Both the position numbers and the translations under genes were made by a program. From Dysgonomonas sp. HDW5A (lineage in GTDB: Bacteria; Bacteroidota; Bacteroidia; Bacteroidales; Dysgonomonadaceae), in the NCBI RefSeq assembly GCF_011299555.1, contig NZ_CP049857.1, positions 558,001 to 622,000 of the forward strand: a DNA stretch of 64,000 nucleotides, given 5' to 3'. Position 1 is the first letter of the stretch. The number at the start of each line of letters is the position of its first letter. Below, in pieces: positions 1 to 64,000 of the stretch. The notes beneath the pieces were generated by a model, which was not told the DNA's origin, ran no database searches, and was given only the letters and a program-made list of their open reading frames with translations.

Positions 1-927
1 AGGCCAGTCATTTTTCCACACCATCGGTTGAAGATGAGTGATTCGCCCCACTGCTCCTACATCCTGAAAATGTATAAACCAATCTTCGCCCGTTTCGGTA
101 TCCACCCAAGCACCTTGGTGAGGTCCATTAATCGGAGTTTTACCCTGATCCATTACCACCTTACGTTCATAAGGGCCAAAAACATCTTTCGAACGCATAG
201 CCAGTTGCCAACCTGTAGCAACGCCTCCTGCGGGAGCAAATATGTAATAATATCCGTTGCGTTTGTAGAATTTAGGTCCTTCGATAGTAGGATCAAGATC
301 GTGTCCGTCATAAACAATACGCGACTCTCCTACCGCTTTCTTTCCATCGGGAGTAAGGCGTGTTACTGCCAAAAGACTCTTTATTCCTGCACGGCTTCCG
401 GCATACGCATGAGCCAAATATACATCTCCATTGTCATCAAATAAAGGACAAGCATCGATCAGACCCTTTCCCTCTTTTACCATCACAAGAGGCTCCCAAG
501 TTCCGGCAGGGTCTTTCGTTTTTGTCATGAATATCCCCTGATCGGGGTCTCCATAATAAATACAAAACTCCCCTTTATGATATCGAATGGCGGGAGCCCA
601 AACTCCACCACCATGTTCTACCTTCGAAAAAATTGAGTCGGGGGCCAGTTTATCAATAGCATAACCAATAACAGTCCAGTTAACCAAATCTTTAGAATGA
701 AGAATGGGTAATCCGGGTACACAATTGAAACTCGATGCCGTCATATAATAATCGTCCCCTACCCTGCAAACATCAGGATCGGAATAATCAGCATACAAAA
801 CCGGATTTTTATACATTCCGTTTCCCTGATCCGAAACCCATGTTTTTGAGATATTATTTTGAGCATTCATTCCTGACATTGCACAACACAGCAATAGTCC
901 AAGTATGCTTTTTCTGATCATTTTCAT
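1..927 (-). CDS. GH43 family glycoside hydrolase, C-terminus cut by window edge
   Basis: The reading frame stays open from an ATG at 925-927 to the left edge (309 codons), so the C-terminus lies outside the window. It begins with a hydrophobic signal sequence ending near AMSGMNAQ, so the product is exported. The five-bladed GH43 signature residues are visible: YADYSDPDV (candidate base Asp50), GGGVWAPAIRYHKGEF, LIDACPLFDDNGDVYL (pKa-modulating Asp) and TIEGPKFYKRNGYYYIF (candidate acid Glu). Members act on arabinofuranosyl, xylosyl or galactosyl linkages; in this pectin locus a role on rhamnogalacturonan or arabinan side chains is inferred. The start codon overlaps the stop of the upstream esterase gene by one base (TAATG), so the two genes are co-transcribed. 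The exact subfamily and substrate cannot be read here. Confidence 0.85.
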   Translation of the reverse strand, partial: MKMIRKSILGLLLCCAMSGMNAQNNISKTWVSDQGNGMYKNPVLYADYSDPDVCRVGDDYYMTASSFNCVPGLPILHSKDLVNWTVIGYAIDKLAPDSIFSKVEHGGGVWAPAIRYHKGEFCIYYGDPDQGIFMTKTKDPAGTWEPLVMVKEGKGLIDACPLFDDNGDVYLAHAYAGSRAGIKSLLAVTRLTPDGKKAVGESRIVYDGHDLDPTIEGPKFYKRNGYYYIFAPAGGVATGWQLAMRSKDVFGPYERKVVMDQGKTPINGPHQGAWVDTETGEDWFIHFQDVGAVGRITHLQPMVWKNDWP

Positions 928-1712
928 TATTTTATTTCTTTGATTAAAGGTTTTACATTGTTCTCTTTCAATCCTTCGACGAATAAGGATGCCATTATTC
1001 GTGCGCCGGTTTCTTTGAAATGTGTATTATCTGTTTTTCCTTGGGGGAAGATTTTATTTTCCCCTGCTTCGATATGTAAGAATAGCGATGCCGATTGATC
1101 CTTTCCCAAATCGATAAGAAGTTCTTTGCTCTTCTCATACATATCTATCATCAATACATTTTTATCTTGTGCCACCTGACGAGCCAGTTCTACATACTCA
1201 CCATGTGAATCCTGAAATACACCTTTCGAGTCGAAACGCCTTCTTACCACCGAAGTACAAATAATGGGAGTTGCCCCTTTGGCTTTTACCTCATCCACAA
1301 AACGAGTAAGGTTTTCGACATACTGCTTAGGTGGAGTATAACGATCGGGACGATCTTCCGCCGAGTCGTTATGCCCGAATTGGATTACTACATAATCTCC
1401 CGCTTGCACATTATCCAGAATCTTTTGCCACCATCCCTGCTCAATAAATGTGCGTGAACTTCTTCCATTTTGAGCATAGTCTTCGATTACAATATTCTGA
1501 TTAAAAAACTCAGGAAGAAGTTGTCCCCATCCTCTTTCGGGAAAAGCTTCCGAAATACTGTCACCTGCTATACTATCCCACACATTTTTGTACAAAGGCT
1601 TAAGAGCCATAGTAGAATCGCCTGCCATAAATAGATGTACAGGTCGATTTTTCCCTGCAAAAAACATGCAAAAAGTTACAAGAGTTACGGATATTACAAT
1701 TAGTTTCTTCAC
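927..1712 (-). CDS. SGNH/GDSL rhamnogalacturonan acetylesterase-like (CE12-like)
   Basis: A 261-residue exported esterase. After an N-terminal hydrophobic segment the SGNH blocks are clear: MAGDSTM (nucleophile Ser33), AQNGRSSRTF (block II Asn82), QFGHNDS at about 111-117 (block III), and DNTHFKETGARIMA near the C-terminus carrying the Asp-x-x-His pair. The GHND and DNTHF spellings are typical of rhamnogalacturonan acetylesterases, which remove acetyl groups from galacturonate in RG-I and open it to lyases and hydrolases. It lies directly upstream of the GH43 gene (one-base overlap). Upstream of it is an 825-bp gene-free stretch, so a promoter for this pair should lie there; a direct repeat of CAAAAGTGA is seen at 1841-1859. 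No TAnnTTTG box was found with confidence. Confidence 0.85.
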   Translation of the reverse strand: MKKLIVISVTLVTFCMFFAGKNRPVHLFMAGDSTMALKPLYKNVWDSIAGDSISEAFPERGWGQLLPEFFNQNIVIEDYAQNGRSSRTFIEQGWWQKILDNVQAGDYVVIQFGHNDSAEDRPDRYTPPKQYVENLTRFVDEVKAKGATPIICTSVVRRRFDSKGVFQDSHGEYVELARQVAQDKNVLMIDMYEKSKELLIDLGKDQSASLFLHIEAGENKIFPQGKTDNTHFKETGARIMASLFVEGLKENNVKPLIKEIK

Positions 1713-2537
1713 TGTTATTCAAGGTATTAATTAAGAAAAAGTAACAACATGCCCAATTAAGTTACAAATAAGCTAACACAGTACACTTTTGCGAATCACC
1801 TAAATAGCTATCTATCAACAAATAAGACCTAAAAACATTACAAAAGTGACAAAAGTGACAACTTTTTCGATGTTTTGTTATTGTCACCTATTTTCCATTT
1901 TTCAAAGAGCCTTTATATTACTTATGTCAATCAATAGTTGAGATTATATGTTCTATTTAATTGTCTTTTTACTACGCGCAATCACAGATTGCTTGTATTC
2001 CTTTTGACTCGCCTTCGCTTCGTCGAACGTTGTTTGCCCAAAGTAAGCCGCAAAAGGAATCAAAAAGGCTTTGTGCTGCGTAGCTTGCCTGTCTGACCTA
2101 AAGCTTACAGGCTAAACTAAACCTACTGCCTATCGGCACGTTTAGTTTTACGCCTGCTTCGCTTGTCAGCCAACGGCTACGCCACTGATGCACCGGGGCT
2201 GACGCACGTAAGTGGCTTTCGTCTGTCAGGCTTCCCGACCTTGCCGGTTGCACGGGGTACCCGCAGGATGAAGAAAGCGTTAAGAAACAAAAGGATATCA
2301 GCATTAAATGTTTTCTTTTGTTTTAGCTTTCGAGTCCGTAGCGGGTCGGGCAAAGAGGCTAAGTCTTGATCTTTTGTTTCGTTTTGCATCAAGGCAAAAT
2401 GAAAAACAAACCCGATAGGGTGCGTTAGAAAATAGAACATTAAACAAAACAACTACTGATTCGTATTACTTATAGATAAACATATTGATTTTAAGCCACA
2501 TAAAATCTTTAGCAATACATTTAAAGAACGTAGTTAT
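1713..2537. other. 825-bp gene-free stretch with a GC-rich structured block
   Basis: No convincing gene. The first 250 bases are AT-rich and should hold the promoter of the leftward esterase-GH43 pair. Positions about 1965-2455 are distinctly richer in G and C than their surroundings and full of inverted repeats: 1997-2006 with 2051-2060, 2114-2122 with 2140-2148 (with an inner TGCC/GGCA stem), 2165-2171 with 2197-2203, and 2181-2186 with 2211-2216. Overlapping short frames occur on both strands (2098-2304 minus, 2163-2369 plus, 2177-2452 minus), but none has a signal, domain or good start. The multi-frame openness plus dense pairing looks more like a non-coding repeat or structured RNA than a gene. 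Confidence 0.5.
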
Positions 2538-4163
2538 TTATTTCTCAAATAAAAGCCCTTGAATTTTCACATTTCTTATACTGATATACTTATCGTCAGC
2601 TTCCATCTTATACCAAGGATAGAAACGAATATAGAACGTTTCGCCTTGCGGTATTTTCAGTACTTTATTGAATGTATATGTCTTAAATTTCTCATTGGGA
2701 AGATCATCCATAACAGCAATATCTTCGCTCTCGGCAAAGCTCTTATCTAACGATGCCAAAGCGGTAAAGGTCATATATTTGCCACCTAAAGCCCCCATTT
2801 CGAAGCTTAACGAATCCAGATAGAATGTACCTCTGGGAGCTGATATAGCTAATTCTAAATAGCGGGAAGCATTGAGATCAATATCCCCTACGGGCCATTT
2901 ATTGTCTAATGTAGTCAATAATACGTCATTATTCTTGTCTACAAATTTCAACCCGACAACCTCAGCCTTTACTGCAATATTATTGGCTGTTAATAGGCTT
3001 TCCCGTAAATTTACAGACCAGTCGGTTTGCACCTTTTGAGCATCTTTTACAGACAATCCGGCTCCTTTTATTCCTATTTTTTGATACACTTTATTGTCAA
3101 CTGATAATAACAGGTTACCCTCATAGTTTTTTGCCTTATCAGGATTAAAACGCACAAAAACAGGATAGCTCAAATTACCATCAGTATAGGATACTGATAA
3201 TTCCTTTTGAGGACTTCCGCTTTTACTTGCCAGCAATTCGAATGGCGATTCTATTGAAAGTTTTACTGTTCCAGATTTTGGATTAAGATTCAAGCCCTGC
3301 AATGTAAACATCTTCACCGTAGATCGCCCTAAAAACTGCGATCCGAAATCCCATTCCACAGGCTTTATATTTATATCAGACGACAATGTGAGGTAGTTGG
3401 TCAATATACCTTGCCTCATCAAGTCTTCAACAGCAAGTCTGGCATATAGTATTCCCCCCATTGCTTTTAAATGGGTATTATCATTGTTGGCATAAATAAT
3501 TTCTTTCGATTTCTCTGCACCATATTCGAGAACCACCTGTTGAGTCAACAACGTCATATCGACCAAAGGCACCGACAAATCACGGGCAAGAGACCGCATC
3601 GCCATAGGATAGTTCATTGTTGAATCGTCAGGAGCCAATTCCGTCAAACTATGCAACCCTTGTCCTGTGATTTGATTATTTTCATTAAATAGTCTTCTTA
3701 CGATAGGTGTAAACAAAATAGGGATAGCTCCTCTTTCGCGTGATTCATCAACATATCTTTGCAGATATCCTTGATATTGCCCCCAAGCGGCTGTACCACG
3801 TCCAGTTTCATCATTGGGATCAGTATCCTGTCCCGCAGCCTTTTCATCATTGTGCCCGAATTGAATAAAAACATAATCCCCCGGTTTTAAACTGTTTCTT
3901 AAATTTCTCCAGAATTCGTAATAAAACGATTTAGAACTTCTTCCATTTTTAGCTGCATTGACCGATTGAATATCACCTGTCAGAAACAAGGGTAACATTT
4001 GTCCCCATCCTCTCATTTCTTTCTCTCCACTATTTTTGTCCTCATCGTAGTTTGCCATTGTTGAGTCGCCAATAGTCAGTATTTTAATTTGAGCAGAAAG
4101 CGTCCCTCCCAAAAGGAAAAAACCTAAAAGTAAAAAGCTGATAAATATTCTACTATATCTCAT
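2538..4163 (-). CDS. SGNH rhamnogalacturonan acetylesterase-like with C-terminal beta-sandwich domains
   Basis: 541 residues, twice the length of a plain SGNH esterase. Signal peptide 1-24 is followed by an SGNH domain to about residue 265: TIGDSTMANYD (nucleophile Ser34), WGQMLPLF, AAKNGRSSKSF, FIQFGHNDEKA, and NDNTHLKAMGGILYA (Asp/His pair). Residues about 270-370 resemble an ASH/choice-of-anchor type immunoglobulin fold (WDFGSQFLGRSTVKMFTLQG through IGIKGAGLSV). The rest (to 541) looks like another beta-sandwich, possibly carbohydrate-binding. The likely role is deacetylation of rhamnogalacturonan outside the cytoplasm. Its ATG overlaps the stop of the upstream GH28 gene in an ATGA, so the two are translationally coupled. 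Confidence 0.8.
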   Translation of the reverse strand: MRYSRIFISFLLLGFFLLGGTLSAQIKILTIGDSTMANYDEDKNSGEKEMRGWGQMLPLFLTGDIQSVNAAKNGRSSKSFYYEFWRNLRNSLKPGDYVFIQFGHNDEKAAGQDTDPNDETGRGTAAWGQYQGYLQRYVDESRERGAIPILFTPIVRRLFNENNQITGQGLHSLTELAPDDSTMNYPMAMRSLARDLSVPLVDMTLLTQQVVLEYGAEKSKEIIYANNDNTHLKAMGGILYARLAVEDLMRQGILTNYLTLSSDINIKPVEWDFGSQFLGRSTVKMFTLQGLNLNPKSGTVKLSIESPFELLASKSGSPQKELSVSYTDGNLSYPVFVRFNPDKAKNYEGNLLLSVDNKVYQKIGIKGAGLSVKDAQKVQTDWSVNLRESLLTANNIAVKAEVVGLKFVDKNNDVLLTTLDNKWPVGDIDLNASRYLELAISAPRGTFYLDSLSFEMGALGGKYMTFTALASLDKSFAESEDIAVMDDLPNEKFKTYTFNKVLKIPQGETFYIRFYPWYKMEADDKYISIRNVKIQGLLFEK

Positions 4164-5710
4164 TTGTCTACTCTTGGAGTTTTTACATTACTCAAAAAAT
4201 TATTTCCCCATATAACATTACTGTTTTTTATTTGGCAAAAAATATCAGCAGAAGTTAACTGAAAACAATTATTTATTAAAACATTACTCACATTATTCAA
4301 TTCAACAATCGGCTGATTGCTTAGCGGTGCTTTTGATCTTACATTATCCAAAACAATGTCTTTACAATCGTCGAAAGCAAAAGATGCACCTTTCTTTACG
4401 GCTAAATCGACATTGTGAAATTGGATATTCGTGGCTGTCTTAGCCGTGAAACCCTCGTCGGCAGTCATATTTATATTCGAAAAAGAAATCTCTGAAATCG
4501 GCATCTCGTTGATACCAGTTATATATCCCACTTTTTTGATATCACTACCCGTAACATCACTTATATGCACATTACGAAATACGGGTGTACGATCCGAAAC
4601 AGGCTCTTCCTTAGAATCTTTATCATAGAAAAGATCGAATATGAATGCATTACGCTGAATATTATTCATCACAATATTACTCACTCGTATTTCTTCAACC
4701 ACACCTCCACGTCCTCTTGACGATTTTAAACGGATACCTGCATCCGTACCATTAAATACGCAATTAGAGATAGCGACTTTTTTAACTCCTCCCGACATTT
4801 CGCTGCCGATAACAACCCCTCCGTGACCGGCAAGCATTACACAGTTGGTAATGGTCAGATTTTCGCAAGGTCTGCCATAGATACGTCCATCTTCATCACG
4901 TCCCGATTTGATCGTTATGCAATCATCTCCTACACTGATAAAGCAATCCGAAATACGTACATTACGGCACGATTCGGGATTAATTCCATCCGTATTATGT
5001 CCCTTAGGATTGCTCGAAGGGTTATTTATAGTGACACCGTTTATTACTATATCATCGCATCCGATCGGGTTGATTGTCCAGAAAGGTGAGTTTACAATCG
5101 TGATACCTTCTATATGGATATTCTTACATTCCAAAAATTGAATAAACGGAGGACGGAAAAATTTACGCTCCAACGTCTTTTCGTAATAAGGCGAAACCTT
5201 TATATTTTTATTGGCATCAAGCCATTGTTGCTGCAATTGATTGGTTGATGAAGTTTTTCCTGTTGCATTAATTTCATTGATAAAACGCTTCGATTCATCC
5301 CACCACTTAAAACCTTGCCCATCTATTTTTCCTCGACCTTTGATCGTGATGTTCTCTACTTTCTCGGCATGGATCAGTGGCGATAAACTATTCATAAATA
5401 CACCCTCCCAACGTACTTTAACGAAAGGAAGATAATCTTCGAATCGATCTGAAAATCGAAGTACTGCACCCGACTCTATATCCAATGTGATATTACTTTC
5501 GAGGTGAATAGCTGCTGTCAGATAATTTCCGGCAGGGAAATAGATTGTTCCTCCTCCTTCGGACGCTGCCTTCTTTATTGTTTTATTGATTAAATCTGTA
5601 CATATTTTCTTTCCTGTTACATCTGCACCTAAAGCCTGCATATTATACACTTTAGCTTGTAAGGCTAAAATCGAGAGAGAAAATACAATCAGTAAAAAAG
5701 TCTTCTTCAT
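4160..5710 (-). CDS. GH28 polygalacturonase family enzyme
   Basis: Exported right-handed beta-helix hydrolase of the pectinase family. I start it at the ATG at 5708-5710, giving 516 residues and a clean signal peptide (MKKTFLLIVFSLSILALQA). The longer frame to 5767 uses a GTG and translates a dispersed repeat, so I reject it. GH28 motifs are all present: HNTDG (Asp241), VGDDCITIKSG (Asp262/Asp263), AGHGGVVIGSEMSGG (His296) and GIRLKSSRGRGG (Arg327, Lys329). It cleaves alpha-1,4 galacturonosyl or rhamnogalacturonan linkages; endo or exo mode cannot be decided. It is followed with a 4-base overlap by the long SGNH esterase and preceded by the CE8 pectin methylesterase, which fits stepwise removal of methyl and acetyl groups and backbone cutting. 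Confidence 0.9.
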   Translation of the reverse strand: MKKTFLLIVFSLSILALQAKVYNMQALGADVTGKKICTDLINKTIKKAASEGGGTIYFPAGNYLTAAIHLESNITLDIESGAVLRFSDRFEDYLPFVKVRWEGVFMNSLSPLIHAEKVENITIKGRGKIDGQGFKWWDESKRFINEINATGKTSSTNQLQQQWLDANKNIKVSPYYEKTLERKFFRPPFIQFLECKNIHIEGITIVNSPFWTINPIGCDDIVINGVTINNPSSNPKGHNTDGINPESCRNVRISDCFISVGDDCITIKSGRDEDGRIYGRPCENLTITNCVMLAGHGGVVIGSEMSGGVKKVAISNCVFNGTDAGIRLKSSRGRGGVVEEIRVSNIVMNNIQRNAFIFDLFYDKDSKEEPVSDRTPVFRNVHISDVTGSDIKKVGYITGINEMPISEISFSNINMTADEGFTAKTATNIQFHNVDLAVKKGASFAFDDCKDIVLDNVRSKAPLSNQPIVELNNVSNVLINNCFQLTSADIFCQIKNSNVIWGNNFLSNVKTPRVDK

Positions 5711-5750
5711 AATTAAACGTTTTAAGGCTTCGTGCCTCTTTAAGTAAAAG

Positions 5751-5831
5751 AAAATATTTAATGACACATCTTAAAGGCATAACAACCTATCGTTGTTTTG
5801 CTTGCCAAAGCAATAAATAGTTCTGCGAACT
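5751..5831 (-). repeat. Dispersed palindromic repeat, copy A
   Basis: Read on the minus strand this begins with GTTCGCAGAAC (5820-5830), followed by TATTTATTGCTTTGGCAAGC and a tail to about 5751. It matches the copy at 50519-50608 over roughly 80 bases with scattered differences. It lies between the CE8 and GH28 genes. The upstream GTG extension of the GH28 frame falls in it. Confidence 0.75.
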
Positions 5832-5834
5832 TAT

Positions 5835-6788
5835 TTATTTTATTGCCGTAGGATTCCAGTTATCACATCCCTTAAGGGCATTGGATACGGTATATTTTTC
5901 GGCTTCCTTCTTCGTTAATATTTTTGCCCATTTTACACGCTCGGAAGTATTAGCACCTTCCCCCGAATTATTGTATTCCATATAGCGGGCTGTCTTTTCG
6001 TTTTCTGCATTTCGCCAGTTATCCCACCCTTTTGGACTGATACCTTTGGGTAAGTATGTATTCATAAAAAGAGTCATGGCATAGGCACGCCACGGACGTC
6101 CCAAATACATTTCGGTAACTTCGTCTGCTAATTTCACTGTACAATTATTGAAAATATATCCGAATTCTATATCCTCAGGCGTATTAGCTGCCGTGATATA
6201 TGAATTCTTTTTGCAAAAAATTTCGCATCGCTCGAACCAGCAAGTCGATGGCCCGAAAATAAAATCGGTAGTGCCTTCAATGTAGCAATCCTCGAAATAT
6301 TGTCTTTGTCCCTGCTTTCCGGCATAGATCGTATCCTGATGTCCAAGAAAGCGGCATTTACGGAAAATAACCCTGTCTCCTTCTACATGAAGTGCTACTG
6401 CCTGCCCCAGTTGAAGAGATGAATTTTCGATAGTAAGATTCTCAACCGTTATACCATTTCCTTGAATAAGAAACGAATACGTTTTGAAAGTTCCCATCTT
6501 GTTTATATTCGCATGATCGTCATAGGTAATGATTGTCTTTTCCATATCCTCACCTACCAGTTTTACATTGGTAAGATAAGAGTGAAGAACTAATTTCTCT
6601 TTATAAACTCCCGATCTGATATAAATTGTTTTAAGCCCCGACGGGTCAAACGCCCGTACGGAATCTATTGCTTGCTGAATAGTGCGGAAATGCCCTCTTC
6701 CATTACGATCTACAATAATATCATACTTATCTTGAGCAAATGCCCCGAATGAGGCAAATAATAAAAAGAGTAAAAGAATTTTTCTCAT
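5835..6788 (-). CDS. Pectin methylesterase (CE8)
   Basis: 317 residues starting at the ATG at 6786-6788, which puts a signal peptide (MRKILLLFLLFASFGAFAQ) at the N-terminus. The open frame continues upstream to 6851, but that part translates a dispersed repeat and destroys the signal peptide. The parallel beta-helix pectinesterase motifs are clear: GHQDTIYAG (Asp152), TTDFIFGPSTCWFE (Asp175, acid/base and nucleophile pair) and YLGRPWRAYA (Arg231, Trp233). The enzyme removes methyl esters from homogalacturonan and so creates substrate for the pectate lyase and GH28 enzymes encoded alongside. Location is periplasm or cell surface; no lipobox is present. Confidence 0.93.
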   Translation of the reverse strand: MRKILLLFLLFASFGAFAQDKYDIIVDRNGRGHFRTIQQAIDSVRAFDPSGLKTIYIRSGVYKEKLVLHSYLTNVKLVGEDMEKTIITYDDHANINKMGTFKTYSFLIQGNGITVENLTIENSSLQLGQAVALHVEGDRVIFRKCRFLGHQDTIYAGKQGQRQYFEDCYIEGTTDFIFGPSTCWFERCEIFCKKNSYITAANTPEDIEFGYIFNNCTVKLADEVTEMYLGRPWRAYAMTLFMNTYLPKGISPKGWDNWRNAENEKTARYMEYNNSGEGANTSERVKWAKILTKKEAEKYTVSNALKGCDNWNPTAIK

Positions 6789-6810
6789 GCGGTCAAAAAA
6801 TTTAAGGTAA

Positions 6811-6860
6811 GGTCGCCGACCTTTTATTTCTTTGGTAAACAAAACAGCCAAAGCCTGTTA
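6811..6860 (+). repeat. Dispersed palindromic repeat, copy B
   Basis: GGTCGCCGACC palindrome at 6811-6821 followed by a TTTTATTTCTTTGGTAAACA tail. It shares order and spacing with copy C at 8642-8692. It sits just upstream of the CE8 start codon, so the extended open frame through it is not real coding sequence. Confidence 0.7.
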
Positions 6861-6910
6861 GAAACTAAATATATCACTCGCTCGGTTTAATAATCCGTAA
6901 TTGTTATCAT

Positions 6911-6934
6911 AAGGGGTAATTTATTTTACCCCTT
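6911..6934. terminator. Hairpin downstream of the first susD gene
   Basis: A perfect 9-bp stem, AAGGGGTAA (6911-6919) with TTACCCCTT (6926-6934), loop of 6. It follows the stop codon of the leftward susD gene by about 27 bases. There is no long U-run on either strand, so it may be an mRNA 3' end or processing site rather than a classic terminator. Confidence 0.45.
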
Positions 6935-6960
6935 AGATTTCTTATTTGACAGATACTCCT

Positions 6961-8619
6961 TTAGTATCCCGGATTCTGTTCTACTTTTGCCTGATTCAGG
7001 TTAATAGCATCTAAAGGTATAGGACGCAATATTTTATTTTGACCGTCCACTCCTTTAAAATAATCGGCACCGATAATATTAGGATTGTATTTTACAGCAT
7101 ATTCGATCAGTTTACCTGTACGTTTTAGATCCATCCAACGGTGATATTCGCCTGCCAGCTCTCTTGCTCTCTCATCCAGAATAAAATCTATCGATACATC
7201 AGAAGCCTTTATACTCATATCATATCCTGCTGCGGCAGCACGTTTGCGAACCACATTTATCCGTTCTGCTGCTTTGGCTGAATTACCTGCTTTGTAATAA
7301 GCTTCGGCTGCTACCAGATAGCTTTCTCCCACACGTGCGAGTATAACATCACGTGTACTTCCGGTTGTACTGAAAACCGAAGTAGGATCATCAAACTTGC
7401 GTACTACGGCTACTCCATACACATCGCCCGACATTGCCGCAATGTACGTAGTTGGCTTACCTGAGACTGTCAGAGTATTTTCCTGCATAGGGATAATAAC
7501 AGTTTTTGATCTTGTAGCAGGGTTAGCGGCACGCCATGCGGCAGTATCGGCAACTTGCCAAGCCGGTGGATAGTAGTAGAGTACTTTTTCGGTATCCAAC
7601 TGTTTGCTTTTTGTGTAAAAGTCATAATAATGCGTATAAAACTGAACCATAAAAGTTCCTTCATAACGAGTATCACCTTTCGAAAACAGTTGATGCAAAC
7701 GAATAGTCGGAGTAAGTGTCGATGTGGTATACTTGTTTCCGTCTTCGACTCCTCCCAGATAAGTTCCGAAAAATGCTTGTTGCATATTCCCTGAAGTAGG
7801 AGTGGCTATCGATGATTCATCGTATTGCACCGACCAGATTATCTCTTCATCTTGCTCGTTCTTTTGGTCAGGCCAAAATAGATTATTGAAGCTGGTTGAC
7901 AATGTCTGATTATTTATGGCAGCATCGGCATATTCGGCAGCTTTAGTAAAATCGGCAGCCGTACCAAATGTTTCATATCCACGACATAAGTAGGTTTTTG
8001 CCAGAAAATGGTTTACTGTACGCTGATCAACCCTTCCGAATACCGGAGTTTTAGCAGGCAAACTGCTTTTCAAATCTTCCATTTCCGAAATTATAAAAGC
8101 ATACGTATCGGTTGCCGATTTACGTTCGAACGAAACTACCGGCGAATCGATCATATCTTTTACAAGAGCTACTCCTCCAAAGTTCTGAACAAGTAAATAA
8201 TAGTAATAGGCACGGATGAATCGGGCTTCGGCTTTATATTGTCCTAACAGATTTGTTGCTTCGGTATGGTCGGCATAGTAAATAGCTGTATTTGCCAACT
8301 GTATACCTGCATAACAATTTGTATAGAATTTCTTCACATCCGGATCGGAGTCCAATAAACCTTTATAGGTACCCAATCCATCGGGAACTTTATTTCGACC
8401 CGAAGCATACAGGTCTGTTCCGGCACAGAATATCCACGGTTCTATTCCATATACTGCACGTAGAGAAGAATATACAGTATTCATCAAGCTATTATAACCT
8501 GTTGCGGTTCCATAAAACTGATCTCTGGGAACATTCGATTTATTATCCTGTTCCAGGAAATCACTACATCCAACCAACGGCAGAATGAGTAAGAATAATA
8601 TGTAATATATTTTTTTCAT
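6961..8619 (-). CDS. SusD-family surface glycan-binding lipoprotein (pectin locus, pair 1)
   Basis: 552 residues. N-terminus MKKIYYILFLLILPLVGCSDFLEQ has a lipobox with Cys18 followed by acidic and polar residues, as expected for a surface-exposed lipoprotein. SusD/RagB features include the N-terminal QFYGTATGYNSLMNTVYSSLRAVYG segment, AEARFIRAYYYYLLVQNFGGVALV, and the C-terminal FILDERARELAGEYHRWMDLKRTGKL signature, ending with the usual NPGY. It pairs with the SusC transporter directly upstream (133-bp gap holding a dispersed repeat). The ligand is inferred to be a pectin fragment from the surrounding enzymes. Confidence 0.93.
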   Translation of the reverse strand: MKKIYYILFLLILPLVGCSDFLEQDNKSNVPRDQFYGTATGYNSLMNTVYSSLRAVYGIEPWIFCAGTDLYASGRNKVPDGLGTYKGLLDSDPDVKKFYTNCYAGIQLANTAIYYADHTEATNLLGQYKAEARFIRAYYYYLLVQNFGGVALVKDMIDSPVVSFERKSATDTYAFIISEMEDLKSSLPAKTPVFGRVDQRTVNHFLAKTYLCRGYETFGTAADFTKAAEYADAAINNQTLSTSFNNLFWPDQKNEQDEEIIWSVQYDESSIATPTSGNMQQAFFGTYLGGVEDGNKYTTSTLTPTIRLHQLFSKGDTRYEGTFMVQFYTHYYDFYTKSKQLDTEKVLYYYPPAWQVADTAAWRAANPATRSKTVIIPMQENTLTVSGKPTTYIAAMSGDVYGVAVVRKFDDPTSVFSTTGSTRDVILARVGESYLVAAEAYYKAGNSAKAAERINVVRKRAAAAGYDMSIKASDVSIDFILDERARELAGEYHRWMDLKRTGKLIEYAVKYNPNIIGADYFKGVDGQNKILRPIPLDAINLNQAKVEQNPGY

Positions 8620-8641
8620 TGTTGCTCAATTTTATTATTAA

Positions 8642-8692
8642 GGTCTCAGACCTATTTATTGCTTTGGTAAGCATAATAGCGAGAGGCATTTA
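8642..8692 (+). repeat. Dispersed palindromic repeat, copy C
   Basis: GGTCTCAGACC palindrome followed by TATTTATTGCTTTGGTAAGC and a degenerate tail. It lies between susC and susD of pair 1, within what should be one transcript, so it may act at the RNA level between these two genes. Confidence 0.75.
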
Positions 8693-8752
8693 TAGTTGTA
8701 TAATGTAACAATAAATACTTAGTGTTGCTTAAGTAATAGCAGGTACGACACC

Positions 8753-11700
8753 TTAAAACTTAAGATTTACACCAAATTGATAGGTTACTGAACTTGGTCC
8801 GCCGCTACCGTCTGAAAGAGACGCTGAAGCCCATTCGGGATCAAATCCCTTATAATCGGTAAATACAAAAGGGTTTAAAACATTTACATACAGCCTCAAA
8901 TTCGATACGCCTATATTCGATAACAGTTTGCGTGGAAGCGAATATCCAAAGGTTATATTCTTAACTCTGACAAATGATGCATCTACATAGTTATTCGACC
9001 CCGATTCGCTATCGCTCGATATACTCCAATATGCTCCTCCTCCGTTATTTATACCGCTATTGTTGGGGTAAGGGTATGCCTGACTGTTGCGTCCGGCTGA
9101 AACTCCTACCGTACCATCAGCATTTAAAATAGGTGTGCCTGCCGGAATGTAATAATCCATCTTTAATTTACTGCGTCCACGATCTTTATAGTCAGTAAAT
9201 TCTACCATAAATGGACTCAACACATTTACACCTTGTTTTGTATAGATAGAAAACGAGAAATCAAAATCCTTCCAATTCAAATTAGAGGTAAAACTTCCAG
9301 TCCAATCAGGCAGGGCTGATCCCAGAATCATTTTATCTTTTTCGTCTATCACATAGTTTTTGTCGCGGTCAAGCACTTTTGCCTGTCCTTCGTACTGACC
9401 ATATTTTGCGGCCTCGGCAGCTTCGTCAGCAGTCCAAACACCTATTATCTTATAATTATAAAGCGCATCCAACGATTCTCCGATAAACAGTTTATTTCCT
9501 ACGTCATCTACTTTTGCACCGTAAAGCTCTACAATCTCATTTTTATTGGCTGAGAATACGAAAGTAGTTGACCATTGAAGATTTTTTGTAACAACATTCA
9601 TTGTTGTCAAAGCCAACTCAATACCGCTGTTACGAACTTTACCTACATTATCCCACATTTTACCTCCGTATGCTCCCGTTTCAAGAGGCATGGTACGTTT
9701 GTAAATAAGATCGGATGATAATTTGTTATAATAGTCGATCGTACCATTGATACGTCCGCCAAAGAATCCATAATCAAGCCCAAAGTTAAATTCTTTCGAT
9801 TTTTCCCACGACAGGTTTTTATAAACCAATCCGTTAGGACCGTATCCATTAGCTCCTACTCCGCCGAAATCATACCAGTACTTTTGTTTGGCAAGAGCTT
9901 GCGTATCGTAAGGACCTACACCTCCGTTGTTTCCGGTATAACCGAAACTGGCTCTTAGCTTAAGATTACTCAATGCATCGAACTTCATGAAGTCTTCTTC
10001 CGAAACTCTCCAAGCCAATGCCATGGAAGGAAACATTCCCCATTTTTTACCTTGAGCAAACTTAGACGATCCATCCCAGCGGCTTGTTACCGTAGCCATA
10101 TATTTACTCTTATAGGTATAATTGAACCGTAAAGCATGGGACAGCATGGTTATTCGTTGATAGTTACTGCTAACTTTCTCGATAACGGCTGCCGATTCCA
10201 AGTTATGAAAACTTGTTTCGAAAGGCATATCCCTTACCTTGGTATAATCCATATTATACTTATTATCATAGATACTAAACAGATACATACCATTAAAGTC
10301 ATGGTCTCCGATAGTCTTCTGATAATTTACCTGATTATCCCATGTATAAGTAAATCGGTCCTCATTGGTTACCTCTGCGGCATTTACTCCGGCAGCAAAC
10401 TGAGCTGCTGTTTTTACGCCATTATAAACTCCATGACGGCTTGTATTATAAGTCGGCAGGAAGCTACTTTTTACGGTTATCTCCTTTGTTGGATTATACT
10501 GAACATATACATTTGCCAACACATCATAAATCTTTTCATTATCTTCTGCATTCATCAAATCGATAAGAGGATTTATAATTCCTGAGAACTGCCCACTGCT
10601 TTCAAATATATCTTTTCCTCCGGGAAGCAACACCAAATCACCGTTTTTATCATAAGGAATAAAATATGGATTGGTTCGGAAACTGTTCAAAACAGCATTT
10701 TTACTCCCGAAATCTTTCTCGGTCATGGCCATATTTGCAGAAAAACCAACCGAAAATTTGTCATTGATTTTATTATCTACAGACCCTTTGATATTGTATC
10801 TTTTATAATTATCATTTACAAATACACCATCTTCGTCCTGAAAACCTACCCCAACGCGATAAGCCAGATTTTTGGTATTACCATTTATACTGATAAAATG
10901 ATTTTGTTGCTGTCCGTTCTGTGTCACAAGATCAGGCCAGTTTGTATAATCTTTCTCCTGAAATATTCGTTTCATTACCTTACTATCACCATTCCAGAAG
11001 TTCTTAAGATCGCCACTTGTTATACCATACTCAGGTATACCTGTTGCATACGCTTTCTGCAACTGAGCATTAGTCATGGTTGTATATCTGGCAAAACGGT
11101 AATCGCTAAACTCGTCGCCACTCATAAAATCGGGCATACGAGCTACATTTTTAGATCCATAATATCCGTCGTAAGTAACCGATACCTTGCCCACATCAGA
11201 AGGTGTGCCTTGCTTGGTTGTTACCATAACAACTCCATTGGTTGCTCTGGATCCGAAAATAGCTGTAGAAGAAGCATCCTTCAAAATATCAAGACGTTCA
11301 ATATCGGCAGGATTCAGGAAGTCAATACCATCCGTAACAACTCCATCAACAACATAAAGAGGAGAACCTCCCTGCATCGAACTCTTTCCGCGGATTTGAA
11401 TATCAAATCGCCCACCTGCTCTACTCGAGTTTTGGGCAATATCAACCCCTGCTACTTGTCCTTGCAACGATTCCATCACACTGGTTGCTCCTTTTGCAAC
11501 AATATTGTCAGCGGAAACGCTACCAACCGACCCCGTAAGATCGTTCTTCTTCATGGTTCCGTATCCGATAACAACCACTTCATCCAGTTCCGAGAAATCG
11601 TCTCTCATAACAATATTCACCACTTTACCGGTGATAGGAACATCCTGAGTTTTCATACCAATATACTTGGCTTCGAGAATTTTTGAGGTAGCGGGAACAG

Positions 11701-11905
11701 ACAGCGAATACTTTCCGTCTAAATCTGTTATTGTACCTGTAGTAGAACCTTTTACTGAAACCGAAACCCCTATTAAGGTTTCTCCTTTTGAGTCTGTCAC
11801 CGTACCCGATACTTCTATTGTCTGCTGTGCAAATGCACTTTGCCATGATAATAGAAAAAATAAGGCACACATCACAGACAACGTTTTCAAAATTGTCTTT
11901 TGCAT
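8753..11905 (-). CDS. SusC-family TonB-dependent outer membrane transporter (pair 1)
   Basis: 1050 residues. Signal peptide to about residue 26 (SAFAQQ), then a carboxypeptidase-D-like regulatory domain (EVSGTVTDSKGETLIGVSVSVKG, about 30-105), a TonB-box region DEVVVIGYGT near 107-116, a plug (about 118-230, ending in STAIFGSRATNGVVMVTTKQG) and a 22-stranded barrel to the C-terminal aromatic residue of FGVNLKF. It imports oligosaccharides captured by the SusD partner encoded just downstream. Upstream are a promoter-like element (11967-11974) and a candidate HTCS operator (11996-12010). Specificity for galacturonate-rich fragments is inferred from context only. Confidence 0.95.
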   Translation of the reverse strand: MQKTILKTLSVMCALFFLLSWQSAFAQQTIEVSGTVTDSKGETLIGVSVSVKGSTTGTITDLDGKYSLSVPATSKILEAKYIGMKTQDVPITGKVVNIVMRDDFSELDEVVVIGYGTMKKNDLTGSVGSVSADNIVAKGATSVMESLQGQVAGVDIAQNSSRAGGRFDIQIRGKSSMQGGSPLYVVDGVVTDGIDFLNPADIERLDILKDASSTAIFGSRATNGVVMVTTKQGTPSDVGKVSVTYDGYYGSKNVARMPDFMSGDEFSDYRFARYTTMTNAQLQKAYATGIPEYGITSGDLKNFWNGDSKVMKRIFQEKDYTNWPDLVTQNGQQQNHFISINGNTKNLAYRVGVGFQDEDGVFVNDNYKRYNIKGSVDNKINDKFSVGFSANMAMTEKDFGSKNAVLNSFRTNPYFIPYDKNGDLVLLPGGKDIFESSGQFSGIINPLIDLMNAEDNEKIYDVLANVYVQYNPTKEITVKSSFLPTYNTSRHGVYNGVKTAAQFAAGVNAAEVTNEDRFTYTWDNQVNYQKTIGDHDFNGMYLFSIYDNKYNMDYTKVRDMPFETSFHNLESAAVIEKVSSNYQRITMLSHALRFNYTYKSKYMATVTSRWDGSSKFAQGKKWGMFPSMALAWRVSEEDFMKFDALSNLKLRASFGYTGNNGGVGPYDTQALAKQKYWYDFGGVGANGYGPNGLVYKNLSWEKSKEFNFGLDYGFFGGRINGTIDYYNKLSSDLIYKRTMPLETGAYGGKMWDNVGKVRNSGIELALTTMNVVTKNLQWSTTFVFSANKNEIVELYGAKVDDVGNKLFIGESLDALYNYKIIGVWTADEAAEAAKYGQYEGQAKVLDRDKNYVIDEKDKMILGSALPDWTGSFTSNLNWKDFDFSFSIYTKQGVNVLSPFMVEFTDYKDRGRSKLKMDYYIPAGTPILNADGTVGVSAGRNSQAYPYPNNSGINNGGGAYWSISSDSESGSNNYVDASFVRVKNITFGYSLPRKLLSNIGVSNLRLYVNVLNPFVFTDYKGFDPEWASASLSDGSGGPSSVTYQFGVNLKF

Positions 11906-11966
11906 GGTGTGGTTAAAATTAAGAAGTTTAAGGTCTAACGATTTGATTTATAAAGCTAACTTGTTA

Positions 11967-12010
11967 CAATAGTAGAATATATTTATCGGTTATACAGGGG
12001 ACATTTTGAC
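11967..12010 (-). promoter_or_regulatory. Candidate HTCS operator and promoter of susC pair 1
   Basis: On the minus strand the box GTCAAAATGTCCCCT (12010 to 11996) is followed after exactly 21 bases by TACTATTG (11974 to 11967), a one-mismatch Bacteroidota -7 element (TAnnTTTG). The same box-21-(-7) arrangement occurs upstream of the second susC and of the DUF4861-uxaC operon. Regulator identity is inferred from the HTCS gene in the locus. Confidence 0.65.
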
Positions 12011-12031
12011 TACTCAGGGTAGTCAAAATGT
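12001..12031. promoter_or_regulatory. Perfect 13-bp inverted repeat overlapping the susC1 operator
   Basis: ACATTTTGACTAC (12001-12013) and GTAGTCAAAATGT (12019-12031) pair perfectly around a 5-base loop. The arms are two opposed copies of the core of the candidate operator. On the plus strand it is followed by a T-rich run and would resemble a terminator, but no plus-strand gene ends here; on the minus strand no U-run follows. Confidence 0.5.
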
Positions 12032-12038
12032 TTTTATT

Positions 12039-13211
12039 TTATTTACCTAATAATAAACTCATCATTATAAATGGCCCGACTGCTTTAGGGTCGTTATCTC
12101 TGATAGGTTCCGATATATAATATTCGAAACTACCGTCACGATACACTTTTTCACCACCTAACCCTGCAACCGAACATCCGTCTGTTATCGATATGGTACC
12201 ATCAGATTCTTTTTTTACAAATCTCTTCACAAACTGATCGTATGCTTTCTTTCCTTTCTTTTCGTATGACTTATTTAAATACCCTTTTTGTGCACCTTTA
12301 ACCCATGTGTAGATAAACATAGCCGAACCGCTCGATTCGATATAGTTGCCCTCTCTGGTTCCCATATCGGTTACCTGATACCACATGCCTGTCTTAGGGT
12401 CTCTAAACTTTTCAACGGCTGCACAAGCATCTTGCAGGATAGCAATAATTTCAGCTCGCTTAGGATGATCTTCCGGTAAATAGTCCAATACATCCACTAT
12501 AGCCATCATGTACCATCCTATACTGCGTGACCAAAAGTTAGGCGACAAACCTGTTTCGGGATTCGCCCATTTCTGCTGACGGCTTTCATCCCATCCGTGA
12601 TAATACAATCCTGTTTTGGCATCATACAGGTATTTATGTGCATCCAATATTTGTAAGGTTACTTCGTCGAACAGATCGGGTTCATTAAAAACTTTACCAT
12701 ATTCGGCTAAAAACGGACAAGCCATATACAATCCGTCTAACCACACCTGATGCGGATATATCTTTTTATGCCAGAAACTGCCATCTGCCGTACGTGGATG
12801 GGTTTTCATCTGATTACGCAATAGAGTCATAGCTTTTTTGAAACGCTCCTGCTTTGTTTTTTCGTAAATCGGAAATAATATTTTCCCTGTATTTACTCTG
12901 TCGATATTATATTCCTGCGGTTTATATGTTTTGATCTGCCCGTCTTCGCCAATCATAAGATTGGCATATGAATATGCATAATCGAAATATTTCTGATCTC
13001 CTGTTTTTTGCCATGTTTGTAAAATGGCTTGCAGCATAAGTCCATGGCAATAATTCCATTTGGGTTCTTTCGAAAAATCAAGCATCCACGATTCGGGATT
13101 TCTTTTTATTTCGGAGTTTACCATCCAAACAGAATAGGGTTTGCCTGCAAAAACCGATATGCCGGACAGGGATATCAATAGGATGATGAATGTAAAAAGT
13201 ATTTTTTTCAT
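12039..13211 (-). CDS. GH105 unsaturated rhamnogalacturonyl/galacturonyl hydrolase
   Basis: 390 residues with a signal peptide (1-22). The (alpha/alpha)6-barrel family GH105 (YteR/YesR type) is recognised by KWNYCHGLMLQAILQ, VNTGKILFPIY, PHQVWLDGLYMACPFLAEY (candidate catalytic Asp159), NFWSRSIGWYMMAIVDVL and the C-terminal YRDGSFEYYISEPIRDNDPKAVGPFI. The enzyme hydrates and releases the 4,5-unsaturated uronate left at the non-reducing end of lyase products, so it acts downstream of the pectate lyase encoded next to it. The signal peptide places it in the periplasm. Its 3' end lies only 8 bases from the inverted repeat in the susC1 promoter. Confidence 0.93.
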   Translation of the reverse strand: MKKILFTFIILLISLSGISVFAGKPYSVWMVNSEIKRNPESWMLDFSKEPKWNYCHGLMLQAILQTWQKTGDQKYFDYAYSYANLMIGEDGQIKTYKPQEYNIDRVNTGKILFPIYEKTKQERFKKAMTLLRNQMKTHPRTADGSFWHKKIYPHQVWLDGLYMACPFLAEYGKVFNEPDLFDEVTLQILDAHKYLYDAKTGLYYHGWDESRQQKWANPETGLSPNFWSRSIGWYMMAIVDVLDYLPEDHPKRAEIIAILQDACAAVEKFRDPKTGMWYQVTDMGTREGNYIESSGSAMFIYTWVKGAQKGYLNKSYEKKGKKAYDQFVKRFVKKESDGTISITDGCSVAGLGGEKVYRDGSFEYYISEPIRDNDPKAVGPFIMMSLLLGK

Positions 13212-13231
13212 GGTTCTCTTTATTTAAAGGT

Positions 13232-13260
13232 GGTCAAAGACCTTTTGTTTGGTATAACTC
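13232..13260 (+). repeat. Dispersed palindromic repeat, partial copy D
   Basis: GGTCAAAGACC palindrome (13232-13242) followed by a shortened TTTTGTTTGGTATAA tail. It lies between the pectate lyase and GH105 genes and resembles copies B and C but is degenerate. Confidence 0.5.
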
Positions 13261-13295
13261 GAAAATAGTATATAAATACTTGCAGTAGTCCGATT

Positions 13296-14678
13296 CTATT
13301 TCATAATATCTTTAACCAGACTATTTAAATACACTTCAAGATAAGTATATCCTTCTTCATTTGTATCGTTTGCTGTTTTGTTCGGATAGTTAGCCTCTAA
13401 CCAGCCATCGGGAATACCATCGATATTAGTATCGGTAATAACCTCTTGAGGGTCGAAACTGTACACTTCCCATCCACCCACATCTTTTTGTGAATCAATC
13501 ATTCCGGGTCTGGTCGTACTATCCCGTGAAGCCCTGACAGGAGTCAGACCGTCTCTTACTTCGACAATGATACGTGTATCGGTCTTGTCTCTTTTAAGAC
13601 TGGCTCCACTTTTGGCTAATACTTTTATAAAAGCTGTTTCTGCATCATCGGTTTCAACCAAAGGTACTTCAAAAGGAACCAACGAAATCAGTTCTTCTTT
13701 GTTCTTTGTTGACGGATTGGGTTGAAGTCCTAGCATATTATTTTCAGTTGTTGCTTTATCTCCATATATATAATTCCCACTGAGGTAAAATTGTCCCCAA
13801 ACTCCGGCTTCTTGTTTATTGGTTCCATCATCTGCATTAGGAGAGAATATTCTATTCGGATTCGAAGATGTTTTCGATGGTTTATAATAGTTGTTTATAA
13901 AATTATATCTGCCACCTTCTCCTGCATATCCGCTATTACTGCCCCAGTTGTAGATCACATTATTTCTGAAATCTACCAATTCCAATTCGGGCAAAGCTGT
14001 ATAACGGCTACCGCACATACGAGGGTTACGGCTATCGTGATGGGCTAATAGATTGTGATGAAAAGAAGCCGTTTTTCCACCCCATATTCCGCCATAACCG
14101 TGTCGGCCTTTTCGGTGAACCGATGCTCTCAGGCTTTCGGAAAGAATAGACCATTGTAATGTAAAGTTTTCGTTATCGTAGAAAGACCCGCACTCATCAG
14201 TACTCCAGCTTAATGAACAATGATCTATAATAATATTTCTGCTTTTATTTCCGGATAAAGCATCGTCTTCAACACCCGACAGGTCTCCCATTCTAAAACG
14301 TATAAAACGAACTATAACATTCTCGCCTGTTATTTTCACCGGATAATTAGCTATACAGATTCCGTCACCGGGGGCACTTTGTCCCGCAATAGTAGTATTG
14401 GATAGAATATTTAATCTCGATTTCAGATGAATTATTCCTGCGACTTTAAACAGAATAACTTTAGGTTCGTTTCCCCTGAGGCACCAGCGAAGGCTTCCTT
14501 CGCGGGTCTTTTTGTCTCCAACAAGCGTATCTTGGAGGGTTGTTACATAATAAACAGCACCACCACGTCCACCGGTAGTATACATTCCACCACCTTCGGC
14601 TCCGGGAAATGCCGGAGTTTGGGCATTTACAAAAAGACCAGCCCATAGTAACATCAGAAATAATATCGTGTTTTTCAT
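13296..14678 (-). CDS. Pectate lyase family 1 (PL1-like) exported enzyme
   Basis: 460 residues with a signal peptide (MKNTILFLMLLWAGLFVNAQ). The mature start PAFPGAEGGGMYTTGGRGG is the typical opening of Bacteroidota PL1 enzymes. Beta-helix signatures follow: GSLRWCLRGNEPKVILFKVAG, NTTIAGQSAPGDGICIA, RFIRFRMGDLSGVEDDALSG, IIIDHCSLSWSTDE (a calcium-binding acidic cluster is expected here) and HHNLLAHHDSRNPRMCGS (candidate catalytic Arg). It cuts alpha-1,4 polygalacturonate by beta-elimination and makes unsaturated oligomers, the substrates of the adjacent GH105. Gene order GH28, PL1, GH105 on one strand with gaps under 90 bp suggests one operon. Confidence 0.88.
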   Translation of the reverse strand: MKNTILFLMLLWAGLFVNAQTPAFPGAEGGGMYTTGGRGGAVYYVTTLQDTLVGDKKTREGSLRWCLRGNEPKVILFKVAGIIHLKSRLNILSNTTIAGQSAPGDGICIANYPVKITGENVIVRFIRFRMGDLSGVEDDALSGNKSRNIIIDHCSLSWSTDECGSFYDNENFTLQWSILSESLRASVHRKGRHGYGGIWGGKTASFHHNLLAHHDSRNPRMCGSRYTALPELELVDFRNNVIYNWGSNSGYAGEGGRYNFINNYYKPSKTSSNPNRIFSPNADDGTNKQEAGVWGQFYLSGNYIYGDKATTENNMLGLQPNPSTKNKEELISLVPFEVPLVETDDAETAFIKVLAKSGASLKRDKTDTRIIVEVRDGLTPVRASRDSTTRPGMIDSQKDVGGWEVYSFDPQEVITDTNIDGIPDGWLEANYPNKTANDTNEEGYTYLEVYLNSLVKDIMK

Positions 14679-14704
14679 AGTCTGAGAATAAAAAGAGAAT
14701 ATGT

Positions 14705-16351
14705 TTACTCCTTGGTTATTTTATCAGCTTTCAACATCTTGGGTAATGCTATTTTTCCATTAAGCTTACCTGTGATTTTTACAACTTCTTTTAGAGAATC
14801 AGGATAAGTTAATCCTGTAGCATCCATATTTTTTACATTATTCAAAATTAATGCCGGACCTTCTTTAGGTATAATCTTCACATTTTTGAAGGTAATACCA
14901 TCCGATTCCGACAATTCTCCACCAAAGGTAGAGGTTATTGTTGTGTTTTCGAGATTAATGTTTGTGATATTCATTTCGGGAAGCCCGTTGAAGTACATTG
15001 CTCTTCTTGCATTTCTGGATGTGAGATTTTTCACATATATATTTCTGAAAACAGGAGTTGTTTCGTCCACTTCATAAACAATATTTTCTACAGGCGTTTC
15101 ATCTCCATCCTCTAAGGCTTCCGATGCTGATTTGCCTCCATAGTATAAATCGAACAAAAACGACTCGGTAGCAATATCGAACATGTTTATATTATTCACA
15201 TAAATATTCTCCACAACACCTCCTCGTCCTCTGCGACTTTTAAATCTCAAACCGACATCTGTTCCTAAAAATTGACAATTAGATACCGATATATTACGCA
15301 CTCCTCCTGACATTTCGCTTCCTACAACAAAGCCGCCATGTCCTTGAAATACTTTACAATTATCGATGATTACATTCTCGGTGGGCATACCTCTACGGCG
15401 TCCATCTTCATCTTTTCCCGATTTGATACATATAGCATCATCGCCGACATCGAATGTACTGTTAACTATTATCGAATTCTGACAAGACTCCAAATCCAAT
15501 CCGTCACCATTCTGTGAATAGCCGGGATTACGGACAAATACATTATCTACAATTACATTTTTACACATCAATGGGTGTATATTCCAACTGGGTGAGTTTT
15601 CGAAAAGAACTCCTTCGAGCAAAACATTTTCGCATTCGATGAAACTAACCATAACGGGACGCAGAAAATCTTTTACAGATTTCCACTCTTCATCCGATAA
15701 GTCCCCTTGAGGAACATTCATATCACTCATATCATTTCCCTTGAGCGAACCTTTGCTAGGGAACCAATAGTTACCATCTTTAACAACACCTCCCGATTTA
15801 ATCACTCTCTGCCAATGGCTATCGGTTACTTTACTTTTTTTCAAGGGTCTCCACGCATCGCCCGAACCGTTGATCGAACCTTCGCCCGTGATAGCTATGT
15901 TTTTCAGATTACGACCCGAAATAGGTGACTGACAACGACGGGTGTCAAGTCCTTCAAATACGGTATGAACTAATGGGTACAAATCAAAATCTGAGGAGAA
16001 TAAGATTAAAGCTCCCTTTTCGAGATGCAGATTTATATTCGATTGAAATACAATAGGACCTGTATACCAAATTCCCGAAGGCACTGTAAGAGTTCCTCCT
16101 CCTTTTTGAGATAAAGCTTGCATTGCTTTAGCAAAAGCCTCGGTATTTAGAGTAGCTCCATCGGGTACTCCTCCATAATCTGCTATTGAGACATTATTTG
16201 CAGGAAATGTGGGGCGATCCAACACCGGCATTTCGAAAGGCAAGCCTTTATATAAATAATTATATCTGTCACCAGCATGAAGCAAACCCGGAACGAGAAA
16301 ACAAACGGCAAGGATAACTGCAATCTTATTTAATGTGTTCATTTTTTTCAA
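14705..16351 (-). CDS. GH28 polygalacturonase family enzyme (second copy)
   Basis: 548 residues, exported (signal peptide about 1-26). An alternative ATG three codons in is equally possible. GH28 motifs: NGDGLDLES (Asp283), DVGDDAICIKSGKDEDG (Asp304/Asp305), QGHGGFVVGSEMSGG (His338) and GLRFKSRRGRGG. Compared with the copy at 4160 it carries a longer insert at about 165-230 and an extra loop around 400-425, so it is a distinct paralog and not a recent duplicate. An exo-acting or rhamnogalacturonan role is possible but not provable from sequence alone. It lies upstream of the pectate lyase gene with a 26-bp gap. Confidence 0.9.
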   Translation of the reverse strand: MKKMNTLNKIAVILAVCFLVPGLLHAGDRYNYLYKGLPFEMPVLDRPTFPANNVSIADYGGVPDGATLNTEAFAKAMQALSQKGGGTLTVPSGIWYTGPIVFQSNINLHLEKGALILFSSDFDLYPLVHTVFEGLDTRRCQSPISGRNLKNIAITGEGSINGSGDAWRPLKKSKVTDSHWQRVIKSGGVVKDGNYWFPSKGSLKGNDMSDMNVPQGDLSDEEWKSVKDFLRPVMVSFIECENVLLEGVLFENSPSWNIHPLMCKNVIVDNVFVRNPGYSQNGDGLDLESCQNSIIVNSTFDVGDDAICIKSGKDEDGRRRGMPTENVIIDNCKVFQGHGGFVVGSEMSGGVRNISVSNCQFLGTDVGLRFKSRRGRGGVVENIYVNNINMFDIATESFLFDLYYGGKSASEALEDGDETPVENIVYEVDETTPVFRNIYVKNLTSRNARRAMYFNGLPEMNITNINLENTTITSTFGGELSESDGITFKNVKIIPKEGPALILNNVKNMDATGLTYPDSLKEVVKITGKLNGKIALPKMLKADKITKE

Positions 16352-16452
16352 TGTTTCTATTAATAATGGAGGTAAGGCACAGACTATATTATGACTTTAT
16401 AACTGTAGTCCTTACTTCCTTATTTTAATTTATAATTCGGTCTTCATATCAT

Positions 16453-18063
16453 TTACCACCAACGGGGATCGCCGGGTTGTTTTTCTCCACCAATGTTAGT
16501 ATCCTTGATTTTGAAATTTCCATTCGCAGGATCGGTAAATAAATTGGTCGATGTATTTTCATAATCCAAAACCCCTGTCAGCGGATAGTTTGAAGCAACC
16601 GCATAGTCATTCGTTTTATAAGAATCGTATACAAATGTGCTTTCTATTTTCGGGTTGGTTGCCCGGGTAGACACAGAAGCATCTGAGGCTCCGAACAGGC
16701 TGTTATTTATACTGAATGTTCCTGCAACATTGGCTGCTTTTCCATCGAAATTGATGATGTATTTATCTTTTGCTTGTGCATCGTAGAAAGTACAATAATT
16801 AATACTTATCGATACAGGTTTCGATTTGCAAGTAATAACATTTGTATTGTTTAATTTATATACTGTACTATTTTTCAAGCTAATATCTTTTACTGATACC
16901 GCAGCAGCATCTATAGATATAATACCATAACTTCCGATATTACTGATTATACAGTTATCAATATCAATCAAGCCGACAGTTAACGCAGCACGCATACGAA
17001 ATACCCCTCTAAAGGCAGATATAGTACAATTATCCATTTTGAATTCGGAAATCGTTCGGGCTGTAGTTGGATTATCATTCATCACATAATCAGCTGAAGC
17101 ATCTGTACCTGTAACAGTCATGTTGTGTATCCATATTTTGAAAGAGGAAACAGCATTATCGAGTTTAATCTCCTTAAGGCTGATAGCTGCCTGTCCTTCT
17201 CCCGATAATCCCCATAATGTAAGAGATTTTATATGTGCCGGAAGTGTCCATGCATCGCCTATTTCAAATTTTGCAGATGAAGGGATAACTAACACAACTT
17301 CACTTTCGGTTATTGCATTTAAGAAATCGACAATATTTTCGGTACCTGTCATCGTATATCGTTTTCCGTCGCCCGATATTTTCTGAGCAGTTGTAAATGA
17401 TTTTGTTCCTTTTTTACGATCTCCGTTATAAATCTCAACAGTATAAGATGTGTTCTCTTTAAGATCCGATAATTCTAATTTACTTTCTGTAATATTAGAC
17501 GGGGATAGATCGATTTGTTTTTTAGTTCCTCCACTTGATAATATGATATGAGTCACTTCGGCTTCGGCCTCCCAAGTTAATGTTGCCGAACTTTCGGTGA
17601 TATTACTCACTGCATCGAAAATTTGTTCTCCAGAAGTCTTGAAAGTCAATGTTACCCATCTCGATTCCGGTAATCCGTTATTAGATGTTACTTTCATACG
17701 GGCTGAGTATCTGCTCTCTGGATCTAATTTCTTTACCGTAGCAAGATATAACTTGGATGTAGAGTTAGGATCCAGCACAATGTCATCTGCCAATATCTCA
17801 ACAGTATTGGTTATGGTAGTGAACTGTAAACTATCTTTACTGAATTCTATAACATAAGATTGCGCATTGGGCACACTCGAAAAACGAAGGCTCACCGACG
17901 TTGCTCCAACTTGTGCTGTTTCGAATGTTACCGGACTAAATATCCGGTTAAAGCTGTCGTCTACACCCCAGTCATTTACATCTTCGCAGGATGAAAACCC
18001 CAGAGTAAGACCAAGCATAAGCAGACTGCTTATTATATTTTTTATTGAAAATTTCTTTTTCAT
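16453..18063 (-). CDS. Surface lipoprotein with Fn3-like repeats and a beta-helix-like C-terminus (DUF4957/DUF5123-like)
   Basis: Starting at the ATG at 18061-18063 gives 536 residues and a lipoprotein signal MKKKFSIKNIISSLLMLGLTLGFSSCEDV. The frame to 18141 lacks this signal at its start, so I reject it. Two Fn3-like domains are readable: about 40-140 (VSLRFSSVPNAQSYVIEFSK) and 145-230 (SSATLTWEAEAEVTHIILSS, LKENTSYTVEIY). The remainder resembles a pectate-lyase-like beta-helix (IDNCIISNIGSYGIISIDA, INYCTFYDAQAKDKYIINF, INNSLFGAS). It sits directly after susC/susD, the position of SusE/F-type glycan-binding proteins, so a surface pectin-binding role is inferred. No catalytic residues are evident. 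Confidence 0.75.
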   Translation of the reverse strand: MKKKFSIKNIISSLLMLGLTLGFSSCEDVNDWGVDDSFNRIFSPVTFETAQVGATSVSLRFSSVPNAQSYVIEFSKDSLQFTTITNTVEILADDIVLDPNSTSKLYLATVKKLDPESRYSARMKVTSNNGLPESRWVTLTFKTSGEQIFDAVSNITESSATLTWEAEAEVTHIILSSGGTKKQIDLSPSNITESKLELSDLKENTSYTVEIYNGDRKKGTKSFTTAQKISGDGKRYTMTGTENIVDFLNAITESEVVLVIPSSAKFEIGDAWTLPAHIKSLTLWGLSGEGQAAISLKEIKLDNAVSSFKIWIHNMTVTGTDASADYVMNDNPTTARTISEFKMDNCTISAFRGVFRMRAALTVGLIDIDNCIISNIGSYGIISIDAAAVSVKDISLKNSTVYKLNNTNVITCKSKPVSISINYCTFYDAQAKDKYIINFDGKAANVAGTFSINNSLFGASDASVSTRATNPKIESTFVYDSYKTNDYAVASNYPLTGVLDYENTSTNLFTDPANGNFKIKDTNIGGEKQPGDPRWW

Positions 18064-18171
18064 TCTATTTACTTTAAATGAGTTAAGTAAAAAAGTATTT
18101 ACGATATACTTTCTGGTTAAAAACAGCTTCGGAGGTTTCACCGCCCAAAGCTGTTAAGAGCTTTTAAGACC

Positions 18172-20091
18172 TTAGTAACCGTAAGAATTAGTAACAATCC
18201 CCTGATAATCTCCAATCACACTACTATGAATCGGATATAAATAACGGTTATCGCATACACCGTTGTACTCTTTGAAAAGTCCTGAGCTAAACAAACGGAT
18301 TCTCTCTTTATAGCTTTTTTTATTATCTTCAGAAAAGCCCGACATCCACTTAACCTTAGTATATCCGCGAGCTTTCAACTGGTTATCATCCAAAGCATCT
18401 AAAGCTATGTCGCCCGCATAATAGTTAGTACTGTCTTTGGCTATATTTTCTTTATCGTCTTTATATTTGTAATATATATTTTGAGGTAACGACGATACTT
18501 CTTTGCCAAATATATTGGCTGTTTCGCCATTGATCATAGCCAGAAAAGCGGCTTGTTGATCTTTAATTTTCTTTCCTAACAGATTCCAACGAATAAGGTC
18601 AAACTTGCGAATAGCTTCACCGCCAAATTCCCATGCTCTTTCATTTACCAATGCTTGAAAGAACTGTTCTTTTGATCCTAAATTATTTATATAATCAGTA
18701 ACATTTTTAGACTCGTTTTTTGTTCCGGCAAAAGCTCTTGCCCTCACTTGCTTCAAGGCGTTTTTAGCAGATTCGGTAGGTCCGTTTAGCTCATTTTCGG
18801 TCTCGGCATACATCAACAGAACATCTGCATATCTCATGTTGATCCAGTTTATTCCATACCCCCATTTACCATTGGCAGCCTTATTCTGAGCTAACCATTT
18901 TGAGTTTTCAGCCATCCAGCGTTGATCCCATTTTGCAAAATTGTAAGAAAGAGGATTGCTTTGAAATACTTCCTTCTGATCTCCACTGGCGTTACCATAC
19001 ATTATCGTTGCAATGGTTGCATCTCTACGGGGATCTTCTTTATCAAAAGAATAGTAATAATAAGCACTTGTATTCACCACATTCGAGTTATTACCATATC
19101 CGTATTTCGTATTGGTGTAGAATCTGATTCCGATACTATAACCGATTTCTCCACTTTGACTTAGTCCAAGTGCAACTTCATATAAGTTTTCTTCATTCGC
19201 TCCATCTGCTTTCAAGGCACATACATCTTTCCAGATATCTTCATAGCTAGACTTCAGACGGTATTTACCCTCATTAATTATTTCCTCACATTGAGTACGT
19301 GCTATTTTATAATAATCAAGATAATCTGACCTTCTTTCGGTCGGATACCCCGGTTTATCTCTTAATGAATAACCACCTCTTGTTAGAGCAATACGGGCAA
19401 TAATACCTTTAATGAAACCTCTACTGATTCTTTCCGAGTTAGAATAAGAAACGGAACCCGCACTTTGCCCTACCCATGGAACATCTTTTTCTATTGCTAA
19501 CAGATCTTTGATGAGGTAGTCACAAATCGAATCACGGTCTGTTTTAACCAGATATACATTAGACAAGTCATTCTTGGTTGGCTCTGTTTTGAAAGGAACA
19601 TCTCCCCAATGTTTCACCAACTCATGATAGCCCATTGCTCTCATTGCCACCGCTTCTCCCAACAACGATTTCATTGCTTCCTTTTCTTTATCTGTACCCG
19701 AAGACATAAGGGGACTGTTCTGTATTCCTTGAATAACCAAATTAGCACGTTCTATCATTTGATAGATTCTAGTCCAGATAAGAGTCGAATTACCCGAAGT
19801 TGCATAATAATTAGAAACACCTCTGTTGGTATCCTGATTATAGCTCGTTTCATCGGCACCCACAAATTCGATATCATTATTTGTACTCCAGTTTATCGAT
19901 ATACGCTGTGCATACATTTGTGCATCGGCTATACGGTCATAAATACCTTTTACCGCCGACTCTGTGTAGTAAACTGATGTGTATACAGTTTCGTCCGTCA
20001 TCTTCGAATCGCTGCTTGTTTCCAGAAAATCATTGCAGGACGAAAGCATGAACGAAAAAGCTGCTACGGTTATATATATTAGTTTTCTCAT
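18172..20091 (-). CDS. SusD-family surface glycan-binding lipoprotein (pair 2)
   Basis: 639 residues, larger than the SusD of pair 1. Lipoprotein signal MRKLIYITVAAFSFMLSSCNDF with Cys19. SusD/RagB features: TDETVYTSVYYTESAVKGIYDRI near the N-terminus, EAVAMRAMGYHELVKHWGDVPF, INMRYADVLLMYAETENELNG, and the C-terminal QALVNERAWEFGGEAIRKFDLIRWNLLGK signature. The stop of the upstream susC is 12 bases away, so the two are a tight pair. Binds the polysaccharide at the surface and hands it to SusC; substrate (pectin) is inferred from the neighbourhood. Confidence 0.93.
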   Translation of the reverse strand: MRKLIYITVAAFSFMLSSCNDFLETSSDSKMTDETVYTSVYYTESAVKGIYDRIADAQMYAQRISINWSTNNDIEFVGADETSYNQDTNRGVSNYYATSGNSTLIWTRIYQMIERANLVIQGIQNSPLMSSGTDKEKEAMKSLLGEAVAMRAMGYHELVKHWGDVPFKTEPTKNDLSNVYLVKTDRDSICDYLIKDLLAIEKDVPWVGQSAGSVSYSNSERISRGFIKGIIARIALTRGGYSLRDKPGYPTERRSDYLDYYKIARTQCEEIINEGKYRLKSSYEDIWKDVCALKADGANEENLYEVALGLSQSGEIGYSIGIRFYTNTKYGYGNNSNVVNTSAYYYYSFDKEDPRRDATIATIMYGNASGDQKEVFQSNPLSYNFAKWDQRWMAENSKWLAQNKAANGKWGYGINWINMRYADVLLMYAETENELNGPTESAKNALKQVRARAFAGTKNESKNVTDYINNLGSKEQFFQALVNERAWEFGGEAIRKFDLIRWNLLGKKIKDQQAAFLAMINGETANIFGKEVSSLPQNIYYKYKDDKENIAKDSTNYYAGDIALDALDDNQLKARGYTKVKWMSGFSEDNKKSYKERIRLFSSGLFKEYNGVCDNRYLYPIHSSVIGDYQGIVTNSYGY

Positions 20092-20103
20092 TGTACTTAT
20101 TTT

Positions 20104-23100
20104 TTAGAATGTTATATTGATACCACCTACAAAAGTTTTGGCTTTAGGATATGCCGAATAATCTACCCCGGGAGTAAAGGGATTTTCTTTACTGGCTCGG
20201 GTACTGACTTCCGGATCGGGACCTGAGTAATTGGTCCAGCAATATAGATTATACCCCGTAGCATATATACGTAGAGATTCTATCAGCCATTTCTTTGTCA
20301 TTTTTCTAGGTAAGGTGTATCCTACTGTCAGGTTATTTAATCGGAGGAAAGATCCATCTTCAATAGCCCATGAATGCAATACTGTTGTAGTCATCATCGG
20401 ATGCCAGATAGTTTTGCCTGCATTGAGTTCTTGCAGAAGAGCAGGATTTGCATTTTTACCTGAATAAATATTGTTACCGGTAGAAGGATCAATCGTTGTA
20501 AAACGATGTTGAAGACTCATTATATTTGCTAAATTCTGATTCTTACGAGTCAATAAGAAAGCACTATTATCTAATTTATTGGCATTGTATATGTCATTAC
20601 CATAAGACCAGTTAAAGAATATAGAAGCATCAAACCCTTTATAAGTGGAGTTAAAACCAAAACCACCTGTATGTTTCGGTAATGCATTACCTATAACTGT
20701 TCTGTCATTTGTCGTTATTTTATCGGTTCCGTCATCTGCTATTTTTTTCAACTTCAGAGCTCCCGGTCCAAAATAACTTCCGTTTGCAATTAAGCTACTG
20801 TTATCGGCTACACCTGGATTAATAACCCATGCCATTTTACCCTGATCCCATGTAAAATCATCAAAACTATACATGCCATCAGTTACATAACCATACATTT
20901 GTCCCAAAGAGCTTCCTTCTTCGATCAGATAATCATAAGTTGGTTCTGCCGAACCATTCCAACCCGAACCATATAATTTCGATTTAGAACCTCCATACGA
21001 GAACTTATCCACTTTATTTTTATTGAAGGCAATGTTGAATGTTCCTGAAAATGTAAATTCTTTATTATCTATAATATACGCATTTACTGAGAACTCAAGA
21101 CCTTTATTAGAAGTCTGCCCTATGTTTTGATATTGGCCATCGTATCCCGAAGTTGTAGGAATAGGTGATCTTACAATCAGATTTTTGGTAATATTATTAT
21201 ATAAATCGATTGAACCTGAAATTCGGCTATTCAGTATGCCAAAGTCTATACCAAAATTGGTCGAATAAGTAGTTTCCCAAGTTAATCCGTTACTTTTCAG
21301 AGTTGCCGAAGGGGTTAATATACTTGTTGCAGTCTCGTTTGGATAGAACACACTCGAACTCGAAGAGCCGTACTCTTGTTTATAATAAGGATCGACCCGT
21401 GCATTACCTACAGCCCCATAACTCAATCTGAGTTTAAGGTTATCCAGCCATGTATTTTGTGATTGCATGAATTCTTCTTCGGATGCTCGCCAAGCCAATG
21501 CTCCACCGGGAAAGAATCCCCAAAATAATCCGGGACCAAACACACTGATTCCATCCTGACGGGCGGTAAAAGTTACCAGATATTTATCCATCAAATTATA
21601 ATTGGCACGTCCGAAAAATGAAGACATCCTCAGAGGTTCTCCCAAAGATGTTATTATAGGTTCTGCCTGTCCGTTATTCATCGCAGCCAATACTTCTTTC
21701 GATGAAAAATCAACCGGAAAGTATCTTGCCTCCACAACTTTTCTATTCATTACTCTTTCGCTAAGCTCCTGCCCTGCCAGAACATCAAATTGATGAATCT
21801 TATTGAGCTTGAAATTATACGATAGTGTATTAATGAATCGCCAATCGTGTCCTTTTTCATCTGTAATTCGGGCAACAGGTTGTCCTCCATAAGTTTTAGA
21901 AACCCCTGTTCCGCTTGTCCAAACATTGTCTGTATTATTCTTCAAGAAAGCATAGCTGAAAGTACTCGAAAATCTAAGTTTCTTTATAATATCCCAATTA
22001 AGTCCGCCAATATAAGTATTGTTGAACTTGTTTACTTTTTTATACTCATTATTGATATCGTCAAACGGATTATTCAATGCACTGTTAATACCGGCCTGAT
22101 CGTCGTCATCACTATTAGAAGGATCGAAGCCTGCCAGCCCTTTAGTCGGACTATATTTTACGGCATTACGTAATTTCGTATTTGCTCCCGATCCCGAAGA
22201 CACACTGGGTCCGGTAATAACCTCGTTAGTTACACGCACATTAAAATTCATGCTAAGATTATCCCTGATCTGGCTATTTACTTTAAAGTTTACATTATCA
22301 CGTTTATAACCTGAATTTATCATGATATAATCTTCATCGTTACGTGTCAGGCTAAGACTATAGAGAGCAGCTTTTGTCCCTCCCGATATTCCTACATTGT
22401 AATATTGTTGAGTACCTGTATTACCAAATACTTTATCTTGCCAATCAATTCCCGGATCAGATTTATAGATATCTATATCCTGAAAGCGACCATATAATTT
22501 TTGAAAAGTGCTAGTCTGATCTAATTCATATTGATAATATACATACTCATAAGGACTGAGTACTTTAATAAAATCGTCTGTTTTTTTTGCTCCATAAGAA
22601 GCATTAAAAGTTACAGATATTTTCCCTTCACGTCCACTCTTTGTGGTGATAAGAATAACACCATTTGCTCCCTGTGCTCCGTAAATAGCAGTCGAAGCAG
22701 CATCCTTCAGCACGTCAATAGTTGCAATATCCGAAGGAGGAATATCTGTTATGCTATTCACTATAATTCCGTCCACTACATACAACGGATCATTATCCTG
22801 TGAAATAGATGTACCCCCACGCACACGAATACGTATTTGAGCATCAGGCGAACCATCGGCAGCCACAACACTTACCCCCGCTAAACGCCCTGTAAGAGCT
22901 TCGGCAGCAGAGGCTATAGGTAAGTCTTTAAGTGATTTTTCGGATATAGAAGCAACAGATCCTGTGAGGTCTTTTTTCTTTACAGTTCCGTAACCAATAA
23001 CCACAACCTCATCCAATTCCGAGTGGTTGTCTTCCATAACGATATCAACCACCGAACCCGAAATAGGCACTTCTTTTGATATCATTCCAATATAAGAAGC

Positions 23101-23331
23101 TACAAGAGTTTTTGCTCCCGCAGCTACAGAAAGAGTATACTTTCCGTCGAGATCGGTAATTGTTCCGGTGCTCTGTCCTTTTACAGCTACAGCAACCCCG
23201 ATTAATGCTTCGCCTTTAGTATCTGTTACCGTACCACTTACTGTTTTTTGTTGAGCAAATACATTTTGCCCGTATAGAAAACAGAATAAGGTACATATCA
23301 GAACCAAAATTTTCATACTTGTTTTTTGCAT
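20104..23331 (-). CDS. SusC-family TonB-dependent outer membrane transporter (pair 2)
   Basis: About 1075 residues. I prefer the second ATG (23329-23331, MQKTSMKI); the first, two codons upstream, is also possible. Signal peptide to about QNVFAQ, regulatory domain KTVSGTVTDTKGEALIGVAVAVKG, TonB-box region DEVVVIGYGTVKKKDLTGSV, plug with STAIYGAQGANGVILITTKSG, then the barrel ending in VGGINITF. Sequence similarity to the SusC of pair 1 is confined to general family features, so this transporter probably takes a different pectic fragment. Its promoter region is shared, divergently, with the HTCS gene and holds a candidate operator. Confidence 0.95.
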   Translation of the reverse strand: MQKTSMKILVLICTLFCFLYGQNVFAQQKTVSGTVTDTKGEALIGVAVAVKGQSTGTITDLDGKYTLSVAAGAKTLVASYIGMISKEVPISGSVVDIVMEDNHSELDEVVVIGYGTVKKKDLTGSVASISEKSLKDLPIASAAEALTGRLAGVSVVAADGSPDAQIRIRVRGGTSISQDNDPLYVVDGIIVNSITDIPPSDIATIDVLKDAASTAIYGAQGANGVILITTKSGREGKISVTFNASYGAKKTDDFIKVLSPYEYVYYQYELDQTSTFQKLYGRFQDIDIYKSDPGIDWQDKVFGNTGTQQYYNVGISGGTKAALYSLSLTRNDEDYIMINSGYKRDNVNFKVNSQIRDNLSMNFNVRVTNEVITGPSVSSGSGANTKLRNAVKYSPTKGLAGFDPSNSDDDDQAGINSALNNPFDDINNEYKKVNKFNNTYIGGLNWDIIKKLRFSSTFSYAFLKNNTDNVWTSGTGVSKTYGGQPVARITDEKGHDWRFINTLSYNFKLNKIHQFDVLAGQELSERVMNRKVVEARYFPVDFSSKEVLAAMNNGQAEPIITSLGEPLRMSSFFGRANYNLMDKYLVTFTARQDGISVFGPGLFWGFFPGGALAWRASEEEFMQSQNTWLDNLKLRLSYGAVGNARVDPYYKQEYGSSSSSVFYPNETATSILTPSATLKSNGLTWETTYSTNFGIDFGILNSRISGSIDLYNNITKNLIVRSPIPTTSGYDGQYQNIGQTSNKGLEFSVNAYIIDNKEFTFSGTFNIAFNKNKVDKFSYGGSKSKLYGSGWNGSAEPTYDYLIEEGSSLGQMYGYVTDGMYSFDDFTWDQGKMAWVINPGVADNSSLIANGSYFGPGALKLKKIADDGTDKITTNDRTVIGNALPKHTGGFGFNSTYKGFDASIFFNWSYGNDIYNANKLDNSAFLLTRKNQNLANIMSLQHRFTTIDPSTGNNIYSGKNANPALLQELNAGKTIWHPMMTTTVLHSWAIEDGSFLRLNNLTVGYTLPRKMTKKWLIESLRIYATGYNLYCWTNYSGPDPEVSTRASKENPFTPGVDYSAYPKAKTFVGGINITF

Positions 23332-23403
23332 GGTCATTCAAATGTGTTTAATTAGGTTAACACTTTAGTTTTAGATTTACAATCTGGTAGCTTGATTCAA
23401 TTG

Positions 23404-23470
23404 CAATGTTAATTTATATTATTTGCGACTACGGGGGATATTTTGACTAGAAAAGGGAGAATATTTGATC
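23404..23470 (-). promoter_or_regulatory. Candidate HTCS operator (direct repeat) and promoter of susC pair 2
   Basis: On the minus strand, GTCAAAATATCCCCC (23447 to 23433) is followed after 21 bases by TAACATTG (23411 to 23404), a one-mismatch -7 element. A second, weaker copy, GATCAAATATTCTCCC (23470 to 23455), lies 22 bases further upstream, i.e. two helical turns. Direct repeats at this spacing suit a dimeric AraC-type response regulator. Confidence 0.7.
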
Positions 23471-23696
23471 TACCCGCCAAAACCAAAACAGGAAAGAATA
23501 GACAAAAATGAGAGAACCCGATTATATCATCCAATTCTAAAATCGACATAAAAAAGAAGAGTTACTGTTTCCCAACCGATTAAGTCTTTCACACATATTC
23601 TTCACTCCGCCTCAAGAAGGGGGACAAACAGTCGCATAAGCGGGGTCAAATTGATTTATTAAGACTGCAACCCTTCTTTTTTTCACCAAACACACT

Positions 23697-23704
23697 TATA
23701 TTTG
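23697..23704 (+). promoter_or_regulatory. Promoter -7 box of the HTCS gene
   Basis: TATATTTG matches the Bacteroidota consensus TAnnTTTG. Transcription would begin at about 23711, downstream of the TTG at 23702 and 15 bases before the ATG at 23726. This supports the ATG as the real start. Confidence 0.55.
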
Positions 23705-23725
23705 TATATAGCCTATACCCAAATA

Positions 23726-26700
23726 ATGAGAAACCGATATTTTCTTTCATTGATCCTTCTTTTAGCGATCAGCACAACTTTATTCTGTCAACCCAAATGT
23801 TATTTTGAACATTATGGGGCAGATGACGGGCTTCCTCAACATACCGTTATGAGTATTTTGCAGGATAAGAAAGGTTTTATGTGGTTCTCTACCTGGGATG
23901 GACTCAGTAAATTTGACGGTTACAATTTCTACACATATAAAATCCAAGCCGGTGATGCATACCATATGAGAAGTAATCGAATCGATTACATTTACGAAGA
24001 TAAGTATGGATATATATGGACTTTATCTTATGACAGGGAAGCCCACCGATTTGACCCAAGAACCGAAAAATTCATGGGTATCAGATCTTTGGAAGAATAT
24101 AAAGACTTTACATTTATTACAACATCTATAATTCCCACGCCATCGGGCAAAGTCTGGTTGATTTCGGAGAAAACCGGATGTGTATCTGTTACAGGATCGG
24201 CTTTTGATGTCCAGTTTTTTAACATTCAGAACAAAAAAATACAGGCTAATCAAGTCTACACCGTCTTTGAGGATAGCCAGAAAAACACATGGCTGCTTAC
24301 AGACAACGGACTATATAATGTTTCGGAAGATGGTAAAACCATCCAGCCTCATTTCTCCGAAAAAGAGTACAACCAGACTAAACCCATGCAGAGTTTTTAC
24401 TCATCCATGGAGTTAAAAGATGAGATATGGTTTGGCTCAGATAATGGCAGAATATGGATTTATAATAAGAAAGACGGACAGTTTGATCTTTTTGAGACAC
24501 ATTCCTCTTCCGGTATAAAACTATTAGAAAATATCGATGATACCCAACTATTAATCGCTACAGAAAACGACGGTTTTTTCATCTATAACTCGAATACTAA
24601 AGACCTAAAGAAATTTACGACAGCAAACCTTCCGGAAATGCCAGTGAATGAGATCGTATCCTGCTATATCGATAAGTCGAAAAACATTTGGTTTGAAATG
24701 GACTATCGGGGCGTTTCGAGGTTTGACACTAAAACTCAAACGATAAAACACTTATCGACTAAGACCGAGAATTTCAGTTCCATCGTCTTCCCTCCCAATT
24801 TCTTTATTTTCGAAGATAATGAAAACAGAATATGGGTTCACCCCAGAGGAGGTGGGTTCTCTTTATATGATCCACAAAAGGAAATACTTCAGCCTTTTTA
24901 CAACGAGGCATCTTCTCCTACATGGCGATTCTCGGATATGCTTCATGCAGGATTCTCGGATAAACAGGGTAACTTATGGCTTAGTACCAGATCACACGGC
25001 TTAGAGAAGATTATCTTTAACAATGATGTATTTAAATCTACCATTGTAGATAAAAACACACATTCGACCATTAATAATGATGTCCGCTGTATTTTTGAGG
25101 ACAGCAACCAAAACTTATGGGTCTCTGCAAAAGGCGGTAAGATATTTGTATATGATTCGGATAAAAATCCAATAGGCTACCTCTGTAAAAACGGGAAAAT
25201 AGAAAACGGAGACCCTATTGATGGTATTTGCTATTCTATGATTCAGGATGATGAACAGAACATTTGGATAGGAACTAAGGGCGAAGGAATATACAAGTTA
25301 ACCCCTATTACAGGATCAAAGCAGTATAAAATAGTTCAGTATAAAAACTCTCCTTCCGACTTGTACAGCCTAAGCAGCAACAGCATATACAGTATCTTTC
25401 AGGACAATCACAAAAGAATCTGGATAGGTACGTATGGAGGAGGGCTTAATCTGGTTGACCCGAAGCAAGATGGACGGTTCTTCAATTATAAAAACAATCT
25501 GAAAAACTATCCAAATCAGTTCGGGGCTCAAGTACGTATTATTTCATCGGACAAATTCGGTAATATTTGCGTAGGAACAACCTTCGGACTTATCATGTTC
25601 TCACCTAATTTCGAATTAGTAAGTTCCATTGATTATAAATCATATACCAGAATCCCCAATGATAACAACAGCCTTAGCGGAAACGATATATATGACATTT
25701 GCACCACAAAAACGGGAGAGACTTATCTGGCGACTTTTGGCGGTGGACTAAATAAAATAACCGAAACAAACAATGAGGGTTTTCCTCAAAAATTCACATC
25801 GTACACAACTATAAATGGTTTACCATCGGATGTTATACTTACAATTACGGAGGATTACCGCGGTAAACTTTGGATTACAACTGAAGGAAACCTGACAAAA
25901 TTCGATCCCGAGAAAAAGACGTTCGAAACGTATTCTGAAATAAATCGCTTGATTGAAGGACAGAATTTTTCGGAAGGTGCCCGTTATGAAGCAAAATCGG
26001 AAACCATACATTTTGGCTTTTCGAAAGGATTTATATCAATAAATCCGGATAAAATTCATGACAATACATTTAAGCCTTATGTAGCACTTACTAATTTTCA
26101 GATATCCAATAAAGATGTACTTATCGGTGAAGACTCTCCGCTTAACTTAAATATAGACGATGTCGAATTGTTACGCCTAAATCACAAGCAAAACTTTATA
26201 AGTTTGGAGTTTGCTGCATTAGATTACGTAGATCCAAAGCGTATTATGTATGCCTACAAACTGGATGGTTTTGATAAAGATTGGATCATAACAAAAGAAC
26301 AACGCATAGCCAATTACACCAATTTATCTCCGGGGGAATACATATTTCGAGTAAAATCAACGAATAGTGACGGTATATGGGTCGAAAACGAGCATATCTT
26401 AAGAATAGAGATAACTCCTTCATTCTGGCAAACCAAGTGGGCATATTTCTTATATTTCGTTCTCTTTACAACTGCTCTCTTTATTATTCTACGGGCGATA
26501 GTTATTTATTACCGGCTTAGGGATAAAGTAAAACTAGAGCAGGAACAAACTGAAATGAAAACCCGTTTCTTTACCGATATTTCGCACGAAATACGCACTC
26601 CCCTTACAATGATTGTATCGCCTGTCGAAAATATAATTGAAGACCAAAAGACCCCTCCGGCAGTAAAAAACCAGCTTCAGTTAGTCTTGAAAAATGCCAA

Positions 26701-28141
26701 TAGAATGCTGGATATGGTAAACCAGATTCTCGATTTCAGGAAAATACAAAAGAAAAAACTAAATATTCAACAGACCAACATCGGTTCGTATATAGTATCT
26801 GTTTGTGATAATTTCCACGAAGCAGCAGCCGAACAAAGAGTAACGTTAAATATAGATAACAAAGCAGGAGATACTACAATCTGGGTAGACAGAGACAGTA
26901 TCGAGAAACTGATGTTTAACCTGCTCTCAAATGCTTTAAAACATACGCCAAGCGGTAAAAATATCGATGTCATTATTTCTGAAGTAGCTAAAGATAATAC
27001 CATATCACTTCAGGTAAAAGATGAAGGAAATGGAATGACCAAAGAAATTCTAAATAAGCTATTTACACGTTTTGCATCCTTCAACCTCGATAAAAGTAAA
27101 CCAAGTACAGGCATCGGGTTAAATATCGTCAAGGAAGTTGTCGACAAGCACCATGCCAGTATATCGGTTTCGAGCGAAGTAGGTAAAGGTTCAAGCTTTA
27201 CCATTAAATTCCTGACCGGTTTACAACATTTTGAGAAAGATGACAATATCATCTGCGTATCTAACGAGTCCGAGAAAGAAGACGCGATTATACCCTCAGA
27301 TAGAAAGACAGAAACAGATATCGAAGACAAAATCACACTCATTGACGAATCTCCTCAAAGAGAAACTGTATTGATAGTCGAAGACGATTCTGATTTAAGG
27401 CAGTTTATACGAACCATCCTTGAGCCTCATTACGATACGCTTGAAGCCTCTAATGGAAAAGAAGGATATAGCATGGCAACGGCAAACCTTCCTGAGTTTA
27501 TCCTCAGTGATATTATGATGCCCGAAATGGATGGTGTTGAACTGCTCCAACATATTAGGAGAAATCCCGAAACCAGTCACATACCACTTATACTGCTTAC
27601 TGCTAAAACCGATATAGAAAGCAAGTTAGCTGGACTAGACTATGGAGCTGATGATTACATTACAAAGCCTTTTAGTGTGAAGTATCTCAGAGCAAGAATT
27701 GATAACATTATCGAACAACGTAAAAGGTTATATGAATTTTATTCGATAGGTAAACAAACGTCAACATCACCTCAGGAAAAACCGGAAACAGAACATCAAA
27801 TTACCCAACAAGATGAAGCCTTTATCAGGAAAGTCAAAGAAATTATAGAGAAGAATATCGACAACAGCGACTTTCTGGTAGATAACTTGGTGACTGAATT
27901 AGCTACCAGCCGAACCGTCTTTTTCAAGAAATTAAAAAGTTTAACAGGCCTGGCTCCTATCGAATTCATTCGGGATATAAAGATTAAATATGCAGCACAA
28001 TTAATAGAATCGCAACAATACACGATAAAGGAGGTATCTTTTATGATAGGCATATCCGATACTAAATATTTCACCCAGTGTTTCAAAAAAATATTTAATA
28101 TGACCCCCAGTGAGTATAAGAATAAAAAAAAAGATTCTTAA
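23726..28141 (+). CDS. Hybrid two-component system regulator (HTCS) of the pectin locus
   Basis: From the ATG at 23726 the protein has 1471 residues; the TTG at 23702 would precede the predicted transcription start. Order of parts: signal sequence (MRNRYFLSLILLLAISTTLFCQ), Reg_prop beta-propeller repeats to about 800 (many NIWIGTKGEGIY, RIWIGTYGGGLN units), Y_Y_Y domain at about 822-890, one membrane helix near 904-928, HisKA with FTDISHEIRTPLT (His954), HATPase with NLLSNALKHTPSG and STGIGLNIVKE, receiver with SDIMMPEMDG (Asp1262), and a C-terminal AraC-type helix-turn-helix (about 1372-1471). Such proteins sense glycan fragments in the periplasm and activate their locus. It stands between the uptake genes and the catabolic genes and probably controls both. 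Confidence 0.96.
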   Translation: MRNRYFLSLILLLAISTTLFCQPKCYFEHYGADDGLPQHTVMSILQDKKGFMWFSTWDGLSKFDGYNFYTYKIQAGDAYHMRSNRIDYIYEDKYGYIWTLSYDREAHRFDPRTEKFMGIRSLEEYKDFTFITTSIIPTPSGKVWLISEKTGCVSVTGSAFDVQFFNIQNKKIQANQVYTVFEDSQKNTWLLTDNGLYNVSEDGKTIQPHFSEKEYNQTKPMQSFYSSMELKDEIWFGSDNGRIWIYNKKDGQFDLFETHSSSGIKLLENIDDTQLLIATENDGFFIYNSNTKDLKKFTTANLPEMPVNEIVSCYIDKSKNIWFEMDYRGVSRFDTKTQTIKHLSTKTENFSSIVFPPNFFIFEDNENRIWVHPRGGGFSLYDPQKEILQPFYNEASSPTWRFSDMLHAGFSDKQGNLWLSTRSHGLEKIIFNNDVFKSTIVDKNTHSTINNDVRCIFEDSNQNLWVSAKGGKIFVYDSDKNPIGYLCKNGKIENGDPIDGICYSMIQDDEQNIWIGTKGEGIYKLTPITGSKQYKIVQYKNSPSDLYSLSSNSIYSIFQDNHKRIWIGTYGGGLNLVDPKQDGRFFNYKNNLKNYPNQFGAQVRIISSDKFGNICVGTTFGLIMFSPNFELVSSIDYKSYTRIPNDNNSLSGNDIYDICTTKTGETYLATFGGGLNKITETNNEGFPQKFTSYTTINGLPSDVILTITEDYRGKLWITTEGNLTKFDPEKKTFETYSEINRLIEGQNFSEGARYEAKSETIHFGFSKGFISINPDKIHDNTFKPYVALTNFQISNKDVLIGEDSPLNLNIDDVELLRLNHKQNFISLEFAALDYVDPKRIMYAYKLDGFDKDWIITKEQRIANYTNLSPGEYIFRVKSTNSDGIWVENEHILRIEITPSFWQTKWAYFLYFVLFTTALFIILRAIVIYYRLRDKVKLEQEQTEMKTRFFTDISHEIRTPLTMIVSPVENIIEDQKTPPAVKNQLQLVLKNANRMLDMVNQILDFRKIQKKKLNIQQTNIGSYIVSVCDNFHEAAAEQRVTLNIDNKAGDTTIWVDRDSIEKLMFNLLSNALKHTPSGKNIDVIISEVAKDNTISLQVKDEGNGMTKEILNKLFTRFASFNLDKSKPSTGIGLNIVKEVVDKHHASISVSSEVGKGSSFTIKFLTGLQHFEKDDNIICVSNESEKEDAIIPSDRKTETDIEDKITLIDESPQRETVLIVEDDSDLRQFIRTILEPHYDTLEASNGKEGYSMATANLPEFILSDIMMPEMDGVELLQHIRRNPETSHIPLILLTAKTDIESKLAGLDYGADDYITKPFSVKYLRARIDNIIEQRKRLYEFYSIGKQTSTSPQEKPETEHQITQQDEAFIRKVKEIIEKNIDNSDFLVDNLVTELATSRTVFFKKLKSLTGLAPIEFIRDIKIKYAAQLIESQQYTIKEVSFMIGISDTKYFTQCFKKIFNMTPSEYKNKKKDS

Positions 28142-28325
28142 GCTATATCTGATATGAAGTTTTATAAAATAAAAATTCTTATTTTAGTATCGGTAAGTAT
28201 TTAATAAAACCTTATACGTATCGTTTGAGGTATATTTACACTTGCTAAAGCCGTAAATCGGCTTATAACCTTGTCTAAACTTAAACCGTAAAATCGTAGA
28301 AAAATACGGGGTATAATTAATCAAA

Positions 28326-28369
28326 GTCAAAATATCCCCCATACTCAAATGGACTCCTCTATATATTTG
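28326..28369 (+). promoter_or_regulatory. Candidate HTCS operator and promoter P1 of the DUF4861-uxaC operon
   Basis: GTCAAAATATCCCCC (28326-28340) is identical to the box upstream of susC pair 2. It is followed after exactly 21 bases by TATATTTG (28362-28369), a full match to TAnnTTTG. Transcription would begin near 28376. Confidence 0.72.
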
Positions 28370-28405
28370 TAATAAGAGGCTGTAAAACCTTAATAAATCT
28401 GAATC

Positions 28406-28471
28406 AGGTCAAAAAATGCATGAACAAGGTCAAAAATGACATTATCTAATCTTCGGGTTATTCTACCTTTG
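28406..28471 (+). promoter_or_regulatory. Possible second promoter P2 with a 21-bp-spaced direct repeat
   Basis: AGGTCAAAAAATG (from 28406) and AGGTCAAAAATG (from 28427) form a direct repeat 21 bases apart. TACCTTTG (28464-28471) is a full TAnnTTTG match 35 bases after the second GTCAAAA, nearly the same geometry as at P1 (36). The boxes lack the C-run of the P1 operator, so a different regulator or a weak HTCS site is possible. Confidence 0.4.
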
Positions 28472-28523
28472 TTCATCTTATAGAGTTTTCTCACTTTAGA
28501 TCTGATAGACTTAAAATAACACC

Positions 28524-29780
28524 ATGGATAAACTGATAAATATGAGTATTCTTCGTTTTTCTCACCAAGGAGTATTGATAGCAACAACTTTACTATTGTC
28601 ATCTGCCTTATCGGTTAGCAATACATTCGCCCAAAACAAAAATGTAGTAATCGAAAACAAAGGCGCTAAAACGATTCTAGATTACACCGTTGAAATTCCT
28701 GTTACAGATTTAAAACTTCCAATAGGAAATTATATCGGCGTATTGCCCGACCAAACTATTGTTCCTATTGAAATATCTACCGACATAAATAATAAAGAAT
28801 CGGCAATACTTCCTATAGGAAAATTAAATGCCGGAGAAAAACAAATCATTAAAATCCAGAAAGGATCTAGCGATTCATATCCAAAACGTACCTATGCCGA
28901 ATTATCTCATAAAATAGGAGGAGAATTTGACGGACCTAAGTATGTGGGCGTACACTCTTGGGTAAAACCCAATAAAATCACCCTTCCGGGTAGTTTTACC
29001 GATCACTCATATTACATAAAATACGAAGGTCCCGGATGGGAGAGTGACAAAGTCGCTTTTCGTTTCTATTTAGATAACCGCAATGCCATTGATGTATTCG
29101 GCAAAAAGACTACCGGTATTGTTCTACCTGCCGTAGGTGTAGATGGTTTTGACAATTATCACAAAATGGCTCCTTGGGGAATGGACAATATGAAAGTAGG
29201 AAAAGCTCTCGGGATAGGATCTATTGCAAGTTGGGACGGCTCCAAAGCAGTGCGTGTAGACAAAAAAGACAGTACATCCTGCTATATTCAGGCAGACGGA
29301 AAAGTACGTTCGCAGGTGAAAACCATTTACTACGGATGGGAAACCAACGGAGTAAAAACCAATCTTACCTCACTCATTTCTATTGATGCAGGAAGCAGAG
29401 CTTCGCACATGGAATTATCGGTAGATAAAGCTGTACCCAATATAGCGACAGGAATAATCAAAGATAAAAATTCGGAACTGATTATAAGTAACGATAAAAA
29501 TAGCGAATGGTCTTATATTGCCACTTTTGGTAAACAAAGCCTCAACAACGACATGCAAGGGTTGGCTATTTTTGCAAGAACTAAACAGATTAAAGAAATA
29601 ACAACAGACGAACTGAACCATGTACTGGTTCTAACTCCTCAGAATAATGCTGTTGAATATTACTTTATGCCGACATGGGAATTAGATCCCGAACCTGTTG
29701 TAACTAAAGCAGACTTCATGAAGTGCATTGATGAAGTATTAAACCGACTAAATAACCAAATACATATCTCAATTAAATAA
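28524..29780 (+). CDS. Exported DUF4861-family protein
   Basis: 418 residues (412 if the ATG at 28542 is used; both give an exported protein with cleavage near SNTFAQ). I recognise the DUF4861 family by KRTYAELSHKIGGEFDGPKY, WVKPNKITLPGSFTDHSYYIKYEGPGWESDKVAFRFYLD, NAIDVFGKKTTGIVLP, NYHKMAPWGMDNMKVGKALGIGSI and IYYGWETNG. The biochemical role of the family is not known to me; members often sit in uronate-polysaccharide loci. Here it is first in the operon running to uxaA, directly under the candidate HTCS operator, so it probably acts on pectin fragments or uronates in the periplasm. The next gene (uxaC) starts 18 bases after its stop. Confidence 0.75.
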   Translation: MDKLINMSILRFSHQGVLIATTLLLSSALSVSNTFAQNKNVVIENKGAKTILDYTVEIPVTDLKLPIGNYIGVLPDQTIVPIEISTDINNKESAILPIGKLNAGEKQIIKIQKGSSDSYPKRTYAELSHKIGGEFDGPKYVGVHSWVKPNKITLPGSFTDHSYYIKYEGPGWESDKVAFRFYLDNRNAIDVFGKKTTGIVLPAVGVDGFDNYHKMAPWGMDNMKVGKALGIGSIASWDGSKAVRVDKKDSTSCYIQADGKVRSQVKTIYYGWETNGVKTNLTSLISIDAGSRASHMELSVDKAVPNIATGIIKDKNSELIISNDKNSEWSYIATFGKQSLNNDMQGLAIFARTKQIKEITTDELNHVLVLTPQNNAVEYYFMPTWELDPEPVVTKADFMKCIDEVLNRLNNQIHISIK

Positions 29781-29798
29781 TTGAAAGGACAAAATATC

Positions 29799-31205
29799 AT
29801 GAAAAACTTTTTAGACGAAAATTTTGTATTGGAAACCGAAACAGCACAAGCACTGTATCATGAACATGCAAAAAGCTTACCTATTATCGATTATCACTGC
29901 CACTTAGACCCTAAACTTATTGCTGAAGATTACAGATTCGACAACTTAGGTGAAATCTGGTTGGCAGGCGACCATTACAAATGGCGTGCTATGCGTACAA
30001 ACGGCATAGATGAACGTTTTTGTACGGGAAAAGACACTTCCGATTGGGAGAAATTCGAGAAATGGGCTGAAACAGTACCCTATACGATGCGTAACCCACT
30101 CTATCACTGGACTCATCTTGAATTGAAAACAGCTTTCGGTGTAGAAAAGATATTAAAACCCGAAACAGCAAAAGAGATATACGATATATGTACTGCTAAA
30201 CTGCGTACACCTGAGTTTTCGGCTCGCGGACTAATGAAACACTACAATGTAGAAGCAGTTTGCACTACTGACGATCCTATTGATAGTCTTGAATATCACA
30301 TCGCACTCAAAAAAGAAGGCTTCTCGGTGAAAGTACTTCCAACATGGCGTCCCGATAAAGCAATGGCTGTAGAAGTTCCTGCTAATTTCAGAGCTTATGT
30401 TGAAAAACTATCTGAAGTGTCGGGAGTAACAATCAGCAACTTTACTGATTTGATTGCAGCATTACGCAAACGTCACGATTTCTTTGCTTCAGTTGGATGT
30501 AAATTATCCGACCACGGAATCGAAGAGTTTTATGCGGAAGACTATACTCAATCAGAAATAGATACCATTTTCAACAAAGTATATTCTGGAAAGGAACTTA
30601 CAGGTGCTGAGATCATCAAGTTCAAATCGGCAATGTTGGTCGAAGGGGCTATTATGGATTGGGAAAAAGGTTGGACTCAACAATTCCATTACGGTGCTAT
30701 CCGTAACAACAATACCCGTCTCTTTAATCAATTGGGAGCAGATACAGGTTTTGATTCCATCGGAGACTTTACAATCGCTAAAAACATGTCGAAATTCTTT
30801 AATAGATTAGACACGGATAATAAACTGGCGAAAACCATTATTTACAACTTAAACCCTCGTGATAATGATCTGATTGCAACTATGATCGGTAATTTCCAAG
30901 ACGGATCAGTAGCTGGAAAAATACAATTCGGTTCGGGATGGTGGTTCTTGGATCAAAAAACAGGAATGGAGGCTCAAATGAATTCTCTATCGAATCTTGG
31001 ATTATTGAGCCGTTTTGTAGGTATGCTTACCGATTCACGCAGCTTCTTATCCTATCCACGACACGAGTATTTCAGAAGAATACTTTGTAATCTGATAGGC
31101 AATGATGTTGAACAAGGCTTACTGCCTTCTTCCGAATTACCATTCTTAGGAAAATTAGTAGAAGATGTTTCTTATTACAATGCCAAAAACTTCTTTAAAT
31201 TTTAA
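29799..31205 (+). CDS. uxaC: Glucuronate/galacturonate isomerase UxaC
   Basis: 468 residues from the ATG at 29799. The frame also runs from a TTG at 29781, but an AAAGGA stretch lies upstream of the ATG and the normal UxaC N-terminus MKNFLDENFVLETETAQALYHEHA begins there. Family marks: LPIIDYHCHLDPKLIAEDY (metal-binding His-x-His of the amidohydrolase fold), GDHYKWRAMRTNGIDE, CTTDDPIDSLEYH, VLPTWRPDKA, WWFLDQKTGMEAQMNSLSNLGLLSRFVGMLTDSRSFLSYPRHEYFRR. It converts D-galacturonate to D-tagaturonate (and glucuronate to fructuronate) in the cytoplasm, the first intracellular step after pectin breakdown. Length matches the family. Confidence 0.97.
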   Translation: MKNFLDENFVLETETAQALYHEHAKSLPIIDYHCHLDPKLIAEDYRFDNLGEIWLAGDHYKWRAMRTNGIDERFCTGKDTSDWEKFEKWAETVPYTMRNPLYHWTHLELKTAFGVEKILKPETAKEIYDICTAKLRTPEFSARGLMKHYNVEAVCTTDDPIDSLEYHIALKKEGFSVKVLPTWRPDKAMAVEVPANFRAYVEKLSEVSGVTISNFTDLIAALRKRHDFFASVGCKLSDHGIEEFYAEDYTQSEIDTIFNKVYSGKELTGAEIIKFKSAMLVEGAIMDWEKGWTQQFHYGAIRNNNTRLFNQLGADTGFDSIGDFTIAKNMSKFFNRLDTDNKLAKTIIYNLNPRDNDLIATMIGNFQDGSVAGKIQFGSGWWFLDQKTGMEAQMNSLSNLGLLSRFVGMLTDSRSFLSYPRHEYFRRILCNLIGNDVEQGLLPSSELPFLGKLVEDVSYYNAKNFFKF

Positions 31206-31260
31206 GGTCATAGACATTAACTTATAAATAAAACAACAAAAAATATAACTATCACACGAT

Positions 31261-32298
31261 ATGAAAAAAGTAGTCACCTTCGGCGAAATCATGCTACGCC
31301 TGTCAGCCCCCGGCTATCAACGCTTTATCCAGTCCACTAACCTGAATGCCACCTTCGGAGGCGGCGAAGCCAACGTAGCCGTATCCCTGTCCAACTACGG
31401 CATACCCACCGACTTCGTAACACGCCTACCCAAAAACGACATAGCAGACTGGTGCATCTCAGACCTACGCAAATACAACGTAGGAACCAGCAACATACAA
31501 AGAGGCGGAGACCGAGTAGGCATCTACTTCCTCGAAACAGGAGCCGTAGCCAGAGCCTCCAAAGTAGTCTATGACAGAGCAAACTCAGCCATAGCCGAAA
31601 TCAAACCCGGCATGATCAACTGGAGAGAAATCTTCAAAGACGCGCAATGGTTTCACTGGACAGGAATCACACCCGCCCTCTCACAAGGAGCCGCAGACGC
31701 CTGCCTCGAAGCCATCAAAATAGCCAATGAAATGGGAGTCACCGTATCCACCGACCTCAACTACCGCAAAAACCTGTGGAAATACGGTAAAACAGCCGAC
31801 CAAGTAATGCCCTCACTCGTAGAAGGATGCGACATCATACTCGGAAACGAAGAAGACGCAGAAAAAGTATTCTCAATCAAACCCGAAGGCTTTGACGTAG
31901 CCCATACAGGCGGAGAAGTCAACGCAGCCGAATTCGAATCCGTATGCACCCAGATGATGAAGAAGTTCCCCAGAGCAAAAAAAGTAATCATTACCCTGAG
32001 AGGCTCCATCAATGCCAATCACAATACCTGGGGAGGATGCCTGTATTCGGATAAACTATACCAATCCAAACGATATGACATCAGTCACATTGTAGACCGT
32101 GTAGGCGGAGGAGATTCCTTTATGGGAGGATTAGTTTACGGACTGATTACTTACCCACAAGACGACCAAAAAGCCCTTGAGTTTGCAGTGGCAGCTTCCT
32201 GTTTGAAACATACTATTTATGGTGATTACAACTTAGTGACTGTTTCAGAAGTGGAGAACCTCATGAAAGGCGATGGTTCGGGTAGGGTATCTAGATAA
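31261..32298 (+). CDS. kdgK: 2-dehydro-3-deoxygluconate (KDG) kinase, PfkB family
   Basis: 345 residues. PfkB-type sugar kinase: N-terminal VVTFGEIMLRLSAPGYQRF, GGGEANVAVSLSNYG substrate loop, STDLNYRKNLWKYG, GNEEDAEKVF and the C-terminal DRVGGGDSFMGGLVYGL motif with the catalytic Asp. It phosphorylates KDG to KDPG, feeding Eda encoded two genes downstream. Oddity: the first roughly 730 bases use almost only A- or C-ending codons (for example GCC, CCC, TTC, ATC, TAC), whereas the last roughly 300 bases and the neighbouring uxaC and kduD use many T-ending codons. The eda gene shows the same bias. The change occurs inside the gene, near 31990-32100. Confidence 0.93.
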   Translation: MKKVVTFGEIMLRLSAPGYQRFIQSTNLNATFGGGEANVAVSLSNYGIPTDFVTRLPKNDIADWCISDLRKYNVGTSNIQRGGDRVGIYFLETGAVARASKVVYDRANSAIAEIKPGMINWREIFKDAQWFHWTGITPALSQGAADACLEAIKIANEMGVTVSTDLNYRKNLWKYGKTADQVMPSLVEGCDIILGNEEDAEKVFSIKPEGFDVAHTGGEVNAAEFESVCTQMMKKFPRAKKVIITLRGSINANHNTWGGCLYSDKLYQSKRYDISHIVDRVGGGDSFMGGLVYGLITYPQDDQKALEFAVAASCLKHTIYGDYNLVTVSEVENLMKGDGSGRVSR

Positions 32299-32335
32299 TG
32301 ACAAAATATCGATTTTAATAAAGTAAACAGATAAA

Positions 32336-33118
32336 ATGCAAGATCAATTTTCCCTAAAAGGTAAGGTAGCTCTGATTACAGGAGGAACTTACGGTATAGG
32401 GATGGCTATGGCACAAGCCTTAGGAAAAGCCGGAGCCACAATTACATTTAATGCAAGAAGTGAAGATAAAGTAAGAGAAGCTGAGCTAGAGTGCAGAGCT
32501 TTGGGGCTGGATGCGTATGGTTATGTTTGTGACGTAACTATCGAATCTAAAGTTCAATCAATGGTTAGCGATATTTCTCAAAAGCATGGAGATATTGACA
32601 TTTTGGTAAACAATGCAGGCATCATCAAGCGTATTCCTGCTTTGGAAATGTCGGTAGAAGATTTCAATGAAGTGATCAATGTTGATTTAACAGGTCCTTT
32701 TATTGTCTCAAAAGCGGTAGCTCCGGGCATGATACGAAAAGGAGGTGGCAAAATAATCAATATATGCTCCATGATGAGCGAATTGGGTCGTGAAACGGTT
32801 ACAGCCTATGCAGCAGCAAAAGGCGGACTGAAAATGTTGACTAAGAATTTAGCTTGCGAATGGGCTGAATATAATATTCAAGTCAATGGCATAGGACCGG
32901 GCTATATTGCAACTCCGCAAACAGCAGCATTAAGAGAAGAAGGTAATCCATTTAACGACTTCATCATGGCTAAAACTCCTGCTGCACGCTGGGGAACGCC
33001 CGAAGACCTCGAAGGCCCGACTGTATTTTTAGCATCTAAAGCATCTGATTTTATCAATGGTCATATTCTTTATGTAGATGGAGGAATTCTTGCTTATATA
33101 GGTAAACAACCCAAGTAA
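32336..33118 (+). CDS. kduD: 2-dehydro-3-deoxy-D-gluconate 5-dehydrogenase (SDR family)
   Basis: 260 residues, classical short-chain dehydrogenase: TGGTYGIG nucleotide-binding motif near residue 15, NNAGI, catalytic Ser in NICSMMSE, and YAAAKGG (Tyr-x-x-x-Lys), with NGIGPGYIATPQT after it. In a pectin operon next to kdgK and eda the expected reaction is reduction of 2,5-diketo-3-deoxygluconate to KDG (KduD), which processes the unsaturated uronate released by GH105. Closely related SDRs act as gluconate 5-dehydrogenases, so the assignment rests partly on context. No kduI isomerase gene, which normally precedes this step, is present in the window. Confidence 0.85.
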   Translation: MQDQFSLKGKVALITGGTYGIGMAMAQALGKAGATITFNARSEDKVREAELECRALGLDAYGYVCDVTIESKVQSMVSDISQKHGDIDILVNNAGIIKRIPALEMSVEDFNEVINVDLTGPFIVSKAVAPGMIRKGGGKIINICSMMSELGRETVTAYAAAKGGLKMLTKNLACEWAEYNIQVNGIGPGYIATPQTAALREEGNPFNDFIMAKTPAARWGTPEDLEGPTVFLASKASDFINGHILYVDGGILAYIGKQPK

Positions 33119-33126
33119 GTATAAAA

Positions 33127-33141
33127 AAGGTCTGAGACCTT
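33127..33141. repeat. Perfect AAGGTCT-n-AGACCTT palindrome
   Basis: A 15-base perfect palindrome around a central G, just after the kduD stop. The same palindrome with a central T lies at 34010-34024. It matches the head of repeat copies B, C and D but lacks their TTTATTGCTT tail. Confidence 0.6.
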
Positions 33142-33149
33142 AAAAATAC

Positions 33150-33233
33150 AAGAGTAGATATGCATAGTTTATTTTAGATTGTCAGCATAGTTATTTCGGT
33201 TATAAATGATTAGTTTTCTGCATATCTACTCTT
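33150..33233 (+). ncRNA. Long stem-loop in the kduD-eda intergenic region
   Basis: A perfect 15-bp stem, AAGAGTAGATATGCA (33150-33164) with TGCATATCTACTCTT (33219-33233), encloses a 54-base AT-rich loop. A short T-run follows (33231-33236), and the eda ATG is 48 bases further on. It could be a rho-independent terminator of the upstream part of the operon, an attenuator or mRNA-stability element for eda, or a small structured RNA. Seen directly; function is inference. Confidence 0.45.
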
Positions 33234-33281
33234 TTTAAGAAAAAGAATTTATATTAAGTATTCAACAAAACGAACAAACAT

Positions 33282-33956
33282 ATGTCCCGATTCAGTCGTA
33301 TAGAAGCCTGCCAGGCGATGGCACAAACAGGCATGGTACCCGTCTTTTACAACAAAGACCTGGAAATATCCAAACAAGTAGTCAAAGCCTGCTATGACGG
33401 AGGCGTCAGAGCCTTCGAATTCACCAACAGAGGCGACTTCGCCCATGAAATCTTCGCCGAACTAGTCAAATGGTCAGCCCAAGCATGCCCCGATATGATA
33501 CTCGGCATAGGCTCCATCGTAGACGCAGGCACCGCCTCCCTCTACCTCCAACTCGGAGCCAACTTCGTAGTAGGCCCCTTACTAAACCCCGACATCTTTA
33601 AAGTATGCAACCGCCGCCAGGTAGCCTACATACCCGGATGCGGATCCGTATCAGAAATAGGATACGCACAAGAACTGGGAGCCGAAGTAGTCAAAGTATT
33701 CCCCGCCGGAAACGTCGGAGGACCCACCTTCGTTAAAAACGTCAAAGCACCCATGCCCTGGTCAAGTATCATGGTAACAGGAGGAGTAGAACCCACAGAA
33801 GATAACCTTACCAAATGGATCGAAGCCGGAGTAACCTGCGTAGGAATGGGCTCCAACCTCTTCCCTAAAGAAGTAATAGCAGCAGGGAACTGGGCGGAAA
33901 TAACCCGTATGAGTAAAGAAGCACTGGCCATCATAGCCAAAGCAAGACAAAAATAA
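33282..33956 (+). CDS. eda: KDPG/KHG aldolase
   Basis: 224 residues, class I aldolase of the Eda family. Marks: [12 protein letters not shown] (the catalytic Glu position), [62 protein letters not shown] (Schiff-base Lys in VVKVFPA) and [15 protein letters not shown] phosphate-binding segment. It splits KDPG into pyruvate and glyceraldehyde-3-phosphate, the last step of the hexuronate pathway encoded here. Codon use is strongly C-ending over most of the gene, like the first two thirds of kdgK and unlike kduD between them. Confidence 0.95.
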
Positions 33957-33969
33957 GGTTGACCTTATT
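33952..33969. repeat. 18-base palindrome over the eda stop codon
   Basis: AATAAGGT (33952-33959) and ACCTTATT (33962-33969) pair perfectly across a 2-base gap. It includes the eda stop codon. No T-run follows, so it is not a typical terminator. Confidence 0.4.
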
Positions 33970-34009
33970 GATACTTTTATTTACACCCTATTGTTAGATG
34001 AATAACAAA

Positions 34010-34024
34010 AAGGTCTTAGACCTT
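34010..34024. repeat. Perfect AAGGTCT-n-AGACCTT palindrome
   Basis: Second copy of the 15-base palindrome (central T), 20 bases upstream of the transporter start codon. Possible operator or short REP-type element. Confidence 0.6.
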
Positions 34025-34044
34025 AAACCTTTAAATACCTATAA

Positions 34045-35637
34045 ATGAATACACCTAATCAACCCACACAAAAAATGACCAACTACAGGTGGACCATCTG
34101 TGCCATGTTATTTTTTGCCACCACAATCAATTATCTGGACAGGCAGGTACTCTCCCTGACCTGGAAAGACTTTATATCGCCCGAGTTTCATTGGACAAAT
34201 GACGACTATGGAACAATAACCGCACTATTCTCTATATTCTATGCAATAAGCATGCTATTTGCCGGTAAATTTGTAGATTGGATGGATACCAAGAAAGGAT
34301 TCCTCTGGGCAATCGGGGTCTGGTCGTTCGGAGCTGTAATACATGCCTTCTGCGGAATAGCCACATCAGGTATAACAGCCGGAGAATGGTTTGTGGGATT
34401 CGAAGGTGCACGTGAAGCAATTGCTGCCGTACAAAATATAGGACGCGTAGCCAATGTAAGTGTCGTACTCTTTATTATAGCACGATTGGTACTGGCCATC
34501 GGTGAGGCAGGAAACTTTCCTGCAGCTATCAAGGCTACAGCAGAATACTTCCCCAAGAAAGACAGGGCTTATGCAACCAGTATATTCAATGCAGGTGCAA
34601 CCGTAGGAGCACTCGCAGCACCCGTTACCATTCCTGTTATTGCCAAATTCTGGGGATGGGAAATGTCATTCATTATTATAGGAGCACTCGGTTTTATCTG
34701 GATGGGATTCTGGGTATTTATATATGACAAACCCGAAAAAAGCAAGAAAGTAAATACTTCCGAGTTAGCTTATATTCAACAAGATCAGGAATCAACAGAC
34801 TCGATAGAAGAAAAAGTAGAACAGACACAGGAAAACAAAAAGATAACTTTCAAAGAAGCTTTCAGATATAAACAAACTTGGGCATTTGCTTTCGGAAAGT
34901 TTATGACAGACGGAGTTTGGTGGTTCTTTCTATTCTGGGCACCCGCTTACCTAAGCTCGGTATACGGAATCAAATCATCGGATACGGTAGGACAATTAGC
35001 TATTTTTGTACTCTATGCGATCACGCTTCTATCTATTATTGGAGGATGGCTACCCAGCTACTTTGTAGATAAAAAAGGAATGAATCCATATGCAGGAAGG
35101 ATGAAAGCCATGTTGATTTTTGCTTTCTTCCCCCTATTGGCTCTACTGGCTCAACCGTTGGGATATATATCTTATTGGGTACCTGTTATTATCATTGGTA
35201 TTGCAGGGGCAGCTCACCAAGCATGGTCGGCTAATATTTTCTCAACCATCGGCGACATGTTCCCCAAGAAAGCCATCGCAACTATAACCGGTATCGGTGG
35301 TATGGCAGGAGGAGTAGGTTCCTTTCTGATCAATAAAGGATCAGGCACATTATTCGATTATACTCAAAAGCATTGGAGTACCATAAACGGACAACCTTTA
35401 CTCGAAAAGTTCCCCGAATTTAAATCAGCAGAGGCTACAGCCGAACTCCTCAAACAAAACAATGTGAGCGGTATCGAAGAATTCCTCAAAATGTTAGCTC
35501 AATCGGGAGATACTGTAGTCAACGGAATAAGTTCCGGATACATGATTATATTTTCGATATGTGCCGTATCATACCTGATCGGATGGACTGTAATGAAAAT
35601 ACTTGTTCCTAAATATAAACCAATTACTGATTTGTAA
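34045..35637 (+). CDS. exuT: Hexuronate MFS transporter (ExuT-like)
   Basis: 530 residues, major facilitator superfamily, anion:cation symporter type. N-terminal YRWTICAMLFFATTINYLDRQVLSLTWKDF is the family signature including NYLDRQ. About 12 membrane helices are evident, such as LFIIARLVLAIGEAGNFPAAIKATAEYFP and MSFIIIGALGFIWMGFWVFIYDKPE. It is longer than typical ExuT because of inserts near 105-140 and an acidic cytoplasmic loop near 235-270. It should carry galacturonate or unsaturated uronates across the inner membrane; context supports hexuronate. Genes on either side complete the same pathway. Confidence 0.88.
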   Translation: MNTPNQPTQKMTNYRWTICAMLFFATTINYLDRQVLSLTWKDFISPEFHWTNDDYGTITALFSIFYAISMLFAGKFVDWMDTKKGFLWAIGVWSFGAVIHAFCGIATSGITAGEWFVGFEGAREAIAAVQNIGRVANVSVVLFIIARLVLAIGEAGNFPAAIKATAEYFPKKDRAYATSIFNAGATVGALAAPVTIPVIAKFWGWEMSFIIIGALGFIWMGFWVFIYDKPEKSKKVNTSELAYIQQDQESTDSIEEKVEQTQENKKITFKEAFRYKQTWAFAFGKFMTDGVWWFFLFWAPAYLSSVYGIKSSDTVGQLAIFVLYAITLLSIIGGWLPSYFVDKKGMNPYAGRMKAMLIFAFFPLLALLAQPLGYISYWVPVIIIGIAGAAHQAWSANIFSTIGDMFPKKAIATITGIGGMAGGVGSFLINKGSGTLFDYTQKHWSTINGQPLLEKFPEFKSAEATAELLKQNNVSGIEEFLKMLAQSGDTVVNGISSGYMIIFSICAVSYLIGWTVMKILVPKYKPITDL

Positions 35638-35697
35638 AATAAAAATAGTTACGGGCTACAAGACTTGTAACTCATAACTCTGATAAAATTACTACAC

Positions 35698-37137
35698 ATG
35701 AAAAAGTTAAATAAAACAACCGTAGATAAAAAAGAACTTCCTGTAAAAATACTTCAATTCGGCGAAGGTAACTTCCTTAGAGCTTTCGTTGATTGGATGA
35801 TCCACAAAGCCAACGAAGCAGGAGTAATGGATCATGGTATTGTTGCCGTACAACCGATTGCCGGTGGAGAATTTGTTGCTAATATTTTCAATGAGCAAGA
35901 TTCGATGTATCACGTATACCTAGAGGGAATCAAAGACAAGAAACCTGTCAAAGAAGTTACTTTGGTGAAGAGCATCAATGAAGTATTGAATCCTTATTCT
36001 CAATATGCAGAATACGAAAAATTGTTCTTGAGTGATGGTTTAGAAATGATTATTTCGAATACTACCGAAGCAGGTATTCGTTATGAAGAAGGTGATGATC
36101 TGAATGCAACGCCTCCTAAATCGTTCCCCGCTAAGATGACCGCTTTATTGCATAAACGTTACAAGAAATTTAACGGTGATCCCCATAAAGGTTTACTTAT
36201 CATTTGTTGTGAATTGATTGAAGATAACGGATCGACACTTCGTGAATATGTATTGAAACACGCAAAGTATAACAAGCTGGAAGAAGGCTTCATCAATTGG
36301 ATAAATACAGCCTGTCACTTCTATGATACATTGGTAGACCGGATTGTTCCCGGATTTCCTAAAGAAAATATCGACGAAATAAAAGCAGAACTAGGATTCG
36401 ATGATAATCTGGTTGTAAAGGGCGAATATTTCCATGTATGGGCTATCGGTGGTGATTCTGTTATCAAAGAAAAACTACCATTAGACAAAGCCGGATTGAA
36501 CGTGCTTTTTATGGATGACATAAAAGATTTCCGTGCTAAAAAAGTCCGTATTCTGAATGGTTCTCATACAGCAATGGTTCCTGTTTCTTTGCAATTGGGA
36601 TGCCAAACGGTAATGGATGCTTTCAATACTCCTGAAGTTGAAAAATACATCAATCAGATGGTAGCTACCGAAGTACTTCCTGCGATTGACGAGGATCCCG
36701 AAGAATTAAAAGCTTTTGCTGCTAAAATTCTGGAGCGTTTCTATAATCCTTACCTGAAACATTATCTGAAAGATATTTCACTAAACTCTATTTCTAAATG
36801 GGAAACACGTGATTATCCTACAGTATATGATAACTATAAGAAGTTAGGAAAATCTCCACGATTGACTACTTTCTCTTTTGCGGCTCTTTTGGTTCTTTAC
36901 AGTGGAAAATCGGAGGTAAGTTTTACACCTAATGATACGCCCGAGTTTATCGAATTCATTAAATCTACTTACAAAGAGTACGATATAAATGGATGGGTAG
37001 CAGGTATTCTTGCCAATAAAACGATGTGGAAAGAAGATTTTACAGAAATACCCGAATTTGGTGAAGAAGTAGCCGAAGATGTAAAACTGATTCTTAATAA
37101 AGGAATGCTTAAAGCATTAAAAGAAATTATCTCATAA
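35698..37137 (+). CDS. uxaB: Tagaturonate reductase UxaB
   Basis: 479 residues of the mannitol dehydrogenase/altronate oxidoreductase family. Visible marks: VKILQFGEGNFLRAFVDWMIHKANEAG (nucleotide-binding N-terminus), IISNTTEAGI, FPAKMTALLHKRYK, CCELIEDNGSTLREYVLKHA, DRIVPGFP and VRILNGSHTAMVPVSLQLGC (catalytic region with Asn/His). It reduces D-tagaturonate from UxaC to D-altronate with NADH in the cytoplasm. A strong hairpin sits 28 bases downstream of its stop, before the HIT and uxaA genes. Confidence 0.95.
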   Translation: MKKLNKTTVDKKELPVKILQFGEGNFLRAFVDWMIHKANEAGVMDHGIVAVQPIAGGEFVANIFNEQDSMYHVYLEGIKDKKPVKEVTLVKSINEVLNPYSQYAEYEKLFLSDGLEMIISNTTEAGIRYEEGDDLNATPPKSFPAKMTALLHKRYKKFNGDPHKGLLIICCELIEDNGSTLREYVLKHAKYNKLEEGFINWINTACHFYDTLVDRIVPGFPKENIDEIKAELGFDDNLVVKGEYFHVWAIGGDSVIKEKLPLDKAGLNVLFMDDIKDFRAKKVRILNGSHTAMVPVSLQLGCQTVMDAFNTPEVEKYINQMVATEVLPAIDEDPEELKAFAAKILERFYNPYLKHYLKDISLNSISKWETRDYPTVYDNYKKLGKSPRLTTFSFAALLVLYSGKSEVSFTPNDTPEFIEFIKSTYKEYDINGWVAGILANKTMWKEDFTEIPEFGEEVAEDVKLILNKGMLKALKEIIS

Positions 37138-37165
37138 TAATTATTGATTGAATTATATATACTTC

Positions 37166-37210
37166 AAACATAGAAGGGTAATCGAATGAAGTGTTATCCT
37201 TCTATGTTTT
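37166..37210 (+). terminator. Hairpin with short T-run between uxaB and the HIT gene
   Basis: AAACATAGAAGGGTAA (37166-37181) pairs with TTATCCTTCTATGTTT (37194-37209) through 16 positions with one G-U pair; loop 12 bases and TTTT at the end. It can act as a partial terminator or attenuator inside the operon. It overlaps the upstream GTG of the HIT frame, which supports the later ATG as start. Confidence 0.55.
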
Positions 37211-37235
37211 ATCAACTGAAAAACAGCCTTTAACC

Positions 37236-37658
37236 ATGAATAACGATTGCTTATACTGTACTAAAAATCAGACTCAAAAAGATCTGATGATCGAGATATG
37301 CGAACTTAGTGTTTCAACAGTATTTCTGTTCAAAGAACAAACACATAAGGGACGATGTATTGTAGCGTATAAGAATCATGCTACAGAACTATATGAACTG
37401 GAGGGACAAGAACTGCTTTCGTATATGGAAGATGTCAATCTTGTTGCCCGAACTTTAAAAGAGTTATTTAATCCTGCGAAAATAAATTATGGGGCATATT
37501 CTGACAAATTGCCTCACTTACATATACACCTCGTTCCTAAATATATAGATGGAATAGACTATGGTTCGATATTTGCAATGAATCTACAGAAGGTATATCT
37601 GTCTGACGTAGAATATACTGAAATGATCAACTTAATAAAAGCCAGATTAAAATCATGA
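37236..37658 (+). CDS. HIT family (histidine triad) protein
   Basis: 140 residues from the ATG at 37236; the upstream GTG at 37191 lies inside a hairpin. The HIT motif is HLHIHLVPK near residues 94-102, preceded by KINYGAYSDKLPHLH. The N-terminus has a Cys-x-x-Cys pair (NNDCLYCTKN) as in zinc-binding HIT proteins. The family hydrolyses or transfers nucleotide phosphoramidates and dinucleotides; the substrate here is unknown. Its stop overlaps the start of uxaA (ATGA), so it is translationally coupled to altronate dehydratase, an unusual partner. Confidence 0.87.
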   Translation: MNNDCLYCTKNQTQKDLMIEICELSVSTVFLFKEQTHKGRCIVAYKNHATELYELEGQELLSYMEDVNLVARTLKELFNPAKINYGAYSDKLPHLHIHLVPKYIDGIDYGSIFAMNLQKVYLSDVEYTEMINLIKARLKS

Positions 37659-39142
37659 ATAAATATCTAAAAATAAATCCAAAAGACAACGTTTGCGTTG
37701 CTATAGAAAACCTCAATGAAGGTGATGTTCTATCGGTTGATGGGGTTAATATGACGATCAAAAACCCAATAGAAACAGGGCATAAATTTGCCATTACGGA
37801 TATAAATACGAATGAGAATGTCGTAAAATACGGCTACCCTATCGGGCATGCAATTGCAGACATTAAGGCAGGAGAGCATGTGCACACTCACAATGTGAAA
37901 ACCAATCTACATGATAATCTGCAATATGCGTATGTACCTGTACATCCGAAATTGAATATCCCCAAAAGTGACCTGACAATAAACGGTTATTTACGCTATA
38001 ATGGTGAAATGGGTATTCGTAACGAATTGTGGATAGTACCCACGGTAGGTTGTGTAAACGGACAGGCTCAGGCAATTATAGAGCGTGTAAAGAAAGAACT
38101 GGATGTTTCACACATTGATGATATCCGTGTATATACTCATAATTACGGTTGTTCTCAACTAGGAGACGACCATACCAACACGCAAAAAGCGTTGGCTGCT
38201 TTGGCTAAACATCCCAATGCGGGTGGTGTATTAGTACTAAGCTTGGGATGTGAGAACAATCAACAAGCAGATTTCAAAGTAGCCATGGGTGAATGGGATC
38301 ACGAACGTGTACGATTCCTCATTTCTCAACAAGTACAGGATGAAATAGCAACCGGCTTCGAAATGATGAGCGAATTGGTTGAAAGAATGAGAAAAGATAA
38401 ACGTGAACAGCTTCCATTATCGAAACTTAAAGTCGGGTTGAAATGTGGCGGTAGCGATGGTTTTTCAGGAATCACAGCCAATCCTTTGGTAGGACAATTA
38501 TCCGACTGGTTGATAGCCCAGGAAGGTACAAGTATTCTGACCGAAGTTCCTGAAATGTTCGGAGCTGAAACGATATTAATGAACAGAGCCGAAAACGAAA
38601 AGGTATTCAATGATACGGTTTTACTGGTAAATAACTTCAAAAATTATTTCCGTAAATTCGATCAGGAAATATACGAGAACCCATCTCCGGGAAACAAAGC
38701 TGGTGGTATAACCACACTTGAAGATAAATCGTTAGGCTGTACTCAAAAGGGAGGAAATTCGGAGGTTGTAGATGTTTTAGACTATGCTCAACCTGTAACT
38801 AAACATGGATTGAACTTATTAAATGCTCCGGGTAATGACCTTGTTGCAGCATCGGCATTAGCAATGTCGGGTTGCCAGATCGTATTATTTACAACAGGTA
38901 GAGGAACTCCATTCGGTTCTTTTGTTCCGACTATGAAAATTTCTACCAACTCGAAATTGTACAACTTCAAAACAAACTGGATAGACTTTAATGCCGGCAC
39001 TTTGCTCGAAGGTAAAAGCATGGAAACTGTACTTAAAGAGTTTATCGATTTCATTATCCAAACATGTGATGGTAAACACCTTAAACATGAAGAAACAGGA
39101 TTTAAAGAAATCGCAATATTCAAAACAGGCGTTACTTTATAA
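37655..39142 (+). CDS. uxaA: Altronate dehydratase UxaA
   Basis: 495 residues with the two UxaA parts: an N-terminal SAF-like domain (about 1-90: AIADIKAGEHVHTHNVKTNL) and the large catalytic part with GYLRYNGEMGIRNELWIVPTVGC, YTHNYGCSQLGDDHTNTQKALAALAKHPN, LKCGGSDGFSGITANPLVG and CQIVLFTTGRGTPFGSFVPTMKISTNS. It dehydrates D-altronate to KDG in the cytoplasm, closing the route UxaC-UxaB-UxaA-KdgK-Eda. It is the last gene of the operon; a strong terminator follows 40 bases after the stop. Confidence 0.96.
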   Translation: MNKYLKINPKDNVCVAIENLNEGDVLSVDGVNMTIKNPIETGHKFAITDINTNENVVKYGYPIGHAIADIKAGEHVHTHNVKTNLHDNLQYAYVPVHPKLNIPKSDLTINGYLRYNGEMGIRNELWIVPTVGCVNGQAQAIIERVKKELDVSHIDDIRVYTHNYGCSQLGDDHTNTQKALAALAKHPNAGGVLVLSLGCENNQQADFKVAMGEWDHERVRFLISQQVQDEIATGFEMMSELVERMRKDKREQLPLSKLKVGLKCGGSDGFSGITANPLVGQLSDWLIAQEGTSILTEVPEMFGAETILMNRAENEKVFNDTVLLVNNFKNYFRKFDQEIYENPSPGNKAGGITTLEDKSLGCTQKGGNSEVVDVLDYAQPVTKHGLNLLNAPGNDLVAASALAMSGCQIVLFTTGRGTPFGSFVPTMKISTNSKLYNFKTNWIDFNAGTLLEGKSMETVLKEFIDFIIQTCDGKHLKHEETGFKEIAIFKTGVTL

Positions 39143-39181
39143 GCATCTTAACACTCTCTCTTATTTATATTGGATTAAAAG

Positions 39182-39220
39182 AAAAAAGCATCTGCAAAAA
39201 TTCGCAGATGCTTTTTTTTT
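39182..39220 (+). terminator. Rho-independent terminator after uxaA
   Basis: AAAAAAGCATCTGC (39182-39195) pairs with GCAGATGCTTTTTT (39204-39217), loop of 8, with a nine-base T-run ending at 39220. It closes the hexuronate operon. Confidence 0.9.
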
Positions 39221-39346
39221 AGGAGTTATTATTTATATAAATAATGATATTGTAGCAGATTTCCCTCTACTCCATAATAATAGCCTTACCCTCAAAATAA
39301 GGAAATCTAGTTATACCTATTATGATATATTTTCATGTTATTTATC

Positions 39347-39354
39347 TATATTTG
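39347..39354 (+). promoter_or_regulatory. Promoter -7 box of the small membrane protein gene
   Basis: TATATTTG fits TAnnTTTG, 26 bases upstream of the ATG at 39381. No clear -33 element is seen. Confidence 0.4.
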
Positions 39355-39380
39355 TCCAACTTATTTAATCATCGATTAAG

Positions 39381-39611
39381 ATGCTACTTATTTTTCGATA
39401 TTTATTTCTGTTTCAATCTTTTATTTTTGGCATTATCGGACTTTTCTTATTGATATCTTTTCCTATGTTTTATATCGCAGTTCCAGAAAGATTCAATAAT
39501 AATGATCCTTTAATATATGGTTCTATATGCGGATTAGCATTTACAGGAATAAGTTATGGTTTTTACTATATAGCTCGAAAAATAGAACACATCATCAATA
39601 AGTCTAATTAG
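39381..39611 (+). CDS. Small two-helix membrane protein of unknown function
   Basis: 76 residues. Two hydrophobic stretches (about 4-33 and 45-64) separated by a polar loop (VPERFNNNDPLI), with a basic C-terminus (ARKIEHIINKSN) that should lie in the cytoplasm. No family recognised. The upstream -7 box and the compact gap to the next gene (28 bases) support it being real and co-transcribed with the TonB-domain gene. Confidence 0.55.
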   Translation: MLLIFRYLFLFQSFIFGIIGLFLLISFPMFYIAVPERFNNNDPLIYGSICGLAFTGISYGFYYIARKIEHIINKSN

Positions 39612-39639
39612 TATTTCATTTTTTTTAATTAAGACTATT

Positions 39640-40056
39640 ATGAGGGTATTATTATTGGCTTTATTGCTTTTATTTTCCATTTCTTTTTATGCACAAACCA
39701 ATGATAATAAACCAAACATGAATCATCAAGACTCTATTGATGCAGGTCTGAAAGTCAAAATACCAGAGTTTCCCGATGGCATTGATGCTTTAATTGCCTT
39801 TTTAGGTAATAATCTAAAATACCCACTTGATGCAGAAAAACAAAAAATAGAAGGACGAGTTCTAGTTCAATTTATAGTATCAACTACAGGAGATGTTGAA
39901 AATATAACTATCCTTCAGAAGCTATCTCCTTCGTGTGATGAAGAAGCGATAAGAGTTACACAGCTTATGCCCAAATGGATACCTGGAGAGATGAAAGGAA
40001 AGAAAGTAAATACAATCTTCAAATTACCTTTTAATTTTAGTTTACCCCAGAAATGA
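39640..40056 (+). CDS. Exported protein with TonB C-terminal domain
   Basis: 138 residues. Signal peptide 1-19 (FSISFYAQ), then a TonB C-terminal fold at about 45-135: IAFLGNNLKYPLDAEKQKIEGRVLVQFIVSTTGDVENITILQKLSPSCDEEAIRVTQLMPKWIPGEMKGKKVNTIFKLPFNF. It lacks the transmembrane anchor and proline-rich arm of a real TonB, so it is unlikely to energise SusC transporters by itself. Such stand-alone domains are common in Bacteroidota and their role is unclear. Confidence 0.8.
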   Translation: MRVLLLALLLLFSISFYAQTNDNKPNMNHQDSIDAGLKVKIPEFPDGIDALIAFLGNNLKYPLDAEKQKIEGRVLVQFIVSTTGDVENITILQKLSPSCDEEAIRVTQLMPKWIPGEMKGKKVNTIFKLPFNFSLPQK

Positions 40057-40191
40057 CAAGACCATACTCGTTTTTGGATAAATATTTTTTAGCATTGGGA
40101 TTTATATCTGAACTCTATTTTCAAGTAGAGCTAAGAGTTCATTAAATACTGTTTCTATTTATGAACACAATCACAGAATTTAATTAATATC

Positions 40192-41928
40192 TTATTTTTC
40201 TATAACACTTGGCAAAACAAAGAAAAATGTACTACCCATACCCTGAGCCGTTTCGACATCAATAGAACCTCCTTGTGTTTCGATAAACTCTTTACTGATT
40301 GCCAGTCCTAATCCTGTTCCAGATTTAGAACTTCCGGGAACTTGAAAATATCGTTCGAATATCTTCTTCTTGTACCGACCATCAATACCTTTTCCCGTAT
40401 CTCTTACCGAAAACAAAACTCCTTCCGGATGCTTTTTCAGTGAAATAATCACCTCGCTTTTTTCTATTGAATATCGAATTGCATTCGTTAGAAAATTAGT
40501 CATCACCCATGCTGTTTTCTCGGCATCGGCATGAACAAAAGGTATATCCTCTTCAATATCCGATTGAAGTACAACATGTTTTTGATCTGCTTGAATTTTA
40601 GTTGTATCAATCGCATACTGTAAAATGATACGTGGATCGGTAGCTTGTATATTCAATTGAATGTTTCCCGTTTCGACCTGAGACATATTCAGCAATTCGC
40701 CTGTTATCTTAAGGAGTCGTGAACTATCATCTTTTATACTTTCGACCAATTGCTTTTGCTCGTCATTCAGCTTGCCTGTTTCGAGGTGTTCCAATAATTG
40801 TGTACTCATTTTTATAGACGAGATAGGAGTTTTCAACTCATGAGATATGGTAGCTATAAAATTGGTTTTAGCAGAATCCAGTTCTTTGAAAGGTGTGATA
40901 TTTTTCAGCAGTATTACGTAGCCAATCAATTCGCTCCTCTCCTCCCCTGTTGGCGTAACTTCTATATTAATTATCTCTTTTTCGAAATATGATTCTTTGT
41001 TATCTGTATAAATTTTCAACGGTGTTTTTTTATCCGTTTCTTTCAACGGCTTTATAATGTCTACAATAAGCGTACGTATCAAATCGTTACTAACAGCAAT
41101 ATCCACTACCGATTTATTGATAATCTCGGCTCTGGTTAAGCCTGTAATCTTTAGAGCCTCATCGTTTACAAACAGGATTATTTTATTTTCGTCAAGCCCT
41201 ATCACCGGATCGTGCATATTATTTATCAGAGTTTCTACCCGCTTCTTTTCTTTGAGGATTTTCTCTAATCGGCTGCTCGAATATTCTTCGAGTTTCTCAG
41301 CCATCGTATTAAACGATTTAGCTAAATCTCCGTATTCGTTATGACCTTCGAAGTGTACTCGCTGACTATAGTTCTGATTGGCAATCTGCCTGATGCTTTC
41401 GGTTAGTTCACGTATTGGTTTTGCGATATTGTTGGGTAACTTTATTAATAATCCGAAGGCTATAAGAAAGCATAAAGCACCTGTTACAACAATCCAAACG
41501 ATAGCTGCCTCGGCTGTATTATTGGCGATTTCGCTTTTCTGCTCGATAGCTCCCATATTCAGCTCCATCAACTTGGCAATATCTGTGCGGATATATCCCT
41601 GTATTGTATCATTAGTCATATCGACTTTAAGCTTCTCAAAATTCTCGGCAATATCTAAAGTCACATTATCTTCATTCCTTTCGGTCATGTTGTGTAATTG
41701 CTTTTCCAAATTACTACCGAACTTCGAAACCGCTTTCGGATTGTCTTTCATCTCATCCAAAGCCAACAGCATATTACGAGAGTATTCCATCGTATTGTAA
41801 TTGGCTGTCAATATATTATTTGTGTCTCTTTTCAACTCGTTAATATACCACATACTAACCCCTGCCAAAAGGATAATAAGGCAAAAAAGGAGTCCGACTC
41901 CGAATGTCAATTTCTTTTTTATTTTCAT
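40192..41928 (-). CDS. Membrane sensor histidine kinase, C-terminal half of the split Kdp sensor
   Basis: 578 residues. Helix 1 at about 8-30, an extracytoplasmic stretch to about 138, helix 2 near 140-163, HAMP to about 220, PAS (about 228-350: LINNMHDPVIGLDENKIILFVNDEALKITG), HisKA with FIATISHELKTPISS (His363) and HATPase with NFLTNAIRYS, DTGKGID and GTGLGLAISKEF. Its ATG overlaps the stop of the upstream KdpD-like gene by 4 bases, so the two halves of a normal KdpD are made as coupled separate proteins. It should phosphorylate the response regulator encoded at 49089, in answer to potassium limitation. Unlike canonical KdpD it has two rather than four helices. Confidence 0.85.
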   Translation of the reverse strand: MKIKKKLTFGVGLLFCLIILLAGVSMWYINELKRDTNNILTANYNTMEYSRNMLLALDEMKDNPKAVSKFGSNLEKQLHNMTERNEDNVTLDIAENFEKLKVDMTNDTIQGYIRTDIAKLMELNMGAIEQKSEIANNTAEAAIVWIVVTGALCFLIAFGLLIKLPNNIAKPIRELTESIRQIANQNYSQRVHFEGHNEYGDLAKSFNTMAEKLEEYSSSRLEKILKEKKRVETLINNMHDPVIGLDENKIILFVNDEALKITGLTRAEIINKSVVDIAVSNDLIRTLIVDIIKPLKETDKKTPLKIYTDNKESYFEKEIINIEVTPTGEERSELIGYVILLKNITPFKELDSAKTNFIATISHELKTPISSIKMSTQLLEHLETGKLNDEQKQLVESIKDDSSRLLKITGELLNMSQVETGNIQLNIQATDPRIILQYAIDTTKIQADQKHVVLQSDIEEDIPFVHADAEKTAWVMTNFLTNAIRYSIEKSEVIISLKKHPEGVLFSVRDTGKGIDGRYKKKIFERYFQVPGSSKSGTGLGLAISKEFIETQGGSIDVETAQGMGSTFFFVLPSVIEK

Positions 41929-43052
41929 GATAAGATAATTAAATCAATTCCCTCAGCTTTTAGTGTTTTCAGTAATTCATTCATCGGTCGAGTTTGTAAT
42001 ACCATCCGAAACCAATGCAAATGAGGCATTCCGATACATACGGTCGATACATTCATCTTTATAGCCTGTTCCACAATTGCTTTAGGTATACTCTTATGCT
42101 TTACCTGTATAACCTGACCGCCCAATTCGACAGCTAATTTAAAACTATTAATCAACTTTCGCTGACTATCCAGCGCTATTTTATCGAGGCTCTCCTGCGG
42201 TCGCTGAACATACAACACATACCACTCGCCATTGTAATAGCCTGCCTGACGTGCTGTTTTCCTGATTATATTGTTTGCTTTCTTCCCGTTACTGCCAATA
42301 CACGCCATAAATGTCATATGCTTGCTAGGCGTAGCATTGGGTGCTTCACTATCGGCTTTGCGTACCACATGACTGGCAACCTCTTTGAGAGCCAATTCTC
42401 TCAATCGAAGGATATGTTCACTTTTGAAAAAATTATCTAAAGCCGACCGTATTTTATCTGTGGGATATATTTTTCCATCCTTTAAACGGGAGATCAAATC
42501 CTCGGCAGTAAGGTCGATATTTACAACCTCATCCGCCATTGTGATTATGCGGTCTGGAATACGTTCGGCAACCTCAATACCTGTAATTCTCTTTACTTCT
42601 TCATTGAGACTTTCGATATGTTGAACATTTACGGCACTGATTACATTGATTCCTGCTTCTAAAATTTCTAATACATCCTGCCAGCGTTTTTCATTTTTGC
42701 TGCCCTCGATATTGGTGTGTGCCAATTCGTCGATAATCACAATTTCGGGATGAAGATTCAATATGGTCTGTACATCCAGTTCTTCAAGTTCCTTTCCTTT
42801 ATAGAAAATTTTTCGGCGTGGAATTATCGGCAATCCTTCTAGTTGAGCTGCAGTTTCTTTTCTGCCATGTGTTTCGATATAACCAATCTTAATATCAATG
42901 CCATTTTCCTGAAGAATGTGTGCTTCCTGAAGCATACGATAAGTTTTGCCTACACCGGCTATCATACCTATGTAGACTTTAAATTTTCCTTGCCTCGATT
43001 TTTTTATCAGATTCAGGAAATGTTGCACATTATTTTCTCTTTCTTCCATCAA
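41925..43052 (-). CDS. kdpD: KdpD N-terminal sensor protein (KdpD domain plus Usp domain)
   Basis: 375 residues and no membrane segment. The KdpD domain (about 15-225) shows KFKVYIGMIAGVGKTYRMLQEA (Walker A), VIIDELAHTNIEGSKNEKRWQDVLEILEAGINVISAVNVQHIESLN and RIPDRIITMADEVVNIDL, all characteristic. The rest (about 245-375) is a universal-stress-protein-like domain. Canonical KdpD continues into four helices and a kinase; here the gene stops and the kinase is in the next, overlapping gene. It probably docks to that kinase and modulates it. It follows the porin gene with an 8-bp gap. Confidence 0.93.
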   Translation of the reverse strand: MMEERENNVQHFLNLIKKSRQGKFKVYIGMIAGVGKTYRMLQEAHILQENGIDIKIGYIETHGRKETAAQLEGLPIIPRRKIFYKGKELEELDVQTILNLHPEIVIIDELAHTNIEGSKNEKRWQDVLEILEAGINVISAVNVQHIESLNEEVKRITGIEVAERIPDRIITMADEVVNIDLTAEDLISRLKDGKIYPTDKIRSALDNFFKSEHILRLRELALKEVASHVVRKADSEAPNATPSKHMTFMACIGSNGKKANNIIRKTARQAGYYNGEWYVLYVQRPQESLDKIALDSQRKLINSFKLAVELGGQVIQVKHKSIPKAIVEQAIKMNVSTVCIGMPHLHWFRMVLQTRPMNELLKTLKAEGIDLIILS

Positions 43053-43060
43053 AGTATAAT

Positions 43061-44146
43061 TTAGAATCTCACTGCTAATGCTGTCGTTACAAATACATCA
43101 GTATCAGTAAATCGATCTTCTTTTTGAAACACTTCATTTTGACTGGCAAAAACCCGTCCCTCAACTCTCCAAACAGCAGCATCTGAAATGAGATAATCAA
43201 AATTAAGAGAATATCCCCATGTTTCAAACCCATCAGGAGCTTCTGTTGAAATGATTACACCTTCTTCATCCTGATAATATTCAGCTCGGGCAGCTACATT
43301 TATTTTATCGGATAACGAATATCTTCCTAACAAAGCAAAAGTATACCATCTGTTATAACTGCTACTGCCTTTCTCTTTCTGTTCCCAACCAATATCAAAC
43401 CCGGCGGTGAGATCCAATTTATCTGTCAGTTGAAATTGCCCGAAAAGATCGTGAAAATAGCGCATTTTTCTCTCATTATCGGGTTTATCATTTCCGATAA
43501 ATGAACTGCTATTTAAAGTAACTCTAGCATTCGGCTTGAAAACAAGCTGATGCCCGAAAGCAGGCGTATTATTTCCGTCTACACGCTGAATACGTTGCCA
43601 TCCATTCAAAATTAAACCACTTAGCATCCATCGGTTATCATCGGTGGTATAGGTTACTTTTGCCCCAGTTTCGAAGTAAGGCGAATTTTCAGCCATAATA
43701 CTTCTTGTTAGCGTCCAGCAATCCATTCCGATAGCGCTTTCGAATCCAATATGCGATGCGAAAACTCCTGCATCTATCCAGATATTTTTAGTCTTCGATA
43801 ATTTAACTCCGATATTTGCCTCATAGATATTCTTCAAAACTCCGGGTTCGGCTGCCATGTTATCATTACTATATGTACCCGCCATTAACCCCAGATTAGC
43901 TCTGACATTTTGTGTATTGTAAGATGCTTTGATCATCCCGATATTCAGATTCACTTCGTTGTGCCTGTTATAAGCATACATAAATGGTTGCCTCTGATGA
44001 TTGTAGGGTTTATTGAAGTCGTAGCTATAATAAATATCTCCATATCCACCGATAGTAAGAGGAGAAGCTACTTTTGCATCATCTTGCGAAAACGCATTGA
44101 TTGTGAACATAGTCAACAATGTAACTATAAAGCTTACTGTTTTCAT
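43061..44146 (-). CDS. Outer membrane beta-barrel porin in the kdp operon (BBP2-like)
   Basis: 361 residues with a signal peptide (1-20, FTINAFSQ) and alternating hydrophobic/polar strands ending in a C-terminal Phe (VTTALAVRF), typical for an outer membrane barrel. The segment LTIGGYGDIYYSYDFNKPYNHQRQPFMYAYNRHNEVNLN resembles the putative beta-barrel porin-2 family. It starts one base after the kdpC stop, inside the kdp transcript. The likely role is letting potassium through the outer membrane under limitation; that is inference from position. Confidence 0.8.
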   Translation of the reverse strand: MKTVSFIVTLLTMFTINAFSQDDAKVASPLTIGGYGDIYYSYDFNKPYNHQRQPFMYAYNRHNEVNLNIGMIKASYNTQNVRANLGLMAGTYSNDNMAAEPGVLKNIYEANIGVKLSKTKNIWIDAGVFASHIGFESAIGMDCWTLTRSIMAENSPYFETGAKVTYTTDDNRWMLSGLILNGWQRIQRVDGNNTPAFGHQLVFKPNARVTLNSSSFIGNDKPDNERKMRYFHDLFGQFQLTDKLDLTAGFDIGWEQKEKGSSSYNRWYTFALLGRYSLSDKINVAARAEYYQDEEGVIISTEAPDGFETWGYSLNFDYLISDAAVWRVEGRVFASQNEVFQKEDRFTDTDVFVTTALAVRF

Positions 44147-44147
44147 C

Positions 44148-44708
44148 TTATTTCAACGTATCAAGAGCTATATTTAATTTCAGTACATTAATCTTTTCTG
44201 TTCCGAATAATCCTAATAATGGTTTTTCGGTTTGTTCATCAACTAATTTCTGTACCTCCGATTCAGACAATCCACGTACTTTAGCAATTCGTTTTACTTG
44301 AACATGGGCTGCTTGTACCGAAATATCCGGATCGAGTCCACTGGCACTTGCTGTTATAAGATCAACCGGGATTTCATTCTTTGGAATACTTGGATTATGC
44401 ACTAGAAAAGTATCAATCCGGGCTTTTACTGTTTCCAAATATTCACTGTTCGAAGGTCCTTTGTTACTTCCTCCTGATCCTGCCGCATTGTAATTGACAG
44501 CAGATGGGCGTGACTGAAAATACTTATCACTTGTAAATGACTGCCCAATATTACTGTAATATGTATTGCCTGAATATTCTATAATCTCTCCTTTTCCATT
44601 ATTGGGAGACAGTTGAGCTATACCCCATACGCAAACAGGATAAACAACCGCGAAAAGTATAACAGTAGCTATCGTTAATCGAATAGCAGGTAAAATATCT
44701 TTTTTCAT
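44148..44708 (-). CDS. kdpC: Potassium-transporting ATPase subunit KdpC
   Basis: 186 residues, one N-terminal helix (LTIATVILFAVVYPVCVWGIAQL) and the conserved FTSDKYFQSRPSAVNYNAAGSGGSNKGPSNSEYLETVKAR and DLITASASGLDPDISVQAAHVQVKRIAKVRGL segments. KdpC joins KdpA and KdpB in the inner membrane P-type potassium pump. Gene order A-B-C is standard; spacing to kdpB is 35 bases. Confidence 0.97.
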   Translation of the reverse strand: MKKDILPAIRLTIATVILFAVVYPVCVWGIAQLSPNNGKGEIIEYSGNTYYSNIGQSFTSDKYFQSRPSAVNYNAAGSGGSNKGPSNSEYLETVKARIDTFLVHNPSIPKNEIPVDLITASASGLDPDISVQAAHVQVKRIAKVRGLSESEVQKLVDEQTEKPLLGLFGTEKINVLKLNIALDTLK

Positions 44709-44743
44709 TTTATTTTTATATTAAAAAAACCAGATTTGTAACC

Positions 44744-46774
44744 TTAGAAAAAGAAGGACACCAAAATATCAATAAGCTTTATTCCAATAAATGGTACTAT
44801 TATACCACCTAAGCCGTATATAAATAGGTTTCGTCGTAATAATGCTGATGCACCGATTGGTTTATAGGTTACCCCTTTCAATGCCAAAGGAATAAGTATA
44901 GGTATAATGATCGCATTAAAAATTACTGCTGACAGAATAGCACTCTCCGGGCTATGCAACTTCATTACATTCAAACCTTGCAAAGCAGGGATAGCTGTTA
45001 TGAACAGTGCAGGAATGATAGCAAAATATTTAGCCACATCATTCGCAATACTGAAAGTGGTAAGTGTACCTCTGGTCATCAATAGTTGCTTTCCGATTTC
45101 TACGACTTCGATCAACTTGGTAGGATCATTATCCAAATCGACCATGTTTCCGGCTTCTTTGGCAGCTTCCGTTCCACTGTTCATGGCAACACCAACATCT
45201 GCCTGAGCTAGTGCAGGTGCATCATTAGTACCGTCACCCATCATGGCAACCAAGCGACCTTCGGCTTGCTCTTTCTTGATGTAGTTCATCTTATCTTCGG
45301 GCTTTGCTTCGGCAATAAAATCGTCCACCCCTGCTTTTTCGGCAATATATTTTGCGGTTAATGGATTGTCTCCCGTAACCATTACGGTTTTTATCCCCAT
45401 TTTCCGAAGACGTTCGAAACGCTCCTGTATTCCCGGTTTAATAATATCTTGCAGTTCGATTACTCCAACTACTTTTTCATTGACAGAAACAACCAAAGGT
45501 GTTCCTCCGTTGCTTGATATCTGCTTTACTCGTTCATCTACATCATTGGGATATTCATTTCCTGCTCTTTCAACTAAAGTCCTTATAGAATCAGCCGCTC
45601 CTTTTCGAATGCGGATATCGCCTGCATCAACACCCGAGCAACGAGTTTCAGCCGTGAATGTGATAAACTTGAATTGGGGAGAAGATACATCATAATCGGA
45701 CGGACGAACATTTACCAATTCGATAATAGATCGTCCTTCGGGAGTCTCGTCAGCCATAGAACTTAAGACTGCCGTTTTTACAAACTGTTCTTCGTCTGTT
45801 CCTTCAGCTGGATAAAAAGAGGTCGCTTTACGATTCCCTATGGTAATAGTTCCTGTTTTATCTAATAGAAGAACATCTATATCTCCTGCTGTTTCTACCG
45901 CTTTTCCACTTTTGGTAATCACGTTAGCTCTCAAGGCTCTGTCCATTCCTGCAATACCTATAGCAGAAAGCAATCCTCCAATAGTTGTAGGAATCAGGCA
46001 GACAAATAACGAAATAAATGCTGCTATGGTAATAGGTGTATTCGCATAATCGGCAAATGGTTTTAATGTTACACACACGATAATAAATACCAGTGTAAAG
46101 CCTGCCAATAATATAGTCAAGGCTATTTCATTGGGTGTTTTTTGTCGGCTTGCACCTTCTACCAAAGCAATCATTTTATCAAGAAAGCTTTCTCCGGGTT
46201 GAGTAGTCACCATTACTTTTATTTTATCGGACAGTACTTTTGTACCTCCCGTAACGCTGCTTTTATCACCTCCCGATTCTCGGATAACAGGGGCGGACTC
46301 GCCCGTAATAGCACTTTCGTCGATGGTTGCCAAGCCTTCTATTATTTCGCCATCGGCAGGGATTATATCTCCTGCTTCGCAAAAGAATACTTGCCCTTTA
46401 TTTAGGGATGAAGATTGTACTATGGTCCACTCTCCTCTATCATCCAATAATTTTGCAGGAGTTTCTTCCCTTGTTTTACGGAGATTATCCGCCTGAGCTT
46501 TTCCTCGGGCTTCGGCAATAGCCTCAGCAAAATTGGCAAACAGAAGAGTCAGCAAAAGAACTATAAAGACGACTATATTATATGTCAAGCTTCCTTGCGA
46601 AGTATTGCCAAACAAGGTACTGAGGCAAACAAACAACATAATAACCGTTCCGACCCAAACGGTAAACATGACCGGATTGCGGAAAAGATCTTTAGGATTG
46701 AGTTTTATAAATGAATGTTTCAATGCTTCTTTCAATAAAGCCTTTTGAAACAGTGATGGATTATTTGATTTCAT
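44744..46774 (-). CDS. kdpB: Potassium-transporting P-type ATPase subunit KdpB
   Basis: 676 residues, normal length. P-type ATPase marks: TGESAPV (actuator loop), [15 protein letters not shown] (phosphorylated Asp), [12 protein letters not shown] nucleotide-binding region, VTGDNPLTA and [33 protein letters not shown]. It provides the ATP-driven energy for the KdpFABC complex in the inner membrane. Gap to kdpA is 15 bases. Confidence 0.98.
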
Positions 46775-46789
46775 TTCGTATGTATATAA

Positions 46790-48481
46790 TTAGTACAATG
46801 AAAAATGTTCGGCAATAGGTCCCAATGTCAAAGCAGGGAAAAAAGCCAGAGCCGCAATGATGGCTATTACAGCAAATACCATAAGTCCAAAAGTCGAAGT
46901 ATCGGTCTTTAGCGTTCCCGCACCTTCGGGTATGTATTTCTTGCTTGCCAATAATCCTGCAATGACTACAGGTCCTATAATCGGAAGGAAACGAGACAGT
47001 AACAATACTATACCTGTACTGATATTCCACCAAGGTGTATTATCGCCCAAACCTTCGAATCCACTGCCATTATTGGCTGCCGAGGATGTATATTCGTAAA
47101 GTATTTCACTGAATCCATGAAAGCCGGGATTATTCAATGTTGAAGCTGTAAACTGTGGAAATGCGGTTGCTAAAGCGGTTGCCGTGAGAATGAGAAAAGG
47201 ATGCAGTAAAGCTATAATCATAGCAATCTTCATTTCGCGAGCCTCAATCTTTTTACCCAGAAATTCGGGAGTACGCCCCACCATCAGTCCACTGATAAAT
47301 ACGGCGAGAATTATAAATATGAAGAAGTTTAACAAACCGACTCCGCACCCTCCATAAAAGGCATTTATCATCATTGCCAATAGTTGATTCATTCCCGATA
47401 AAGGCATGGTACTGTCGTGCATCGCATTGACCGATCCTGTGGATATAACCGTAGTTACAATACTCCAGAATCCTGAGGAAGCTGCACCGAAACGAACTTC
47501 CTTACCTTCCATTGCTCCCAACGAATTATCTATGCCCATGGATGTTATAGCTGGATTTCCATTCTGTTCTAAAAGAATATTAGGTGTTACTAACAGGAGA
47601 AAGCCGATAGTCATAACTCCGAAAATCATCCACGATAGTTTTTTACGCTTGATAAAATATCCAAATGCAAAGATCATAGATAATGGAATTATCAACTGCC
47701 CGATCATCTGCATCATAAAAGTCAGATAATTGGGATTCTCAAGCGGATGTGCCGAATTTGTTGCAAAGAATCCCCCTCCATTGGTTCCGACATGCTTAAT
47801 GGCAATAAAAGCGGCAGCGGGTCCTCGTGAAACCTCAACAGTGCTTCCATCCTGCAATGTCGTCATGGTATCCTTTCCCTCGAAAGTCATGGGAGTACCG
47901 TTAAAGACTAATACCAATGCCAATACAAGAGATACAGGCAACAGTATTCTAACACACGATTTCACCAAGAAATTATAGAAATTACCTAACTGATCGGTAC
48001 TTTTTTCTCTGAATGCTTTAAATAATACAACCGCAGCAGCCATTCCGGTTCCTGCACTTACAAACTGCAAAAACATAAGCCATATCTGGCTTAAATAGCT
48101 GACTCCTGTTTCACCCGAGTAGTGCTGTAGATTACAATTTACCAAAAACGAAATGGATGTATTGAAAGCCAAGTCTGCCGACATGTTCGGATTTCCATCC
48201 GGATTTAATGGTAACCATTGCTGAGTCATTAATAAACCCATGCTAATCAGAAACCAAACTAAATTAATTGTCAACAATGCTGATAAGTGTTCTTTCCAAG
48301 TCATTTCTTTCAGAGGGTTTATTCCTCCTATCTTGAAAAGTATTCGGTCTATCGGGTCGAAAATTGGGTCAAGCCACGTTTTACTTCCTTCATAGACTTT
48401 TGAAATATATTTCCCGAGCGGAATAGCCAAAGCCACTGCGATTAAGAATGTTGTTATTATACCAAGTATTTCAGTGTTCAT
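46790..48481 (-). CDS. kdpA: Potassium-transporting ATPase channel subunit KdpA
   Basis: 563 residues with about ten membrane helices. Selectivity-loop segments typical for KdpA are present: NCNLQHYSGETGVSYLSQIWLMFLQFVSAGTGMAAAVVLFKAF, GTNGGGFFATNSAHPLENPNYLTFMMQM, FYGGCGVGLLNFFIF and YEYTSSAANNGSGFEGLGDNTPWWN. It forms the potassium-selective pore. Upstream lie a 76-bp gap with a dispersed repeat and three tiny membrane ORFs including KdpF. Confidence 0.98.
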   Translation of the reverse strand: MNTEILGIITTFLIAVALAIPLGKYISKVYEGSKTWLDPIFDPIDRILFKIGGINPLKEMTWKEHLSALLTINLVWFLISMGLLMTQQWLPLNPDGNPNMSADLAFNTSISFLVNCNLQHYSGETGVSYLSQIWLMFLQFVSAGTGMAAAVVLFKAFREKSTDQLGNFYNFLVKSCVRILLPVSLVLALVLVFNGTPMTFEGKDTMTTLQDGSTVEVSRGPAAAFIAIKHVGTNGGGFFATNSAHPLENPNYLTFMMQMIGQLIIPLSMIFAFGYFIKRKKLSWMIFGVMTIGFLLLVTPNILLEQNGNPAITSMGIDNSLGAMEGKEVRFGAASSGFWSIVTTVISTGSVNAMHDSTMPLSGMNQLLAMMINAFYGGCGVGLLNFFIFIILAVFISGLMVGRTPEFLGKKIEAREMKIAMIIALLHPFLILTATALATAFPQFTASTLNNPGFHGFSEILYEYTSSAANNGSGFEGLGDNTPWWNISTGIVLLLSRFLPIIGPVVIAGLLASKKYIPEGAGTLKTDTSTFGLMVFAVIAIIAALAFFPALTLGPIAEHFSLY

Positions 48482-48496
48482 TTTTTATTAAATTAA

Positions 48497-48535
48497 GTTC
48501 GCAGAACTATTTATTGCTTGAGTATTTTCTATGAC
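48497..48535 (+). repeat. Dispersed palindromic repeat, copy E
   Basis: GTTCGCAGAAC palindrome followed by TATTTATTGCTTGAGTATT. Same head and tail order as copies A and F. It lies inside the kdp transcript, between the 56-codon small ORF and kdpA. Confidence 0.65.
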
Positions 48536-48557
48536 TAAATATTGAAAATCTCCTATT

Positions 48558-48728
48558 TTAGTTGTTCGGAATTATTAGTCTGAGTAATATTCCAAAAAGA
48601 AGAGCGATAGAAAAGAAGAATATTAGTAAGTGCGTTGACTTAATTCTTTGCCTCCTTTCAACTAAGCAGCGTAAGTGAGAGATAAGGCGCTTTGATTTTT
48701 CAGTTTTCATATCACCAACTATTTTCAT
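48558..48728 (-). CDS. Small single-helix membrane protein in the kdp leader
   Basis: 56 residues, start ATG at 48726-48728 (a second Met is residue 7). A basic N-terminal half (SKRLISHLRCLVERRQRIKS) is followed by a hydrophobic helix (LLIFFFSIALLFGILL) and a short end. Three bases separate it from kdpF. No family recognised. Its position between kdpF and kdpA and its single helix suggest an extra small subunit or assembly factor of the potassium pump, or a sensor partner; this is inference. Confidence 0.55.
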   Translation of the reverse strand: MKIVGDMKTEKSKRLISHLRCLVERRQRIKSTHLLIFFFSIALLFGILLRLIIPNN

Positions 48729-48731
48729 TTC

Positions 48732-48809
48732 TTAAAATTTCTCAGGATGTAATAATACATACACCATATAACCTAAAACTACAATTGCGATAACGAATAA
48801 GTATAACAT
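48732..48809 (-). CDS. kdpF: KdpF small membrane subunit
   Basis: 25 residues, one helix with the form MLYLFVIAIVVLGYMVYVLL followed by HPEKF; the ending with Pro-Glu-Lys-Phe is typical of KdpF. KdpF stabilises the KdpABC complex. Start ATG at 48807-48809, four bases after the stop of the preceding tiny ORF. Confidence 0.8.
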   Translation of the reverse strand: MLYLFVIAIVVLGYMVYVLLHPEKF

Positions 48810-48813
48810 AACT

Positions 48814-48897
48814 TTAAACTTTATTGAACCATTCAATTGATCTGTAAAAGAGGGCAAAACATACTATTGCCAACACTACTAAAACTCCAACCTGCAT
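48814..48897 (-). CDS. Tiny 27-residue membrane ORF at the start of the kdp operon
   Basis: Start ATG at 48895-48897, a hydrophobic stretch VGVLVVLAIVCFALFY and a polar end RSIEWFNKV. Only 4 bases separate it from kdpF. It is the first frame after the predicted sigma-54 promoter, with a 39-base leader. Spacing and composition suggest a real small protein; a KdpF-like duplicate or a leader peptide are alternatives. Confidence 0.5.
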   Translation of the reverse strand: MQVGVLVVLAIVCFALFYRSIEWFNKV

Positions 48898-48945
48898 TTT
48901 CTTTCTTTTTTAATTAGACTTATATTTACTACGATGTTAGTATAT

Positions 48946-48963
48946 ATGCCAATCTTGTGCCAA
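48946..48963 (-). promoter_or_regulatory. Sigma-54 promoter of the kdp operon
   Basis: On the minus strand TTGGCACAAGATTGGCAT has the diagnostic GG-N10-GC spacing of -24/-12 promoters and matches TGGCAC..TTGC closely. Transcription should start near 48936, before the tiny ORF and kdpF. A palindrome TGGTATACCA (48970-48979) lies just upstream. The regulator at 49089 carries a GAFTGA motif, which fits. Confidence 0.75.
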
Positions 48964-49036
48964 CAAAATTGGTATACCATCAAGCTATTGAATAATTGAT
49001 TGTTATGAATGTTACGAAAAATGAAGGCATAAAAAA

Positions 49037-49057
49037 AGCCTATCATTTTGATAGGCT
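49037..49057 (-). terminator. Terminator of the NtrC-type regulator gene
   Basis: AGCCTATCA (49037-49045) pairs with TGATAGGCT (49049-49057). On the minus strand the stem is followed by a seven-base T-run (49037 to 49031). It separates the regulator transcript from the kdp operon. Confidence 0.85.
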
Positions 49058-49088
49058 CCTTCTCAAAACGAGAATTATATTATTGTAG

Positions 49089-50423
49089 CTATAATTTATA
49101 TTCCTCTACTTTTCGATATAATGTAGCAATACTTATTTCTAATAATCGGGCAGCTTCGGCTTTATTCCCTTTCGTATAATTCAATACTTTCTGGATATGA
49201 GACTTCTCGATACTAGTCATAGATAAAGACGAAGTTGCACTATCAGAGATATTCGATTGTTGCAATTCGAAAGGTAAACAGTCAATAGTCAATATATCCT
49301 CATCGGCAAGAATGACACTACGTTCTATAATATTTCTCAGTTCGCGAATATTACCTTTCCATGTATTTTGTTCGAGTGTTTTAATATATTCGGGAGAAAG
49401 AAGTTTTATCCGCTTATTCATCTTTGCAGCAAAAACCTGAGCAAAGTCATTTGCAAACAGCTTAATATCCTCAACCCTATTTCTCAGCGAAGGAAGTGCT
49501 ATCTGGAAAACTGACAGACGATAATACAAATCGCTTCGGAATTGCCCGTTTTCAATCTCCTTATCCAGCTCTCTGTTCGTTGCAGCTATTATCCTGACAT
49601 CAACCTTAGTCGGCTTAGTTTCTCCTATTTTAATAAACTCCTTTGTTTCGAGAACTCTCAATATTTTAGCTTGCAAATCCATAGGCATTTCACCGATTTC
49701 ATCTAAAAAGATAGTTCCGAAATTGGCTTCTTCAAACAATCCTTTCTTATCTTTTAGTGCTCCTGTAAATGCACCTGCTTTATGTCCGAATAATTCGCTT
49801 TCCAATAAATCTTTGCTGAAAGCCGAGCAATTGATAGCAACGAATGATTTATTTTTACGATTCCCTCCATAATGAATGGCTTGAGCAAAGACCTCTTTAC
49901 CTGTACCCGTTTCACCTGTCAAAAGAACGGTAGTATCAGTAGCTGCTACTTTGCGGCTCATATCAATGGCAGCTTGTATAATTCTTGATGTACCTATAAT
50001 ATTGTCGAACGAATATTTCTGCTCTACTTTTTGTTCAAGCTGAGTGACCCGTTTTGACAATTCGGTTTTCTCTAAAGCCCTATACAAAAGGGGGATAATA
50101 CGATTATTATCATCACCCTTGGTTATATAATCGAATGCTCCGTTTTTTATGGCTTGTACTCCATCGGGAATATTACCATATGCCGTCAGAAGAATTACTT
50201 CAGTCAGCGGTTGTATCTTTTTTATTTGCTGAATAAGTTCTACCCCATTGGCATCGGGTAACTTCACATCACAAATTATTGCATCGAAATCTTGCTGCTC
50301 TATTTTCTTTAGAGCAGTCGCAGCATCTTCTGCCTGAAAGACCTGAAACTTTTCCAGCTCTATGATTCGAGCCATCAGTTTACGAAGCTTTTCTTCATCA
50401 TCTATCAATAGTATTTTTTTCAC
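49089..50423 (-). CDS. NtrC-type sigma-54-dependent response regulator of the kdp operon
   Basis: 444 residues. Receiver domain 1-120 with phosphorylated Asp52 (IICDVKLPDANG), AAA+ domain about 140-375 with GETGTGKE (Walker A, 170-177), GAFTGA (217-222, contacts sigma-54) and TIFLDEIGEM (Walker B), then a Fis-type helix-turn-helix (KGNKAEAARLLEISIATLYRKVEEYKL). It lies directly upstream of kdp on the same strand, separated by a terminator and a sigma-54 promoter. In proteobacteria KdpE is an OmpR-type regulator; here this activator evidently takes its place, with the split KdpD as the likely phosphodonor (inference). Confidence 0.93.
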   Translation of the reverse strand: MKKILLIDDEEKLRKLMARIIELEKFQVFQAEDAATALKKIEQQDFDAIICDVKLPDANGVELIQQIKKIQPLTEVILLTAYGNIPDGVQAIKNGAFDYITKGDDNNRIIPLLYRALEKTELSKRVTQLEQKVEQKYSFDNIIGTSRIIQAAIDMSRKVAATDTTVLLTGETGTGKEVFAQAIHYGGNRKNKSFVAINCSAFSKDLLESELFGHKAGAFTGALKDKKGLFEEANFGTIFLDEIGEMPMDLQAKILRVLETKEFIKIGETKPTKVDVRIIAATNRELDKEIENGQFRSDLYYRLSVFQIALPSLRNRVEDIKLFANDFAQVFAAKMNKRIKLLSPEYIKTLEQNTWKGNIRELRNIIERSVILADEDILTIDCLPFELQQSNISDSATSSLSMTSIEKSHIQKVLNYTKGNKAEAARLLEISIATLYRKVEEYKL

Positions 50424-50968
50424 TATATAAAGAGTAATTGATTTGGATGTAAAAATACATTTTTTTCCGTTTGAAGAACTATTTATTATGTATACAACTA
50501 TAACAAAACCAATTACTATAAGTGAAAAAATATTTAATGATATACTTTAAAGTCATAACAACCTATCGCTGTTTTGCTTGCTCAAGCAATAAATAGTTCT
50601 TCGAACTTAATACTTCCGATAATTGGTAATATAAAATATTTACAAAACCAGCTAAGAAACAGATATAAAATAACTTATAAAAATCAATAAATTATCACCA
50701 ATAAGTCAAGTGGTACTTTTTAATCAACATACACATCAATAAAGTATCATTAATATACTAATATTAATGAATACCAAAAGAAAAAAACACATACAAAACA
50801 CTATACACAAAGCAATACATCTGAAATGGGAATAATAACAAAGAAACAATATGGATAAAAAAGTATCACTATTAGATAATAAAGCATTTGTTATGTAGTC
50901 TACTTATAAATACTTTTACGATGTTTTGTATATATTATTTAACCTTTATTGTAAATCATAGGTAAACC
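50424..50968. other. 545-bp AT-rich intergenic region before the mannan locus
   Basis: No gene seen. It separates the leftward regulator gene from the rightward susC. It contains dispersed repeat copy F (50519-50608). The rest is very AT-rich and should hold the promoters of both flanking genes; near the susC start the stretch at 50918-50945 is promoter-like, but I found no exact TAnnTTTG box. No copy of the GTCAAAATATCCCCC operator is present, so this locus probably has another regulator outside the window. Confidence 0.6.
50519..50608 (-). repeat. Dispersed palindromic repeat, copy F
   Basis: On the minus strand it starts with GTTCGAAGAAC (50606 to 50596), then TATTTATTGCTTGAGCAAGC, then a tail that matches copy A down to an ATATTTAATGA stretch. 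Copies A and F align over about 80 bases. Confidence 0.75.
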
Positions 50969-53900
50969 ATGAAGAAAATCCTTTATTTTTTGTTCCTATT
51001 CTGTGTCATGCCCGCCCTTGTGCATGCTCAGGATTTCCTGATCACAGGAAAAGTGACGGACGCAAACGATAGTTCGCCATTAGTCGGAGTAACTGTCAAA
51101 AATCAGTCTCAATCATCTACAATTACTGATTTGGATGGAAGCTATAGTATAAAAGCTAAAAAAGGTGACGTTCTCACATTCTCTTTTCTGGGCATGCTAA
51201 GCCAAAGTGTGAAAGTAGAATCAAACAAAAGTATCAATGTAGCATTAAAAGATGATAATGTAGCATTAAGTGAAATTGTTGTTGTTGGATATGGAACCAT
51301 GAAAAAGAAAGACCTCACAGGTTCTGTTTCTTCTTTAGATGGTGATAAACTAAGAGAAATGCCTGTCGCTAATCTCGATCAGGCTCTACAGGGAAGACTT
51401 GCCGGTGTACAGGTGACATCCAACTCGGGAACTCCCGGAGCTGCCACATCGATACGGATTCGCGGTGCAAGTTCTATTACCTCAGACAACGAACCTCTTT
51501 ATGTTATTGACGGAATCCCCATGCAAGGATCAGGAGCTGAAATTGCCGGTTTCGACTGGGCAGGAGGATCAAACGGACAAAACAAAGTAAACCCGCTTGC
51601 AGCAATTGCTCCAAGTGATATTGTTAGCATCGATGTATTAAAAGACGCTTCGGCTTCGGCTATCTACGGATCGGCAGGAGCTAACGGGGTTGTAATAGTT
51701 ACTACACGCCGCGGTAAAGCCGGCGAAGTAAAAATAAGCTATGATGGTTTTGCATCAGTATCGAACATCCCTAAAAAACTCGACATGATGGATCTTCGTC
51801 AATATGCTGTTTACCAACAACAATTATCAGCAGATCTGGGAAATACTCTTTCGGACTACTTTAAAGACCCTTCACTATTAGGTAAGGGACAAGACTGGCA
51901 GGATGCTGTATTTCGCAGTGCATGGGCACAGAGCCATAATGTTTCGGCAAACGGAGGATCCGATAAGATTCAGTTCTCGGCTTCGGGTGGATGGTATAGC
52001 CAAGACGGTATTGTTATAGGATCGGGTTTCGAACGTTTCAACTCCCGTTTCAATTTCGATGCTCAGGCTCGTAAATGGCTCAGACTGGGTGGTTCTCTTG
52101 CTTATTCGCGCACCAATGAAACCATTACTCTTAATGATGGGGGTGACGGTGTTATTATGTCTGCCCTTATGATGGGCCCCAATGTACCTGTAAGAGATAT
52201 GGATGGTAATTATGCAGGTCCCGAATCGGTCGAAGGTGTATCATGGAATCCTGTTGCAATAGCTATGCAACGTAATAATAAACTGCTTCGCAATCGTACG
52301 ATGGGTAATTTTTATGCATCGGCAGATATAACAAAAGGATTGGTTTTCAGGGCTGAATATTCATTTGATGCTTCTAACAATACCAATAAGGCGTTTCACC
52401 CTACTTTTCATTGGGGGGCATTGAAGAATGACATTAACCGTATCATGCAACGTGAAGATCAATCGATCTTCTGGATTCAAAAAAATTACCTGACATGGGA
52501 CAGAACATTCAAAACAAAGCATAATATAAACCTGATGGCGGGATTTGAAGCCCAAAAATCAGCATGGGAAGGAACTCAGCTAATAAAAAATAACCTAACG
52601 ACAGACGATATACATGTGATTGGCATTGACGGATCATACGAAACGAACTCCGGCTGGAAAGACGAATCAACCCAAGTTTCGGTATTCGGCCGTGCTAATT
52701 ACAATTATGATAATAAATACTATTTAACTGCGACTATGCGTCGTGACGGATCGTCTAAATTCGGCCCCGATAACCGTTGGGGAAATTTCCCTTCGTTAGC
52801 AGCCGCCTGGCGTATTACGGAAGAGTCTTTTATGAAAAACCTGACAGATATCTCAAACCTGAAACTTCGTTTGGGTTATGGTATGGTGGGTAACTCCAAT
52901 ATCGGAACCTATCTTTTCGGGTCGTCCATGTCTGCCATGTCTACCCCTTTGGGAACAGGATACCGTGCAACAAAAATCTCGAATCCCAACTTGAAATGGG
53001 AAACATCGGTTCAATATAATGCAGGTATCGACTTAGGCTTATTCGGTGGAAGAGTAGACCTAACAGTAGATGTGTATTCTAAAAGGACAAAAGACCTTTT
53101 GCTCCAAATTTCAATCCCCAGCTACTTAGGCGGATCAGATTATAATGACATCCAAGCTCCTTATGCAAACATTGGACGTGTAGACAACAAAGGAATCGAT
53201 ATATCACTTTCGACACATAATATCAAAAATAAAGATTTCAACTGGACGTCTAACGTTATATTTTCTCTGAACAGGGGAAAGGTGAAAGAACTTAACGATG
53301 ACAGTCAGGCTATTTATGGTAGCTTAAACTGGTACGCCGAATTCCAAACTGCTACAATAACCAAAGTAGGTCAGCCATTAGGTGTATTTTACGGTTACAA
53401 AACAGATGGTCTTTTTAAAGATAAAGAAGACATACTGAATCATTCGGTACAAAAGGCCGACCCAACAAACAGTAAAGTTAATTATGTAAACAAAACCGGA
53501 GGTGTTTGGGTTGGTGACATGAAGTTTGTAGACTTAAATGACGATGGTATTATTGATACCAATGACCAGACTATAATAGGCGACCCGAATCCTGATTTTA
53601 CATTCGGATTCAACAATAACTTTACATTTAAAAGCTTCGATTTAGGTATTGCAATGAACGGATCGGTAGGCGGAGATATTCTCAACTACTCGCGTGTGCT
53701 TATCGAGGGACAAACAAGTATATGGAATAATCAATCGACTGCCGTTATAGGTCGTGCTCAGATCGGCTTGCGTGATCCTCTTGGTTCTGCTACCGATCCT
53801 AATAATGTTTATCTTCTTAATCCATCGGCAAGCGTACCACGTGCTGCAACTAACGATGTAAACCGAAACAACCGTATGTCGGATCGTTTTATCGAAGATG

Positions 53901-54145
53901 GTTCTTTCCTTCGTCTTGCCAATATTTCTTTGGGATATACTTTACCTAAAAATATAGTAAGCAAATTAAATATCGACAGGCTCAGGGTTTATGTAAGTGG
54001 TCAAAATCTTTTCACCATCACAGGCTATTCGGGCTATGATCCTGAAATCGGTGCATACAATCAAAACTCTTTGTTGCAAAATATCGACATGGGACACTAT
54101 CCTCTTCCTCGTATGTTCACATTCGGACTAAATCTAGGTTTTTAA
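50969..54145 (+). CDS. SusC-family TonB-dependent outer membrane transporter (mannan locus)
   Basis: 1058 residues. Signal peptide (MKKILYFLFLFCVMPALVHAQ), regulatory domain (LITGKVTDANDSSPLVGVTVKNQ, about 24-95), TonB-box region SEIVVVGYGTMKKKDLTGSV, plug with SASAIYGSAGANGVVIVTTRRG, then the barrel ending in MFTFGLNLGF. With the SusD encoded 18 bases downstream it should import mannan or glucomannan oligosaccharides, judged from the GH26, GH5 and esterase genes that follow. It is only a distant paralog of the two pectin-locus SusC proteins. Confidence 0.95.
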   Translation: MKKILYFLFLFCVMPALVHAQDFLITGKVTDANDSSPLVGVTVKNQSQSSTITDLDGSYSIKAKKGDVLTFSFLGMLSQSVKVESNKSINVALKDDNVALSEIVVVGYGTMKKKDLTGSVSSLDGDKLREMPVANLDQALQGRLAGVQVTSNSGTPGAATSIRIRGASSITSDNEPLYVIDGIPMQGSGAEIAGFDWAGGSNGQNKVNPLAAIAPSDIVSIDVLKDASASAIYGSAGANGVVIVTTRRGKAGEVKISYDGFASVSNIPKKLDMMDLRQYAVYQQQLSADLGNTLSDYFKDPSLLGKGQDWQDAVFRSAWAQSHNVSANGGSDKIQFSASGGWYSQDGIVIGSGFERFNSRFNFDAQARKWLRLGGSLAYSRTNETITLNDGGDGVIMSALMMGPNVPVRDMDGNYAGPESVEGVSWNPVAIAMQRNNKLLRNRTMGNFYASADITKGLVFRAEYSFDASNNTNKAFHPTFHWGALKNDINRIMQREDQSIFWIQKNYLTWDRTFKTKHNINLMAGFEAQKSAWEGTQLIKNNLTTDDIHVIGIDGSYETNSGWKDESTQVSVFGRANYNYDNKYYLTATMRRDGSSKFGPDNRWGNFPSLAAAWRITEESFMKNLTDISNLKLRLGYGMVGNSNIGTYLFGSSMSAMSTPLGTGYRATKISNPNLKWETSVQYNAGIDLGLFGGRVDLTVDVYSKRTKDLLLQISIPSYLGGSDYNDIQAPYANIGRVDNKGIDISLSTHNIKNKDFNWTSNVIFSLNRGKVKELNDDSQAIYGSLNWYAEFQTATITKVGQPLGVFYGYKTDGLFKDKEDILNHSVQKADPTNSKVNYVNKTGGVWVGDMKFVDLNDDGIIDTNDQTIIGDPNPDFTFGFNNNFTFKSFDLGIAMNGSVGGDILNYSRVLIEGQTSIWNNQSTAVIGRAQIGLRDPLGSATDPNNVYLLNPSASVPRAATNDVNRNNRMSDRFIEDGSFLRLANISLGYTLPKNIVSKLNIDRLRVYVSGQNLFTITGYSGYDPEIGAYNQNSLLQNIDMGHYPLPRMFTFGLNLGF

Positions 54146-54163
54146 TTTAAGGGAATTACGATC

Positions 54164-55819
54164 ATGAAAAAAATTATAAAATATATAAGTCTGGCTGTTA
54201 TCCTATTGACTACAGCATCTTGCAACGACTTCTTAACAGTCACTCCGCAAGATTCATTGACTACAGACAATTATTACAATAGCGAATCGAAAATACGTGC
54301 CAATACTGCCACCTTATACGGTAGTGTATGGTGGGATTTTCACAGTCAGTTCATGTGGCTTGCCGGAGATCAAATGGCAGGTGATCTTTATTATACTTAC
54401 GATCAGGAAGGTCAGTTCTTCTTTTTCAGTTATAACAATGGTAATGCATATATTACCAGAGGGTGGAAAGGATTATTCCGTGTAGTATCGTATGCCAACT
54501 CGGTTATTAATGATATGCCTCCCGCAGCAACTAATGTTTCTCAGGAAGTTATAAACAGGGCTGTAGCGGAAGGACGTTTTGTGCGCGCAGTTGCTTATTA
54601 TTACCTCACCGAATATTGGGGCGAAGTGCCCATTATAGAGAATTCGACAGAAAAAATAGTATCGGGTGATCTTTTCGTACCCAAGAATACACGCAAAAGC
54701 TGTTACGAATTTATGATTCGTGATCTTGAATATGCGGCAAATACCCTTCCCGACAAAGATGCTCAACTGGGTCGTGCTACTAAATGGGCAGCCAAAGCAA
54801 TGCTGGCTAAAGTACATCTGACTTATGCAGCTTCGGCAGTAGGCAATTCGGCAGTATATGGTGATGCCACTACTCATTTCACCAAGGCCAAAGAATTATG
54901 TACCGAGATTATCGAAAAGAGTGGACGAACCCTTGATGCTGATTACCAAAACTTATTTACAGTAGAAGGTAACAACGCAAGTGAATCATTATTTGCAATA
55001 CAATGCCAAACCGGAACATACGGAGGCGGTAATTCGCGTAACGCAAACTTTTCAAGAAGCTCCGTCATAGCCGACCAAACCTGGGGAGCAGGAAAAGGAC
55101 CAACTCTTGACCTTCAAAAAGCTTTCGATCAGCAAAAAGATGTTCGTCGCAGATGGACATATATGAAACAAAATGATAAATATCCGATGCTTAACAAAGT
55201 CAATGGAGGTTATACATACAACAATTTTGTGGAAGCTGATAACGAAAATCCGAATGAGATTCTGGCACATATCAAAAAATATGTAATAGGTAAAGCATCC
55301 GATACCGATAATAAAGTAGGTTTAAATCAGGATGCTGCAAATAATATTCACATCATTCGTTTAGCTGACGTTTATCTGATGTACGGAGAAGCAGTATTAG
55401 GTGCTAGTGCATCCACAAGTGATGCTAAAGCTCTAGAGTATTTCAATGCCGTACATAGCGACCGTGCAGGTCTTACCGAAGCAACATCGCTAACGTTCGA
55501 AAGTATTCTTAAAGAACGCCGTTTAGAATTTGCTTTCGAAGCACTTCGCTGGTTGGATATCAAACGGTATTATTATCGTAACCCAAGTGCAGCACTTGCC
55601 CTGCTGAACAGCCAAAAACGCGAGTTAATATATGTTCTGAAAGACGGCTACTCTTCGGCTGAAGATAAAAATAACAATAGCAATTACGAGGAGTTTGAAC
55701 CCGCAGCAGGATTTGTAAGAGTATACGATTCTCAGATGTACTTACCTATTCCGGCAGAAGCACTTACAGGCAATCCTCGCTTTAAAGAAGATGCAGTTGA
55801 TTACACTTTTAACGATTGA
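54164..55819 (+). CDS. SusD-family surface glycan-binding lipoprotein (mannan locus)
   Basis: 551 residues with lipoprotein signal MKKIIKYISLAVILLTTASCNDF (Cys20). SusD/RagB marks: TTDNYYNSESKIRANTATLYGSVWW, EGRFVRAVAYYYLTEYWGEVPI, IHIIRLADVYLMYGEAVLG and the C-terminal SILKERRLEFAFEALRWLDIKRYYY and MYLPIPAEALTGNP segments. It captures the polysaccharide at the cell surface for the SusC channel encoded just upstream. Confidence 0.94.
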   Translation: MKKIIKYISLAVILLTTASCNDFLTVTPQDSLTTDNYYNSESKIRANTATLYGSVWWDFHSQFMWLAGDQMAGDLYYTYDQEGQFFFFSYNNGNAYITRGWKGLFRVVSYANSVINDMPPAATNVSQEVINRAVAEGRFVRAVAYYYLTEYWGEVPIIENSTEKIVSGDLFVPKNTRKSCYEFMIRDLEYAANTLPDKDAQLGRATKWAAKAMLAKVHLTYAASAVGNSAVYGDATTHFTKAKELCTEIIEKSGRTLDADYQNLFTVEGNNASESLFAIQCQTGTYGGGNSRNANFSRSSVIADQTWGAGKGPTLDLQKAFDQQKDVRRRWTYMKQNDKYPMLNKVNGGYTYNNFVEADNENPNEILAHIKKYVIGKASDTDNKVGLNQDAANNIHIIRLADVYLMYGEAVLGASASTSDAKALEYFNAVHSDRAGLTEATSLTFESILKERRLEFAFEALRWLDIKRYYYRNPSAALALLNSQKRELIYVLKDGYSSAEDKNNNSNYEEFEPAAGFVRVYDSQMYLPIPAEALTGNPRFKEDAVDYTFND

Positions 55820-55827
55820 TTAAGACC

Positions 55828-57015
55828 ATGAAAACATATATAAAAAATATATCATTACTGGCTGTGATGCTTACTTTTATAGCAGGCATATTTACAGCTT
55901 GTGACAACGATGACGATAACGGCGCAACGCCCATAATCAGATATGTACGCACAACAAGTGCAGCTCAATCTGATTCGATTATTACAAGTGCTTATCTGGG
56001 CAATACAATAGCCTTGATAGGTGACAACTTTTCGAATGTAAGAGAAGTTTGGTTTAACGATCAACAGGCAAGAGTAAACCCTGTATTTGTAACGAACAAT
56101 GCTATCTTGGTAACTATTCCGAATGATATTCCGACAGAAGTTACCAATAAGATACGACTCGTTACAAGAACCGGTATAGAATCGCTGTTCGATTTTGCGG
56201 TAGATGTTCCCACACCTGTACTCAATTCTCTTAAGTGCGAATATGTGGCTGATGGCGATATTGCGGTTATAAACGGAGACTTCTTTTTAGAGCCCAAAGT
56301 TTTTTTCAATGGAAACATGGCTGCCGAAATAGTTAACTTTACCAAAACCCAAATTCAGGTTAAAGTTCCCAATGGCTCTAAAGCGGGTCCCATAACCGTT
56401 GAATCCATCTACGGCTCTACACGATCCAAATTCAGTTTCCGCGATAATAATGTTCAAACGCCGACAACGGTAATCTTTGTTGATTTTGAAGAAACATCAT
56501 GGAACACATGGGGATTAAGTGCTTTTGCCAGTCAAGGTGGCCCCACAGGAAAATATATGGTTCTGGAAGGAACAACCGGAGCGTGGGCTTGGCCTGGTAA
56601 TCCTCTACAATTTTATTTTAACAACCCAATTCGTAAACCCATAGTTTCGGAAGGTGATATAGATAATCTCGCTCTTCGATTCGAGGCTAATGTACATGAA
56701 TGGCATGATACACCTCTTCTATTGTGGTTCTCTAAAAATCAAGATACGCACGATGTTGACGGAGCTGATCCGCAAGCTCACTGGAAACCTTATCTGAATA
56801 GTGGCGTAAAATCAAATTTTGTAACTGATGGATGGATAACCGTAACTATTCCGTTAACCGATTTCAAGTATAACAAAGACGAATCGGATGATAAACGTGC
56901 CATTTCGAGCTTAAATGAACTAGTCGATTTACATGCTATGTTTTTCGGAGCTGCCGATGGAGCAAGCAATGTAAAGTTATGGATAGACAATATGCGAATA
57001 GTAAAATATAAATAA
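55828..57015 (+). CDS. Surface glycan-binding lipoprotein with two IPT/TIG domains
   Basis: 395 residues from the ATG at 55828; the frame upstream begins with a TTG inside the susD stop and is not used. Lipobox FIAGIFTACDNDDD. Two IPT/TIG-type immunoglobulin domains (about 35-120 with TIALIGDNFSNVREVWFND, and 120-205 with IAVINGDFFLEPKVFFNG) precede a C-terminal domain (about 215-395: VIFVDFEETSWNTWGLSAFA, GAWAWPGN, LLLWFSKNQ) rich in aromatic residues, as in SGBP-B proteins. It should bind mannan or glucomannan at the surface. The same C-terminal domain type recurs in the next gene. Confidence 0.85.
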   Translation: MKTYIKNISLLAVMLTFIAGIFTACDNDDDNGATPIIRYVRTTSAAQSDSIITSAYLGNTIALIGDNFSNVREVWFNDQQARVNPVFVTNNAILVTIPNDIPTEVTNKIRLVTRTGIESLFDFAVDVPTPVLNSLKCEYVADGDIAVINGDFFLEPKVFFNGNMAAEIVNFTKTQIQVKVPNGSKAGPITVESIYGSTRSKFSFRDNNVQTPTTVIFVDFEETSWNTWGLSAFASQGGPTGKYMVLEGTTGAWAWPGNPLQFYFNNPIRKPIVSEGDIDNLALRFEANVHEWHDTPLLLWFSKNQDTHDVDGADPQAHWKPYLNSGVKSNFVTDGWITVTIPLTDFKYNKDESDDKRAISSLNELVDLHAMFFGAADGASNVKLWIDNMRIVKYK

Positions 57016-57027
57016 GGATTGGATACA

Positions 57028-59148
57028 ATGAAAAAGAATATATTAATATACTGCACATTTGTACTTGTGCTTATAACTATGGGTTACGGCTTTTCGGCTT
57101 GTAGCAAAGATGATGATGGCAGCTCGCCATACCTTGAAGCTTTTGGACCCAGCCCGGCTTTACGAGGTGGAGAACTTCGATTTCTGGGTAAAAACCTCAA
57201 TAAGGTAACAGAAGTAGTACTTCCCGATAATATTTCGATTACCGAAATAACGAGAATTTCGAATGATGAAATTAAAATAACCGTTCCTCAGAATGCAGTT
57301 ACAGGTTTTGTTGTACTAAAGTCTTCGGACGGAGATATTACCACTAAAACAAAACTTACTTTTAGTGAACCTATCGTTATCACTAAGTTTCATAAAACAG
57401 GAACCGAAGATGTAACATCGGTTATTGCCGGTGACAGAATTACATTTACGGGTGATTACATGAACCTCATCAGGGAAGTAGTATTTACCGACAACACCGT
57501 TGTTTCTCTGAACCGCACGGAAGACGGCAAATATGGACGCGATACGCTCAGTGTAATTGTTCCACTGGGAGCACAAAGCGGAAAAATAGCTCTTTCGAAC
57601 GGAGCTGAAATGCCAATACTTGTCTACACGGATAAAGATCTTACTGTCGCCGCAGCTAAGGTAACTTCTATATCTCCTGCCACAGTTAAAGCCGGTAAGG
57701 AGCTTACAATCAAAGGAGACCACCTTCAGTTGATAGAGAAAGTTAAATTCGCAAGCAATCTCGAAGTTGCAATTCCTGCAAGAGAAAACCCATACGCAGA
57801 AGTGACCGAATTAAAAGTAACCGTTCCTCTGGATGCTCAGGATGGTAAAGTTACCCTTGTATCTTATTCGGGTTTAGAAGTAGAAGCGGGTACAATAACC
57901 ATGACTCTGCCCACTGTTTCAAAACTATCTCCTTCTCCCGTTAAAGGAGGTACAACTATGACCATACAGGGTACTAATCTCGATTTAGTTACAAACATAA
58001 CATTCCCGAATGTTGAAGATGCTGTTGCTCTTAAAACGAAAAGCGAGACAGAAATAACAGTCGATGTTCCTCTGGCAGCCGCTGATGGTAACTTAATCTT
58101 CCATACAGCATCGACCAAAACGGTAGAAAAGGCTTATACCACCGTGAAATCGGCAATTACAGGTATCACGCCTACAAATCTTACAGCAGGTGAGAATATT
58201 ACCATAAAAGGTACTAACCTCGATTTGGTTCGCTCCGTATCATTTGGTGGAGGTGCTTCTGCAACTGTTACACCAACAAGTGCTACTTCGTTTACCGTAG
58301 CTGTACCCACTACTGCAACAAGCGGAACTATTACCCTTCATTTGGTAAATGAGGCAACCGTAGCATCGACCATATCATTGAATGTAACACCTTCGACCAA
58401 TCCGGTTATTAGCTCTATGCCCGAAAAAGCCAGACCGGGCGAAGAAATTACTTTGAAAGGGACTAATCTTAATACAGTAGAGTCTGTTTACTTCGGCAGT
58501 ACCAAAGTTACCTCCTATATTACACGCAGTGCAACTTCAATCACACTGATAGTACCCGAAAAAGTAACTATGGGTGCACAAACGGTTAAGATGGTAAATT
58601 ATGAGGGTAAAGAGTTCAAATCCGCCACTACTATTAATATTACAGGGCAAGAACCCATTGTTGATCCATCATTGGTATGGGCCGATTTTGAAGATGTAAG
58701 CTGGACTTGGGGACTTTGGGGTGGTGTTGGACAATTTCTTAAAGAAAACGGAAACACATACTACAAAGGAACATCTACAGGGGCATTATCCGGCACTTGG
58801 TTATGGGCAAATAACAATCTTGTGCTCCCTGCCTGTCCCAATATTACAGACTATGTAGTAAAAGCAGATATGAAAATTACCAAAGACTTTGTACCCGGAA
58901 ATTACGCAATACAAATGGCTATAAACGGAGTATGGGGGTGGTGTGATTCTGGTTTCTTCCCCATGGCTTCTGACGGCGTGACTGCTTCTACAGGCGGAGG
59001 ATGGATTACCGTAACATGGTCGTTCTCCACTTTGGGCATCAGTACGGCTCCTGCCGGAGGTAAAACTGATACAGGTATGTATATCAATTCTTCGTCTTTC
59101 GATTGGTCAAACGTAAGCCTTGATAACTTCAGATATCAAAAGAAATAA
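57028..59148 (+). CDS. Large surface glycan-binding lipoprotein with about six IPT/TIG repeats
   Basis: 706 residues from the ATG at 57028 (an AAGGATT stretch lies just upstream; the TTG at 57019 is rejected). Lipobox MGYGFSACSKDDD. Six IPT/TIG repeats can be counted by their A-x-x-GxxITIxGxNLxLVxxVxF cores: ALRGGELRFLGKNLNKV, VIAGDRITFTGDYMNLI, VKAGKELTIKGDHLQLI, VKGGTTMTIQGTNLDLV, LTAGENITIKGTNLDLV and ARPGEEITLKGTNLNTV. A C-terminal domain (about 545-706) with ADFEDVSWTWGLWGG, SGTWLWANNNL and WGWCDSGFF is related to that of the preceding protein. The repeats form an arm that lifts the binding domain from the membrane. Confidence 0.85.
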   Translation: MKKNILIYCTFVLVLITMGYGFSACSKDDDGSSPYLEAFGPSPALRGGELRFLGKNLNKVTEVVLPDNISITEITRISNDEIKITVPQNAVTGFVVLKSSDGDITTKTKLTFSEPIVITKFHKTGTEDVTSVIAGDRITFTGDYMNLIREVVFTDNTVVSLNRTEDGKYGRDTLSVIVPLGAQSGKIALSNGAEMPILVYTDKDLTVAAAKVTSISPATVKAGKELTIKGDHLQLIEKVKFASNLEVAIPARENPYAEVTELKVTVPLDAQDGKVTLVSYSGLEVEAGTITMTLPTVSKLSPSPVKGGTTMTIQGTNLDLVTNITFPNVEDAVALKTKSETEITVDVPLAAADGNLIFHTASTKTVEKAYTTVKSAITGITPTNLTAGENITIKGTNLDLVRSVSFGGGASATVTPTSATSFTVAVPTTATSGTITLHLVNEATVASTISLNVTPSTNPVISSMPEKARPGEEITLKGTNLNTVESVYFGSTKVTSYITRSATSITLIVPEKVTMGAQTVKMVNYEGKEFKSATTINITGQEPIVDPSLVWADFEDVSWTWGLWGGVGQFLKENGNTYYKGTSTGALSGTWLWANNNLVLPACPNITDYVVKADMKITKDFVPGNYAIQMAINGVWGWCDSGFFPMASDGVTASTGGGWITVTWSFSTLGISTAPAGGKTDTGMYINSSSFDWSNVSLDNFRYQKK

Positions 59149-59162
59149 GTAAAAAATAAACT

Positions 59163-59196
59163 CAGTTAAGTCTTTCCGATAAGAAAGGCTTAACTG
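59163..59196 (+). other. Intercistronic hairpin before the GH26 gene
   Basis: CAGTTAAGTCTTTC (59163-59176) pairs with GAAAGGCTTAACTG (59183-59196) with one G-U pair, loop of 6. No T-run follows. It may tune mRNA stability between the surface-protein genes and the enzyme genes. Confidence 0.5.
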
Positions 59197-59215
59197 ATAA
59201 CAAAATACAATATCT

Positions 59216-60586
59216 ATGAAAAAGAATCTTTTTTCAACAAAATTATTCCTTATTATCTCTTTTGCACTTCTGTCCTTCTCCTGCAAAGACGATGACGAAG
59301 TAACAGGCACACAGAGGTATAAAGAGCCTCCGGTTTTATTGTCTTCAATCCCGGCAACAGGAGGAACAGTATCATTTACGGATAACACTATCAGGTTGAT
59401 TTTCGACAGGGAAGTGACCGTAGTAAACTTGGGTATGGTAAGCGTAAATAATGCCATCATTTCAGGTTCATCTATTTCGGGCGACACACTAACCTTTACG
59501 TTAGACGGGATAGACGAAAAAACTCAGTATACATTAACCATAACTAAAGGGGCAATCAAAGGAGTTCCGGGCTTACTTAATCAAGAAGATATCACTTTGT
59601 CATTCAATACGGGTGAAGCCCCTGCTTTAACTAAAACTCTGGCTATGCCCAATGCTTCGGCTCAAGCAAATAATGTATTTAATTTCCTGTTGGAAAACTA
59701 CAGAAACAAAATTATATCGGGGTCTATGGCCAGAGTGAACTGGAATACCGATGAAGCAGACAGGGTTTACAGGTGGACAGGGAAATATCCGGCTATCAAT
59801 ACTTTCGACTTTGTACATTTATACGCTTCGCCAACCAATTGGATCGATTACAGCAATACTACGGTAGCCGAAAATTGGTGGAACAACAAAGGGTTGATTT
59901 CAATTATGTGGCATTGGAATGTACCTATTGAGGGCACTTCAAACTTTGGTTTCTATTACACAGGAAAAAACAATGGCGAAGGTGAAACCTCTTTTGACAT
60001 TACAAAAGCTGTTCAGGATGGAACTGATGAAAATAAAATCATAAAAGCCGATCTTGACAAAGTGGCTACTCACCTATTGGCTCTGCAAGCAAAAGGCATA
60101 CCTGTAATATGGCGACCATTGCACGAAGCCGCAGGAGGCTGGTTCTGGTGGGGAGCTAAAGATGCCAATTCGTATAAAGCACTTTGGATATTGATGTTCG
60201 ATACATTCAAAGCCAAAGGAATCAACAACCTTATCTGGGTATGGACTACCGAAACCAATGACAATAGCTGGTATCCGGGAGATGCTTATGTAGATATTAT
60301 CGGACGGGATATCTACAATAAAAAAGATGCCGCTGCCATTTATAAAGAATACCTCAGCATCAGAAAAACATATCCGGGCAAAATGGTTACTCTCAGCGAA
60401 TGTGGAAACGTTGCGAATATATCCCAACAGTGGAGTGCCAATGCTAAATGGTCGTGGTATATGCCTTGGTACGATTATAATGCAACTGACGAATCGGAAC
60501 ACTCTCATGCAACTAAAGCATTTTGGACTGATGCTTTTGCATCTGATAAAGTGATAACCAGAGATCAGATGCCTTCACTAAAATAA
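59216..60586 (+). CDS. GH26 endo-beta-1,4-mannanase, lipoprotein
   Basis: 456 residues; lipoprotein signal ending LSFSC (Cys23) and an acidic CKDDDE start. An Ig-like domain (about 36-132: LLSSIPATGGTVSFTDNTIRLIFDREV, of the bacterial Ig_5/SbsA type) precedes the GH26 barrel. The acid/base is Glu304 in VIWRPLHEAAGGWFWWG and the nucleophile Glu395 in VTLSECGNV. MWHWNVP and LIWVWTTETNDNSWYPGD are further family marks. It cuts the mannan backbone, probably at the cell surface. With the following GH5 and acetyl-esterase genes it points to (acetylated) gluco- or galactomannan as the substrate. Confidence 0.94.
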   Translation: MKKNLFSTKLFLIISFALLSFSCKDDDEVTGTQRYKEPPVLLSSIPATGGTVSFTDNTIRLIFDREVTVVNLGMVSVNNAIISGSSISGDTLTFTLDGIDEKTQYTLTITKGAIKGVPGLLNQEDITLSFNTGEAPALTKTLAMPNASAQANNVFNFLLENYRNKIISGSMARVNWNTDEADRVYRWTGKYPAINTFDFVHLYASPTNWIDYSNTTVAENWWNNKGLISIMWHWNVPIEGTSNFGFYYTGKNNGEGETSFDITKAVQDGTDENKIIKADLDKVATHLLALQAKGIPVIWRPLHEAAGGWFWWGAKDANSYKALWILMFDTFKAKGINNLIWVWTTETNDNSWYPGDAYVDIIGRDIYNKKDAAAIYKEYLSIRKTYPGKMVTLSECGNVANISQQWSANAKWSWYMPWYDYNATDESEHSHATKAFWTDAFASDKVITRDQMPSLK

Positions 60587-60600
60587 GGATTCATGTATAA

Positions 60601-60636
60601 TTTAGTAGTCCGCTGAAGTTTAAGCGGACTACTAAA
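60601..60636 (+). other. Intercistronic hairpin between GH26 and GH5 genes
   Basis: TTTAGTAGTCCGCT (60601-60614) pairs perfectly with AGCGGACTACTAAA (60623-60636), loop of 8. No T-run of terminator length follows, and the next gene starts 16 bases later. Possibly an RNA processing or stabilising element. Confidence 0.55.
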
Positions 60637-60651
60637 ACAAATTCTCCGTGT

Positions 60652-61647
60652 ATGAAAAAGATTTCTATATACCTTTTAGGATTGGTATTTACATTACTAT
60701 CGGTATTTCCTGCTGGTTGCTTTTCAAATAACCCTATAGAGGGAGATAAGAGCGATTTTGTGGCTGTAAACGGCAAGCTGTCGGTACAGGGGATATCTTT
60801 GGTTAATGAGGCGGGAGAACCTATCGTTCTTCGGGGAGTCAGTCTTGGATGGCACAATTGGTGGCCACGATTTTATAATAAAAGTACGGTTGCATGGCTG
60901 AAAAAAGACTGGAACTGTAACCTTATCAGAGCAGCAATAGGCGTAGACCCCAAGAAAGGATATATAGACAATCCCGACTTTTCGATTGCATGTTTAACCA
61001 ATGTAGTAGATGCAGCTATCGAGAACAATATGTATGTAATTATCGATTGGCACAGTCATCATATTCGCTTAGAAGAAGCTAAAGCATTTTTCACTCTGGC
61101 TGCCGAGAAATACAAAGATTACCCGAATATCATCTACGAAATTTATAATGAACCTATCGATGACTCATGGGAAGAGGTCAAAGCATATTCCGAGGAGATA
61201 ATCAAAACAATCCGGTCAATAGATAAAGATAACGTAATATTGGTAGGAACACCTCATTGGGATCAGGATATACATCTGGCAGCCGATAATCCGATCAGTG
61301 GTTATGATAATATTATGTATACCCTTCACTTTTATGCAGGTACTCATAAACAAGAGTTAAGAGACAGAGCCGATTATGCTCTTAGTAAGAACTTACCCAT
61401 TTTCGTTTCGGAATGTGCCGGAATGAATGCAGATGGTGACGGCGCTATCAATCTTGAGGAATGGAATACATGGAAGGAATGGATGAGCCGGAACCAAATC
61501 AGCTGGGCAGCATGGTCTATTGCCGATAAAAACGAAACATGCTCTATGATAAAATCAAAAAAATCGCCCGCTTATGGATGGACTGAAAACGATCTGAAAG
61601 AATGGGGTAAAATTATACGAAATACATTGCAGAAAGAAAACAGATAA
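60652..61647 (+). CDS. GH5 endoglucanase-like enzyme, lipoprotein (subfamily 2-like)
   Basis: 331 residues. Lipobox SVFPAGC (Cys23). GH5 marks: VNEAGEPIVLRGVSLGWHNWWPRFYN, VIIDWHSHH, NIIYEIYNEP (acid/base Glu167), YTLHFYAGTHKQELR and PIFVSECAG (nucleophile Glu254), WAAWSIADKNETCSM. The wording resembles bacterial GH5_2 endoglucanases, which cleave beta-1,4-glucan and often glucomannan. In this mannan locus a glucomannanase role is likely. It is encoded just ahead of the acetyl esterase, one base apart. Confidence 0.9.
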   Translation: MKKISIYLLGLVFTLLSVFPAGCFSNNPIEGDKSDFVAVNGKLSVQGISLVNEAGEPIVLRGVSLGWHNWWPRFYNKSTVAWLKKDWNCNLIRAAIGVDPKKGYIDNPDFSIACLTNVVDAAIENNMYVIIDWHSHHIRLEEAKAFFTLAAEKYKDYPNIIYEIYNEPIDDSWEEVKAYSEEIIKTIRSIDKDNVILVGTPHWDQDIHLAADNPISGYDNIMYTLHFYAGTHKQELRDRADYALSKNLPIFVSECAGMNADGDGAINLEEWNTWKEWMSRNQISWAAWSIADKNETCSMIKSKKSPAYGWTENDLKEWGKIIRNTLQKENR

Positions 61648-61648
61648 T

Positions 61649-63424
61649 ATGAAAAGAATTACCAACTATTTTCTATTGATTTTGATAGCAGGATTAATAC
61701 TATCCTGCAAAACCAAAATAGCAGAAGATACCAGCCCCAAAATAACAGAGAGCTATTCTGACTCGTGGCGTTTTCACGCAGGTGAAGGAACCGACAGTGC
61801 TTGGTTCGATACTAAGTTTGATGATAAAAACTGGCAGGAAGTCACATCACAGAAACTACTAAAAGATCAGGACATATCGTTAGACAATGGTTTTGGATGG
61901 TATCGAAAGACCATACAGTTATCGGATAGCTTACAGCAAGGAATCAAAAACAAAGGAGGATTAGTACTTCATTTGGGCAGATTGGCTGCATGCGACGAGG
62001 TATATTTCAATGGTCAACCGGTAGGTAAAACAGGAGAGTTTCCTCAAAACTACATGGGTTACTTTGATAACGAAAGAAACTACCTGATAACTTCCGACAA
62101 AGTAAATTACGGAGGAGATAATCTTATTGCTATCAAATTTCACGATGGCTGGAATGTAGGCGGTTTTCTGGAAGGAGCAAAACTATCTGTATCAACTGCC
62201 GAAACCAATGATAAAATTTTACTAGATGTAGCCGTTGCTGATTCCGACTATATATTTTTAGGTGAGAACCCCATACAAATAACCGCAAAGATTGAGAACA
62301 AAAACAATTGGGATATTGACGGAAAATTAATTGTCACATTGACTACTGACGATTATCAGCCTGTCAAGTCGGATTCTTTGAACATATCCATTGAAGGGTT
62401 GAAAAACTATTCCAAATCTTTTGAGCTGGCAAACCCTCAACCCGGATTTTACAGATATACCGTGCAATTGAAACGCAACAACGAAATTGTTACAGAAAAG
62501 AAGTTCAATGTGGGTTACGAACCTGAGAAAATACAATCGCCCATCGATGCAAAGACCGACTTTAAAGAATTTTGGGATAACAACCTTAAAGAACTGGCAA
62601 AAGTAGCCCCTAATTATAAGCTGACTTTAAAGCCCGAATATTCTCAACACGGATACGATATGTATCTCGTTGAAATGTATTCTTTCGGAAACGAACTCAT
62701 CAGAGGATATTATGCCAAACCTCAAAAGGAAGGTAAACATCCTGTTATTGTGGAATATATGGGCTACGGATCGTCTCCTTATCCGGCGAACCAATGGTGG
62801 GATGGTTTTGCATACTTCGTTCTTTCGGTGAGAGGACAGGCGTTGAATCAACCAACCAACCGCTTTGGAAAATGGATTACCTATGGTCTTGATAACAAAG
62901 ACGACTATTATTACAGAGGTGCATTTATGGATGTAGTACGGGCATTGGACTTTGTTTCGTCCCGTCCCGAAATTGATTCGGATAAGATAACCGTGCGTGG
63001 AGGAAGTCAGGGTGGAGCATTGTCATTTGTGGCTGCATCGCTCGATAAACGTGTAAAAGTGGCGGCTCCTAATATTCCGTTTCTATCGGACTATCCCGAC
63101 TATTTTAAAATTGCTCCCTGGCCTAAAAGCGATTTTGATGAGTATATGAAAGCACATCCCGAAGCAAAATGGGAAGATGTATATAATCTGTTATCTTATT
63201 TCGACATCAAGAATCTGGCTCAATGGATAGAATGCCCTCTTATTATGGGTATTGGTGTACAAGATAATGTATGCCCTCCGCACATCAATTTTGCCGCCTA
63301 CAATCAGGTAAAATCAAAAAAACGCTGGATGGCTTTTCCGCATCATGCACACAGTGTGGGTAAGGAGTACAACGACGCAGCCATGGCTTTTATAAAAGAA
63401 ACACTAAACTTTAAAGATCAATGA
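61649..63424 (+). CDS. CE7-type acetyl esterase with an N-terminal galactose-binding-like domain, lipoprotein
   Basis: 591 residues, lipobox LIAGLILSC (Cys20). Residues about 35-190 resemble the jelly-roll sugar-binding domain of GH2-type proteins (WRFHAGEGTDSAWFDTKFDDKNW, FGWYRKTIQLSDS, LHLGRLAACDEVYFNGQPVGKTG). After a linker domain (about 195-285) comes the alpha/beta-hydrolase: GYYAKPQKEGKHPVIVEYMGYG, SVRGQALNQPTN, VRGGSQGGALSF (nucleophile Ser453), GIGVQDNVCPP (Asp) and PHHAHSVG (His). It should remove acetyl groups from mannan. Its stop overlaps the start of the next gene (ATGA). Confidence 0.87.
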   Translation: MKRITNYFLLILIAGLILSCKTKIAEDTSPKITESYSDSWRFHAGEGTDSAWFDTKFDDKNWQEVTSQKLLKDQDISLDNGFGWYRKTIQLSDSLQQGIKNKGGLVLHLGRLAACDEVYFNGQPVGKTGEFPQNYMGYFDNERNYLITSDKVNYGGDNLIAIKFHDGWNVGGFLEGAKLSVSTAETNDKILLDVAVADSDYIFLGENPIQITAKIENKNNWDIDGKLIVTLTTDDYQPVKSDSLNISIEGLKNYSKSFELANPQPGFYRYTVQLKRNNEIVTEKKFNVGYEPEKIQSPIDAKTDFKEFWDNNLKELAKVAPNYKLTLKPEYSQHGYDMYLVEMYSFGNELIRGYYAKPQKEGKHPVIVEYMGYGSSPYPANQWWDGFAYFVLSVRGQALNQPTNRFGKWITYGLDNKDDYYYRGAFMDVVRALDFVSSRPEIDSDKITVRGGSQGGALSFVAASLDKRVKVAAPNIPFLSDYPDYFKIAPWPKSDFDEYMKAHPEAKWEDVYNLLSYFDIKNLAQWIECPLIMGIGVQDNVCPPHINFAAYNQVKSKKRWMAFPHHAHSVGKEYNDAAMAFIKETLNFKDQ

Positions 63425-64000
63425 AAAAACTGATTCTACTTGCAGCTTTAGCTTTAAGCCTATTCTCCTGCACCGAGAAGAAAGCGGTAACTGCTCCTTC
63501 TTTCGTAAAGCAGAAGGAAGGCAAGCTTACGATAAACGACAAGCCTTACTACTTTATCGGCACTAACTTCTGGTTCGGGGCTATATTGGGTTCCGAAGGG
63601 CAAGGCGGTAACCGTGAACGTTTACTTAAAGAGCTTGATTTTATGAAAGAAAACGGCATCAATAATCTTCGGGTTCTTGTAGGTGCCGACGGACATAGCG
63701 GACAAAAGGTAAAAGTTATGCCGACTCTTCAAATAGAGCCGGGAGTGTATAACGATACTATTTTCGACGGATTAGATTTCCTCATGGCGGAACTGGGTAA
63801 ACGGGATATGTATGCGGTACTTTATCTTAACAATAGTTGGGAATGGAGTGGCGGATACGGACAGTATCTCAATTGGGCAGGACGTGGCGATGTACCCGAA
63901 GCAGGGGTTCAGGATTGGCCTGTATTTGTAAAGCATGTTGCCCAATATGCCGATTGCGACACTTGTCATACCTTGTTTCTGAATCATGTAAAGCACGTTA
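63421..64000 (+). CDS. GH5 mannanase-like lipoprotein, cut by right window edge
   Basis: 193 codons to the window end without a stop. Lipoprotein signal MKKLILLAALALSLFSC (Cys17). The beginning GKLTINDKPYYFIGTNFWFGAILGSE, LLKELDFMKENGINNLRVLVGADG and YAVLYLNNSWEWSGGYGQYLNWAG match the N-terminal half of GH5_7-type beta-mannanases. The two catalytic Glu residues would lie beyond the edge. It overlaps the esterase gene by 4 bases, so it is translationally coupled to it. Confidence 0.85.
   Translation, partial: MKKLILLAALALSLFSCTEKKAVTAPSFVKQKEGKLTINDKPYYFIGTNFWFGAILGSEGQGGNRERLLKELDFMKENGINNLRVLVGADGHSGQKVKVMPTLQIEPGVYNDTIFDGLDFLMAELGKRDMYAVLYLNNSWEWSGGYGQYLNWAGRGDVPEAGVQDWPVFVKHVAQYADCDTCHTLFLNHVKHV

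Follow-up and report, generated by a model that had tools for sequence, protein, structure and literature searches.

KdpFABC is a textbook pump. The structure papers found on the pump deal with KdpFABC, as in the structural work on the E. coli KdpFABC complex (PMC6255902), and E. coli KdpF has been reported to stabilise the complex in vitro while being non-essential (PMC3618439), a stabilising role that is also named in the title of a reference within PMC6255902. KdpF was further reported to bind KdpD in a two-hybrid assay, and overexpressed KdpF to have no critical role in kdp regulation (PMC3618439). In Caulobacter, kdpF is reported only as an unannotated frame, with about 100 nt of structured leader preceding it (PMC8552747). 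Tiny membrane peptides linked to larger partners have been described elsewhere, with CydX and AcrZ portrayed as single-pass peptides linked to a large membrane complex, and MgrB and SafA as small membrane peptides acting on a membrane protein (PMC3618439). No description of a second small Kdp peptide was found in the open-licence literature searched, as far as its accessible text extends, and the two peptide families reported below, A and B, are described in none of the accessible portions of PMC8552747, PMC6255902, PMC3618439, PMC4756683 and PMC7903761.

The window analysed here comprises 64,000 nt of Dysgonomonas sp. HDW5A (contig NZ_CP049857.1, positions 558,001 to 622,000) and carries a kdp gene row on its minus strand (Table 1), with a KdpA that shares 98% identity with its counterpart in Dysgonomonas sp. 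HGC4. Three small frames of 27, 25 and 56 codons lie between a -24/-12 promoter and kdpA; the original prediction had placed them there, behind a sigma-54 promoter and spaced by 4 and 3 nt, and the coordinates bear this out. A further 76 nt separate the third frame from kdpA. The middle frame is KdpF, scoring 26.9 bits with PF09604, over the Pfam cut-off of 21.2, and 21.5 bits with TIGR02115, under the NCBIfam cut-off of 26.85. Frames 1 and 3, the local members of families A and B, matched no family in Pfam and NCBIfam at E 10, PF09604 and TIGR02115 included, and neither combines KdpF sequence with the KdpF position directly before kdpA, given that frame 1 is 5' of KdpF and the kdpA-adjacent frame 3 is not a KdpF by sequence. 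With 17-residue hydropathy maxima of 2.74 (A), 2.86 (KdpF) and 2.64 (B), each of the three contains one hydrophobic helix of membrane-spanning length and is predicted to insert. Frames 1 and 3 had initially been described as single helices with charged ends, of which the helices stand, whereas the N-terminus of frame 1 is uncharged.

Table 1. Features of the kdp region, numbered from the first base of the window.
Feature	Position	Strand	Description
KdpD, split	40195..43052	-	KdpD/Usp-type protein (375 aa) and separate HAMP-PAS histidine kinase
BBP2-type beta-barrel porin	43064..44146	-	PF07642, 3.4e-108; between kdpC and kdpD
kdpC	44148..44708	-	186-aa frame; named from sequence and position
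kdpB	44744..46774	-	676-aa frame directly 3' of kdpA; named from sequence and position
kdpA	46790..48481	-	563-aa frame, ATG at 48481; matches kdpA-annotated Bacteroidota and plasmid loci
Frame 3 (family B)	48558..48728	-	56 aa; basic N-terminus and one helix
kdpF	48732..48809	-	25 aa; Pfam PF09604, 26.9 bits
Frame 1 (family A)	48814..48897	-	27 aa, ATG to TAA; directly 5' of kdpF
Sigma-54-type -24/-12 element	48947..48963	-	TTGGCACAAGATTGGCA; GG-N10-GC; predicted +1 at about 48936
Inverted repeat with T run	49031..49058		AGCCTATCA...TGATAGGCTTTTTTT; between regulator gene and kdp promoter
Response regulator	49089..50423	-	Sigma-54 activator and Fis-type HTH domains (Pfam)

From the predicted transcription start, frame 1 would come ahead of all others on the kdp transcript. 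The promoter element TTGGCACAAGATTGGCA is identical in locus L007 and has one base changed in locus L006, and the response regulator encoded upstream is likely to be the activator of this predicted promoter. Among the loci with family A, a -24/-12 element scoring at least 8/12 and lying at most 160 nt from the first small frame was detected in 21 of 129, compared with 1 of 129 mononucleotide shuffles, and is hence not a general feature of kdp leaders. A scan for sigma-70 promoters returned sites no more numerous than in shuffles, and a search of the kdp leader for cis-acting RNA gave no match in Rfam. Several other traits of the row were recorded. KdpD is split, a gene for a sigma-54 response regulator precedes kdp, and the repeat located between this gene and the kdp promoter, common to three Dysgonomonas loci, is terminator-like by eye, while the terminator scan listed none. 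The porin gene within the row possibly provides an outer-membrane entry route for potassium.

To delimit family A, leaders were taken from 80 named kdpA loci, from 69 loci of a phylum-wide sample (29 + 40) and from plasmid records. Profile searches (E<0.01) detected A in 79 of the 80 named loci, the exception being L084 (Myroides), in 28/29 and 20/40 of the sample loci, and on one Phocaeicola plasmid, giving with the window 129 loci and 116 distinct sequences; the named and sample sets share species and hold close relatives, so that these counts are not independent. The 20 of the 40 sample loci without a match include 16, L139-L154, whose KdpA is at most 50% identical; at the same threshold A was not found in L084, L005, L113, L135 and L136, nor in these distant-KdpA loci. 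A regular-expression search caught only 32 of 81 loci, missing the window itself, and was abandoned in favour of profiles. One of the loci lacking a match, L005 (genome G003), belongs to a Dysgonomonas with another kdp type (KdpA 45% identical). The kdp type of the window is 73-82% identical to those of many Flavobacteriia and Sphingobacteriia, which may point to horizontal transfer.

Members of family A are mostly 26-28 residues long, with some of 30-32, and present a hydrophobic first half followed by the pattern [FY]-[KR]-S-[IV]-x-F-F-[ED]-K-I. Across the 116 distinct sequences, the best conserved columns are F14 (93%), F24 (98%), D/E25 (89%), K26 (81%) and I27 (93%), and lysine or arginine occurs within residues 17-27 in 114 and within residues 1-12 in 2. 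The window copy deviates in having N at position 25 and V at position 27, and it scores 56.1 bits (E 2.9e-14) against the A profile, of which it is itself one alignment row; the next-best match in its own genome, among the 150 of 167 candidates scored, has an E of 0.1. Pooled over 40 disjoint pairs, dN/dS was 0.19 for A, with pN/pS of 0.97 and 2.13 in the shifted frames, and the corresponding dN/dS of KdpF was 0.10 (58 pairs). Judged by these substitution patterns, A is a selected protein-coding gene under purifying selection. Contrary to this trend, the A frames of the window and L006 differ by 6 non-synonymous and 0 synonymous substitutions; dN/dS was 0.44 for the window and L007 and 0.15 for L006 and L007. 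A somewhat raised rate of evolution in the window copy is one possible reading, small-number noise the other.

The genomic distribution of A was analysed by searching a 20-row A alignment against the six-frame translations of 395 Bacteroidota genomes, with up to 21 first-look candidates scored per genome. Matches at E<=0.001 were obtained in 45 genomes, one apiece, and every one of them shares contig and strand with kdpA and precedes it by 86-887 nt. kdpA is present in 111 of the 395 genomes, and the other 284 returned no A match. The search alignment included sequences from some of the matched loci, which cannot produce an exclusive location. Family A is hence tied to kdp across the Bacteroidota, occurring, among the candidates scored, upstream of kdpA and not elsewhere. 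In the 54 genomes with a KdpA at least 58% identical, the whole-genome search detected A in 45; six of the remaining nine (L125, L127, L129, L131, L132 and L134) have a diverged or weak A-like frame, and no A-like frame was found in the other three (L113, L135 and L136).

The short gaps of 4 and 3 nt would suit translational coupling, and frames 1 and 3 could accordingly be envisaged as leader or spacer frames for coupling or attenuation, or as chance frames. This reading, already disfavoured, is hardly credible in view of the selection at the amino-acid level, the conserved C-terminal motif, the linkage of A to kdp over whole genomes, the leader without an Rfam match and the recurrence of the frames at differing distances from kdpF. 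In many Sphingobacterium-type loci A lies hundreds of nucleotides from kdpF, with DUF7674-like genes in between, an arrangement that counts against A as a pump subunit. The view that the small frames exceed chance is upheld by the recurrence of both families in other genomes, by their coding-type selection and by an excess of frames before kdpF over shuffled sequence, detailed below.

We favour, with moderate confidence, an explanation in which the Kdp pump contains A as a second small subunit and, in some lineages, B as an optional partner of A. From the conservation of A and its linkage to kdp, both directly observed in the sequences compared, we infer its translation, its membership of the complex, its orientation and its effect on the pump. 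A would be made from the kdp transcript just ahead of KdpF and would cross the membrane once, with the N-terminus outside and the conserved F-[E/D]-K-I stretch of its C-terminus facing the cytoplasm, an orientation predicted because of its charge distribution. It would then pack against the membrane part of KdpA, KdpB and KdpF, and stabilise or tune the complex as reported for E. coli KdpF. The described peptides CydX and AcrZ offer a parallel in size, single-pass topology and linkage to a large membrane complex, but their partner complexes differ. KdpF itself resembles A in being a single helix of 25-30 residues with a charged C-terminus, encoded beside kdpA in the same row. The tails of the two nevertheless differ (P-E-K-F in KdpF, F-[E/D]-K-I in A), and the loci bearing A carry KdpF in addition. 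The idea that A and KdpF share an origin found no support, with an hhalign probability of 14%.

The position of A at the head of the predicted transcript, near kdpF and kdpA, is also compatible with an assembly or insertion helper for KdpA, KdpB or KdpF, needed during synthesis and absent from the finished pump. The existence of loci without A, which makes it dispensable, fits such a helper, and nothing specific speaks against it; sequence cannot separate a helper from a subunit. We nonetheless give this alternative little weight. A different role would place A, and B with it, outside the pump, as membrane regulators of the sensor kinase (the split KdpD and histidine kinase) or of a protease, in the manner of MgrB or SafA on PhoQ. 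The gene row that A and B head does carry a KdpD-type sensor and a histidine kinase, and KdpF has itself been reported to bind KdpD in a two-hybrid assay. Overexpressed KdpF, however, had no critical role in kdp regulation in the same source (PMC3618439), and peptides of this kind neighbour kdpF and kdpA in phyla whose genes are arranged differently. A also tracks the pump genes, unlike the sensor-kinase regulators MgrB and SafA, and we consider a regulatory role quite unlikely.

The kdp loci of other phyla were examined as well. Peptides resembling A precede kdpF in Pseudomonadota and in single records of Actinomycetota, Deinococcota and Bacillota. Twenty records were collected and 16 scored; those dropped were L156, in which kdpF runs past the stretch and the peptide is annotated, L173, which is without KdpF, and L161 and L168, in which no KdpF was placed. 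In 13 of the 16, a small hydrophobic frame ends at a distance of -15 to 60 nt from kdpF, against 0.1 expected from dinucleotide shuffles, and these 13 include Streptomyces, Deinococcus radiodurans and Listeria innocua (one record each), Acetobacter and Pseudoroseomonas. Excesses were also obtained for the 81 named loci including the window (37 observed, 2.2 expected), for 53 nearer sample loci (47 and 3.5) and for the 15 scored among 17 far sample loci (9 and 0.5). A search of the Klebsiella plasmid, Deinococcus sp. QL22 and Halobacterium records yielded no frame of this kind; together with the loci lacking A, these records imply that the Kdp pump can evidently do without a peptide of this type.

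Several of the pre-KdpF peptides from other phyla end in C-[DE]-[KR]-[LV]. Against the A profile, three rhizobial peptides scored 16.6-17.2 bits, with 0 of 200 shuffles as good for each, whereas for the other 12 of the 15 peptides, five of them of a distant Bacteroidota type, between 2 and 165 of 200 shuffles did as well; hhalign of A with the peptides of other phyla and distant Bacteroidota gave a probability of 21%. These shuffles statistically support similarity to A, and with it common descent, for the rhizobial peptides only; for the remaining pre-KdpF peptides of other phyla, position and tail make a shared ancestry with A plausible. Some of these peptides have already been annotated. 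In Mycetohabitans, a 34-aa CDS directly 5' of kdpF (WP_191287747.1) is named 'potassium ABC transporter ATPase' by NCBI, and in Azospirillum and R. etli CDSs at the pre-kdpF position are listed as 'hypothetical'. The Mycetohabitans peptide shares with A its position and a single hydrophobic helix, which ends in C-D-K-L, but its similarity to A is weak (4.8 bits, 6 of 200 shuffles as good). None of the pre-KdpF peptides scanned matched a Pfam or NCBIfam model, and the ATP-binding domain that an ABC transporter ATPase should contain does not appear in peptides of 26-34 aa without a Pfam match; the NCBI name is a misnomer. The original prediction that KdpF alone among these frames is known must thus be amended, in that database entries from other phyla already include peptides of the frame 1 type, listed as hypothetical proteins or under this name.

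These data invite a broader proposal, which we advance tentatively and rate somewhat short of probable, whereby the Kdp pump of most bacteria would be a five-subunit complex whose pre-KdpF subunit, spread over at least five phyla, has been overlooked, and to which some Bacteroidota would add B. In such a case, a second one-helix subunit would have escaped notice since the peptide is missing from the E. coli pump, which serves as the model, and the E. coli complex would represent a reduced version of the pump. Some reported kdpF leaders might then be coding, and the misleading database name would need correcting. An A-type peptide would fit within the leader described upstream of Caulobacter kdpF, as far as the accessible text of PMC8552747 defines it.

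Other tiny peptides were encountered in the same leaders. The distant Bacteroidota lineage formed by L140-L144 has another tiny pre-kdpF peptide, alike within the lineage (MNVYHHLYFGILIFLILAG... in L141). Between kdpF and kdpA, one-helix peptides of the type MKKIFTEMKDVARIALIFLIV... occur in L022-L024, L028-L031, L033 and L042, and of the type MNRKIIHQIKEWGILIFW... in L026, L057, L058, L066, L067, L070 and L075.

Frame 3 was analysed with a B profile built without Dysgonomonas from 15 sequences, which comprises a basic tail and a helix with conserved L and G. Frame 3 matched this profile with an E of 6.5e-7 (26.3 bits) and the L006 copy with 1.8e-7, and the best of 2000 region-preserving shuffles of frame 3 scored 13.1 bits. 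An internal start at codon 7 of frame 3 is possible. Between the window and L006, dN/dS of B was 0.17, compared with 0.63 and 2.35 in the other frames, and eight pairs from elsewhere yielded a pooled pN/pS of 0.23. By the same sequence measures as for A, B qualifies as a selected protein-coding gene, of a family patchier than A, and frames 1 and 3 are both conserved at the amino-acid level, as seen in profiles, dN/dS and recurrence. An iterated B profile drew in a Chryseobacterium post-kdpF peptide (MNRKIIHQ... type) at a loose threshold, and partly at a stricter one, which was treated as drift and not counted.

The arrangement of B varies among loci. In 19 of the 22 B loci outside Dysgonomonas, many of them close relatives, B lies 3-24 nt before A; in two, both from Parapedobacter, B and A form one uninterrupted frame in which the ATG of A is kept, and in the remaining one (L014) B is not read intact. 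The window and L006 differ in that B follows kdpF and does not directly precede A. B is present in 2 of 6 Dysgonomonas genomes, one genome being 62% complete, and D. alginatilytica has 46 nt at the B position, without B. The usual adjacency of B to A and their fusion in one genus underlie the proposal of B as a partner of A. Because of its charge distribution, B would be oriented opposite to A, with its basic tail cytoplasmic and its C-terminus outside, and the two would pair as a two-helix hairpin in species with B. The orientations in the fusion fit one hairpin, and an AlphaFold model of the Parapedobacter protein presents helices at 4-19, 22-43 and 46-76, that is, two long helices after a tail helix (pLDDT 75, pTM 0.47); as a single-sequence model without an alignment and of moderate confidence, it is suggestive only.

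Strong B matches (E<=1e-10) in the 395 genomes numbered four: the window, G313, G215 and G270. In G313 B adjoins A, and in G215 and G270 it lies away from kdp, clustered with DUF7674-like genes. Thirteen other matches, with E from 3.5e-4 to 0.009 and six of them with stops, look like chance. The original suggestion of undescribed small subunits or regulators of the pump is partly supported: frame 1, a close companion of kdp, fits an undescribed small subunit well, and frame 3, though a genuine family, is patchy, shifted in position and also found off kdp.

The off-kdp clusters in G215 and G270 raise the prospect that B acts outside the pump: it would be a small membrane peptide paired with DUF7674 proteins, would have entered kdp leaders along with them, and would persist in this Dysgonomonas as a relic. 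In agreement with such an origin, 19 of the 24 listed B loci have DUF7674-like frames 5' of kdpA. Such frames were not found, however, in the DNA examined of the other five (the window, L006, L018, L079 and L109), and six Dysgonomonas genomes, two of which keep B, returned no DUF7674 match, yet B looks selected there, as judged from the low dN/dS between the window and L006. The fusion of B to A in Parapedobacter also argues against a function apart from the pump, and we regard this alternative for B as rather unlikely, though worth appreciable weight. Modules that join B to two DUF7674-like genes away from kdp were observed in L177 (5613-6806) and L178 (1940-3165), and the L178 module also holds another tiny membrane peptide (MKSKIRRISDWK...).
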